Source of the DNA: Clostridiales bacterium
GTDB lineage: Bacteria > Bacillota > Clostridia > Monoglobales > WRBX01
Direction of reading: 5' to 3'
DNA: 44,212 bases
NCBI GenBank assembly: GCA_031263785.1
Contig: JAISFC010000010.1
Location: 1 to 44,212, forward strand
Position numbers and translations under genes: made by a program. Below the pieces are notes generated by a model. It worked only from the letters and a program-made list of their open reading frames with translations, was not told where the DNA came from and ran no database searches. Below, piece after piece: positions 1-44,212 of this stretch (positions are counted from its first letter, which is position 1; every line of letters begins with the position of its first letter).

Positions 1-243
1 TGGAAATGTTGCGGAAATATGAGAAAAAACAGGTAATTATGGTTGCGTGATTTTGCAGGGCTTCATGTCATGCGGAGCTTTTTTTCAAAAGTGTTACCTA
101 TCTATTGACTTTTAACACCCGCAAATTCCGGCTACAAATATTGCCTCTTGATTTTTTCCGAAAAGTGTGTTATTATTATTGTGTGATGTTGTTGAACGTA
201 ATGTTGCCGGCGAGGAAGTATACGTCTTTTTTATCATAAATAT

Positions 244-317
244 TGCCGAATTGTGTAATGGTAGCACAGCAGATTCTGATTCTGCTTGTCTGGGTTCGAA
301 TCCTAGTTCGGCAACCA
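244..317 (+). tRNA. tRNA-Gln (anticodon CTG), CCA encoded
   Basis: Acceptor TGCCGAA/TTCGGCA, anticodon stem GCAGA/TCTGC with loop TTCTGAT (CTG at 276-278), T-loop GGTTCGAATCC, encoded CCA. Confidence 0.95.
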
Positions 318-322
318 AAAGA

Positions 323-374
323 TGCCTCTTCGAGGCAATGAAAAATGTCAAATGATAAATTATGAATGATAAAT
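323..374. repeat. 52-bp post-tRNA repeat, copy A (hairpin TGCCTC-TTC-GAGGCA plus AT-rich tail)
   Basis: 50/52 identical to 41663-41714; both copies start a few bp after a tRNA CCA end. Confidence 0.85.
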
Positions 375-559
375 CGAATATAATTGAATTAGAAGGCAAG
401 CGGTGGAATCCGATGTTCCCGTCCTGACCGACGATTACGCGCCTACGGAATTTTATTTTAAAGGAATCTGACGCGACTGCATAATTTCGTGTGAGATTTT
501 CTATGCGACGATATTTGCCGAATATTGATAAATAGAACGTTGTTTCGGGGGGAATTACG

Positions 560-1078
560 ATGTCTACAAGCAGAGGTTTCGTAAGAAACAGTTCAAACAA
601 AAGGCACTTCAAATTAATAAGCCAAAATAAAGACGCTAAGAAAAATGCCATCGGCTTCTGCAATAACATGATTCATCGCGGCTGGCTTTCGAGGGAGGTT
701 GTTTATGAGCATGAATGCTTGGAGAGACGGTGCCTGCATTTTCAAAGGCAACCTCATATTTTTTGGAAAATATTTGACAAAGAATTCGTAAAAACAACAT
801 TGACGCTTGACGAAATAGAACAACGCCGGATTAAAATTTCCGATATGTTCAAGTCCACTTGCCTTCAGGCGTTCGAGCGTTTTAACGTATACGTCACTTC
901 TATTCGCGAAGACGGACACCTTATTGAAATCATTTACACAGCCGCGAATAGGCTGGATTTGCGCGACTATGGCAGGGAATTGGGTAGAGAATTTGAAGCT
1001 CCCGTGTATTTCCGCTTTAAAAAAACAAACCCGCATATCCTCGATAAGCTGCTCGCTTCTATGGACTCGAAGAATTAA
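560..1078 (+). CDS. hypothetical protein, 172 aa
   Basis: Full ORF preceded by GGGGGG SD-like sequence; no family recognised. Confidence 0.6.
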   Translation: MSTSRGFVRNSSNKRHFKLISQNKDAKKNAIGFCNNMIHRGWLSREVVYEHECLERRCLHFQRQPHIFWKIFDKEFVKTTLTLDEIEQRRIKISDMFKSTCLQAFERFNVYVTSIREDGHLIEIIYTAANRLDLRDYGRELGREFEAPVYFRFKKTNPHILDKLLASMDSKN

Positions 1079-1129
1079 GAATTATAAATTTCAATCCGAA
1101 CGCCGCGTTTTATCACGATGATTGCGGCG

Positions 1130-2530
1130 TTACTTGATTAAATAAGCCTTCCTCAAGATCTTTTTGCACCAATCCTGCGTAAACACAAGCGCGTAGAGGG
1201 CAATGGCGAACGGGACTATCGGCAGAAAAAGTCTGGCATGGTCTTCGGGTGAGCCTATCGCAATTGTGATTATGTGTGAAATCACGCATACGGAAAGCCC
1301 TAAGCCAATCCAATCGAGCGGTCCCTTGCGGATGCGCTTAATTATTATCACCAACATATTGATAAGCGCAATGAATGCCGTAACTCCCATCGGTATGAAC
1401 GAGCTCAGAAACACGAAGGTCAACAGCGGTATGTAAGGCTCAAACATATCCTCGGTTATCGTGCCGCTTACGTCCAAAGGAAGAAAATGCGCGGTAGGCT
1501 CAAGAAGCGCTTTGCCCAAATTCCCCACGATGTATTTTATGTAATCCGTCTTATGCAGGGCAATCGTGGACTTTACATACGCTTCTATTTGCGACGCGGG
1601 GAAATATTCCAGCGGCTCCCATGCCGCCATATAATAGCTGCCGTCCAGATATGAGGGTATAGCCTTGATATATTCCGTAATTTCAGGGTAATAGGGATTT
1701 TCCACCAGCCTCGCGTTCATAAGATTCATGGTCTGATTGGCGCATATTTCCACGTACGTCAGCGAATTGCAATCGTTCTGCGCGCTATTCGCCTGCACAT
1801 ATGTAAACAACAACGCAACGCACAATCCGCCCGCCGCCAGCCCCGTCAAGCTCGCCCGCCAATCCGCGCGGTCTATTATGAGCTTCAACATCCAAAACGC
1901 CAAAATCACCGCGAATATCGTTAAAAATGACGGTCGGAGCATTATCAACAAAAACGCGTACACCGAGATTACCGCGGCAGTTCGACACCGCGGTTTTTGT
2001 ATGTGGCGCACCAATAAATAAATTAAAATCGTACTGAGTGAAATGGAAAGTGATTCGGTGAGAATGTATTTATTCGCCTGAATAAGCATCGGCGACGCCC
2101 CGTAAAAAAGAGTGCCGATAGCCCGCGCGCGCTTGCTGTTTGTAACGCGTTTGAGCAGCTTCCACATGAACCACACCGAAATAAGCGAAATTATATTCTG
2201 CCACACCATGACCCAAATAAAACCGCTCCCATAGCTCTCGCCGCCGAACGAGAATATCTTGATAAACAGCGGATACAGCGGCGTGCGGATGGGGTCTATG
2301 ATGCCGTGGAATATGTCCCCGGAGAACTGCGTCGAATATGTGGCGGTGTCGTTTTCGAGGGCGATAAACGGCTTTGTGAGCAGCAGCAACCCAATGCGGA
2401 AGGGTATTAAAAACACATACATTTGCCAAATCGACAAGCCGTCCAGCGCGCGCACCGCAGGGAGAATAACGCGCCTAAAAACGCGTTCGGGGAATTTTAT
2501 GCATGCTTCCAGCACGTCAAGCGCTTTCAT
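1130..2530 (-). CDS. polytopic membrane protein, glycosyltransferase 39/ArnT-like
   Basis: Start taken at [13 protein letters not shown], overlapping the upstream gene by 14 nt; many hydrophobic helices; N-terminal '[10 protein letters not shown]...[11 protein letters not shown]' resembles PMT/GT39-like enzymes. Confidence 0.65.
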
Positions 2531-3968
2531 GGTATCCGCCCTCCGTGTTGACATTCCAAACCTTTTCCGCATTTGTGCCGTTTTTAAGCGCGTCCACGGC
2601 ACACAGCGCGGTGAGCATGGAGTGGTCCATATTATTATACCTATGCTGCCCGTTGCGCCCGATGCAGTACAAATTCGGCATTTTATCAAGGAATTCACGC
2701 ACCAGCCCAAACTCCGAATATGAGTCAAAATACGCCGGATACGCCTTTTTAACCCGCAAACGCACCGAATCCTTTACGTCCCCGCGCTCGAGAATATCAA
2801 TCTTTTCCAGCTCGTCAACCGCAAAATCAATAAACGCGTCGTCGGGCATCTCCCACAAATCGTCGCCCTCGTCGCAAAAATACTCCAAACCTATCCAAAC
2901 GGTATTTTCATCCTCCACCATATACGGCGACCAATTGTTAAAAATTTGCAAACGCCCCAATTTTACGTCGTGTTCCTGTATGTAAATCCAACAATCGGGC
3001 GGATAATTTTTGCCGCCCTCCTTAATTTTAAGCTTGTCCGCCAGCAGCCCCACGGTCATAAAATCGCGGTATGGCAGGTTTTTTGCGACATCAGCGGCTT
3101 CCGACGGCACATCGTTCATCGCCGCCAACAAATCCTTAATCGGCATGGACGAGAAGAAATAATCGCCCTCCACCCGCTCGCCGTTCGCGAGGGTCACGTG
3201 CGTCAGCCCCACGGCATCCCGCGTTATCCCCGCAACCTCACTGTTCATGCGTATTTCTCCGCCCAGCTCACGTACCTTGTCCGCCAATTGTTCGTAAAAT
3301 TCGCCCGGACCGTGCTTAGGATAGGAAAATTCTTCGATTAGCGACGTTTCCCGCTCCTTGTTCAGCCCTAACGCCGTTAAAATCAGCTTTTTCAGCGACA
3401 ATCCGCGAATCCTCTGCGCCCCCCAGCTCGCGTCAATCACGGACGGGTCGCGCCCCCACACTTTGGCGGTGTAATCCTTAAAAAACATCTTATATAGCGG
3501 CGTTCCGAAGCGATTTATCATGAACGCCTCCAGCGACACTTCCTTGCGTCGGAAAATCCGCGCCGTCACGTAGCCCGCGCCCACCAGCAGCGTCCTCCAC
3601 ACCCCCATATTGCGAATCGTCCGCCATTTAAGCGAAAGCGGATAGTCGAAAAATTTGCGTCGGTAAAAAATGCGCGAAACACGCGGACGGGTAAGCATGT
3701 CCGGCATTATCTCCTTCCACAGCGCGAGAATGCGCTTATCCTTCGTGAAAAATCGATGCCCGCCGATGTCCATGCGGTTGCCGTTGTGCAGGGCGGTGCG
3801 CGAAATGCCGCCTATGTATGCGGACGCCTCTAAAATAATCGGCTTATAATCCGTGCTTTTAAGCATCTCATACGCGGCGGTCAGCCCCGCGGGACCCGCT
3901 CCGATAATTATCGCCGTCTTCGCAGGCGTCTTTTCCTCATGCTCTGTTACGATATTCTTTTTTTCCAC
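2517..3968 (-). CDS. NAD(P)/FAD-dependent oxidoreductase (UDP-galactopyranose mutase/protoporphyrinogen oxidase-like)
   Basis: N-terminal Rossmann motif [16 protein letters not shown], followed by GGISRT and GGHRFFTKD. Confidence 0.8.
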
Positions 3969-4039
3969 GGCTCTCTCCTTTTTGTTACGTTGTCCCGCGA
4001 CCGAAGAGGCAGCGGCATACGTCGAAATTATCAGCTCTA

Positions 4040-4504
4040 TCAGTCGGTTATTGCGTAGCTGCCCTTCACCATCACCAATAAATCCGTCTGTGCCACCAGC
4101 CCTCTGCCGTCGTCCAGCGGCACAATCAGCAACGCGTTAGGAGGAGCGTCGACGCCGTCAGCAAGGTCGTGCCCTGCCGTCGTGTTAGAAATTCCGCCCT
4201 TCTTTGTGGCGAAAATCTTCGCGGTTCCCTGGCGCAGAATCATCTCCGTCCCCTCGTTGCACAAAAGCCGCTTCCCGTTCGGTACCTCGATTACACGAAA
4301 GCTCGTCGCCGTCACTTCCGCGCCGGGGGTCAGCTTGCTCACCTCGCCGTCAACATACGCCTTCACCTGCGTTATCCGCTGTTCCACATAGCTAAGCGAG
4401 ACCACAGGATCGTCATCCGCGCCCGGCGCCGCCGCAATCACCATAACAAGCGCCGACATAATTACCGCCAAAATGCCGCTTGCCGCTAAAATCTTCTTTT
4501 TCAT
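4040..4504 (-). CDS. small secreted or membrane-anchored protein of unknown function
   Basis: Start at [28 protein letters not shown] (signal/TM). Confidence 0.65.
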
Positions 4505-4626
4505 TTGTTTTATTCCTCCTCCGCGTTGTCCGAAGCGCAGAAATTTTGCAGCCATAGAGTTTTCCGCACCGCGGTCCTATATTTTTCATTTTAACATTTT
4601 TCATATTGAGTACAATCCCGGCAGTG

Positions 4627-4977
4627 TCAGACGGTCTTCCCCAATCCGAACGAAATCGACAGCGCATCATCCACGCGCCCCATTATGCCCTCGTCCAGAT
4701 GCCCCATCCTCTCGCGAAGACGCTTTTTGTCAATTGTGCGAATTTGCTCCGCCAAAATAACGGAATCCTTCGCCAGCCCAAAATCACTCGCCTGAAGCTC
4801 TATATGCGTGGGCAGCTTCGCTTTATTAATTTGTGACGTCACTGCCGCCGCTATCACCGTGGGGCTGTACTTGTTGCCCACATCGTTCTGTACAATCACG
4901 ACAGGGCGCATACCACCCTGTTCCGAACCTACAACAGGGCTCAAGTCGGCGTAATAAATATCGCCTCTTTTTACCAT
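4627..4977 (-). CDS. mazF: type II toxin endoribonuclease MazF/EndoA (PemK-like)
   Basis: [49 protein letters not shown] is a characteristic EndoA N-terminus. Confidence 0.93.
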
Positions 4978-5022
4978 ATTTGTCACCTCATTTGTAATTG
5001 CAAGGCGACGCCTATGGTCACC

Positions 5023-5157
5023 TCACAGTTTTTTTTCGTACATCTCTAATTGTTTGTTGTCCGCCTCAAGTGCTTCTTCAGCAAGCGCAAGGTTTATTGC
5101 GCCCATTTCTTCGTAACCTTCCGCCATCTTACGGATAAATTCCGGGTTGTTCAGCAT
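5023..5157 (-). CDS. 44-aa MazE/EndoAI-like ORF with only the C-terminal toxin-binding segment
   Basis: Translation MLNNPEFIRKMAEGYEEMGAINLALAEEALEADNKQLEMYEKKL; 'GYEEMGAINLALAEEAL' resembles the EndoAI C-terminus (GYIEMGKINLGIASEAF, from memory); upstream AGGGGG SD; directly upstream of mazF. Not in the supplied ORF track (<60 aa). Confidence 0.75.
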   Translation of the reverse strand: MLNNPEFIRKMAEGYEEMGAINLALAEEALEADNKQLEMYEKKL

Positions 5158-5221
5158 TGGGCATGCCCCCTATTAGTATATGTGCGCGCGGGACTGCTCG
5201 TTCACCCCGCACTATATACTA

Positions 5222-5250
5222 ATTATAACAGAACCGTCTTTATTCGTCAA
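5222..5250 (-). promoter_or_regulatory. sigma-A promoter for the mazE-like/mazF operon
   Basis: Minus strand TTGACG-17 nt-TATAAT. Confidence 0.75.
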
Positions 5251-5631
5251 TGACATTTTTTTCAAAATATTACAAATTATTCTTTTTTTGTTCGCGCACT
5301 CGTCTAATACGCCGTTAAGTATACATTTCTCTCCTTTCTGTTCAGATTGTTTCCACTTACAAGTTTTTCAATTCTTATTTTGTCTAAATTTATTTTACAC
5401 CATCGTAAACAAAAAGCTTGCCGAATCTTGTCGAATGTATTTTTTTATTTTTTTCCGCGGGGAGGTAGCACGGATTCGGCAACGTTTTCATAGCTTATAA
5501 TGCGCGTCTTTCGATTGCAATTTTATTTTTCATAACGGGAAAATATTAAATTTCCTTAAAAAGGGGGTTGCATTTTTCTTCGAATTCTGATAAGATGTGC
5601 GCATAAGGAAAATGAGGAGGCAGGTTGCAAA

Positions 5632-6531
5632 ATGCGAAGGCAGGCTAAACCCGGACGAATAGCGCTTATGGTTTTTTTAGCGTTAATTATGTGCGTTTCA
5701 ATAATCGGCGGTGTGTTTGTCGCGAATTCTTTCATGACCGCGCTTAACCCCGCGCTAACCGAAGACGGCGAGGTAATTGAGGCGGATATGCCTTTAGGCG
5801 ACGATATGAACATTCTCGTGCTGGGTACGGACGGCTCGTCGCTGCTTACCGACACTATGATTCTGTTCCACATCGACACCAAAACGCGAACCCTCAAAAC
5901 TCTTTCAATACCGCGAGATACCCGCGTCAAATACAACAACAGCCACATCAAAATCAACTCGGCGTACGGCTATAAGGGGCGCGAAAAGTCCACTATCGAA
6001 GCGGTAAAAACGCTCACCGGTCTGCCCGTGAACTACTACGTAACCGTCGGGCTAAACGGATTCCGCGGCATTATCGACTATCTGGGCGGCGTTGACATAA
6101 ACGTTCCAAAAGACATGTATTATTCCGACCCCGCGCAGAAGCTGAACATAAATCTCAAAGCCGGTATGCAGCACATGGACGGCGCAACTGCCGAAAAATA
6201 CGTGCGTTTCCGCAAAGGGTACGTGGATCAGGACATCGGGCGTATGCACGCGCAGCAGGAGTTTATAAAAGAACTCATTCGTCAAAAATTCACGCTGGCT
6301 AACATCGTGCGCGCGAAAAGCATATTTGAGGAATTAAAGAAATATGTTTCAACTAATTATACGCTCGGCGAGATTGTATCCACCGCAAACAAGCTAAAGG
6401 GCATGGACACCACTAATATTCTTTCTTTTGACGTCCCCGGGGAGGCGCGGACTATCGACAACATAAGCTATTGGGTTGCCGACGACGCCGAGCTCAAGCT
6501 CTTAATCGAAAGTAATTTCAGCTCAAAATAG
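5632..6531 (+). CDS. LytR-CpsA-Psr (LCP) family protein
   Basis: N-terminal TM helix; NILVLGTDGSSLLTDTMILFHIDTKTRTLKTLSIPRDTRV; VRFRKGYVDQDIGRMHAQQEF. Confidence 0.93.
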   Translation: MRRQAKPGRIALMVFLALIMCVSIIGGVFVANSFMTALNPALTEDGEVIEADMPLGDDMNILVLGTDGSSLLTDTMILFHIDTKTRTLKTLSIPRDTRVKYNNSHIKINSAYGYKGREKSTIEAVKTLTGLPVNYYVTVGLNGFRGIIDYLGGVDINVPKDMYYSDPAQKLNINLKAGMQHMDGATAEKYVRFRKGYVDQDIGRMHAQQEFIKELIRQKFTLANIVRAKSIFEELKKYVSTNYTLGEIVSTANKLKGMDTTNILSFDVPGEARTIDNISYWVADDAELKLLIESNFSSK

Positions 6532-6580
6532 GGCGGTACATTCACATAACACATTAAAATTTATCTAATCAGGGGGTTTT

Positions 6581-7927
6581 ATGGGTATTTTATTCGGAAC
6601 TGACGGCGTACGCGGCGTTGCAAACGCGGAATTGACGCCTGAATTAGCATTTAGACTTGGGCAGGCGGGCGCAATGGTTTTAACCAGCGAGCGTCACAAA
6701 CCGAGAATTTTAATAGGAAAAGACACGCGCATGTCGTCAGAAATGCTGGAAGCCGCCTTAATTGCCGGCATTTGCTCCGTGGGCGCGGAGGCGGAGCTGT
6801 TGGGCGTCATTCCCACGCCGGCGGTGGCATATTTAACGCGTGTTTCGGGCGCGGACGCGGGGATTGTCATCTCAGCCAGCCACAACCCGATGGAGTATAA
6901 CGGCATCAAATTTTTCAACAGCAGCGGCTATAAGCTCAGCGACCGGCTGGAAAACGATATTGAGGAGATTATCCTGCACACGCGCGAAAATATTCCCCGC
7001 CCCACCGGCGCTGAAATCGGGAGGGTCGTCCACAACGAACAGGCGCGGAATGATTATATTCAATACCTCATCAGCACGATGGAATGCAGGCTGGATGGCA
7101 TGAAAATCGCAATCGACTGCGCAAACGGCGCGAACAGCTCCATCGCGGGCGAGGTTCTGTCCTCTCTGGGGGCGGAAACTCAAGTGATTAATAACCAGCC
7201 GAACGGCGCAAATATCAACCTCAATTGCGGGTCTACGGCAATCGGGGGCATATCGGAATATGTGGTTAAAACGGGCGCGGATTTGGGGCTTGCCTTCGAC
7301 GGCGATGCCGACCGCGTTCTTGCCGTTGACGAGCATGGCAAGCTTGTGGATGGCGACAAAATCCTCGCCATTTGCGGCGCTCATATGAAAAAGCAGGGCA
7401 AGCTGGCGGGGAATACTATCGTGGCGACGGTCATGAGCAATCTGGGGCTGACGATAGCCGCGCGCAACGAGGGGATTGACATCGTGTCCGCAAATGTCGG
7501 CGACCGTTTTGTGCTGGAACAGATGTTAAAAGGCGGCTTTAACCTCGGCGGCGAGCAGAGTGGGCATATTATTTTCCTTGATTATAACACCACGGGCGAC
7601 GGGTTGCTGACGGGGCTGCGGCTGGCGGAAATTTGCAAAACGAGCGGGAAAAAGCTGTCCGAATTGGCGGGAATAATGCAGGTCATGCCGCAGGTGCTAA
7701 TCAACGCTAAGGTAGCAAGCGACAAGAAATACACATATAGTAATCATGCGGGCATTATGAGCGAAATTGCCGTGTTGGAATCCGAATTCGCGGGCGAGGG
7801 GCGCGTGTTAATACGTCCGTCGGGCACGGAACCGCTCGTGCGGGTGATGATTGAGGGCAAGGACCGTGACCGCCTTGAAACCGCGGCGAAAAAGCTGGCG
7901 AATTACATTGAAAAAGAGTTGGCTTAA
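6581..7927 (+). CDS. glmM: phosphoglucosamine mutase
   Basis: MGILFGTDGVRGVAN; active site GIVISASHNPMEYNGIKFF; LAFDGDADRVLAVD; IRPSGTEPLVRVMIEG. Confidence 0.97.
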   Translation: MGILFGTDGVRGVANAELTPELAFRLGQAGAMVLTSERHKPRILIGKDTRMSSEMLEAALIAGICSVGAEAELLGVIPTPAVAYLTRVSGADAGIVISASHNPMEYNGIKFFNSSGYKLSDRLENDIEEIILHTRENIPRPTGAEIGRVVHNEQARNDYIQYLISTMECRLDGMKIAIDCANGANSSIAGEVLSSLGAETQVINNQPNGANINLNCGSTAIGGISEYVVKTGADLGLAFDGDADRVLAVDEHGKLVDGDKILAICGAHMKKQGKLAGNTIVATVMSNLGLTIAARNEGIDIVSANVGDRFVLEQMLKGGFNLGGEQSGHIIFLDYNTTGDGLLTGLRLAEICKTSGKKLSELAGIMQVMPQVLINAKVASDKKYTYSNHAGIMSEIAVLESEFAGEGRVLIRPSGTEPLVRVMIEGKDRDRLETAAKKLANYIEKELA

Positions 7928-7957
7928 CGTGGGTAACACGAAAGGAGTGCGTGTTTT

Positions 7958-9781
7958 ATGTGTGGAGTGGTAGGTTATGTTGGCAAGGAGCAGGCGGCGC
8001 CGATTTTGCTCGACGGGCTTGCGAAATTGGAGTATCGGGGGTACGATTCCGCGGGGGTGGCGGTTTTCGGCGATTCCATAAAGGTGCAGAAATGCGAGGG
8101 GCGGCTGAAGGTCCTGCATAAAAAAATAAAGGGCGGCAGCTCTATGAGCGGCACTATGGGCATTGGTCACACGCGTTGGGCGACCCACGGCGAGCCCTCG
8201 GACGCGAACTCCCACCCGCACACCAGCGCGGAGGAAAACGTGGCTGTCGTGCATAACGGAATCATCGAAAACTACCTGGAATTAAAGGATTTCCTGAAGA
8301 ATCACGGCTGCGTTTTTACCTCGGATACGGACACCGAAGTCATTGCCCACCTCATTGACCACTATCACGACCACGACCCGCTCAAAACCCTGATTAAGGT
8401 GATGAATAAGCTGGAAGGGTCGTACGCTCTGGGCATCATGTTCAGCGAGAATCCCGGCGAGCTGTACGCCGTGCGCAAGGATAGCCCGCTGATTGTCGGG
8501 CTTTCAAAGGGTGGCAATTTTATCGCCAGCGACATACCCGCCGTGCTGCCGCACACCCGCGACGTTTATCTGCTCAATGACAAGGAAATTGTGCGCCTCA
8601 CCGCTGATGCTGTGAAAATTTTTAACACGGATGAGGAGCCGATTAAAAAAGACGTCTATCACGTGGAATGGGACGTTTCGAGCGCGGAAAAAGGCGGCTA
8701 TGAGCATTTTATGTTCAAGGAAATTATGGAGCAGCCGAAAGCCGTGCGGGAAACCGTTCGCCCACGCGTCAAGCGCGGCAAGATTGTGCCGGACGAATTC
8801 CAAATGTCGCCTGAAGATGTGAAAAATATTGATAAAATACATATAATCGCCTGTGGCTCCGCCTATCACGCGGGCGTCGTCGGGAAGTATCTAATTGAGA
8901 AAATGGCGCGCATCCCCGTCGAGGTCGACTTGGCGTCCGAATTTCTCTACCGCAGCCCGATGATTACCAACCGCACGTTGATGCTCGTAATCAGCCAGTC
9001 CGGCGAAACTTTGGATACGCTGCGCGCATTGCGTGAGGCAAAACGCCTCGGCGGGCGCGTTCTCTCCGTCGTGAACGTGGTGGGCAGCTCGATTGCGCGC
9101 GAAAGTGACGATATTATCTACACTTGGGCGGGTCCCGAAATTGCCGTGGCGACCACGAAGGCGTACAGCACACAGCTGGCGGTGATTTATCTGCTGGCGG
9201 AGTATTTCGCCGTGCAAAAGGGAATCAAGAACGCCGAACAGACCGCCGCTTTTCTCGACGAGCTGGCTAAAATCCCCGCTAAAATAGAACAAATCATCAA
9301 AAACACAGAGAACATTCAGTTTCTCGCCTCGCAATTTGCGGCGGCAAAGGATGTGTTCTTCCTCGGGCGGGGCATAGATTACGCCGTCGCGCTGGAAGGG
9401 TCGCTAAAATTAAAGGAAATTTCCTACGTCCACTCCGAAGCGTACGCCGCGGGCGAGCTAAAACACGGCACTATTTCGCTTATAGAAAAAGGAACCCCCG
9501 TCGTTGCGCTTGCCACTCAGGACGAGCTTTTTGACAAGATAATGAGCAATATCCGCGAGGTTAAGGCGCGCGGGGCGGTAGTGCTGGCGGTAGTGCCCGA
9601 AAATCAGCCTACAGCCGAACAATTCGCCGACCATGTTCTGTACGTCCCCAAAACCATCCCTGAGCTCACGCCCTCTCTGGCGGTCATTCCTCTGCAACTT
9701 TTCGGCTATTATATGGCGGCAGAACGCGGATGCGACATAGATAAGCCACGGAATCTAGCTAAATCCGTGACCGTTGAGTAA
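7958..9781 (+). CDS. glmS: glutamine--fructose-6-phosphate aminotransferase (isomerizing)
   Basis: MCGVVGYVGKEQAAPILLDGLAKLEYRGYDSAGVAV; SIS domains; C-terminus ...DKPRNLAKSVTVE. Confidence 0.98.
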   Translation: MCGVVGYVGKEQAAPILLDGLAKLEYRGYDSAGVAVFGDSIKVQKCEGRLKVLHKKIKGGSSMSGTMGIGHTRWATHGEPSDANSHPHTSAEENVAVVHNGIIENYLELKDFLKNHGCVFTSDTDTEVIAHLIDHYHDHDPLKTLIKVMNKLEGSYALGIMFSENPGELYAVRKDSPLIVGLSKGGNFIASDIPAVLPHTRDVYLLNDKEIVRLTADAVKIFNTDEEPIKKDVYHVEWDVSSAEKGGYEHFMFKEIMEQPKAVRETVRPRVKRGKIVPDEFQMSPEDVKNIDKIHIIACGSAYHAGVVGKYLIEKMARIPVEVDLASEFLYRSPMITNRTLMLVISQSGETLDTLRALREAKRLGGRVLSVVNVVGSSIARESDDIIYTWAGPEIAVATTKAYSTQLAVIYLLAEYFAVQKGIKNAEQTAAFLDELAKIPAKIEQIIKNTENIQFLASQFAAAKDVFFLGRGIDYAVALEGSLKLKEISYVHSEAYAAGELKHGTISLIEKGTPVVALATQDELFDKIMSNIREVKARGAVVLAVVPENQPTAEQFADHVLYVPKTIPELTPSLAVIPLQLFGYYMAAERGCDIDKPRNLAKSVTVE

Positions 9782-9851
9782 ACAAAATAAATTATTTAAG
9801 CAATGGGGGACGCATCACACCGAATTCCCCTCGATTTTCTTTTACCAAGCG
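9775..9851. repeat. 77-bp direct repeat, copy 1 (includes glmS stop codon)
   Basis: 71/77 identical by eye to 11386-11462. Confidence 0.9.
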
Positions 9852-9974
9852 CAAAATAGAGTGGTTATAGATTAAAGTTGCGCAAAACTCGTTCATAAAA
9901 GTGTGGAATTTATTAAATAAGTCGTTGACTTTTGTGCTATAATATAGTATAATCGAAATAAGAGGTGAACGAGT

Positions 9975-11273
9975 ATGTTTAGAAAAATAACCGCGCAGCT
10001 TGAGGAATGGCGGGAAAGCCCGTATAGGAAACCGTTGATATTACAGGGCGCAAGGCAGGTCGGCAAGACGTATATCGTGTTGGAATTCGCCAGAAACCAT
10101 TATGACAACATCGTTTCGGTAAATTTCGAGCGCGAGCAGGATGCAAAAGCAATCTTTGAGGCGAGCATCGACCCGGAGGAGGTCATTCCGCGCCTTGCTC
10201 AAAACAAAAAGCAGTCGATAACAAAGGGACGCACCTTGCTTTTTCTTGACGAAATTCAAGCGTGTCCATCTGCGCTTACATCACTAAAATATTTCAACGA
10301 GAACGCCAACGATTATCACGTGATAGCTGCGGGAAGTCTGCTCGGCGTGGCGGTTGCGCATGACCAATACTCCTTTCCCGTTGGCAAGGTGAACACAAAA
10401 ACGCTGTGTCCTATGGATTTTGAGGAATTCTTAATCGCGCTCGGCAAGGGGGATTTAGCGCTCAAAATTCGAGAGCGCTTTGAAGATAACGCTCCGATGG
10501 AATCGTGGCTTCACAAGGAGCTTTTGGGACATTATCGTTCATATTTAATTATAGGCGGTATGCCGTCCTGTGTTAATCTGTTTAAAGATACGCGGGACTA
10601 TACCCTTATCCGCGATGCGCAGAACGCGATTTTGACCGATTATCTGAACGACATGAGCAAGTATAACACCGAGAACGAAATCAAAAAAACGCGGCTCACA
10701 TATTCTGCCGTATCAGCGCAGTTGTCGAAGAAGAACACTCGATTTCAATATAAACTGGTTAAAAAAGGCGGCAGGGCAAGCGAGTTTGAGAACGCAATTG
10801 AGTGGTTGGCGCTGTCCGGTATCGTGTCAAGGGTTTACAACGTAGATGCGATAAAAAAGCCTCTTGAAGACTATAAAAACATCGACAGCTTCAAGATTTT
10901 CTTTTCCGATATCGGGCTTTTGAACGCGAATAAAAACATCATCCCGGAAGACATCCTGTACGAATCGCCTGACCTTAACGATTTCAAGGGCGGCATGACC
11001 GAGAACTACGTCTGCCAGCAGCTTGTGACGGGTAGAAAAATCTTATACACATGGCACAGCGAAGGCATCGCAGAGATTGACTTTATCTACCAAGACGCGC
11101 AGGGCAAGCTAATTCTCGTCGAGGTAAAGTCGGCGGACAACACTCAGGCGAAGTCGCTGACCGCCTATGTGAAAAAGCACAAGCCAGCGTACGCAATTAA
11201 GCTTTCCACGAAGAATTTCGGGTTCGTGAACGGGATTAAAACCGTTCCGCTCTATGCGGCGTTCTGTATTTAA
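9975..11273 (+). CDS. AAA+ ATP-binding protein, DUF4143-type
   Basis: Walker A LILQGARQVGKTYIV, Walker B RTLLFLDEIQA, C-terminal nuclease-like EVKSADNTQAKSL. Promoter TTGACT-17-TATAAT upstream. Confidence 0.88.
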   Translation: MFRKITAQLEEWRESPYRKPLILQGARQVGKTYIVLEFARNHYDNIVSVNFEREQDAKAIFEASIDPEEVIPRLAQNKKQSITKGRTLLFLDEIQACPSALTSLKYFNENANDYHVIAAGSLLGVAVAHDQYSFPVGKVNTKTLCPMDFEEFLIALGKGDLALKIRERFEDNAPMESWLHKELLGHYRSYLIIGGMPSCVNLFKDTRDYTLIRDAQNAILTDYLNDMSKYNTENEIKKTRLTYSAVSAQLSKKNTRFQYKLVKKGGRASEFENAIEWLALSGIVSRVYNVDAIKKPLEDYKNIDSFKIFFSDIGLLNANKNIIPEDILYESPDLNDFKGGMTENYVCQQLVTGRKILYTWHSEGIAEIDFIYQDAQGKLILVEVKSADNTQAKSLTAYVKKHKPAYAIKLSTKNFGFVNGIKTVPLYAAFCI

Positions 11274-11297
11274 CAAAATAACAAAACTGTATTCAAT

Positions 11298-11329
11298 GGG
11301 AAGTCCGGCAAAGGCTTCCTGCTTTTTTT
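11298..11329 (+). terminator. Rho-independent terminator of the ATPase gene
   Basis: GGGAAGtccggcaaagGCTTCCtgcTTTTTTT. Confidence 0.65.
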
Positions 11330-11385
11330 ATCGAAAAGTTAGGGCATGAGAAAAGATTTTTGAGAGAGCAACATTAAAATTCCAA

Positions 11386-11462
11386 TGAGTAAATAAAATA
11401 AATTATTTAAGCAATGGGGAACGCACCACACCGAATTCCCCCTAATTTTCTTTTACCAAGCG
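11386..11462. repeat. 77-bp direct repeat, copy 2 (includes the stop codon of the convergent minus-strand gene)
   Basis: See copy 1. Confidence 0.9.
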
Positions 11463-12511
11463 TACCCTCCATATAGTACCGGCTTAAATTCATTTGCTTT
11501 ATATTCGTAAGCAAAAGCTTCCGGTATATCCCATGTAATGCCCGAAACTATTACTTCGCAGATTCCGTCATTGTTCAAATCATATATTCCCAAAATATCG
11601 TAAATGCAATAGGATTCAGATGCTGATTCTTCTTCACCTGTTGGAATTACATGTGTAAAAAGCTCCTTAACATCTTTAAAATCATCTTTTACCATACAAA
11701 TTATGGAATAAGCGCCGCCGTACTTCCGCGCTAATGTTTCTTCCGAAAACATTTCATATGCACGGCTGGCATTGGCCGCTATAAAATGCTCTACAGCGCC
11801 GTCATTATCAATATCCGCGCTAATTATTTTATCTATTTTTACCTCTGTGCCATTCACTCCTTTTTCTCTTAACAATTTTTTAACAACATCATAATACTTT
11901 GAATACTCTCCCGTATTCGTAATATTTTCCTTAACAATCGCTCCGTTTTTGGGCAAGGGATTATAATCTCCCGTGATAAATAAATATTTTTTGTAGTCTT
12001 CGCTTTCAAGCTTGTCGCCATGAACAAATTTCGGAAGATGTAAGTACCCATTACCATAAACGCTGTCAGGGAAATAACTAGTTAGATTTTCCGCTACCAT
12101 ATGATTTTGGTCAAAAGCAAAAAACCTCATATCATTTTTCCGATTCTCAACGTCATTCTCACTATTTTTTTGATTTTCGTCGTAATTCTCATCATTGTTT
12201 TTATTTTTATCAAGACTTTCAAGCCACGCATCCGTTTGTTCCGTTCGTTCCAAATTCAATTCTTCATTGCCCATATACGAATGCCACACGCCATCTTTAT
12301 ATGTACCTAAATAATATCCTCCGGCGCTAATCCAATTTTCAAATGCTTTTTCTTGCTTTATAGCATCTAATTCACTTAAAATTTCTTCTTTCTCTAAATT
12401 TAACGCCGCCATGTTTGAATTAAGTTTGTGGTTAATTAATACCATTGCAACAACAACTATCACTAACAAGCCGGTTAGTATAATCAGCATATTAACCCTT
12501 TTTTTCATCAT
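11453..12511 (-). CDS. membrane-anchored extracytoplasmic protein with FG-GAP/EF-hand-like DxDNDG motifs
   Basis: Start at MMKKRVNMLIILTGLL after GGAGG; Asn/Glu-rich linker; ADIDNDGAVEHFI and YDLNNDGICEVIV. Confidence 0.65.
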   Translation of the reverse strand: MMKKRVNMLIILTGLLVIVVVAMVLINHKLNSNMAALNLEKEEILSELDAIKQEKAFENWISAGGYYLGTYKDGVWHSYMGNEELNLERTEQTDAWLESLDKNKNNDENYDENQKNSENDVENRKNDMRFFAFDQNHMVAENLTSYFPDSVYGNGYLHLPKFVHGDKLESEDYKKYLFITGDYNPLPKNGAIVKENITNTGEYSKYYDVVKKLLREKGVNGTEVKIDKIISADIDNDGAVEHFIAANASRAYEMFSEETLARKYGGAYSIICMVKDDFKDVKELFTHVIPTGEEESASESYCIYDILGIYDLNNDGICEVIVSGITWDIPEAFAYEYKANEFKPVLYGGYAW

Positions 12512-12534
12512 TAATTCCTCCGATTCTTTTAAGG

Positions 12535-13443
12535 CTAAAAGCACAGCCGCACTGAATTCCCCGCGGGGATGGCGATTTTACGCGCTGTGACGGGCAAAGC
12601 AAGCTCGTCCGCCTCGCAATTTTTGTTCATAATCAGCTCCATAATCGCCTTAAGCGTTCCCGCCGACATGCCCGTGGTATACGAATTTAAAAGCATAAAA
12701 AGCGGGCTTTCCGTCAGCGTTTGCTTGCATAATTCCAACAGCTTGCACAGCTCGTCCTCAATTTTCCATATTTCTCCGTTGGGTCCGCGTCCATACGACG
12801 GCGGGTCCAGAATTATCGCGTCATATAGGCTATTTCTCCTTATTTCGCGCGCCACAAACTTGGCGCAGTCATCCACTATGTATCTAATCGGACGGCTTCC
12901 CGCCCCGTTTAACGCCGCGTTTTCCTTCGCCATCTGCACTATTCCGCGCGACGCGTCCACATGGCACACTTCCACTTGGGGAAAGACCTCCCCCTGTGGC
13001 ATCGCGTCCCCGTCCGACAAATCCGTGCGCCCCGCCAGCGACGCCGCGATTGTTGCTCCGCCCGTGTAGGCAAAAAGGTTCAAAACACGCACCTTTTTCC
13101 GCCCGCTCCCCTTTATCCGCTCGGCGATAAACTCCCAATTGACCGCTTGCTCCGGGAAAATCCCCATGTGTTTAAACCCCATGGGCTTAACCCAAAACTT
13201 CAAATCACCATACGAAACCGCCCATTTTTCCGGCAATTTCTTGTTAAAACTCCACTCGCCGCCGCCTTTGTCGCTCCGCGTGTACACCGCCGCCGCTGCC
13301 TCCCAACGCGGGTCCGCTTGCGGCAAATCCCAAACAGCGGTCGGGTCCGGACGAATGAAAATCTCGCTCCCCCACCGCTCCAGCCGCCGTCCACACGTCG
13401 CGTCAATCAGCTCATATTCCCGCCATTTGTCCGAAATCCTCAT
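12535..13443 (-). CDS. class I SAM-dependent RNA methyltransferase (RlmI/RlmK-like)
   Basis: VRVLNLFAYTGGATIAAS, YDAIILDPPSYGRGPNGE. Confidence 0.82.
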   Translation of the reverse strand: MRISDKWREYELIDATCGRRLERWGSEIFIRPDPTAVWDLPQADPRWEAAAAVYTRSDKGGGEWSFNKKLPEKWAVSYGDLKFWVKPMGFKHMGIFPEQAVNWEFIAERIKGSGRKKVRVLNLFAYTGGATIAASLAGRTDLSDGDAMPQGEVFPQVEVCHVDASRGIVQMAKENAALNGAGSRPIRYIVDDCAKFVAREIRRNSLYDAIILDPPSYGRGPNGEIWKIEDELCKLLELCKQTLTESPLFMLLNSYTTGMSAGTLKAIMELIMNKNCEADELALPVTARKIAIPAGNSVRLCF

Positions 13444-13445
13444 AC

Positions 13446-15560
13446 TTATCCCTTTTTACCTTTTCGCGCGGTTTTCTTGCACTCCTTGTTGCTGCACACT
13501 ATCCGCTCCTGCCCCTTAAACCGCTTTTTCACCATAACCGCCCCGCATTTTTCGCACTTTTTGTCGGTCGGCATGTCCCACGACATAAACTCACAACCGT
13601 TGCCGTTGCGCTCACAGCCGTAATAAACCTTGCCGCGCTTGCTCTTTTTGATGAGCACCTTCGCGCCGCACACGGGGCAATTTACGCCCGCCTCCACCAC
13701 AATCGCCTTGGTATTGCGACACTCCGGGAAGCCCGGGCACGCCAAAAACCGCCCATATCTCCCTATTTTATACACCATCATCCGCCCGCACTTTTCGCAC
13801 GGGATGTCGCTGACCTCGTCCTTCAGCTCCACCTGCCCTATTTCCGCCTCCGCCTTGTCCAGCGCAACGGAAAAATCGGGGTAAAAATCCCTCAACACGT
13901 CCACCCAATCGCGCTTGCCGTCCTCCACGCTATCCAGCTGCTCTTCTATGCTCGCCGTGAACTTCATATTGACGATTTTATCAAAATATTCCGCAAGCAG
14001 CCCCGCGACTATGGTCCCCAATTCCGTCGGAAAAAGCGTCTTCCCCTTGCGATTCACATACCCGCGCGAAATAATCGTGCTAATCGTCGGCGCATACGTG
14101 CTCGGTCTGCCAATCCCCTCTTCCTCCATCGCCTTTATAAGCGTCGCTTCCGTGTAATTGGGCGGAGGCGCGGTGAAATGCTGCTCGGGCACAAGCTTGC
14201 TAAGGTTCAGCCGCTGCCCTTCCGCCAAATCAGGCAGCTGCTTCGCCTTTTCCTCTTCCTCGTCCCTGCCCTCAATGTACAGCTTCATAAATCCCGCGAA
14301 CTTTATTTTCATGCCGCTCGCTCTGAAAATATAGTCGTTTGCCGTGATTTCTACGGATATCGTATCCAGCACCGCGCTCTCCATCTGGCTTGCCACAAAG
14401 CGGTCCCAAATCAATTTATAAAGCTTATAAAGTGGCGCGTCCATCGAGTTTTTCGCCAATTCCGGCGTGATTTCGACATACGTCGGACGGACCGCCTCGT
14501 GTGCGTCCTGCGCGTTCTTTTTTGAGCGATAAAAACGCGGCGAACCCGGCAAAAATTTATCGCCGTACTCATTTTTTATGAACCCGCGCACCGCCCCCAA
14601 CGCCTCGTTGGAAATGCGCAGAGAATCGGTACGCATGTAGGTAATCAGCCCGACTACGCCACGCCCCGGGATATTCACGCCCTCGTACAGCTGCTGCGCC
14701 AGCGACATTGTGCGCTTAGAGTTGAAATTGAGCTTGCGCGACGCCTCCTGCTGCAGCGTACTCGTGATAAACGGCGGCGCGGGATTCCGCTTCTTTTCCG
14801 CCCTTTTGACCGACTTCACCACATAGTCCGCGCCCTTCAGCTCGGCGAGAATCCCGTCCGTCTGGCGCTTGTCCTCCAGCGCGATTTTCTTCTCCTTGCC
14901 GTGGAAACGCGCGCTGAACTTCTCCTTAAACAGCGCGTCAATCGTCCAATACTCCTGCGGCTCAAACGCGTCAATTTCGCGCTGACGCCGAACAATCATG
15001 TCCGTCGCAACCGACTGGACACGCCCCGCGGAAAGCCCCTTCTTAACCTTGCGCCACAAAATAGGGCTTATCTTATACCCCACCACGCGGTCGAGAACAC
15101 GCCGCGCCTGCTGCGCATCCACAAGATTTTTGTCAATATCACGCGCGTTTTTTATCGAATCCTTGACCGCCGTCTTGGTAATCTCGTTAAAAGCAATGCG
15201 CGCCGTCTTGCTCTCGTCAACGTTCAACACCTTCGAGAGATGCCACGAAATCGCCTCGCCCTCGCGGTCAGGGTCAGTCGCGAGATACACTTTCTGCGCG
15301 ACTTTCGCCTGCTTTTTCAGCTTGGCAAGTAGCTCGCCCTTCCCGCGCACGGTGATATATCGCGGCTCAAAATCATGCTCAATATCAACGCCCAGCTGGC
15401 TTTTCGGCAAGTCGCGCAAATGCCCCATACATGCCTCAACTTTATAATTTGAACCCAAATATTTAGCGATTGTCCGCGCCTTTGACGGCGACTCCACTAT
15501 CACCAAATATTTTTTTGACGCACTTACTTTCGACGAACCCGCCACCCTTGTATTAGCCAA
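13446..15560 (-). CDS. topA: DNA topoisomerase I
   Basis: YLVIVESPSKARTIAKYLG, Toprim, active site YMRTDSLRISNEA, C-terminal zinc-ribbon repeats. Confidence 0.97.
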   Translation of the reverse strand: MANTRVAGSSKVSASKKYLVIVESPSKARTIAKYLGSNYKVEACMGHLRDLPKSQLGVDIEHDFEPRYITVRGKGELLAKLKKQAKVAQKVYLATDPDREGEAISWHLSKVLNVDESKTARIAFNEITKTAVKDSIKNARDIDKNLVDAQQARRVLDRVVGYKISPILWRKVKKGLSAGRVQSVATDMIVRRQREIDAFEPQEYWTIDALFKEKFSARFHGKEKKIALEDKRQTDGILAELKGADYVVKSVKRAEKKRNPAPPFITSTLQQEASRKLNFNSKRTMSLAQQLYEGVNIPGRGVVGLITYMRTDSLRISNEALGAVRGFIKNEYGDKFLPGSPRFYRSKKNAQDAHEAVRPTYVEITPELAKNSMDAPLYKLYKLIWDRFVASQMESAVLDTISVEITANDYIFRASGMKIKFAGFMKLYIEGRDEEEEKAKQLPDLAEGQRLNLSKLVPEQHFTAPPPNYTEATLIKAMEEEGIGRPSTYAPTISTIISRGYVNRKGKTLFPTELGTIVAGLLAEYFDKIVNMKFTASIEEQLDSVEDGKRDWVDVLRDFYPDFSVALDKAEAEIGQVELKDEVSDIPCEKCGRMMVYKIGRYGRFLACPGFPECRNTKAIVVEAGVNCPVCGAKVLIKKSKRGKVYYGCERNGNGCEFMSWDMPTDKKCEKCGAVMVKKRFKGQERIVCSNKECKKTARKGKKG

Positions 15561-15653
15561 ATAAAAACCCCTTTATTTTTCTATGCGCCGCGGAAGCCGG
15601 ACGCCAACGCGCCGGACGCACCTATTCAAGCCAATTTCGCCCTCGCTGTGATG

Positions 15654-16760
15654 CTAGCTCGTTTTGATGTAGTTCTTCCCGGACACCTTCCTTATTTTAC
15701 CCCAAATTTCTAAGATTGTCAACAGTGCATTTATCTCCTGCGCGCTCAGCCCTGTCAAATTCACCAAATCATCGGTGTTTTTAGGCTCGTTTTTGTCCAG
15801 CGCCGCCACTATCTTTTTCTGGTCCGGCGAAAGCTCACGCCCCTTGACGGCTTTGTGCACCTCCAAATCACCGCTGCTCTCCTTCGCGTCAATGCCTATG
15901 TCACGCAGCAGGTCCTCCGCGCACGTCATCATCCGCGCGCCCTTTTGGAGCATTTCAATGTTCCCGCTCCCCCGCTCGTTGTCGAGGTTCGTGGGCAGAG
16001 TATACACCACGCGCCCTTGCTTCCACGCCAAATCAGCGGTTATCCTGCTCCCGCTCGACTTTGTGCATTCCACCACAACCGTCCCCAGCGACATACCGCA
16101 TATAAGCCGATTTCGGGCGGGAAAAAGCATCGACAGCGGCTTCGTCCCCGGCGGATGTTCGGAAACCACCGCCCCGCTCTTCTCAATCATTTGCTTGAGC
16201 TTGCCGTTTTCGGGCGGGTACAGCACATCCACGCCGCAGCCAAGCACCGCTATCGTTCGCCCGCTCGCCATAATCGCGCCCTTGTGCGCTATGCTATCAA
16301 TCCCGCGCGCCATGCCGCTGACAATCACACAGCCGTTCTCCGCAAGCCTGTAGGCTATCTTTTCCGCGTATCTCTCGCCATAATGGGAAAAATTCCGCGC
16401 TCCTACCATCGCAATGGGATAGATTAGCTGGCGGAGGTTGCCCACGTAATACAAAAGCGTGGGCGCATCGGGGAGGTCGCGCAAAAGAGGCGGATAATCG
16501 CAGTCTTCGTACTGCAACAGCCCAATCTCCTTCTCTTCGCACTCGGCGAAGATTTTTTTGGCAAGGTCAAGGTCCTTGTCCGATAGCAAATCGACCATTT
16601 TCGGCGCGATTTCACTTGCCGCCAGCTCCTGAGGCGTCGCCTCGAAAACCTTCTTCGCGCTACCGAAAACACGCAACGCATTGCACCTCTCACAGGCGTT
16701 CGCGCGCGCCACCGATGAGAGCCACACATCATAAATTAATTGTTCGTCTAACTTTTTCAT
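15654..16760 (-). CDS. dprA: DNA processing protein DprA/Smf
   Basis: VGARNFSHYGERYAEKIAYRLAENGCVIVSGMARGIDSIAHKGA; C-terminal winged-helix-like domain. Confidence 0.93.
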   Translation of the reverse strand: MKKLDEQLIYDVWLSSVARANACERCNALRVFGSAKKVFEATPQELAASEIAPKMVDLLSDKDLDLAKKIFAECEEKEIGLLQYEDCDYPPLLRDLPDAPTLLYYVGNLRQLIYPIAMVGARNFSHYGERYAEKIAYRLAENGCVIVSGMARGIDSIAHKGAIMASGRTIAVLGCGVDVLYPPENGKLKQMIEKSGAVVSEHPPGTKPLSMLFPARNRLICGMSLGTVVVECTKSSGSRITADLAWKQGRVVYTLPTNLDNERGSGNIEMLQKGARMMTCAEDLLRDIGIDAKESSGDLEVHKAVKGRELSPDQKKIVAALDKNEPKNTDDLVNLTGLSAQEINALLTILEIWGKIRKVSGKNYIKTS

Positions 16761-17571
16761 ATATTATCACCCCTGTCGCAATAGAAACATTTAAAGATTC
16801 TCCGCCGAATATCGGGATTTTCACCCGCGTCTCGCATTCCGCCAAGACGTTTTCACTAATACCACGCGCCTCACTGCCCACAACAATCGCCGTCTTGCCG
16901 CTTAAATCCGCGTCGTACAGCATGTTATCACCATCGACGCAAGCCGCAATTCCACGAAATTTGCCCTCCCTAATCAATAAGGGTAAATCGCTGTCCGGCA
17001 TGACTAAAAGCCGAAAAATCGCTCCCATTGTAGCCCTCACCACCTTCCCGCCGTATGGGTCCGCGCAACCCGCAGACAGCGCCACCGCCTCAACTCCGGC
17101 GCACTCAGCCGTGCGGATTATCGTCCCCAAATTTCCCGGTTCAGATATCCCGTCACACATGACAATATTGCTCTTTCCCGCAATATCAGCGGCGTTCGCG
17201 CGGGGCGGTATCTTGCATACCACCAACACCCCCTGCGAATTTCGGGTTTCGGCAATGGCGTCAAACACCTGCGGCGGGACATAACGTACAAAATCCTTGC
17301 CCCGCTCCGAAATATCCCCGAAAATCTCCCTTATTTCCGCCTCCTGCTTGCAGGTTACGACATATTGCACCTCCGCCCGCGAATTGTCTTCCCTAAGGGC
17401 TTCGCTTGCAAGCCGCACGCCCTCTCCGACGAAAATCCCTGTTTCATCACGATATTTCCGCATTTGCAATTTCTTTATTAGCTTTATTTCTTCCTTGTTC
17501 AAATTCTGCTTTCCTCCCCTAAACGGCATTGTACTGCGTTTGCATCTGATAACCGCAAGGTTTACAATCAC
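16729..17571 (-). CDS. TrmH/SpoU-family RNA methyltransferase
   Basis: VMCDGISEPGNLGTIIRTAECAGVEAVALSAGCADPYGGKVVRATMGA; AIVVGSEARGIS; LNVSIATGVIIYE. Start uncertain (17571, ATG 17529, or a downstream TTG after GGGGAGG). Confidence 0.9.
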   Translation of the reverse strand: MIVNLAVIRCKRSTMPFRGGKQNLNKEEIKLIKKLQMRKYRDETGIFVGEGVRLASEALREDNSRAEVQYVVTCKQEAEIREIFGDISERGKDFVRYVPPQVFDAIAETRNSQGVLVVCKIPPRANAADIAGKSNIVMCDGISEPGNLGTIIRTAECAGVEAVALSAGCADPYGGKVVRATMGAIFRLLVMPDSDLPLLIREGKFRGIAACVDGDNMLYDADLSGKTAIVVGSEARGISENVLAECETRVKIPIFGGESLNVSIATGVIIYEKVRRTINL

Positions 17572-17731
17572 GCAATTTACACCGCCGCCGCCTCTATTGT
17601 ATACTATATGTGCAATTTTGTCAAGAAAAAAGACTTTCTGACTGTCAATTTGCTTTGCAAAAATAATGCTTGCAACGACAGCCTGTCTGTGGTATAATTA
17701 TTGCAGGTTCAAAAGAAAGGGGCATAATAAA

Positions 17732-18271
17732 TTGAGTAAAAAATTTTTGTGGTTAATTATCGCCGTAGTTGCGATATTGGGCGTGTATTTTGCCTTTTTT
17801 AATAAAACTGCCACAACACGTAGCGATATATTATTTGAGGATTCGTACATATACCACGAATGGGAAATTGCGGGATTTGAATATACAGGAAACGTGATTC
17901 TCGTCGACGGAAGTATTTACAGCTTTAGCTTCAGCGAAAAAGACGAATATTCCACGACTTTGTCCGAAGATTTAAAAGAGATGAATAAATATATTTTGAA
18001 AAATGCGAAGCTTGAAACGACAAGAGTTTCTAATGATGATTTAGCGAAAATGATAGAGTACGCCGCACAAATTGACGCCGATAAATACATAGAAGGGACA
18101 ATCGTAGGCGCCGATATGGGTTCAAGCGTTATTCAAATATATGATTATGAGACTAATAGTAAGATTTTGCTAAAGGAGTCTGGAGATTTTTCATCGGAAA
18201 ACACAAGCCCGCATGCAGAGGATTTGGTGCAGCTAATCGAAAAATACAGATATGAGATTCACGGATATTAG
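17732..18271 (+). CDS. hypothetical membrane-anchored protein
   Basis: TTG start after AAAGGGG: LSKKFLWLIIAVVAILGVYFAFF (TM). Confidence 0.6.
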   Translation: MSKKFLWLIIAVVAILGVYFAFFNKTATTRSDILFEDSYIYHEWEIAGFEYTGNVILVDGSIYSFSFSEKDEYSTTLSEDLKEMNKYILKNAKLETTRVSNDDLAKMIEYAAQIDADKYIEGTIVGADMGSSVIQIYDYETNSKILLKESGDFSSENTSPHAEDLVQLIEKYRYEIHGY

Positions 18272-18322
18272 ACTAAAATCGCATATATAACAGCTTTGTT
18301 TTTCGAGGGTCTATTTGTTGTT

Positions 18323-19195
18323 TTAGTCATTGTTATCAGTGCCTTTAGCAATGACGTCGGTAAGTAATTTAGCAAAATCAAGGGCGTTCATCTTAGTTAT
18401 GACGGGCTTTCCCGTTTCTCTTTCAACCTCACGCCTTGCTATCCCCGCAACCTTGCCGCCACGCTTGGCAATATCCAAATTCTCATCGAAATTCTCGGGT
18501 TTTTCCTCTTTTGATATAGCGGTCGTTGTCGCTTCCGCAAGCTGATTTATCGTGAGTTCAAGCATCGACATATTATCACGCAGATTTTCCTTTTTAAGCC
18601 CTTTATGGTCTTTATATTGACGGGTGGTCATGCCACTCCAATTACGAGTGATTTCGTCCGTTAAAATGGCATATTCTTTGCCCTTTGCAACGCCGCCTTT
18701 ATCCCATTCGTCCGTCAAGTCCTTTCGCACCTGAACAGCCTGCAAACGCTGATTTATCCACGCGGGAGAATAGCCCTTTTTGAGGTATGTAGATAATGCT
18801 CTGTCAATTGCCAATTCAGGGTCGATGGTTTCGTCAATACGTTCTTTCCCCGCTTCTGCAAGCCACATTTTGAACGGTTCGGCTTTTTTAGAAGGAATAG
18901 ATTGGATTATTCGCAAAATTCCATCGATTTTAGCGACATCTGTAAATCGCATTTTGCCGTCATACGCTTTCATTTTCAACCGGTTACAGATTGTAACCGG
19001 TTCATTTCCCTCTTCAATTAAGCGATGTTTTAGGACTTTCCAATAATTTCTTGCTAAATCGTGCGTTGGTTGTTCCGTCAAAATTTCGCAAACGTCGACA
19101 ATAGAAAAATACCATTCTTCTTGGCTCGCATCCCAAACGGAGCGAATTTCTTTGCCTTCAAACAGCTGAAGTTTATTATTATCATTCATTTTCAA
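18323..19195 (-). CDS. Bro-N domain protein, DinD-like
   Basis: FEGKEIRSVWDASQEEWYFSIVDVCEILTEQ...IQSIPSKKAEPFKMWLAEAGKERIDE. Confidence 0.8.
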   Translation of the reverse strand: MKMNDNNKLQLFEGKEIRSVWDASQEEWYFSIVDVCEILTEQPTHDLARNYWKVLKHRLIEEGNEPVTICNRLKMKAYDGKMRFTDVAKIDGILRIIQSIPSKKAEPFKMWLAEAGKERIDETIDPELAIDRALSTYLKKGYSPAWINQRLQAVQVRKDLTDEWDKGGVAKGKEYAILTDEITRNWSGMTTRQYKDHKGLKKENLRDNMSMLELTINQLAEATTTAISKEEKPENFDENLDIAKRGGKVAGIARREVERETGKPVITKMNALDFAKLLTDVIAKGTDNND

Positions 19196-19273
19196 TCACC
19201 AAATACATTATATACGTCCATTGATAATTTGTCAATACATTTGTGTAAGAGCATATTTCCCGCATTATAAGCG

Positions 19274-20452
19274 TTAAAACTCTGCATCTATTCCCCGACC
19301 ACGCCTTGCTTGCCGACGACGTTCCCGCCTGTGCAATATCCCACTTAAATCGGGGAGAATTGCCGTCAATAACGTCATCGCCGTCGTTATTAAAGCCAAA
19401 ATTAGCGCGTAAACCATTGCGTTGAGCGGCGGTACCTCCGATACCAACGGGCGGAAATTGGAAAAGGCGGTGGTAATCGTGGTTGACACGTTCGCCATCA
19501 GAAATTTTGCCCCAAAAAACGCGTATACAGCCGCGAAAACTCCCTGGACGGCTTTGAGCGCCACGTATCTGCACTTAAATCTGCCGCCGGAGGGCAGGAA
19601 TTCAAAGGTCTGCATGCTGACGCACAAACCGCCGAAGGTGACCAAAAATGCCGCAATTGCAATGATAATATGCCATGACATCGCTGTCGGCGCGGAGGCG
19701 AGCATGGCGGTACCGCGCGTCATTTCCAATAGCCCCGCCAGCACAGACGCGGCGGCGGGCGGAATATTCAGCGAGACCAACGCCGTCTGAACAAGCCGTA
19801 TAATTGCCGAAAATAACACGATATACGCGCACACGGTCGCGAGCGAAACCACGGACTCGCGCACCGCGCTTTCATCTCCGCTCGGCGCCTCAGCGTTCGG
19901 CGCAGCAGGCGGAATTCTGCGCTTTTTTGAGGACATGACCAAAAATAATCCCAGCGTCACTGCCGAAAGAATGTGCGCGGCGTACAAAATAACGCCCGCC
20001 ATAAACGACCTGAATAAGCCCGCTCCCACCGCTCCCATGATAAACAGCGGTCCCGAATTGTTGCAGAAAATAGCCATTTTTTCCGCCTCGTCGCGCGTGA
20101 TTAGCTTGCTTTTTAATAGGTCCGCCGCGATTTTCGCTCCCATCGGATAGCCGCTCAACAGCCCCGCGACAAACGCGAACACATATGGCGGCAGACGACG
20201 GGAAAACGCCTGTATAACGCCTAAATCTATCAACGCGCGGATTAGTATCATGAACGGTAGCAGCGACGGGATTATTACGCGCGCGCACAAATCCACGCCT
20301 TCCTTTGCCCCCATGATTGCACTGCTTGGCGCAACGACAACGGCGGCGGCGACCGCGGCGATGACAAATATAAGCGTCCCACGCCTTAGCTTCGGGCTTA
20401 ACAAAACCGCATTTCCACCCGCTTTTCGGCTCCTAAATGCCACTACTTTCAT
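19274..20452 (-). CDS. ylbJ: sporulation integral membrane protein YlbJ (nucleoside recognition/Gate domain)
   Basis: CARVIIPSLLPFMILIRALIDLG, GLLSGYPMGAKIAADL, FCNNSGPLFIMGAVGAGLF. Confidence 0.85.
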   Translation of the reverse strand: MKVVAFRSRKAGGNAVLLSPKLRRGTLIFVIAAVAAAVVVAPSSAIMGAKEGVDLCARVIIPSLLPFMILIRALIDLGVIQAFSRRLPPYVFAFVAGLLSGYPMGAKIAADLLKSKLITRDEAEKMAIFCNNSGPLFIMGAVGAGLFRSFMAGVILYAAHILSAVTLGLFLVMSSKKRRIPPAAPNAEAPSGDESAVRESVVSLATVCAYIVLFSAIIRLVQTALVSLNIPPAAASVLAGLLEMTRGTAMLASAPTAMSWHIIIAIAAFLVTFGGLCVSMQTFEFLPSGGRFKCRYVALKAVQGVFAAVYAFFGAKFLMANVSTTITTAFSNFRPLVSEVPPLNAMVYALILALITTAMTLLTAILPDLSGILHRRERRRQARRGRGIDAEF

Positions 20453-20653
20453 TACCTCACCTCCGCCTCAACTACTGTTTTGTTTGCAATTTACCTTTCC
20501 CATTCTTTACTTTACATTACCAACTACTAATAGTATACTATTTGCAAAACGGATATATTTTACTTTACATTTTCGCGATTTAAAAAGACCCGTTGAGAAA
20601 AAAATCTGCATAGATTGTCAAGTAAACCACAAAAATCCACAATAAAATCCGGA

Positions 20654-20690
20654 AGAAAAAAACCGCAAGGAAGTTAATCTTCCTCACGGC
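20654..20690 (-). terminator. Rho-independent terminator for the 852-aa gene
   Basis: Minus strand GCCGTGAGGAAG-ATTAA-CTTCCTTGCGGT-TTTTTT. Confidence 0.8.
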
Positions 20691-20743
20691 TTAATCTTTA
20701 TGTATCTTTAAAACTAAATTATACTTTCTCCTGAACTATTATT

Positions 20744-23293
20744 CTATAATGTCGGAGCTCCACCACCACTGGGTGGTTTTTGACCCAAAAGGCTATTCCT
20801 CTTAATTGCCTCCAGATTATTCAATGCGCTCTCCCTTATACTTTCCATTCCTTCTACGTACCCCTGCTGCATGGAAAGAGCAATTACGTATTTTTCATTG
20901 ATAGGAGCCAACGATTCCGCAATTTTATCAATCTCGGCAAGAATCTTTCGTTCAACATCTACTGTGTCATCATTTATTTTATTAATCCTTTTTGTATGTA
21001 TGTTTTCCAGCTTACGTCTGTCCTCGTTTAACTGTGGCAGTGGTTTTTCTTTATCCAATGTAAATTTTCTGAAATCTTCTTCTGCAGCAGCTATTTCTGT
21101 TCTTGCTTCAGCTTCTCTAGCGCTATTGAAGTTCGCCAAACGAGTACCCGCAGTTTTCTTCATGTCGGTAATTTTAGCATCAAATTCTTTACCTACGTTA
21201 GCTATGTCCGCTTCAGCTTTTGTTTTTATTTTTTCAATTTGAGCCATTTTGTCATCATCATCAATATCTGATTGTGCAATTTCTTTTTGTCTCAAGTCTG
21301 CTACATTGTTAATAGTTGCTGCTTCAGCATCAAATGCTTTGCCTGACTCCGTAATATACGTAGTTATTTCTTCGTCAACTTCATTTTGCTTTCTAGCAAT
21401 CTCTCTGTCCCTGTTAGCCTCTATATTCTTAATCTTATTGTCTTTGCTTATTTTTTCTGCGCCAACAAGCGCGTGAATATCTTTTATACGTCTATCGTAC
21501 CCATGTGTCTCCTGTTCGAGAGAATATCTATCATTCTCCTTCGCTATATCGGTCTCTTCTTTTAGATCAGCTTCCACTAACAATTTAAATTGTGCGGCTT
21601 GCTGTTCAACAAGCTCCGTCATCTTCTTCAAGCTTTTTCTTACTTCCGCGCTTGCCTTTGTTTCAGCTGTCAACTTAGCATAAGGATCATACGGAATGTT
21701 GTCATGCGTTGCCCGCATTAAATTAACCATCGCCTCGTATGGATTATCAAGAACTACATTAGGCTCCGGCTCCAGAAAATCGGGTACAAGTCCTCTTATG
21801 GGTAAAGGTCCGGTTCCGGTTACAGGTCCGCCTTTGGGCGCAGATTCAGGTTTTATAACTTCCGCATTTCTCCTCATCTCATCTTGCGCTTCCGCTTGCT
21901 TTTCCAAAAATTTCCGCTTTTCCTCGGCGGCTTTGTCTCGAGCCTCTTGCTCCACCCTGGCTTTCTCGTCCGCCAATCTTTTCGCTTCTGCTTCTCTGGC
22001 TTTGTCCGCCACCACTTGTCTCTCTCTCTCTATTTTATCGTGTATTTCCTGTGCTTTTCTTATTACTTCTTTCTTGTCTTCCAGCTTTTCGGTTACAAAG
22101 GGGACAATATACTTATTATACCCTTCGTTCTGCATATCTTCTATTAAACTTGTTATACAATCATAAACATTATTCGGCGCTTTTGAGTCTTCAAAAACTG
22201 ACTTCACGTATTTAAAGACCGGTTCAAAAGCTTCCTCTTCCTTTAATTTATACTCAAAGTTATATTTTTCTTTATTCCCGTTTATAATCTCTGCCATTCG
22301 CTTTTTTGTCTCTAACGCCATCAGTTCCATAGCTTCCGATAAATCCGCAGGCAGCCAATCTAAAGCTTCTCCCGCTCCGATTTTTTTGTCGATAAATGAA
22401 TTTAATATTCCTATTGCTTCCTCTTTTGTCATTTCATCCATGTTATTTCCTCCCTCAATTTGACCTTGTGCTTGCTCTTGCTCCGGCTCCCCTTCGCCTC
22501 TTCCTTCCGCAAATCCATCTGATGCTCTACTTAAAGTTCTTTTTAAATCTTTAAACCATCCCATTACCCTTCTCCCCCATCCTTTATTTTTTAGTTCTTC
22601 CAACGTTTTCGTATGTAATAGTTCCTGATTCGCTTCAAAAATCTCATCTCTACGCCGATCCATCGCTTCCGCTAGTTCGTCTATTCTCTTTGCGATGGCG
22701 TCCCATTCTTCATTTGACGCTCTCGCCATATTTTTCTCTCTTAACAACTTCATCAGCTTATCCAACTCCGCTTGCATTTCTTTGCATTGCGGGTCCCTTG
22801 CGTAAAGCTTCTCTAATTGTCTATCAAATTCTTTATTAAATTGACGTACTCTCCACATCCCGCGCCCAGCGCTGCCCCAGCCACACTTTTCAAGTAACGG
22901 CTTGAGACCCATACCGACCGCGAACACTCCGATCGCCGCCGGCAACAACAAACCCGCGTTAGCTACCCCAACGCCCCACATTGCAAGCGCAAGCACAGCG
23001 GACCCTCCTCCCATGAGGGTACGATACTTGCTTCCTGCCTTATTATTAAAAGGTTGCATGTCTTTTAATGCCTTTTCTCTGCCTTCCTTCGTTGCGGGCA
23101 TTGCATCCCACGGCATGTTATTCTTTCCTATTAAGAGGTCAAATATCTTCGAAATTATTACCGCAGTCCAGCTCCCGTAGCCCGTGCCTCCGTCATTTGC
23201 GTGTTGCATTGCAGCCTGATTCGCGCCCATTGCCTCAATTAGCGCTCGCTCTTCATTTGCTTCAGGTCTTCCACTTTCATTTCTGTCTGCCAT
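20744..23293 (-). CDS. large coiled-coil membrane protein of unknown function
   Basis: Start MADRNESGRPEAN after GGGGAGG; hydrophobic hairpin SAVLALAMWGVGVANAGLLLPAAIGVFAVGMGL; long charged Glu/Lys/Ala coiled-coil stretches; Pro-rich linker. Confidence 0.75.
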   Translation of the reverse strand: MADRNESGRPEANEERALIEAMGANQAAMQHANDGGTGYGSWTAVIISKIFDLLIGKNNMPWDAMPATKEGREKALKDMQPFNNKAGSKYRTLMGGGSAVLALAMWGVGVANAGLLLPAAIGVFAVGMGLKPLLEKCGWGSAGRGMWRVRQFNKEFDRQLEKLYARDPQCKEMQAELDKLMKLLREKNMARASNEEWDAIAKRIDELAEAMDRRRDEIFEANQELLHTKTLEELKNKGWGRRVMGWFKDLKRTLSRASDGFAEGRGEGEPEQEQAQGQIEGGNNMDEMTKEEAIGILNSFIDKKIGAGEALDWLPADLSEAMELMALETKKRMAEIINGNKEKYNFEYKLKEEEAFEPVFKYVKSVFEDSKAPNNVYDCITSLIEDMQNEGYNKYIVPFVTEKLEDKKEVIRKAQEIHDKIERERQVVADKAREAEAKRLADEKARVEQEARDKAAEEKRKFLEKQAEAQDEMRRNAEVIKPESAPKGGPVTGTGPLPIRGLVPDFLEPEPNVVLDNPYEAMVNLMRATHDNIPYDPYAKLTAETKASAEVRKSLKKMTELVEQQAAQFKLLVEADLKEETDIAKENDRYSLEQETHGYDRRIKDIHALVGAEKISKDNKIKNIEANRDREIARKQNEVDEEITTYITESGKAFDAEAATINNVADLRQKEIAQSDIDDDDKMAQIEKIKTKAEADIANVGKEFDAKITDMKKTAGTRLANFNSAREAEARTEIAAAEEDFRKFTLDKEKPLPQLNEDRRKLENIHTKRINKINDDTVDVERKILAEIDKIAESLAPINEKYVIALSMQQGYVEGMESIRESALNNLEAIKRNSLLGQKPPSGGGAPTL

Positions 23294-23331
23294 AATGTTC
23301 AACCTCCCCGCAATTGTATCACTATATATTT

Positions 23332-23360
23332 ATTATACATCTTTTTTGCCGGCTTGTCAA
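23332..23360 (-). promoter_or_regulatory. consensus sigma-A promoter for the 852-aa gene
   Basis: Minus strand TTGACA-17 nt-TATAAT. Confidence 0.8.
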
Positions 23361-23541
23361 TACTTTTTTTGTTTTTTAATGTTAAATTTATGTAAAGACG
23401 CCTTTTTACGGCACGGCGCGAGGCGGCGAATCTGGCAAAAACACGCGTTAAATGGGCTATATATGCTTTAACGCCCCTCACAAATTGAAAGAGACGTTAA
23501 AGTAGGCGCATTATAATTTATTCTTGCAGGTCAAGCCGTCG

Positions 23542-23616
23542 TGGCACCCTCGGCGCGAATCGAACGCACAATGTTCCCTTAGGAGGGGAAAGTTATATCC
23601 GTTTAACTACGAGGGC
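23542..23616 (-). tRNA. tRNA-Arg (anticodon CCT), CCA encoded
   Basis: Reverse complement GCCCTCGTAGTTAAACGGATATAACTTTCCCCTCCTAAGGGAACATTGTGCGTTCGATTCGCGCCGAGGGTGCCA folds as a cloverleaf; loop CTCCTAA. Confidence 0.92.
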
Positions 23617-23796
23617 GTATTTAATTAGTATGACCGCACCCGCTTCCGCCATGCCGCCACATATAGTTTAGCACATTTCGGCTAATATGTCAAGGAATTC
23701 ACGCCGCCTCCACGCACGCCGCAGTCGGGCTCCGATAATTTAAGCTTGACAAGGATAGCTTTTTGGTATAAAATATCAGCAGGAGGGGGTAATATC

Positions 23797-24960
23797 ATGA
23801 AATTTGTATGTGAACGGGATATCTTTCAAACAGCGGTCGGCACGGCGATAAAAGCCGCCGCCACGGGTACGCTTGCACAGATTACGTCGGCGGTGCATAT
23901 CACGGCACGCAAGGACAAAACCATTACACTCACCTGTAATAATCTGGAAATTTCGATAGATTACACTGTTGAGGCAAGCGGCGTTTCTAAGGAAGGCACG
24001 GGCGCGATTCCCGCGAAGATTTTGGGCGATATGGTCCGCAAATTCACGGCGGACAACGTCACTGTGCAGTGCGATGACAAGCACAATTTCACAATCGACT
24101 GCGGCAAGGCGCACTTTGAAATTAACGGGCTGGACCCGGCGGAATTCGCGCTGCCGTCCGAGATTGCGCCGGAATATTCCATCAGCGTCAAGGGCGAAAC
24201 TCTGCGCGAGCTGATACGCGGCAGCACATTTGCGGCTTCGACAAGCGAGTCGCGGGTGATGCTCACGGGATGCATGCTGGAGCGCGACGGGAAATTTATT
24301 CGCATGGTCGCGCTGGACGGATACCGCATGGCAATGCGCCAATTTGCGCTGGAATCCGCCGCGACTAAAAAAGGCGGCAAGGCGGAAAAAGACAAGAAAA
24401 TCAGCAGTGAAAAGACGGCGGTGGTGATTCCCGCGAAGGCGCTGAACGATTTCAGCCGCTTTACAAGCGAGGGCGAAAACGACGTGGAAATTAGCGTAAG
24501 CCGCAGTCACGCCGCGTTCGAGATTCAGGCGGAGACGGGGAAAATGCGCTTTATATCGCGTGTTTTGAACGGCGAATTCATGGACTACACCCGTACGCTC
24601 CCCAACGAGAACGAATGCGGAGTAACGGTGGAAACGTCGGCATTAATTCGGGCGTTGGAGCGCACCACGTTGGTCATCGCCAGCGACCAAATGCGCTCGC
24701 CCCTGCGCATGAACATCGGCGGGGACGGCATCCACATGAGCTGCGCCACAATCGCAGGGAAGGCGGAGGACCACGTTCAGGCGGAGATAAGCGGAAACCC
24801 GCTGGAAATAGGCTTTAATCACCGTTTCCTAATTGAGGCGGTGCGCAACGCCGACGCCGAAAAAATACATATACAGTTTGCGGGAAGTGTGCGTCCGTGC
24901 CTGATTCAGCCCGCGGAGGGCGATGATTTCAAGTATGTGGTGCTTCCCGTGCGGCTGTAG
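23797..24960 (+). CDS. dnaN: DNA polymerase III subunit beta
   Basis: MKFVCERDIFQTAVGTAIKAA...; C-terminus IHIQFAGSVRPCLIQPAEGDDFKYVVLPVRL. Confidence 0.95.
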   Translation: MKFVCERDIFQTAVGTAIKAAATGTLAQITSAVHITARKDKTITLTCNNLEISIDYTVEASGVSKEGTGAIPAKILGDMVRKFTADNVTVQCDDKHNFTIDCGKAHFEINGLDPAEFALPSEIAPEYSISVKGETLRELIRGSTFAASTSESRVMLTGCMLERDGKFIRMVALDGYRMAMRQFALESAATKKGGKAEKDKKISSEKTAVVIPAKALNDFSRFTSEGENDVEISVSRSHAAFEIQAETGKMRFISRVLNGEFMDYTRTLPNENECGVTVETSALIRALERTTLVIASDQMRSPLRMNIGGDGIHMSCATIAGKAEDHVQAEISGNPLEIGFNHRFLIEAVRNADAEKIHIQFAGSVRPCLIQPAEGDDFKYVVLPVRL

Positions 24961-24963
24961 CGC

Positions 24964-26019
24964 ATGATTCTTTCGCGGCTGGAACTGAATAATTTTCGGA
25001 ATTACCCCCATAGGGAGTTCGTTTTCAGCGACGGCGTGAATGTCATCCGCGGCGCGAACGGCACGGGCAAGACCAACATTTTAGAGGCGATACACATGCT
25101 TGCGACGTCGAAATCGCACAGAATGGCGCGGGAGCGTGAGATAATCCTGCATGGGCAAGCGTTTTCGCGGATACGCGCGGAATTTTCGGCGCGAGGGCGG
25201 GTAAATGAGCTGGAGGCGCGGCTGGGTCCCGACCGCCGCAAGCAATTCAGCAAAAACCATGTCCCCGTCAGGAAAACGTCTGATTTAATAGGGTTTTTGA
25301 GCGTCGTGATGTTCTCGCCCGACGACCTGCAAATAATCAAAGGGTCCCCGCAAGCGCGGCGCAAAACCATAGATTTGTCGCTGTGCCAGATGAGTAAACG
25401 TTATTTTCAGTTGCTTTCCAACTGCAACCGTGTTTTGGTGCAAAAAAATAAATTGCTCAAGTCCGACGCGGCGGCGGACGCGTTGGAGGTTTGGGACATG
25501 CAATTAGCCCGATTCGGCACGGAAATAAGCCGTCTGCGCGCGGAATACATACAAATCCTGAGCGAGGAAGCGCGTGGACGCTTTAGCGAGCTGATGGGCT
25601 TGAAATTGGGGCTCACCTACACGTGCGGGGCGGGCGAGGGCGTCGCCGATGAGGATGCGTATTACGACGAGATTGTGCGAAACGCTGATAAAGAGAGGAA
25701 ATATCGCCAATCGCTGGTGGGTCCGCACCGCGACGACTTCCACATCACGATTTCCGAGCGGTCGGCACGGGCGTACGCGTCGCAGGGGCAGCAGAGAAGC
25801 GCCGTTATCGCGCTGAAAATGGGGCAGGTTGAGATTCTGCGGTCGCGCTTGGAGGAACCACCGCTGCTCCTCCTCGATGACGTGATGAGCGAACTCGACA
25901 GCGCGCGCCAAAAATACATACTTTCCTCTGCAAACGACGGGCAGGTTATAATTACCACCGCGAATAAAGCCCCAGCGATTCCGCAGGCGGGATGCAATGA
26001 GATAGACGTGGAAAGTTAA
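24964..26019 (+). CDS. recF: DNA replication/repair protein RecF
   Basis: LELNNFRNYPHREFVFSDGVNVIRGANGTGKTNILEAI; SQGQQRSAVIALKMGQVEIL; LLLLDDVMSELDSARQ. Confidence 0.96.
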   Translation: MILSRLELNNFRNYPHREFVFSDGVNVIRGANGTGKTNILEAIHMLATSKSHRMAREREIILHGQAFSRIRAEFSARGRVNELEARLGPDRRKQFSKNHVPVRKTSDLIGFLSVVMFSPDDLQIIKGSPQARRKTIDLSLCQMSKRYFQLLSNCNRVLVQKNKLLKSDAAADALEVWDMQLARFGTEISRLRAEYIQILSEEARGRFSELMGLKLGLTYTCGAGEGVADEDAYYDEIVRNADKERKYRQSLVGPHRDDFHITISERSARAYASQGQQRSAVIALKMGQVEILRSRLEEPPLLLLDDVMSELDSARQKYILSSANDGQVIITTANKAPAIPQAGCNEIDVES

Positions 26020-26039
26020 AAAAAATCACCCCCAAAAGG

Positions 26040-26157
26040 GGATGATTTCATCGTACTCGCAATGATTATACTTAGTATAATCCTACTTGCAACGATTTTT
26101 ACTTCGTTCATTTGTTTTTACAATTATTATTATAAACCATTTCCGGTGTCTTGTCAA
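26040..26157. pseudogene. decayed copy (unit 0) of the 417-bp toxin-like repeat
   Basis: ATGATTATACTTAGTATAATCCTACTTGCAACGATTTT matches the later copies; start codon ATG->ATC; antisense body deleted; minus-strand promoter intact. Confidence 0.7.
26129..26157 (-). promoter_or_regulatory. minus-strand promoter at unit 0 (orphan antisense promoter facing recF)
   Basis: TTGACA-17 nt-TATAAT on minus strand. Confidence 0.75.
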
Positions 26158-26174
26158 GTATTTTTTTTTTGCTA

Positions 26175-26203
26175 TTGACAAATTACGACTTTTACTATAA
26201 AAT
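26175..26203 (+). promoter_or_regulatory. plus-strand promoter for 36-aa peptide, unit 1
   Basis: TTGACA-17 nt-TAAAAT. Confidence 0.7.
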
Positions 26204-26288
26204 ATCTACAAGAGAGTTAAATACTGAAAACAGCGACAAGCTGGACGGTTATGCTCACTCCCATCTTAAAAAGAGAGGGGGTGATTGT

Positions 26289-26399
26289 ATGATAATTGCA
26301 TTGATTATACTTAGTATAATCTTACTTGCAACAATTTTCTCAGCAATAGTTAGTTTATATAAACTAGCAAAGAGAAATCGATATTATACAAAGAAATAA
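26289..26399 (+). CDS. 36-aa hydrophobic peptide, type I toxin-like
   Basis: MIIALIILSIILLATIFSAIVSLYKLAKRNRYYTKK; strong SD GAGAGGGGGTG; TM helix plus basic tail. Confidence 0.75.
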   Translation: MIIALIILSIILLATIFSAIVSLYKLAKRNRYYTKK

Positions 26400-26556
26400 C
26401 CGCCAACGTAGCAAGCGATTAGACGGTTATTTCAACCCAATATCGTGAGCATAGCCGTTTGACGTTTTTGCTCTCTTACTTTTTTTGCGATTATTTATAT
26501 TTTTCGCTTATCGACAATAATTATACTAGCTACTTTTCTTCTCTACTATTAGTATA
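26390..26556 (-). ncRNA. putative antisense RNA (antitoxin), unit 1; ends approximate
   Basis: Minus promoter TTGACA-17-TATACT (26551-26579); hairpin AAATAACCG/CGGTTATTT followed by TCTTT near 26394. Confidence 0.55.
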
Positions 26557-26592
26557 AACTATTTTCAGCGTCTTGTCAAGTATTTTTTTCTA

Positions 26593-26621
26593 TTGACAAA
26601 TTACGACTTTTAATATAGAAT
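26593..26621 (+). promoter_or_regulatory. plus-strand promoter for 36-aa peptide, unit 2
   Basis: TTGACA-17 nt-TAGAAT. Confidence 0.7.
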
Positions 26622-26705
26622 ATCTACAAGAGAGTTAAGACTGAAAACAGCGACAAGCTGGATGGTTATGCTCACTCCCATCTTAAAAAGAGAGGGGGTG
26701 ATTGT

Positions 26706-26816
26706 ATGATAATTGCATTGATTATACTTAGTATAATACTACTTGCAACGATTTTCTCATCTATAGTTAGCTTATATAAACTAGCAAAGAGAAATCGATA
26801 TTATACAAAGAAATAA
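26706..26816 (+). CDS. 36-aa hydrophobic peptide, type I toxin-like, second copy
   Basis: MIIALIILSIILLATIFSSIVSLYKLAKRNRYYTKK (one aa different from copy 1). Confidence 0.75.
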   Translation: MIIALIILSIILLATIFSSIVSLYKLAKRNRYYTKK

Positions 26817-26969
26817 CCGCCATCACTGCTAACGATTAGACGGTTATTTCAACTGAATTTTCGTGAGCATAGCCGTTTGACGTTTTTGCTCTCTTACTTT
26901 TTTTGCAATTATTTATATCTTTCGCCTATCAACAAAAATTATACCAATTCTTCCTATACATTTATTATA
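26807..26969 (-). ncRNA. putative antisense RNA (antitoxin), unit 2; ends approximate
   Basis: Minus promoter TTGACA-17-TATAAT (26964-26992) and the same hairpin as unit 1. Confidence 0.55.
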
Positions 26970-27043
26970 AACTATTTTCGGCGTGTTGTCAAGTATTTTT
27001 TTTGCCGTTTGCGTGTCGATTATCCGCGAAGCTTGCTATTCCC

Positions 27044-30000
27044 CTAATACATCGTCACCACCAGCGGCAACGGCTGCATCCTCGTCTTCCCGAGGTATCG
27101 CAGCACCGTCGTATAATCCGCGGCATCCACCCCCAAATACTCGTTTATATTGTAAATCGTCGTGATCCCCTCAATATTATCATTCCCCACCTGCCCCTTA
27201 ATCGTGTTCAGGTCCGCCGTCGTTATCGCATACTTGTTCACGCTGTTCAGGTAAAACGCCCCCGCATATAGGTACGCTATATCATTAATCGACAGCACCG
27301 ACGCCTCCGTCAGCCCCCCCACATTCATCTTCGTCCCGTCAATGTACATCTCCGCCCATAGGTAGCTCTCCTGCCTCACCGTCCCAACATCCCCGCCGTT
27401 CGACCCATATCGGCTAAACCTCAACATATACTTCGGCGCACCTGTGTCGGGGTCGCTCAGCGCAATCGCCTCCGCCAGCTCCTTCGGTATCCTCATCTCC
27501 CAATTGTATACCGCCAAACTCTTGTTCGCCATCACTCCCGTCATGTTCATCGGCTGCGTGTACACTATATCCTCCACCCGCCCGATAATCGTCCCGTCCG
27601 TCTCCACCTCATATAACTCCACCCTGATCCCCGCGTCCATCCTCTGCAGGTCCGGCGTGTAGTTTAGGTCCGCAAAATATGCCCGCTGCTTCCCCGTCAG
27701 CACCGCCCGCCCGCGCAATGTCACCTCAAAATCCGTTATCTCGTCGAATATCATCACCTCAACCGTCGGCACCCCCAAGTTCACATACTCGTTCGTCACC
27801 GACTCAATATACCCCGTCGCTAGCACGTACGCCCCGTAATCCCCATAATTACTGCTAATAACCCCCTTGCTCCCGCCCATCCCAAATAGCGGATCCTGCT
27901 GAATCCCGTTGAGATTGCTATACTCCTTAATGTGGAACGGCACATTAAACTCCGAATCGTCCCTAACCTTGTAATGAATCCTAAAATACGGCGTCTGATT
28001 CTCCACCGTATGCGGCACGGACGGCAACGATTGCCCCTCCAGCACCGCCCAACTCAGCAGAAACTTCCCCGCCGCGTTGATAACACTCACCACCTCCGTC
28101 GACGAATCATAAGGCGTCAAATCGCTCAGGGACGTCCCGTTCACCACCACGCTCCCCAGCCCCTTTATGTCAAAATCAATCGTCTCAAGGTCGGTAATCT
28201 CAATCTTGTCGTTGTCGAATAGGAACGGCAACGCCATCGCAAACCCGTCCAGCCCATATGGGTTCTCAAAAGAAACATCAATCGTCCCCTCCATCCCCAC
28301 CTTCTTCTTCGTGTCGTCGGGGGACATAAGCACACTAATCGCGCCCGCCTGCAGCACCTGGCTGTTGATATCAAACGCCACGCGGGTGTACGCCTTGCCA
28401 TAGACGCTCTTGCCCGCCGTAACCTTCACCAGCTCCTCCGCCGCCGTCTCCCTCAGCCAGAAATATACCTGCCCGACGGAATCCGTGTAGACGTCCTTGA
28501 TTCCATAAACGTTGCCCGCCGGCGCCTGCGCCATGTCCACATTGCCGATTTTCCCGCTCAATACCTGCGCGTTCGCCACCGCGGGTCTGCCCACCTGCCA
28601 TATATTGTAGTACACATTTTGGTTCGAGTTGTTTCTCGGTCGCGGACCCTTAAGATTATTAACGTACACGCTCCCGCCGTTAATTCTAACCTCCCCCACT
28701 CCCTCATAAACGCTCCCGCCGCCGATTGCCGCGCCGGTGTCACCGTTTGCTATCGCCCGCACGGTGCCGCCGTCTATCATGATTTCTGCCCTGGTCTGGA
28801 ACTGCATCCCCGTCCTTCCGCCTATTCCCGCGCAGGATACCATGCCGATTGCGGTCACACTCCCTCCGGTGATAGTTACGATGCTGCCCTGATTCTGGAC
28901 GCCAATCCCCGCGCCGGCGCTGCCGTCCGTGGGTCCGCTTGCAACAATATCGCCGCCGCTGATAATTACATTCACTTGGACGCCGTTACCATCGGCTGAA
29001 TTGCCAAGACCAATCCCCGAACATAGATTTGATCCCCCCGTCGCCCTTACCTTTCCTCCCGAAATATTAATGTAAATACGGGAATTGCTACCGGCGGAGA
29101 GTCCATAGCCTATTCCCGCGCCGCTGACGCTGGTTGCCGTAATGTCGCCTCCGGATATATTAATGGTCCCTTGCTGTTGTGATGCAGTGCCTCCGCCTAT
29201 TCCCGCGCCTCCCGTGCCGTAAGCTTTAATTATACCGTCGTATATATTGATTATCCCAAAGTGACCGGCAGTCCCGCCGGTTCCTCCGCCGATAGCGGCG
29301 CTATTATTGCCATACGCTGTAATTTCACCGCCGGCTATGTTAATTTCATTTATAGTGGACATAGTGCCGCCGCTGCTTCCCCCGGTGCCTATGCCCGCGG
29401 AGTTGCCCTTTCCATACACCGTGATTTTTCCGCCGGATATATTAATTTTATCAAGCATATTAAGATATCCGCAGCCGATGCCCGCGCCATAATTATTCCC
29501 GGAGTCTATCGTAATATTTCCTCCGGATATATTAATGGTTCCGGTCGTGCTTATACCGGTGCCGCCTACATACCCATTTCCTATACCCGTGCCGTAGTTA
29601 AAAGTAGGAATCTTGATTATACCGCCGGTTATGGTAATTTCGTCAACGCGCCGACTGCCGCCAATTCCCGCGCCGGCGTAACCACTAGCGTCGTTCATCC
29701 CCCTAGCTTCAATCTTGCCGCCGTTTATCTTAATTATTCCGCTGTCGCCAAACCGACCCGCGCCGATGCCGGAGCCCGTGCCGCCTTCACATATAGCGAG
29801 AATTTCCCCGCCGTTTATCGTAATTTTGCCGCCGTGCCCCGTTATGCCGTTGTTTGACGGGTTTTGCCCGCCGCCGATGCCCGCCGCTTCAGTTGCCGCC
29901 CGCGCTTCTACCTTGCCGCCGTTTATCGTAACTACGCCGTTGCTCCCACGATAGCCGCCGCCAATGCCCGCGCTGGTGCTGCCCCCCCGCGCATATATTG

Positions 30001-33000
30001 TGCCGCCATTTATCGTGATTTCTCCGCTCTCTTTCGTCGTGGCGCTCCCGATGCCCGCGCCTAAGGAGTTTGTCGATGCGTTTAAGCTACCGGGACCGTC
30101 TATAGTTATTTTTGTGCCCGCGTTCACTTCCAGCGCAGCGTGGTTCGTCACTCCATAAAGTATATTCGTCCCCATAATCACCAAGTTCACCGTCGTACCC
30201 GTGCCGTCAAGCAGAAATGCAGCGCTGTCCGCCAGCCCGTTCATGTTCATATGTACATTCACCAGCGCGACATTCGCGGTAACCCCGGTCGCCACCACGA
30301 TTCTGTATTTAGTTAAAGTCGCATTTTCATTCACAATCATATAATCGCTGTTGCTCGCGAGCGTTATAACGCCGCTCATCTCCGTCCAGCCGGGACCACC
30401 GGCAGATAGGTCGTTAAGCGACAAATCAATTGTCCCGGGACCAACCAAGGTTTTCATCTGCGTGGTCGCCCCGCGCAAATAGCTCCCCGAGTAGGTTATC
30501 CCCATCAGCTTAAACTTTATTTCCTCCTCCACCGTGCCGCTGTCGTTCGTCATCGGTAGGTAGAGGTACAATCTGGAGTTGCTGTCCGTGTATACGTCCC
30601 TAATTCCATACACCTTCAACGTCGCGTTTGCCGTCTGCTCGCACCCAATCGTGTCAATTACGCCGCTCGTCACCTTCGAGTCCGGGAAGGACGGGTTCAA
30701 AGTGAGCGTATTCCTGTAGACGTCCAGCCCCGCGCTATTTTTAGGCGCTATAACGCCGCCGTTCACCGCGCGCACGCTCCCGCCGTTTATCGTCAGCGAT
30801 GCCTCCGAGCCGTCCGTCGTGGAGCTCGCCCCCAAGCCTATATCGTTTTGCCCCGTCGCGGTTGCACGGGTTGTCCCGCCGTTTATCGTGATTGCAATAG
30901 CTTCGTCCGAGGACCCCCCTGTGCCGATTCCCGCGCCGCTCCCGCCGCCTTGCGCCGTTATCCTGCCGCCGTTTATCGTTATTTCAGTCGAGCCGCCCGT
31001 CACCGTTCCGCCCGAGCCAATCCCCGCGCCCGCTCCCTTGCCCAGCGCGTCTATCGTCCCTCCGTCTATCGTAATCGTGCCGCCGTTGCTCCCTTTGCCG
31101 CCGCCTATCCCCGCGCCGCTTCCGCCGCCCGACGATGCCGTTATAGTTCCGCCTGTTATATGTATCTCCCCTGCCTCGCAGCCGTCCGAGCTGCCTATCC
31201 CCGCGCTGTCCGCGCCGCCCTCCGCCGTTATATTTCCGCCGCTTATCGCTATTTTGCCCGCCTCGCCGCCGATGCCCGCCGCCTTTTGCCCGCCGCCCGT
31301 CGTCCAAGTGTACGCCCAAATAGTCGCTTCGCCGGTATCTTCCGATATAATAATCTCATCAACCGTCCCGCCGTCGCCCGCTCCGATTGCCGAGCCGCCA
31401 TTGCCGCACCAAGCATCAACATCGCCGCCGCTTATCGTTATCTTGCCCACCTCGCTGTCCGTTCCGCCGCCGATTGCCGCGCCACCGCCCGAGGACCCCA
31501 CGTCTATAGTGCCCGCTGATATAACAATTTCGTCAATCTTGCCGCCCTCGCCCGCGCCTATTCCCGCGCCTTTAGCTCCAACGCCATTGTTAGTTGTTCC
31601 AATGTTAATCGTCCCGCCGTCAATATTAATAGTCCCCACCGTGCCGCCGCCGATTCCCGAGCCGCCATCCACGGTCATAACCTTATCCTCGGAGTTTTTA
31701 ATGCTTATTTCGCCGATGGACGCGCCCTCGCTTGCGCCTATTCCCGCCGCTTTTGTGCCGCCCGTCGCCGTAAACGTTGTATTATCTTCTATTATAATGC
31801 TGCCTTCCGAGCCGTCAGTACCCTTGCCGACGCCAATCGCCGCGCCGCTACCTTCATTTAATACGTTCACATCGCTTCCGGTAATCTCAATCGTGCCGCC
31901 CCATCTCGTATCCACGCCCGTGCCGATAGTCGCCCCGGCGCCCTCGTTGCCCGCCACGATAGTCGAGTTCGTAATCGTGATATCCCCCGCCGAACCGCCG
32001 CCAATTGCGGAATTACCGCTCATTCCGGTCGATGTAATTTTAGAGTTATCTATCTTAATATCACTCGTCCCTTTGAACGACGCGCCTATTCCCGTCCCGT
32101 AGCCTAAGCCGGATTGACTTACTTCATTTGTCTGCACGACATATCCACCGCTATTTATCGTTATCACGCTGTGGTTGCCGTGCGTCTTCGTCCCGCCGCC
32201 GCCGCCAATTGCCGCCGCCTGCCCGGGGTTATCCTTCGTGTCCTCATCCGTACTGCCGCTTGCCCAAACCTGCACGATACTACCAACTATATTTATTTCG
32301 CCGCCGTTTACCGTTGTCGCCGCGTCCGTGGCATACCCGCCGCCGATTCCCGCGCCCCACTCACCTGCCGCTACCACGTTCATCTCAACAGATCCCGTAT
32401 TTCTTATATTTATTACTCCCGCGTTCGGGTTGCCGCCAAGCCGCTCATCGCCGCCGCCTATGCCCGCCGTATAACCAATAGCATTTAACGTCGCTCCACC
32501 CCAATACGGTCCGGAGTTCTCTATTATCAATTCCGCGCCCTCCGGCACGTAGATTCCCGTATTATCTTTCGATTGAATGGTGGTGGCGTAATGCGGATGT
32601 CCGCCTCCTGCTACTGAATACACTTGCAAAGTCACTTTTGCTCCCTCGCCTATTGATAGTGCCGGGAGACCGGTTTCCGTTATTATGCTATCGCCGTACA
32701 TATATATAACCGCTTCCACTTCCATAGCTACGGCAAAACTATGCGTCCAATTAGCGGTGGCTATTTGATAATTTCCGTTCTCCGTGATTGTAATTATACC
32801 GTTCTGAACTACCCACCCCGTGTCTCCTTCGCCCTCAACTTCGGAATCTATCGTTACCCATTCGTCGGCTGCCTTCGCCACATTTACATCATCCACATCA
32901 TTTATCTCCGGGTTGGGCATTAGAGCCAATATCATGGCGGACATCAACAAAACCGCCCATATTTTCCTCCATTTTGCACTCATCATTATCTTCCGCAACC

Positions 33001-33022
33001 CCTTCCACATGCTCCCCCGCAC
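27044..33022 (-). CDS. 1992-aa secreted beta-helix repeat protein with cohesin-like and dockerin-like C-terminal regions
   Basis: N-terminal signal region; dozens of ~20-25-aa repeats of the form 'xGxItIsGGxIxAxGxxxxAGIGGG'; C-terminal 'MEGTIDVSFENPYGLDGFAMALPFLFDNDKIEITDL' and 'INEYLGVDAADYTTVLRYLGK'. Start codon uncertain. Confidence 0.85.
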   Translation of the reverse strand: MRGSMWKGLRKIMMSAKWRKIWAVLLMSAMILALMPNPEINDVDDVNVAKAADEWVTIDSEVEGEGDTGWVVQNGIITITENGNYQIATANWTHSFAVAMEVEAVIYMYGDSIITETGLPALSIGEGAKVTLQVYSVAGGGHPHYATTIQSKDNTGIYVPEGAELIIENSGPYWGGATLNAIGYTAGIGGGDERLGGNPNAGVINIRNTGSVEMNVVAAGEWGAGIGGGYATDAATTVNGGEINIVGSIVQVWASGSTDEDTKDNPGQAAAIGGGGGTKTHGNHSVITINSGGYVVQTNEVSQSGLGYGTGIGASFKGTSDIKIDNSKITSTGMSGNSAIGGGSAGDITITNSTIVAGNEGAGATIGTGVDTRWGGTIEITGSDVNVLNEGSGAAIGVGKGTDGSEGSIIIEDNTTFTATGGTKAAGIGASEGASIGEISIKNSEDKVMTVDGGSGIGGGTVGTINIDGGTINIGTTNNGVGAKGAGIGAGEGGKIDEIVISAGTIDVGSSGGGAAIGGGTDSEVGKITISGGDVDAWCGNGGSAIGAGDGGTVDEIIISEDTGEATIWAYTWTTGGGQKAAGIGGEAGKIAISGGNITAEGGADSAGIGSSDGCEAGEIHITGGTITASSGGGSGAGIGGGKGSNGGTITIDGGTIDALGKGAGAGIGSGGTVTGGSTEITINGGRITAQGGGSGAGIGTGGSSDEAIAITINGGTTRATATGQNDIGLGASSTTDGSEASLTINGGSVRAVNGGVIAPKNSAGLDVYRNTLTLNPSFPDSKVTSGVIDTIGCEQTANATLKVYGIRDVYTDSNSRLYLYLPMTNDSGTVEEEIKFKLMGITYSGSYLRGATTQMKTLVGPGTIDLSLNDLSAGGPGWTEMSGVITLASNSDYMIVNENATLTKYRIVVATGVTANVALVNVHMNMNGLADSAAFLLDGTGTTVNLVIMGTNILYGVTNHAALEVNAGTKITIDGPGSLNASTNSLGAGIGSATTKESGEITINGGTIYARGGSTSAGIGGGYRGSNGVVTINGGKVEARAATEAAGIGGGQNPSNNGITGHGGKITINGGEILAICEGGTGSGIGAGRFGDSGIIKINGGKIEARGMNDASGYAGAGIGGSRRVDEITITGGIIKIPTFNYGTGIGNGYVGGTGISTTGTINISGGNITIDSGNNYGAGIGCGYLNMLDKINISGGKITVYGKGNSAGIGTGGSSGGTMSTINEINIAGGEITAYGNNSAAIGGGTGGTAGHFGIINIYDGIIKAYGTGGAGIGGGTASQQQGTINISGGDITATSVSGAGIGYGLSAGSNSRIYINISGGKVRATGGSNLCSGIGLGNSADGNGVQVNVIISGGDIVASGPTDGSAGAGIGVQNQGSIVTITGGSVTAIGMVSCAGIGGRTGMQFQTRAEIMIDGGTVRAIANGDTGAAIGGGSVYEGVGEVRINGGSVYVNNLKGPRPRNNSNQNVYYNIWQVGRPAVANAQVLSGKIGNVDMAQAPAGNVYGIKDVYTDSVGQVYFWLRETAAEELVKVTAGKSVYGKAYTRVAFDINSQVLQAGAISVLMSPDDTKKKVGMEGTIDVSFENPYGLDGFAMALPFLFDNDKIEITDLETIDFDIKGLGSVVVNGTSLSDLTPYDSSTEVVSVINAAGKFLLSWAVLEGQSLPSVPHTVENQTPYFRIHYKVRDDSEFNVPFHIKEYSNLNGIQQDPLFGMGGSKGVISSNYGDYGAYVLATGYIESVTNEYVNLGVPTVEVMIFDEITDFEVTLRGRAVLTGKQRAYFADLNYTPDLQRMDAGIRVELYEVETDGTIIGRVEDIVYTQPMNMTGVMANKSLAVYNWEMRIPKELAEAIALSDPDTGAPKYMLRFSRYGSNGGDVGTVRQESYLWAEMYIDGTKMNVGGLTEASVLSINDIAYLYAGAFYLNSVNKYAITTADLNTIKGQVGNDNIEGITTIYNINEYLGVDAADYTTVLRYLGKTRMQPLPLVVTMY

Positions 33023-33046
33023 GCATTTCTTTTTTCTTCTATGTCT

Positions 33047-33075
33047 ATTTAATCACACTTGTAACAAAATTGCAA
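33047..33075 (-). promoter_or_regulatory. promoter of the 1992-aa gene, -35 inside a repeat array
   Basis: Minus strand TTGCAA-17 nt-TTAAAT. Confidence 0.5.
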
Positions 33076-33129
33076 CACTTTTTTTTATTTGTAACAAAAA
33101 TGTAATATTTCTGTAACATTTCTGTAACA
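33060..33129 (-). promoter_or_regulatory. array of six GTTACA-like hexamers, mostly 11-bp phased
   Basis: gtaaca/gcaaca/gtaaca/gtaata/gtaaca/gtaaca at 33061, 33072, 33091, 33102, 33113, 33124 on + strand. Confidence 0.7.
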
Positions 33130-33245
33130 TTTCTCCCGACACCCCCACCGCCATTTATCCCCTTTTCCCCCCATAACCACCGACTAAATTAACATTCCAC
33201 CATCCCCCCCCCAAAATAACACAAATCCCCACTTCCTCCCCAACA

Positions 33246-33280
33246 AAAAAAAGACGCCGAAGCATATTCAGCGTCTTTTA
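33246..33280 (-). terminator. terminator of PIN module 1
   Basis: AAAAGACGCTGAATATGCTTCGGCGTCTTTTTTTT on minus strand. Confidence 0.75.
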
Positions 33281-33284
33281 TAGA

Positions 33285-33449
33285 CTATATACCAACTTTT
33301 CCCCTTCTTCTTGCTGCCACATACTCACTTCTTCGCCTGCCGTCTTCTCTGGCAAGCTTCAAAAACTCCTCGTCCGACAGATGTTTTGTGGCTTCATAAC
33401 GTTCCGCTCTTTTTTTATGCAGATATTCAATCGGCAACGGATTATTCAT
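33285..33449 (-). CDS. 54-aa basic protein, putative antitoxin of PIN module 1
   Basis: MNNPLPIEYLHKKRAERYEATKHLSDEEFLKLAREDGRRRSEYVAARRRGKVGI; ATG overlaps PIN stop (ATGAATAA). Not in ORF track. Confidence 0.65.
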   Translation of the reverse strand: MNNPLPIEYLHKKRAERYEATKHLSDEEFLKLAREDGRRRSEYVAARRRGKVGI

Positions 33450-33930
33450 TATCATCATCTCCTTCGATAAATATTGCCGGGGTTTGTATGTTTGGTTGAT
33501 ACACCCCTAACTTTCCGTTAATTTCCTGCACCATTTCAATAGTGCGTCTTTTAACGAAGTGTTTCATATTCCAACTTAATATATATTTGCAGTCGCTTAT
33601 GCTTGCAACCGCTATGTGTCGACAATCCGCTCTTGCCCTCGCCGGCAAAACTCCTGTTTCTAAATACTCATTTGCAAGCGACAAAGATTTTTCCGTTTCC
33701 TCAACCTCTGTGTATTCCAACATATTCAGAACATCGTATAACGCGTCTATTTCCTCTTGCGTTCCACAATCTTCAATTTCTTCGTAAACGACAGGGGAAA
33801 CAACTATTTCATATTCTCCCCGTTTTAATTGTTCCCAAAGCTTTCTGGTGATATCACGCTTTTCCGGCGTGTCGTCCGCGTAATAATGGCTAACCACAGA
33901 AGACTCAACATACACTCTTGGCTTAATCAC
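33442..33930 (-). CDS. PIN-domain (VapC-like) toxin, copy 1
   Basis: GTG start after AGGAGC; IKPRVYVESSVVSHYYAD..., ADCRHIAVASISDCKYILSWNMKHFV. Confidence 0.8.
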   Translation of the reverse strand: MIKPRVYVESSVVSHYYADDTPEKRDITRKLWEQLKRGEYEIVVSPVVYEEIEDCGTQEEIDALYDVLNMLEYTEVEETEKSLSLANEYLETGVLPARARADCRHIAVASISDCKYILSWNMKHFVKRRTIEMVQEINGKLGVYQPNIQTPAIFIEGDDDNE

Positions 33931-33975
33931 GAGCTTTCGCTCCTTTCTTCCTACTATTAGTATAGCATTTGCCGC

Positions 33976-33999
33976 GGTAAAAGTCAATATATTTTTACC
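33976..33999. promoter_or_regulatory. palindromic operator GGTAAAA-N10-TTTTACC over the -35 of PIN module 1
   Basis: Minus promoter TTGACT-17-TATACT (33959-33987) embedded in a perfect inverted repeat. Confidence 0.65.
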
Positions 34000-34081
34000 A
34001 AATTTGTAAAGCGTCTATAATAACATGTGCGTTTCCATTTGTGCAACGCACCGTTGCACAAATTCCGCGCCATTCAAATAA

Positions 34082-34115
34082 AAAAAGACGCTGAAACATA
34101 TTCAGCATCTTTATC
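34082..34115 (-). terminator. terminator of PIN module 2
   Basis: AAAGATGCTGAATATGTTTCAGCGTCTTTTTTT on minus strand. Confidence 0.7.
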
Positions 34116-34116
34116 G

Positions 34117-34281
34117 TCATGTTCGGGTAGCTCTCGCTACGTTCCCTCTCGCTTTCGCCTTTAAATACAGCGGATTTTCCACGGAACGCTTTAAAATTTC
34201 TTCGTTTGACAAATCCTTTGTTTCTTCGTAGATTTCAGTTCTAATTCTACGCAATTCCTTCATCGGCATTGGATTATTCAT
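34117..34281 (-). CDS. 54-aa basic protein, putative antitoxin of PIN module 2
   Basis: MNNPMPMKELRRIRTEIYEETKDLSNEEILKRSVENPLYLKAKARGNVARATRT; same ATGAATAA overlap. Not in ORF track. Confidence 0.65.
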   Translation of the reverse strand: MNNPMPMKELRRIRTEIYEETKDLSNEEILKRSVENPLYLKAKARGNVARATRT

Positions 34282-34762
34282 CTTCCTCATCCCCTTCTCC
34301 TATATATACGGCAGGTGTCTGTATGTTAGGTTGAAATATTCCCAACCTTCCGTTTACTTCTTGCACCATTTCCATAGTTGCTCTCCTTACAAAATGTTTC
34401 ATATTCCAGCTTAATATATATTTGCAACCGTAAACACTTGCCACGGCTATATGTCTGCTGTCAACCTTTGCCCTCTGCGGCAGAACCCCCGTTGCCATAT
34501 ATTCGTCGGAAAGCGAAAGCGTTTCGTCGGTCTCTTCAATCAACGTGAAATTAAGCTCATTAAGCAGGTTATATAGCACATCTTTTTCTTCCTGCGTTTT
34601 GCATTTGTTTATTTCTTCAAAAACAACCGGCGAAAATGCTACTTCATGTTCTCCTTGTTTTAGTTGTTCCCAAAGCTTTCTAGTAATATCACGCCGCCAC
34701 GGTCTGTCGTCTGCGTAATAATGGCTAACAACCGAAGAGTCCAAATATACTTTTGGTTTCAT
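34274..34762 (-). CDS. PIN-domain (VapC-like) toxin, copy 2
   Basis: MKPKVYLDSSVVSHYYADD..., VDSRHIAVASVYGCKYILSWNMKHFV; paralogue of 33442-33930. Confidence 0.82.
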   Translation of the reverse strand: MKPKVYLDSSVVSHYYADDRPWRRDITRKLWEQLKQGEHEVAFSPVVFEEINKCKTQEEKDVLYNLLNELNFTLIEETDETLSLSDEYMATGVLPQRAKVDSRHIAVASVYGCKYILSWNMKHFVRRATMEMVQEVNGRLGIFQPNIQTPAVYIGEGDEEDE

Positions 34763-34810
34763 AACCCGCTTCCGCTCCTTTCTTCTTACTATTAGTATAG
34801 CATTTTGCGC

Positions 34811-34834
34811 GGTAAAAGTCAATATATTTTTACC
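34811..34834. promoter_or_regulatory. palindromic operator GGTAAAA-N10-TTTTACC over the -35 of PIN module 2
   Basis: Identical palindrome to copy 1; minus promoter TTGACT-17-TATACT (34794-34822). Confidence 0.65.
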
Positions 34835-34855
34835 AAATTTGCAAAGCGTCCATTC

Positions 34856-36073
34856 TTATTGTTCCAAAAGCCAGTCGGCTATGTGCATCAATTTTATGCC
34901 CTCATGGTTGCCCCCTGCAAGCTCCCCCGTCGAAAGAACATATTTAGGGTAATTATCTTGTATTTTAAGCAAATTGCCATATTCTCTATCCTTTGTATCT
35001 TGCTTTTTAATTTCCTCCGCCACTTGAATATACAGCTTCTCCCCTTGCCTTTCCGCCACAAAATCAATCTCATTTTCATTATATTTGCCCACATACACAT
35101 CATATCCCCTGCGGCAAAGCTCCAAATAAACGATGTTTTCAAGTATGCCGGTCAAATCTGTATCATCGTAGCCCAGCACGGCGTGCTTGAAGCTTGCGTC
35201 CGATATATAAAACTTTTCGAGAGTCCTAAGTATCTCCTTGCCCTGAATATCATAACGGGAGCAGCGATAGAGAATAAAAGCGTCCTCCAGCTTCTTGAGA
35301 TAATCATAGATTGTTTCAATATTAACGGTTCTATTATCACTTTTAAAAAACTTCGCAATGCTATTAGCGGAAAAAGTATTACCAACATTATTAAAAGCAA
35401 ACTTGACTATTCGCTCTAGCAGGTCAACCTTTCTGATTTCACTGCGCTTGACAATATCCGTGAAAATCGTTGTATTGTAGATGTCTTTGACGAGTGTATA
35501 GGCTTCATTTCTATCCGTCGGCGTTTTCGCGACCGCCGGGAAACCGCCGAATTCGACATAATTCTTAAATTCATCCTTAACCGCCCCGAGCGTCGTATAG
35601 GTTTTCTTAAACTCCAAAAACTCCGCGAAAGAAAGCGGAAAAACCGGGATAGAAACATAACGCCCCGTTAAATACGTTGAAATTTCCCTCGAGAGCATAC
35701 GCGAATTTGAGCCGGTAACAAAAATTTCGCAATCATATTCGCTGCCATCAAAAAACGTATTGACAATGCGCTCCCAGCCGTCAACTTCCTGTATTTCATC
35801 AAGCAACAAATACAACTTCCCTTTAACCGCGAACTTTGCCTTTAATTCTTCAAAAATTCGCTTAGAAGGCACATCTTCATATTCAAAAGCGGCATAGTTA
35901 ATATAAACTATGTTTTCATCCTTAATCCTTCTGGATTTGAGTTCTTCAATAATCATTTGCATAATAGTCGATTTTCCGCTCCTGCGGACACCAACCAAAA
36001 CCTTGACAACGTCAAGCCCAATCAGCTTCTTAACTTTTTGGATGTAATCATTTCTTTTTATCAACTTAACCAC
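34856..36073 (-). CDS. AAA+ ATP-binding protein, DUF4143-type
   Basis: VKVLVGVRRSGKSTIMQMI, KLYLLLDEIQEVDGWE, IFVTGSNSRMLSREISTYLTGRY, NENEIDFVAERQGEKLYIQVAEEI. Confidence 0.9.
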   Translation of the reverse strand: MVKLIKRNDYIQKVKKLIGLDVVKVLVGVRRSGKSTIMQMIIEELKSRRIKDENIVYINYAAFEYEDVPSKRIFEELKAKFAVKGKLYLLLDEIQEVDGWERIVNTFFDGSEYDCEIFVTGSNSRMLSREISTYLTGRYVSIPVFPLSFAEFLEFKKTYTTLGAVKDEFKNYVEFGGFPAVAKTPTDRNEAYTLVKDIYNTTIFTDIVKRSEIRKVDLLERIVKFAFNNVGNTFSANSIAKFFKSDNRTVNIETIYDYLKKLEDAFILYRCSRYDIQGKEILRTLEKFYISDASFKHAVLGYDDTDLTGILENIVYLELCRRGYDVYVGKYNENEIDFVAERQGEKLYIQVAEEIKKQDTKDREYGNLLKIQDNYPKYVLSTGELAGGNHEGIKLMHIADWLLEQ

Positions 36074-36083
36074 CTCTAACTAT

Positions 36084-36112
36084 ATTATAACCCAAATAAA
36101 AATTTTTGTCAA
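36084..36112 (-). promoter_or_regulatory. promoter of the DUF4143-type gene
   Basis: Minus strand TTGACA-17-TATAAT. Confidence 0.8.
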
Positions 36113-36173
36113 GAACTTTTTATGGTTATAACCCGAAAAACTTTCGCAAATTCCCTCGCCGCAACTTTTGATA

Positions 36174-36202
36174 TTGACAAATCTAATTTAAAATAGTATA
36201 AT
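36174..36202 (+). promoter_or_regulatory. promoter of the DUF234-type ATPase gene
   Basis: TTGACA-17-TATAAT. Confidence 0.8.
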
Positions 36203-36244
36203 TGAAATTAGAATAATCCAAAATAGAAAGTGATGTGTTGCCGT

Positions 36245-37654
36245 ATGCAATTTTTCGGAAGAAACAGCGAATTAGAGCATTTAGAAAGTGAATTTAGCAA
36301 GGATAATAGCACGTTTGTCGCTATATATGGTCGTAGACGCGTGGGGAAAACCCGCTTAATTAAGGAGTTTATCAATGAAAAAAACGCCTTGTATTTTCTC
36401 GCGAGCAAGGAAAGCGAAGTGCTGAATTTACAGGATTTTTCAAGAGCTGTCGACGAATTTACGGGAACGAGCCACACGACGAAATCAAGGTATGACAATT
36501 GGCGCGACCCTTTTATTGATATTGTAAATTTTAAATCTAACGAAAAAAAGGTTATTGTTATAGACGAATTCCCCTATTTAATCAAAGAAAACTCTGCCAT
36601 ACCATCAATATTCCAATGGATTTGGGACGAAAAGTTGAGGGACGCTAATATTATGCTTATTTTGTGCGGTTCACACATGAGCATGATGATTGAGCACATT
36701 TTCAATTATTCCAGCCCTTTGTACGGACGCAGGACCTCGCAAATAAAGCTAAAGCCTATTTCTTTTTCAGAGTTTAACGCAAATTCGACAGGGAGTTTTG
36801 AAAATAAAATTGAAAGATATGCAATTACAGGGGGCGTCCCTCGTTATCTTGAGTTTTTCTACGACGCAAGCTCCATTCAAAAGCAGCTTGAAAGCAGCGT
36901 TTTTTCGACTAATAGCTTTTTATACGAAGAGCCTATGTTTTTGTTGAAAGATGAAGTTGAAACGCCTGTAACTTATTTATCCATACTAAAAACAATTAGC
37001 ATGGGCAGGCACAAACCCTCTGAAATCGCGACTGTTCTGGAGAAAAAAAGCAACGACCTATCGCCATATTTAAACACTTTAATTGACTTGGGTTTTATTG
37101 AAAAGCAGGTGCCGATAACCGAGAACAATCCCGAAAAATCAAGGAAAGGACTATATTTTATAAGTGATAATTTTATGCGTTTTTGGTTTAAGTATGTCGC
37201 CCCGAACAAAAGCCAATTAGAGATTGACAATAAGCAAACGGTTTGGGAAGCCATGGATAAGGATTTTATTTCTTCGTTTGTTGCCCGCAGTTACGAGGAT
37301 ATTTGCAAAGACATCTTCTTGAATTTGTGGAAAACAGGGAGCATAGATTACTCCCCTACTAAAATCGGTTCGTTCTGGCAAGGCGATATGCAAATTGACG
37401 TTGTTTGCCCTGATAATTCCCACAAAAAAGTATTTTTCGGCGAGTGCAAATATCACGAAAAGCCGATTGACGCCGATGTATATTTTGATTTGAAGAAGAA
37501 AGTTACGGAAAACAAGGAATTAACACAGAATTTTGCCGGTTATGAATTTATCTATGGCATTTTTTCTAAAAGCGGATTTACGCAAAGGCTTTTAGATGTC
37601 GCGAAAGATAATGAGGATTTATTGTTAATAAACGAGGATAAAATCATAGTCTAA
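36245..37654 (+). CDS. AAA ATP-binding protein (archaeal-type ATPase/DUF234-like)
   Basis: MQFFGRNSELEHLESEF...FVAIYGRRRVGKTRLIKEF; VIVIDEFPYLI; C-terminal nuclease-like FFGECKYHEKPID. Start could be 36230. Confidence 0.87.
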   Translation: MQFFGRNSELEHLESEFSKDNSTFVAIYGRRRVGKTRLIKEFINEKNALYFLASKESEVLNLQDFSRAVDEFTGTSHTTKSRYDNWRDPFIDIVNFKSNEKKVIVIDEFPYLIKENSAIPSIFQWIWDEKLRDANIMLILCGSHMSMMIEHIFNYSSPLYGRRTSQIKLKPISFSEFNANSTGSFENKIERYAITGGVPRYLEFFYDASSIQKQLESSVFSTNSFLYEEPMFLLKDEVETPVTYLSILKTISMGRHKPSEIATVLEKKSNDLSPYLNTLIDLGFIEKQVPITENNPEKSRKGLYFISDNFMRFWFKYVAPNKSQLEIDNKQTVWEAMDKDFISSFVARSYEDICKDIFLNLWKTGSIDYSPTKIGSFWQGDMQIDVVCPDNSHKKVFFGECKYHEKPIDADVYFDLKKKVTENKELTQNFAGYEFIYGIFSKSGFTQRLLDVAKDNEDLLLINEDKIIV

Positions 37655-37723
37655 TTTGAATTGAATAATCCCGATTATCATAAATGAGCTATTCGATATT
37701 TTTGAATAGTTCATTTTACCTTT

Positions 37724-37765
37724 TGTCGATTGTTGTCGATTCCTGCGGTTGCGCGAATTGTCGAC
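37724..37765 (+). promoter_or_regulatory. 0A-box-like cluster upstream of spo0A
   Basis: TGTCGAT at 37724 and 37734 (10-bp spacing) and TGTCGAC at 37759; known 0A box is TGTCGAA. Confidence 0.45.
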
Positions 37766-38019
37766 TATGCACTTATTTTGCGACCGATTGTTGGTCACTC
37801 GTTTTTCCCCTGTTCCATCACATTTTTGCTTTATTTCGCTTTTTATTTTAAATTTTTCTGGAATAAATTGGAAAAAAACTCTTGACTTTTTTTTACATTT
37901 GTAATAAAATATTCTCAAAGGGTTTCATGCTGAAAAAATTCCTCAACCGTCCATGCACCGCACCTCCCAATCGCGGCTCGCTTGAGGTAAATCATTTATT
38001 ATAGAAGGGATTGGTAAAC

Positions 38020-38808
38020 ATGCAACAAGAAACAATTTCCGTCATTGTCGCCGATGACAACGTCGAATACCGCACTTCCGTCGGCAATTTCCTCCAGCTG
38101 GAGAAGGGTATCGAGGTGCTTATGCTCGCCGAAAATGGTGAACAGGTGCTTTCGTTTATCCGCGAAAACCCCGTCGACCTCATTCTCCTGGACCTCGCTA
38201 TGCCCGTCCTCGACGGCGTCGGCGTGCTGAAAGCCATGCGCGAAATGCACTTCCAGCGCCGCCCTAAGGTTCTCGCCGTTTCCGCCATGCCAAGCGACTG
38301 CGTCACGCGTGAGGTTATCGACCTCGGCGCCTCCTTCCTCATGGTCAAGCCGATGACTTACAACGCTATAGCCGACCGAATCCGCACCATCACCCGCTCC
38401 AAAGATACGCCTATGGTCGCGCTTTCCGACGTGGCGCATGCCGTGCCGGACCTCGAGGTGAGCGTTACAAATATGATTCACGAGGTCGGGATTCCCGCCC
38501 ACATCAAGGGCTATCAGTACTTACGCACCGCTATTATGCGCGTTATTGAGGACAATTCCTTGATTGAGTCGGTCACGAAGCAGCTTTACCCCACCATCGC
38601 CCGCGCATATTCCACCACCCCCAGCCGCGTGGAGCGCGCGATTCGGCACGCGATTGAGGTGGCGTGGGACCGCGGAGACGTCGACGTGCTCAACCGATTC
38701 TTCGGGTACACCATCAATAACGAGAAGGGAAAGCCCACTAACAGCGAGTTTATTGCCATGATTTCCGATAAGCTGCGCCTTATTATCAAGTCGCGGCGCG
38801 AGGCGTAA
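38020..38808 (+). CDS. spo0A: sporulation transcription factor Spo0A
   Basis: Receiver domain [47 protein letters not shown]...[32 protein letters not shown]. Confidence 0.97.
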
Positions 38809-38865
38809 CTGCGCGGCGTTTAGGCTGATTCCGTCATGGACACCGAGAATCGAATCTGTAAAATT

Positions 38866-38930
38866 AAGCAGCTCCCTTGTTGAAATTTGGGGGTTGCATT
38901 TTTTTGCTTATGTGATATAATCGTAACTGT
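38866..38930 (+). promoter_or_regulatory. overlapping terminator hairpin/promoter cassette (copy 1)
   Basis: GCAGCTCCC-TTGTTGAAATTT-GGGGGTTGC-ATTTTTTT, with TTGCAT as -35 and TATAAT downstream. Confidence 0.55.
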
Positions 38931-38957
38931 GAGTTGAAAAAGGAGGAAATAAATATT

Positions 38958-40112
38958 ATGAAAAGATTTATAAGTTTATGCTTAGCGTCCGTAATGTGTT
39001 TGTCGGTGCTATCCGCGTCGGCGGAGCCACCAATCACGGTTTTGCTCGACGGCAACATAATTGAATTTGACCAGCCGCCGATTATCGAAAACGACAGAAC
39101 GCTTGTGCCGGTGCGCAAAATCTTTGAAGCAATGGGCGCAACCGTCGACTGGAACGACGAAACAAACACTGCCACGGGGACAAAAGGATATATTATCATT
39201 GTAATGCAGATAGGCAATAACATAATCACGAAAAACGGTCAGCAGATTGAGCTTGACGTTCCGCCGCAAATTGTCAACGACCGAACGCTCGTACCCGTCC
39301 GCGCCGTTGCCGAAGGTCTTAATTGCACGGTCGGCTGGGACGATAATCTACAGCAGGTATCCATAGCCACCGAAACCACCTATGACAACATCCCGCCGTC
39401 TTCCTATAAACCGACATATAAAGACGTTTATGAGCGCGGATATGATTTGGGATACAGCCGTGGCGAGGCGGCAGGCAAGAAAAACGCAAGCTTCGACGAC
39501 TACGATAAAATGGCTCTGGCAATGGGTCAAGAAGGTCTCAGTAACGAGGCGGAAAAAGATTTTAACGAAGGCTTTGCAAGCGGATGGAAGCTTGGTTATG
39601 AGACCGGGTTTAAAGAGTGGGAGGCATCCAAGGCAAATCCGGACCCTTCGCTATCCAACCCTATAGAACAGATTTTCAACCTGCCCGACCTACCACTGAC
39701 TGTGCGCGACCGGGACAACGGCTTGGAAATTCAAATCAACGAAATTGTCGTTAAGCGAGGCGTGGACCGCGATAATAAATCGAATGATAAAATGACCACC
39801 ATAAAGCTATCGTGCGAAATTTTGCGAATTTACAACCTTACGATTAAAGCGCCTAATATTGAAGTGTCCATTTCCAGACATGGCGACGGTGAGCCTCCAA
39901 AGGGATTCGGCAGTTCCTTGGTTTTTACCGGCACGGATTATGCCAACGGCTTGGGCATTTTTGACGGCAATCAAGCAAAAAAACAAGTGGGCGACACCTT
40001 TGAGGCAAACGTCGTTTTTCCTACCGGCTTCCCGAATGTTTCCGACACCAATCAGCCTTATATAAACGAAGTGGACGTATATATGGAGCGTAATCACACG
40101 TTGTTAAGGTAA
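38958..40112 (+). CDS. secreted protein with two copper-amine-oxidase N-terminal-like repeats
   Basis: Signal peptide MKRFISLCLASVMCLSVLSASA; PPIIENDRTLVPVRKIFEAMGATVDWND and PPQIVNDRTLVPVRAVAEGLNCTVGWDD. Confidence 0.85.
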   Translation: MKRFISLCLASVMCLSVLSASAEPPITVLLDGNIIEFDQPPIIENDRTLVPVRKIFEAMGATVDWNDETNTATGTKGYIIIVMQIGNNIITKNGQQIELDVPPQIVNDRTLVPVRAVAEGLNCTVGWDDNLQQVSIATETTYDNIPPSSYKPTYKDVYERGYDLGYSRGEAAGKKNASFDDYDKMALAMGQEGLSNEAEKDFNEGFASGWKLGYETGFKEWEASKANPDPSLSNPIEQIFNLPDLPLTVRDRDNGLEIQINEIVVKRGVDRDNKSNDKMTTIKLSCEILRIYNLTIKAPNIEVSISRHGDGEPPKGFGSSLVFTGTDYANGLGIFDGNQAKKQVGDTFEANVVFPTGFPNVSDTNQPYINEVDVYMERNHTLLR

Positions 40113-40175
40113 TCTCCCTGCGACGGTATTATGTGATATATTAACTATGAGTTCGAACATGGAGGGAACAAAATT

Positions 40176-41306
40176 ATGAAAAGATTTATAAGTTTATGCT
40201 TGGCGTCTGTGATGTGTTTGTCGGTGATATCCGTGTCAGCGGAGCCACCAATCACGGTTTTGCTCGACGGCAATCTAATTGAGTTTGACCAGCCGCCGAT
40301 TATCGAAAATGACAGAACGCTTGTGCCCGTGCGGAAAATATTTGAGGCAATGGGCGCAACCGTCGACTGGAACGAAGAAACAAACACTGCCACGGGGACA
40401 AAAGGCTATATTATCATTGTGATGCAGATAGGCAACAACATAATCACGAAAAATGGTCAGCAGATTGAGCTTGACGTTCCGCCGCAAATTGTCAACGACC
40501 GAACGCTCGTGCCCGTCCGCGCCGTTGCGGAAGGTCTTAACTGCACCGTCGGCTGGGACGATGATTCGCAGCAGGTATCCATCACTACCGCGCCCACTGA
40601 TAACGGTCTTCCTACATTCCCTTACACCCCAACATACAACGACGTTTATGAGCGCGGATATGATTTGGGGTACAGCCGCGGAGAGGCATCCGGCAAGAAA
40701 AATGGGAGTTTTGACGAATATGATAAAGCTTATCTGGCGATGGGCAACGAAGGTCTCAACGACGAGGCAAAAAAGAATTTCAACGAAGGTTTTGCAAACG
40801 GATGGGCGGATGGTTATGAAATTGGCTTGAAAGCGTGGGAGGAAGAACAGTCAAATCCTAAGCCTTCGCCCACCGCCCCAATAGAACAGATTTTTAAACT
40901 GCCCGACCTACCAATGGCTTTGAAATACGAATTCGCTCCATTTGAGATACAAATCAACGAAGTTGTTATTAACAAAGGCGTTGACGGCAATAATCAGCCG
41001 AATCCTAAAAAAACTACCGTAACGCTGTCGTGCGAGATTTTGCAAATTCCCGACCGGTGCCCACAGGTGCCTTCCCTCTACATTAATGTGGCTATGACCG
41101 ACGAACAGGGACGTAGCATCGGCAGCCCCAATGCAAAAATCAGCGCTAAGGATTTGGGCATTTTCTCTAATTATGGCGACGCCAAAAAGCAAGTGGGCGA
41201 CACCTTTGACGTAACCTTTGTTTTGGATTACGGCTTCCCGAATGTCGCTGATACTCGCGGTAATCGTCATATAAATGTTGTGAGATTCGAGTTCCAGGGG
41301 TATTAA
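40176..41306 (+). CDS. secreted protein with two copper-amine-oxidase N-terminal-like repeats (tandem paralogue)
   Basis: First ~135 aa nearly identical to 38958-40112; C-terminal half divergent. Confidence 0.85.
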   Translation: MKRFISLCLASVMCLSVISVSAEPPITVLLDGNLIEFDQPPIIENDRTLVPVRKIFEAMGATVDWNEETNTATGTKGYIIIVMQIGNNIITKNGQQIELDVPPQIVNDRTLVPVRAVAEGLNCTVGWDDDSQQVSITTAPTDNGLPTFPYTPTYNDVYERGYDLGYSRGEASGKKNGSFDEYDKAYLAMGNEGLNDEAKKNFNEGFANGWADGYEIGLKAWEEEQSNPKPSPTAPIEQIFKLPDLPMALKYEFAPFEIQINEVVINKGVDGNNQPNPKKTTVTLSCEILQIPDRCPQVPSLYINVAMTDEQGRSIGSPNAKISAKDLGIFSNYGDAKKQVGDTFDVTFVLDYGFPNVADTRGNRHINVVRFEFQGY

Positions 41307-41464
41307 CCGCCCGTTGCCGTCACTTGACGGCGCATATTAGTTGACACAACAAGCATATACAGCGGCTTTGCATGATGAAATAAAAAGAATTGCGTAAGCA
41401 ATTCAACAATACCTGTTCCCTGTTCCCTATAGAGTTAGGGTATCGTTGCGGCGAAATGAATTCG

Positions 41465-41537
41465 CCTTCACGAGCAGCCCCCTTGTTGAAATTTGGGGGT
41501 TGCATTTTTTTTATTTATGTGTTACAATAGTAATTGT
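41465..41537 (+). promoter_or_regulatory. overlapping terminator hairpin/promoter cassette (copy 2)
   Basis: GCAGCCCCC-TTGTTGAAATTT-GGGGGTTGC-ATTTTTTTT; TTGCAT-17-TACAAT; precedes tRNA-Met. Confidence 0.6.
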
Positions 41538-41580
41538 GAAGTGAACACGAGGCGGATTTTTGTTTTTGTTCCGCTAATTC

Positions 41581-41657
41581 GCGCCTTTAGCTCAGTTGGT
41601 TAGAGCAACCGGCTCATAACCGGTCGGTCCGGGGTTCGAGTCCCTGAAGGCGCACCA
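41581..41657 (+). tRNA. tRNA-Met (anticodon CAT), CCA encoded; elongator-like, Ile2 not excluded
   Basis: Acceptor GCGCCTT/AAGGCGC, loop CTCATAA, T-loop GGTTCGAGTCC. Confidence 0.95.
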
Positions 41658-41662
41658 AAAAG

Positions 41663-41714
41663 TGCCTCTTCGAGGCAATGAAAAATGACAAATGATAAAT
41701 TGTGAATGATAAAT
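41663..41714. repeat. 52-bp post-tRNA repeat, copy B
   Basis: See copy A at 323-374. Confidence 0.85.
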
Positions 41715-41855
41715 AAAACCCAAAGTCCACACAATAGGCGCTTTTTGTATTTATCATTCATCATTAACCGAAAGCGAATCATTTTTCATTTCTCTTCGTC
41801 TTCCGCAAAAAAATAACAGCGATTGCAGTAGAATAAAGTTACAAGAGGGCGAGAC

Positions 41856-42749
41856 ATGAGCAAACAAAAGGTTTCAATTCGATTTTTTGATAACACGGAA
41901 GTACGTGCCATTTGGGATGATGAGCATTCAAAATGGTGGTTTTCGGTTGTTGATATTATTGGAGTTTTAACTGATAGTAAAGACCCGCGAAAATATTGGA
42001 CAGTTTTGAAAACAAGATTAAAAAATTCTGATTTTCAAACGACTACAAATTGTAGTCAGTTCAAATTAACTGCGGAAGATGGCAAAAAGCGTCTTACTGA
42101 TTGTCTTTTGCAGGACGATATTGTTAAACTTGTTGAAGTCGTGCCAAGCAAAAAATCCAAAAAATTCATTGAATGGTTTACTTATAGCGATGAAACTATA
42201 GACGGTAAGAGTAAAACAAAGGCTTATGCGTTGTTTGACAGTTCGCTCATCGACACCATTGAAGTCGGCACAACGAAAGGTTTACAACAAATCCACGGCT
42301 ACTTGTTTGGTGGTTTGTACGACTTTGCGGGTCAAATTCGCACGGTTAATATCGCAAAAGGCGGGTTTAGATTTGCTCCGCTCCAATTTCTAGAAAGAAC
42401 ATTAAACACAATTGAAAATATGCCTGAAACCTCATTTGACGACATAATCGATAAATATGTTGAAATGAATGTTGCTCATCCGTTCCGCGAGGGAAATGGA
42501 CGCTCGTCTAGAATTTGGCTTGATTTGATTTTGAAAAAGAACCTCAAGCGTTGCGTTGATTGGAGCAAAATCGGCAAAAAAGAATATCTAACCGCTATGC
42601 AAGAATCCACGATGGACACAACCAGAATCAAAGGCTTATTGGAAAACGCGCTAACCGATAAAATCAACGACCGCGACGTGTTTATGAAAGGTATCGACTA
42701 TTCTTATTATTATGAGGAAGAAGACGATATCGAGGATACCGGCGAATAA
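41856..42749 (+). CDS. Bro-N-like domain fused to Fic-domain protein
   Basis: N-term [48 protein letters not shown]-term Fic motif HPFREGNGR. Confidence 0.88.
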
Positions 42750-42752
42750 TGT

Positions 42753-42965
42753 TTAATCCGTTTTGTATTGCTGCTCGATTTCCAGCAACTCTTCCGTTGA
42801 AAGATTCGCTTGCGGCTTAAAAGGCAACTCGCCGGAATTTACCACTTGCTTGATAAACATATTTATGGCAGAAGAAAACGTGAGCCCCATGCTTCGGAAG
42901 GTAATGTCCGCTTTCTTCTTGAGCGATTTGTCGATTCTAATGCTTGTGTTTACGGTATTAGTCAT
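42753..42965 (-). CDS. RelB/DinJ family antitoxin
   Basis: MTNTVNTSIRIDKSLKKKADITFRSMGLTFSSAINMFIKQVVNSGELPF. Confidence 0.85.
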   Translation of the reverse strand: MTNTVNTSIRIDKSLKKKADITFRSMGLTFSSAINMFIKQVVNSGELPFKPQANLSTEELLEIEQQYKTD

Positions 42966-43118
42966 TGCTATCATCTCCTTATACTATCATTATACTACAT
43001 ATAATATGCAATGTCAATACAAAAATCAAACATGGAAAATAAATAAATATATTAGGATTATGGCTTGCAATTTTGCGGCGGATTTGTTATACTTAGCCTA
43101 ATAGGGAGATGATAGGCG

Positions 43119-43934
43119 ATGTTAGCGATTAGCAAGCGAACGCAATTAGCGGCGGAAGTGTCAAAACAAGCGGGCGTACAAATATTAGAGATACAAAAAG
43201 GTGATATGGGAACTCGCTCGAAAGGCGCGAATGATGTCCTCACAATTGCCGATACAACCAGCGAAAAAACCATAACCGACGCTATTTCTTCGGCATTCCC
43301 GAATGATGGAATAATCGCGGAAGAGGGGAGCCGCAAGCAAAGCCAAACAGGATATACATGGGTTATTGACCCGCTGGACGGCACTCTTAATTTTTCACGC
43401 AAAATCCCGCTTTACGCGGTTAGTGTTGGTTATCTAAAAGATGGCAAGCCCAAGGGTGGTGCCATGTTTATTCCGGCTGTTTCCGAGCTGTTTGTTTGCG
43501 AGCGGGGAAATGGCGCGTATTTGAATGGCGGGAAAATAAAAGTTTCAAACAATGAGCTTGCGGATTCTCTCTCAACGGCTGAATTTAATAATCGTTCCGT
43601 TGAATCTCGAAATTGGCTGAACGATATCCACAAAAACCTTATGGAAAACACTATGAACGTCGAAAAACTATTTTCGACGGTAATTTCTTTGTGTTACGTA
43701 GCTTGTGGAAGAACCGAATTGCATTGCGAATTGGAGTGCTTTTTGTGGGACATTATGCCCGCAGGATTGCTCATCGAAGAAGCCGGCGGAAAGTTTACTC
43801 AAATCGACGGAAGCCCTGTGGATTATTCACAGATGCAAAAGCAATGCGTGCTTGGCACGAACGGAATAATTCACGATAGCGCGCTGGACTTGATAAAGCC
43901 AAAACAAGCGCCACTTCGCTCTGCCGAGCAGTAG
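43119..43934 (+). CDS. inositol monophosphatase family protein
   Basis: IIAEEGS; WVIDPLDGTLNFSRKIPLYAVSVGY; WDIMPAGLLIEEAGGKF. Confidence 0.9.
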   Translation: MLAISKRTQLAAEVSKQAGVQILEIQKGDMGTRSKGANDVLTIADTTSEKTITDAISSAFPNDGIIAEEGSRKQSQTGYTWVIDPLDGTLNFSRKIPLYAVSVGYLKDGKPKGGAMFIPAVSELFVCERGNGAYLNGGKIKVSNNELADSLSTAEFNNRSVESRNWLNDIHKNLMENTMNVEKLFSTVISLCYVACGRTELHCELECFLWDIMPAGLLIEEAGGKFTQIDGSPVDYSQMQKQCVLGTNGIIHDSALDLIKPKQAPLRSAEQ

Positions 43935-44212
43935 ACAATCCAGCCGCAAGTTTTCCCACGATACTTTGCAAATGAGCGTAACGAATTTGAAAGCACCTAG
44001 ATATTTTTTTCATTCAGATTCGTGAAATCGGCTTCAAATACGGGGATTATCAGATTTATATGATTCGGGAGTCTTTTTTTTATTTTCGATAATCTGTTAT
44101 GATACAATAGAAGGGTAACAAAAAAAGAAGACAAAGCGCCTCAAAAATGATATGATGTAAGTAACCAAACAAACACATATCGGAGGGCTTTGTCTATGGA
44201 TATTATAACACA

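What the first reader, a model, noticed from the sequence alone, without database searches (positions are those of the whole stretch)
33047..33129. 11-bp-phased GTTACA array overlapping the promoter of the giant surface protein
Six hexamers (GTTACA x4, GTTGCA, ATTACA on the minus strand) start at 33061, 33072, 33091, 33102, 33113, 33124: spacings 11, 19, 11, 11, 11. Hexamers with 5-bp spacers on one helical face are the established layout for PhoB/OmpR-family response regulators. The -35 (TTGCAA, 33070-33075) lies inside the array with a TTAAAT -10 at 17 bp. It suggests cooperative activation or repression of the 1992-aa gene.
Basis: partly seen in the sequence, partly recalled or inferred. 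Interest (0 to 1): 0.6.

Follow-up and report, generated by a model that had tools for sequence, protein, structure and literature searches.

The report
WalR-box array at surface-protein promoter
The repeated 11-bp DNA motif in front of this giant surface-protein gene is real, and it is one of about 40 such arrays in this genome that look like docking sites for WalR, the bacterium's master cell-wall regulator, suggesting that this organism wired much of its surface-protein repertoire to its cell-wall sensor.

Summary
Four RTTACA hexamers at exact 11-bp steps lie at 33090-33128 (minus strand). They are not chance: the two-unit core occurs 29 times in the 1.45-Mb genome and 0 times in the reversed-pattern control. 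The genome holds about 40 such arrays of 2-6 units. Most precede secreted or surface proteins (BspA-LRR, beta-helix giants, SLH, subtilase); some precede ftsZ, sepF and nrdD. The OmpR-family guess is right; the best candidate is WalR/YycF. The other strand reads TGTAAY-N5-TGTAAY, fitting WalR's TGTWAH-N5-TGTWAH. The genome has one WalR and one unlinked WalK. In relatives the arrays precede amidase, D,D-carboxypeptidase, mreB, ftsA, NlpC/P60, dnaA and an M23-walR operon. PhoU is absent. The array ends exactly 14 bp before the -35, a spacing found in 15 of 53 arrays from other Clostridia (no other offset above 2). By the S. aureus position rule this predicts activation. No binding or expression was tested. 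New variant of a known kind: unusually long arrays and a regulon greatly expanded onto surface proteins.

The parts
33090..33128 (-). Phased array of four RTTACA hexamers (33123-33128, 33112-33117, 33101-33106, 33090-33095) with 5-bp spacers; reads TGTAAY-N5 on the plus strand. Proposed WalR (YycF) binding sites.
   Evidence: unit consensus from 43 arrays of this genome
33076..33089 (-). 14-bp A/T-rich stretch between array and -35; the spacing is shared with 15 of 53 arrays of other Clostridia.
   Evidence: alignment A1
33060..33065 (-). GTTACA in the promoter spacer, not conserved in the paralogues; probably not an array unit, though an extra site cannot be excluded.
33047..33055 (-). Extended -10 TG-A-TTAAAT (33047-33052 plus TGA at 33053-33055); the paralogues read TG-A-TAGCAT here.
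   Evidence: 17-bp spacing counted
27044..33022 (-). 1992-codon frame of the giant secreted surface protein: signal-like N-terminus and Beta_helix_3 repeats (PF18889). A later ATG (33010 or 32983) may be the true start.
   Evidence: alternative starts read from the sequence
33249..33279 (-). Terminator-like hairpin upstream of the array, suggesting that the giant gene is transcribed from its own promoter.

Best explanation
The array is a multi-copy binding site for the WalR (YycF) response regulator of a Clostridia-like bacterium. Phosphorylated WalR would bind the four 11-bp repeats as two adjacent head-to-tail dimers on one face of the helix, just upstream of the -35, and recruit RNA polymerase to the TTGCAA-17-TG-A-TTAAAT promoter, activating the giant beta-helix surface protein. 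The same device, copied along with gene families, puts some forty genes, mostly for secreted or surface proteins, under the cell-wall sensor kinase WalK. Shown: the arrays, their recurrence, their fixed spacing to the promoter, the target genes, and one WalR-like and one WalK-like protein. Inferred: that WalR is the binder, dimer cooperativity, and activation.
For: Plus-strand units TGTAAY-N5-TGTAAY fit WalR's TGTWAH-N5-TGTWAH (consensus quoted in PMC9210968) at all positions. One regulator of the genome is clearly WalR-like (NF040534 322.6 bits, next family 249.6), in the same band as its relatives; a full-length WalK-like kinase is present. Targets in relatives are amidase, D-Ala-D-Ala carboxypeptidase, M23/LysM, 3D/G5, NlpC/P60, MreB, FtsA, DnaA and VEG genes; own genome also FtsZ and SepF. 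In two relatives the array lies upstream of an M23-walR operon. The array is placed 14 bp upstream of the -35, as in 15 of 53 arrays of other Clostridia. WalR sites upstream of -35 activate in S. aureus whatever their orientation, and dnaA is a direct target there (PMC10746227).
Against: No binding or expression data. The curated YycF cut-off (340) is not reached. WalR sites in the literature have two hexamers, not four to six. In own-genome L202 no array lies at the M23-walR locus. Relatives in family f2 have WalR but no three-unit arrays. In other phyla the same pattern lies at phosphate genes, so the motif does not by itself identify the regulator. The coding strand reads RTTACA, the reverse of the usual way of writing the WalR box.
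Confidence: 0.72

Rival explanations
1. Pho box: the array binds a PhoP/PhoB-type regulator (for example the L032 product, which has an adjacent kinase) and induces surface proteins in phosphate limitation.
For: 11-bp TTACA-like direct repeats are typical of Pho boxes (own knowledge); the same pattern lies at phosphate-uptake genes in Nitrospirae, Nitrospinota and Bacteroidetes.
Against: No PhoU; only PstS-like proteins below the cut-off, with no array listed near them; targets in relatives are cell-wall and division genes; hexamer fits the WalR box better than TTHACA.
Confidence: 0.1
2. Another OmpR-family regulator of this genome (L033, L034, L036, L037 or L038) has taken over these sites for surface-protein control.
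For: Seven PF00486 regulators are present; OmpR-family sites look alike; the regulon differs from a typical WalR regulon.
Against: Array-linked targets in relatives and ftsZ/sepF in the own genome match WalR, and the box is shared across the order and other Clostridia, where WalR is the conserved regulator.
Confidence: 0.12
3. WalR (or a relative) binds but represses: the window-only hexamers at 33060 and 33071 extend binding over the -35 and spacer and block RNA polymerase.
For: Two hexamers 11 bp apart overlap the promoter; sites between or below -35/-10 repress in S. aureus (PMC10746227); in relatives some arrays lie below a -10 in front of carboxypeptidase genes.
Against: GTTGCA is the conserved -35 and 33060 is not conserved in eight paralogues, where the upstream array is; these two are 19 bp away, out of register with the array.
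Confidence: 0.15
4. The repeat is not a protein site but a chance A/T-rich tandem repeat or an RNA-level repeat.
For: A/T-rich intergenic DNA; three units form a formal tandem repeat.
Against: 0 reversed-control hits in all 51 order genomes and all 196 class genomes; fixed 14-bp spacing to the -35, so the window array is upstream of the promoter and probably not in the transcript.
Confidence: 0.03

Closest known systems
WalR/YycF box of Bacillota (TGTWAH-N5-TGTWAH; B. subtilis, S. aureus, C. difficile)
   Same: Hexamer, 5-bp spacer and target classes (cell-wall hydrolases, division, dnaA); position upstream of -35.
   Different: Four to six units instead of two; written in reverse on the coding strand; regulon expanded onto large families of surface proteins; walR and walK unlinked.
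HLR1/RpaB of cyanobacteria (RpaB is the second-best NCBIfam match of L035)
   Same: TTACA direct repeats; activation when upstream of the core promoter, repression when within it (PMC6331805).
   Different: Photosynthesis and high-light genes; shorter repeat period (own knowledge); two repeats per site.
Pho box (PhoB of Proteobacteria; PhoP of B. subtilis)
   Same: 11-bp head-to-tail units, multi-dimer arrays, TTACA-like hexamers (own knowledge).
   Different: Phosphate targets; here no PhoU and no phosphate genes seen under the arrays.

Membership tests
WalR (YycF) binding site | Two or more TGTWAH hexamers with 5-bp spacers | tested here: met
   Four TGTAAY hexamers in exact 11-bp register; consensus from PMC9210968
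WalR (YycF) binding site | A WalR orthologue encoded in the same genome | tested here: met
   L035 is YycF-like by a wide margin, same band as the order; 65-68% identical to WalR of the M23-walR operons. The curated cut-off itself is not reached
WalR (YycF) binding site | Sites at cell-wall hydrolase and division genes | tested here: met
   Relatives: amidase, S11, M23, NlpC/P60, MreB, FtsA, DnaA; own genome: FtsZ, SepF
WalR (YycF) binding site | Direct binding and walR-dependent expression | not testable with these tools
   Needs footprint, EMSA or depletion
Pho box | Arrays at pst/pho genes of the same genome | tested here: not met
   PhoU absent; no array listed near PstS-like genes; genome 92% complete
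Pho box | TTHACA hexamers (B. subtilis PhoP, own knowledge) | tested here: inconclusive
   RTTACA matches 5 of 6 positions

The most novel reading that the evidence does not exclude
In this lineage the WalRK cell-wall sensor has become the master switch of the surface coat: WalR arrays, spread by duplication with gene families, set some forty surface proteins together, while (AG)n tracts just behind the start codon of one family switch single members on and off, combining global and stochastic control.
Probability: 0.4. Interest if true: 0.65.

Novelty: new variant of a known kind. Interest (0 to 1): 0.52.

Why it matters
WalR is essential in several Bacillota and is known for a modest set of autolysin and division genes with two-hexamer sites. 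If these arrays are its sites, then multi-dimer WalR sites exist, with a fixed geometry (14 bp to the -35; one helical turn between promoter classes), and in one lineage the cell-wall sensor has taken over much of a large surface-protein repertoire. The geometry also gives a sequence rule for predicting WalR-activated promoters in uncultured Clostridia.

Tried and rejected
Pho regulon: rejected as main reading (no PhoU, no phosphate targets). The two promoter-proximal hexamers as array units: rejected on the paralogue alignment. An RNA element in the conserved leader of the beta-helix family: no Rfam match. Presence or absence of WalR as a discriminator: uninformative, since 50 of 51 genomes have a YycF match at the threshold used, including family f2 without arrays. 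The automatic promoter scan missed the window promoter (by my count 8 of 12 matches, its threshold is 9), so paralogue alignment was used. The automatic -10 call is unreliable for the MLKK family; its CATAAT at 26 bp was read by eye. Literature searches for multi-unit WalR arrays or a surface-protein WalR regulon found none in the held library, which is not proof of absence.

Full report
Observation. On the minus strand the order is GTTACA (33128-33123), GTTACA (33117-33112), ATTACA (33106-33101), GTTACA (33095-33090), then 14 bp, TTGCAA (33075-33070), 17 bp and TTAAAT (33052-33047). In the window the two-unit pattern with up to one mismatch is found 4 times against 0.55 expected, with none of 100 shuffles reaching 4.

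The array is a genome-wide element. GTTACAN5RTTACA occurs 29 times in the 1.45-Mb genome and never in reversed form. With one mismatch allowed in RTTACAN5RTTACA the figures are 157 against 24. In the stretches fetched around the matches I counted 43 distinct arrays, 38 of them with four to six units in register (one mismatch per unit allowed in extension), with unit consensus RTTACA-WWWNT. Of 35 arrays with a readable downstream frame, 26 face a protein with a signal-like N-terminus, against 58 of 169 background frames (odds ratio 5.5, one-sided p = 1.5e-5). The signal test is a simple hydrophobicity rule, one gene is counted twice because it has two arrays, and gene families are not independent. 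Families recognised: BspA-type LRR, Beta_helix_3, SLH, subtilase. Divergent genes at arrays include FtsZ, SepF, a ClpC-like ATPase and anaerobic ribonucleotide reductase.

The window promoter. The window gene carries the same Beta_helix_3 repeats (PF18889) as one of these families. Aligning the window with eight paralogous promoters shows array, AAAGTRTTGCA, spacer and GTGTGAT in common. The paralogues read TG-A-TAGCAT where the window reads TG-A-TTAAAT. A terminator-like hairpin at 33279-33249 separates it from the gene before it.

Geometry. In the own genome the distance from array end to the extended -10 is mostly 26 bp (LRR family and single genes) or 37 bp (beta-helix family, one SLH gene), one 11-bp turn apart. 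These promoters are partly paralogous. An independent test uses arrays from other Clostridia in a named collection: a TTGNNA-17-TWNNNT promoter starts exactly 14 bp past the array in 15 of 53, with no other offset above 2. The window has the same 14 bp. In the order relatives a TGnTAnnnT lies exactly 10 bp from the array on the TGTAAY strand in 11 of 47 cases, many of them orthologous. The offset criteria were set after I had looked at the sequences.

Which regulator. The genome has seven OmpR-type regulators. Of the six scanned, one (L035) is clearly the YycF/WalR type: 322.6 bits against 249.6 for the next family; the curated cut-off of 340 is not reached. The same band, 311-341 bits, holds for nearly all genomes of the order and only 3 of 51 pass the cut-off, so I read this as a lineage offset. 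A separate 582-aa kinase is WalK-like over its full length. WalR is preceded by an M23/G5-type peptidase gene and followed by a DNA polymerase III-like frame, not by walK (those neighbours named by eye). In two relatives the array lies directly upstream of an M23-walR operon, which would make walR self-controlled there.

Targets decide between WalR and Pho. In relatives of the order the arrays sit at N-acetylmuramoyl-alanine amidase, D-Ala-D-Ala carboxypeptidase, 3D/G5, M23/LysM, NlpC/P60, MreB and DnaA genes, and in named Clostridia at MreB, FtsA, VEG and Peptidase_S11 genes. These are largely the classes WalR controls elsewhere, and dnaA is a direct WalR target in S. aureus (PMC10746227). 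In Nitrospirae, Nitrospinota and Bacteroidetes the same pattern lies at phosphate-uptake genes, so the motif alone is not enough. The own genome has no PhoU and only weak PstS-like genes without arrays nearby.

Mechanism. Shown here: arrays, phasing, fixed promoter spacing, target classes, presence of WalR and WalK homologues. Inferred: that WalR binds, that four units hold two dimers cooperatively, and that the outcome is activation. The last step rests on the S. aureus finding that sites upstream of -35 activate, that sites between or below -35/-10 repress, and that orientation does not matter (PMC10746227). The cyanobacterial RpaB/HLR1 system follows a similar position rule (PMC6331805).

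How unusual. Among 196 genomes of the class, 35 have any exact three-unit array, the reversed control has none, and this genome has 37 hits against 9 for the next; overlapping registers count separately. The expansion onto surface proteins is the remarkable part; the regulator and the basic box are known. The organism's name could not be read from the tools. Most of the named array-bearing contigs belong to uncultured Clostridia, and the genome is called Clostridia-like here on that basis and on its WalRK content.

Noticed in passing
L010, L013, L028, L031, L188, L199, L200 (own genome): LRR surface-protein family with an (AG)n tract right behind the start codon (ATGAAAAAACGTGATTATTCT(AG)n), n = 13 to 27; the long frame is in phase with the ATG in L188 and L199 and out of phase in L010, L013, L028 and L031. 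This looks like slipped-strand phase variation of surface proteins.
   Followed up: partly
L202:7955-8677 and L225:1006-2754: walR and walK homologues lie on different contigs (C9 and C37); walR follows an M23-type peptidase gene.
   Followed up: partly
L017, L020, L025, L026, L027, L189, L192: Beta-helix family shares a highly conserved 5' leader (GTCAGACAGAAAAGTCCTTACGCGCGGACGAGAGCC...) with a possible hairpin; no Rfam match.
   Followed up: partly
L022, L055, L067: Arrays lie upstream of anaerobic ribonucleotide reductase genes (NrdD) in the own genome and in other Clostridia (L067 judged by eye).
   Followed up: partly
L044, L056, L058, L085, L100, L112: The same four-unit pattern precedes phosphate-uptake genes in Nitrospirae, Nitrospinota and Bacteroidetes, so OmpR-family boxes for WalR and PhoB look alike across phyla.
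   Followed up: partly
window 33204-33212: Run of nine C (nine G on the coding strand) about 75 bp upstream of the array; a possible slippage site.
   Followed up: no
L013, L014, L015, L017, L021, L026, L185, L200 (own genome): Many array-controlled genes are cut by contig ends shortly after the promoter, so these repeat families probably break the assembly and the true number may be higher (L185 is cut by the stretch fetched).
   Followed up: no
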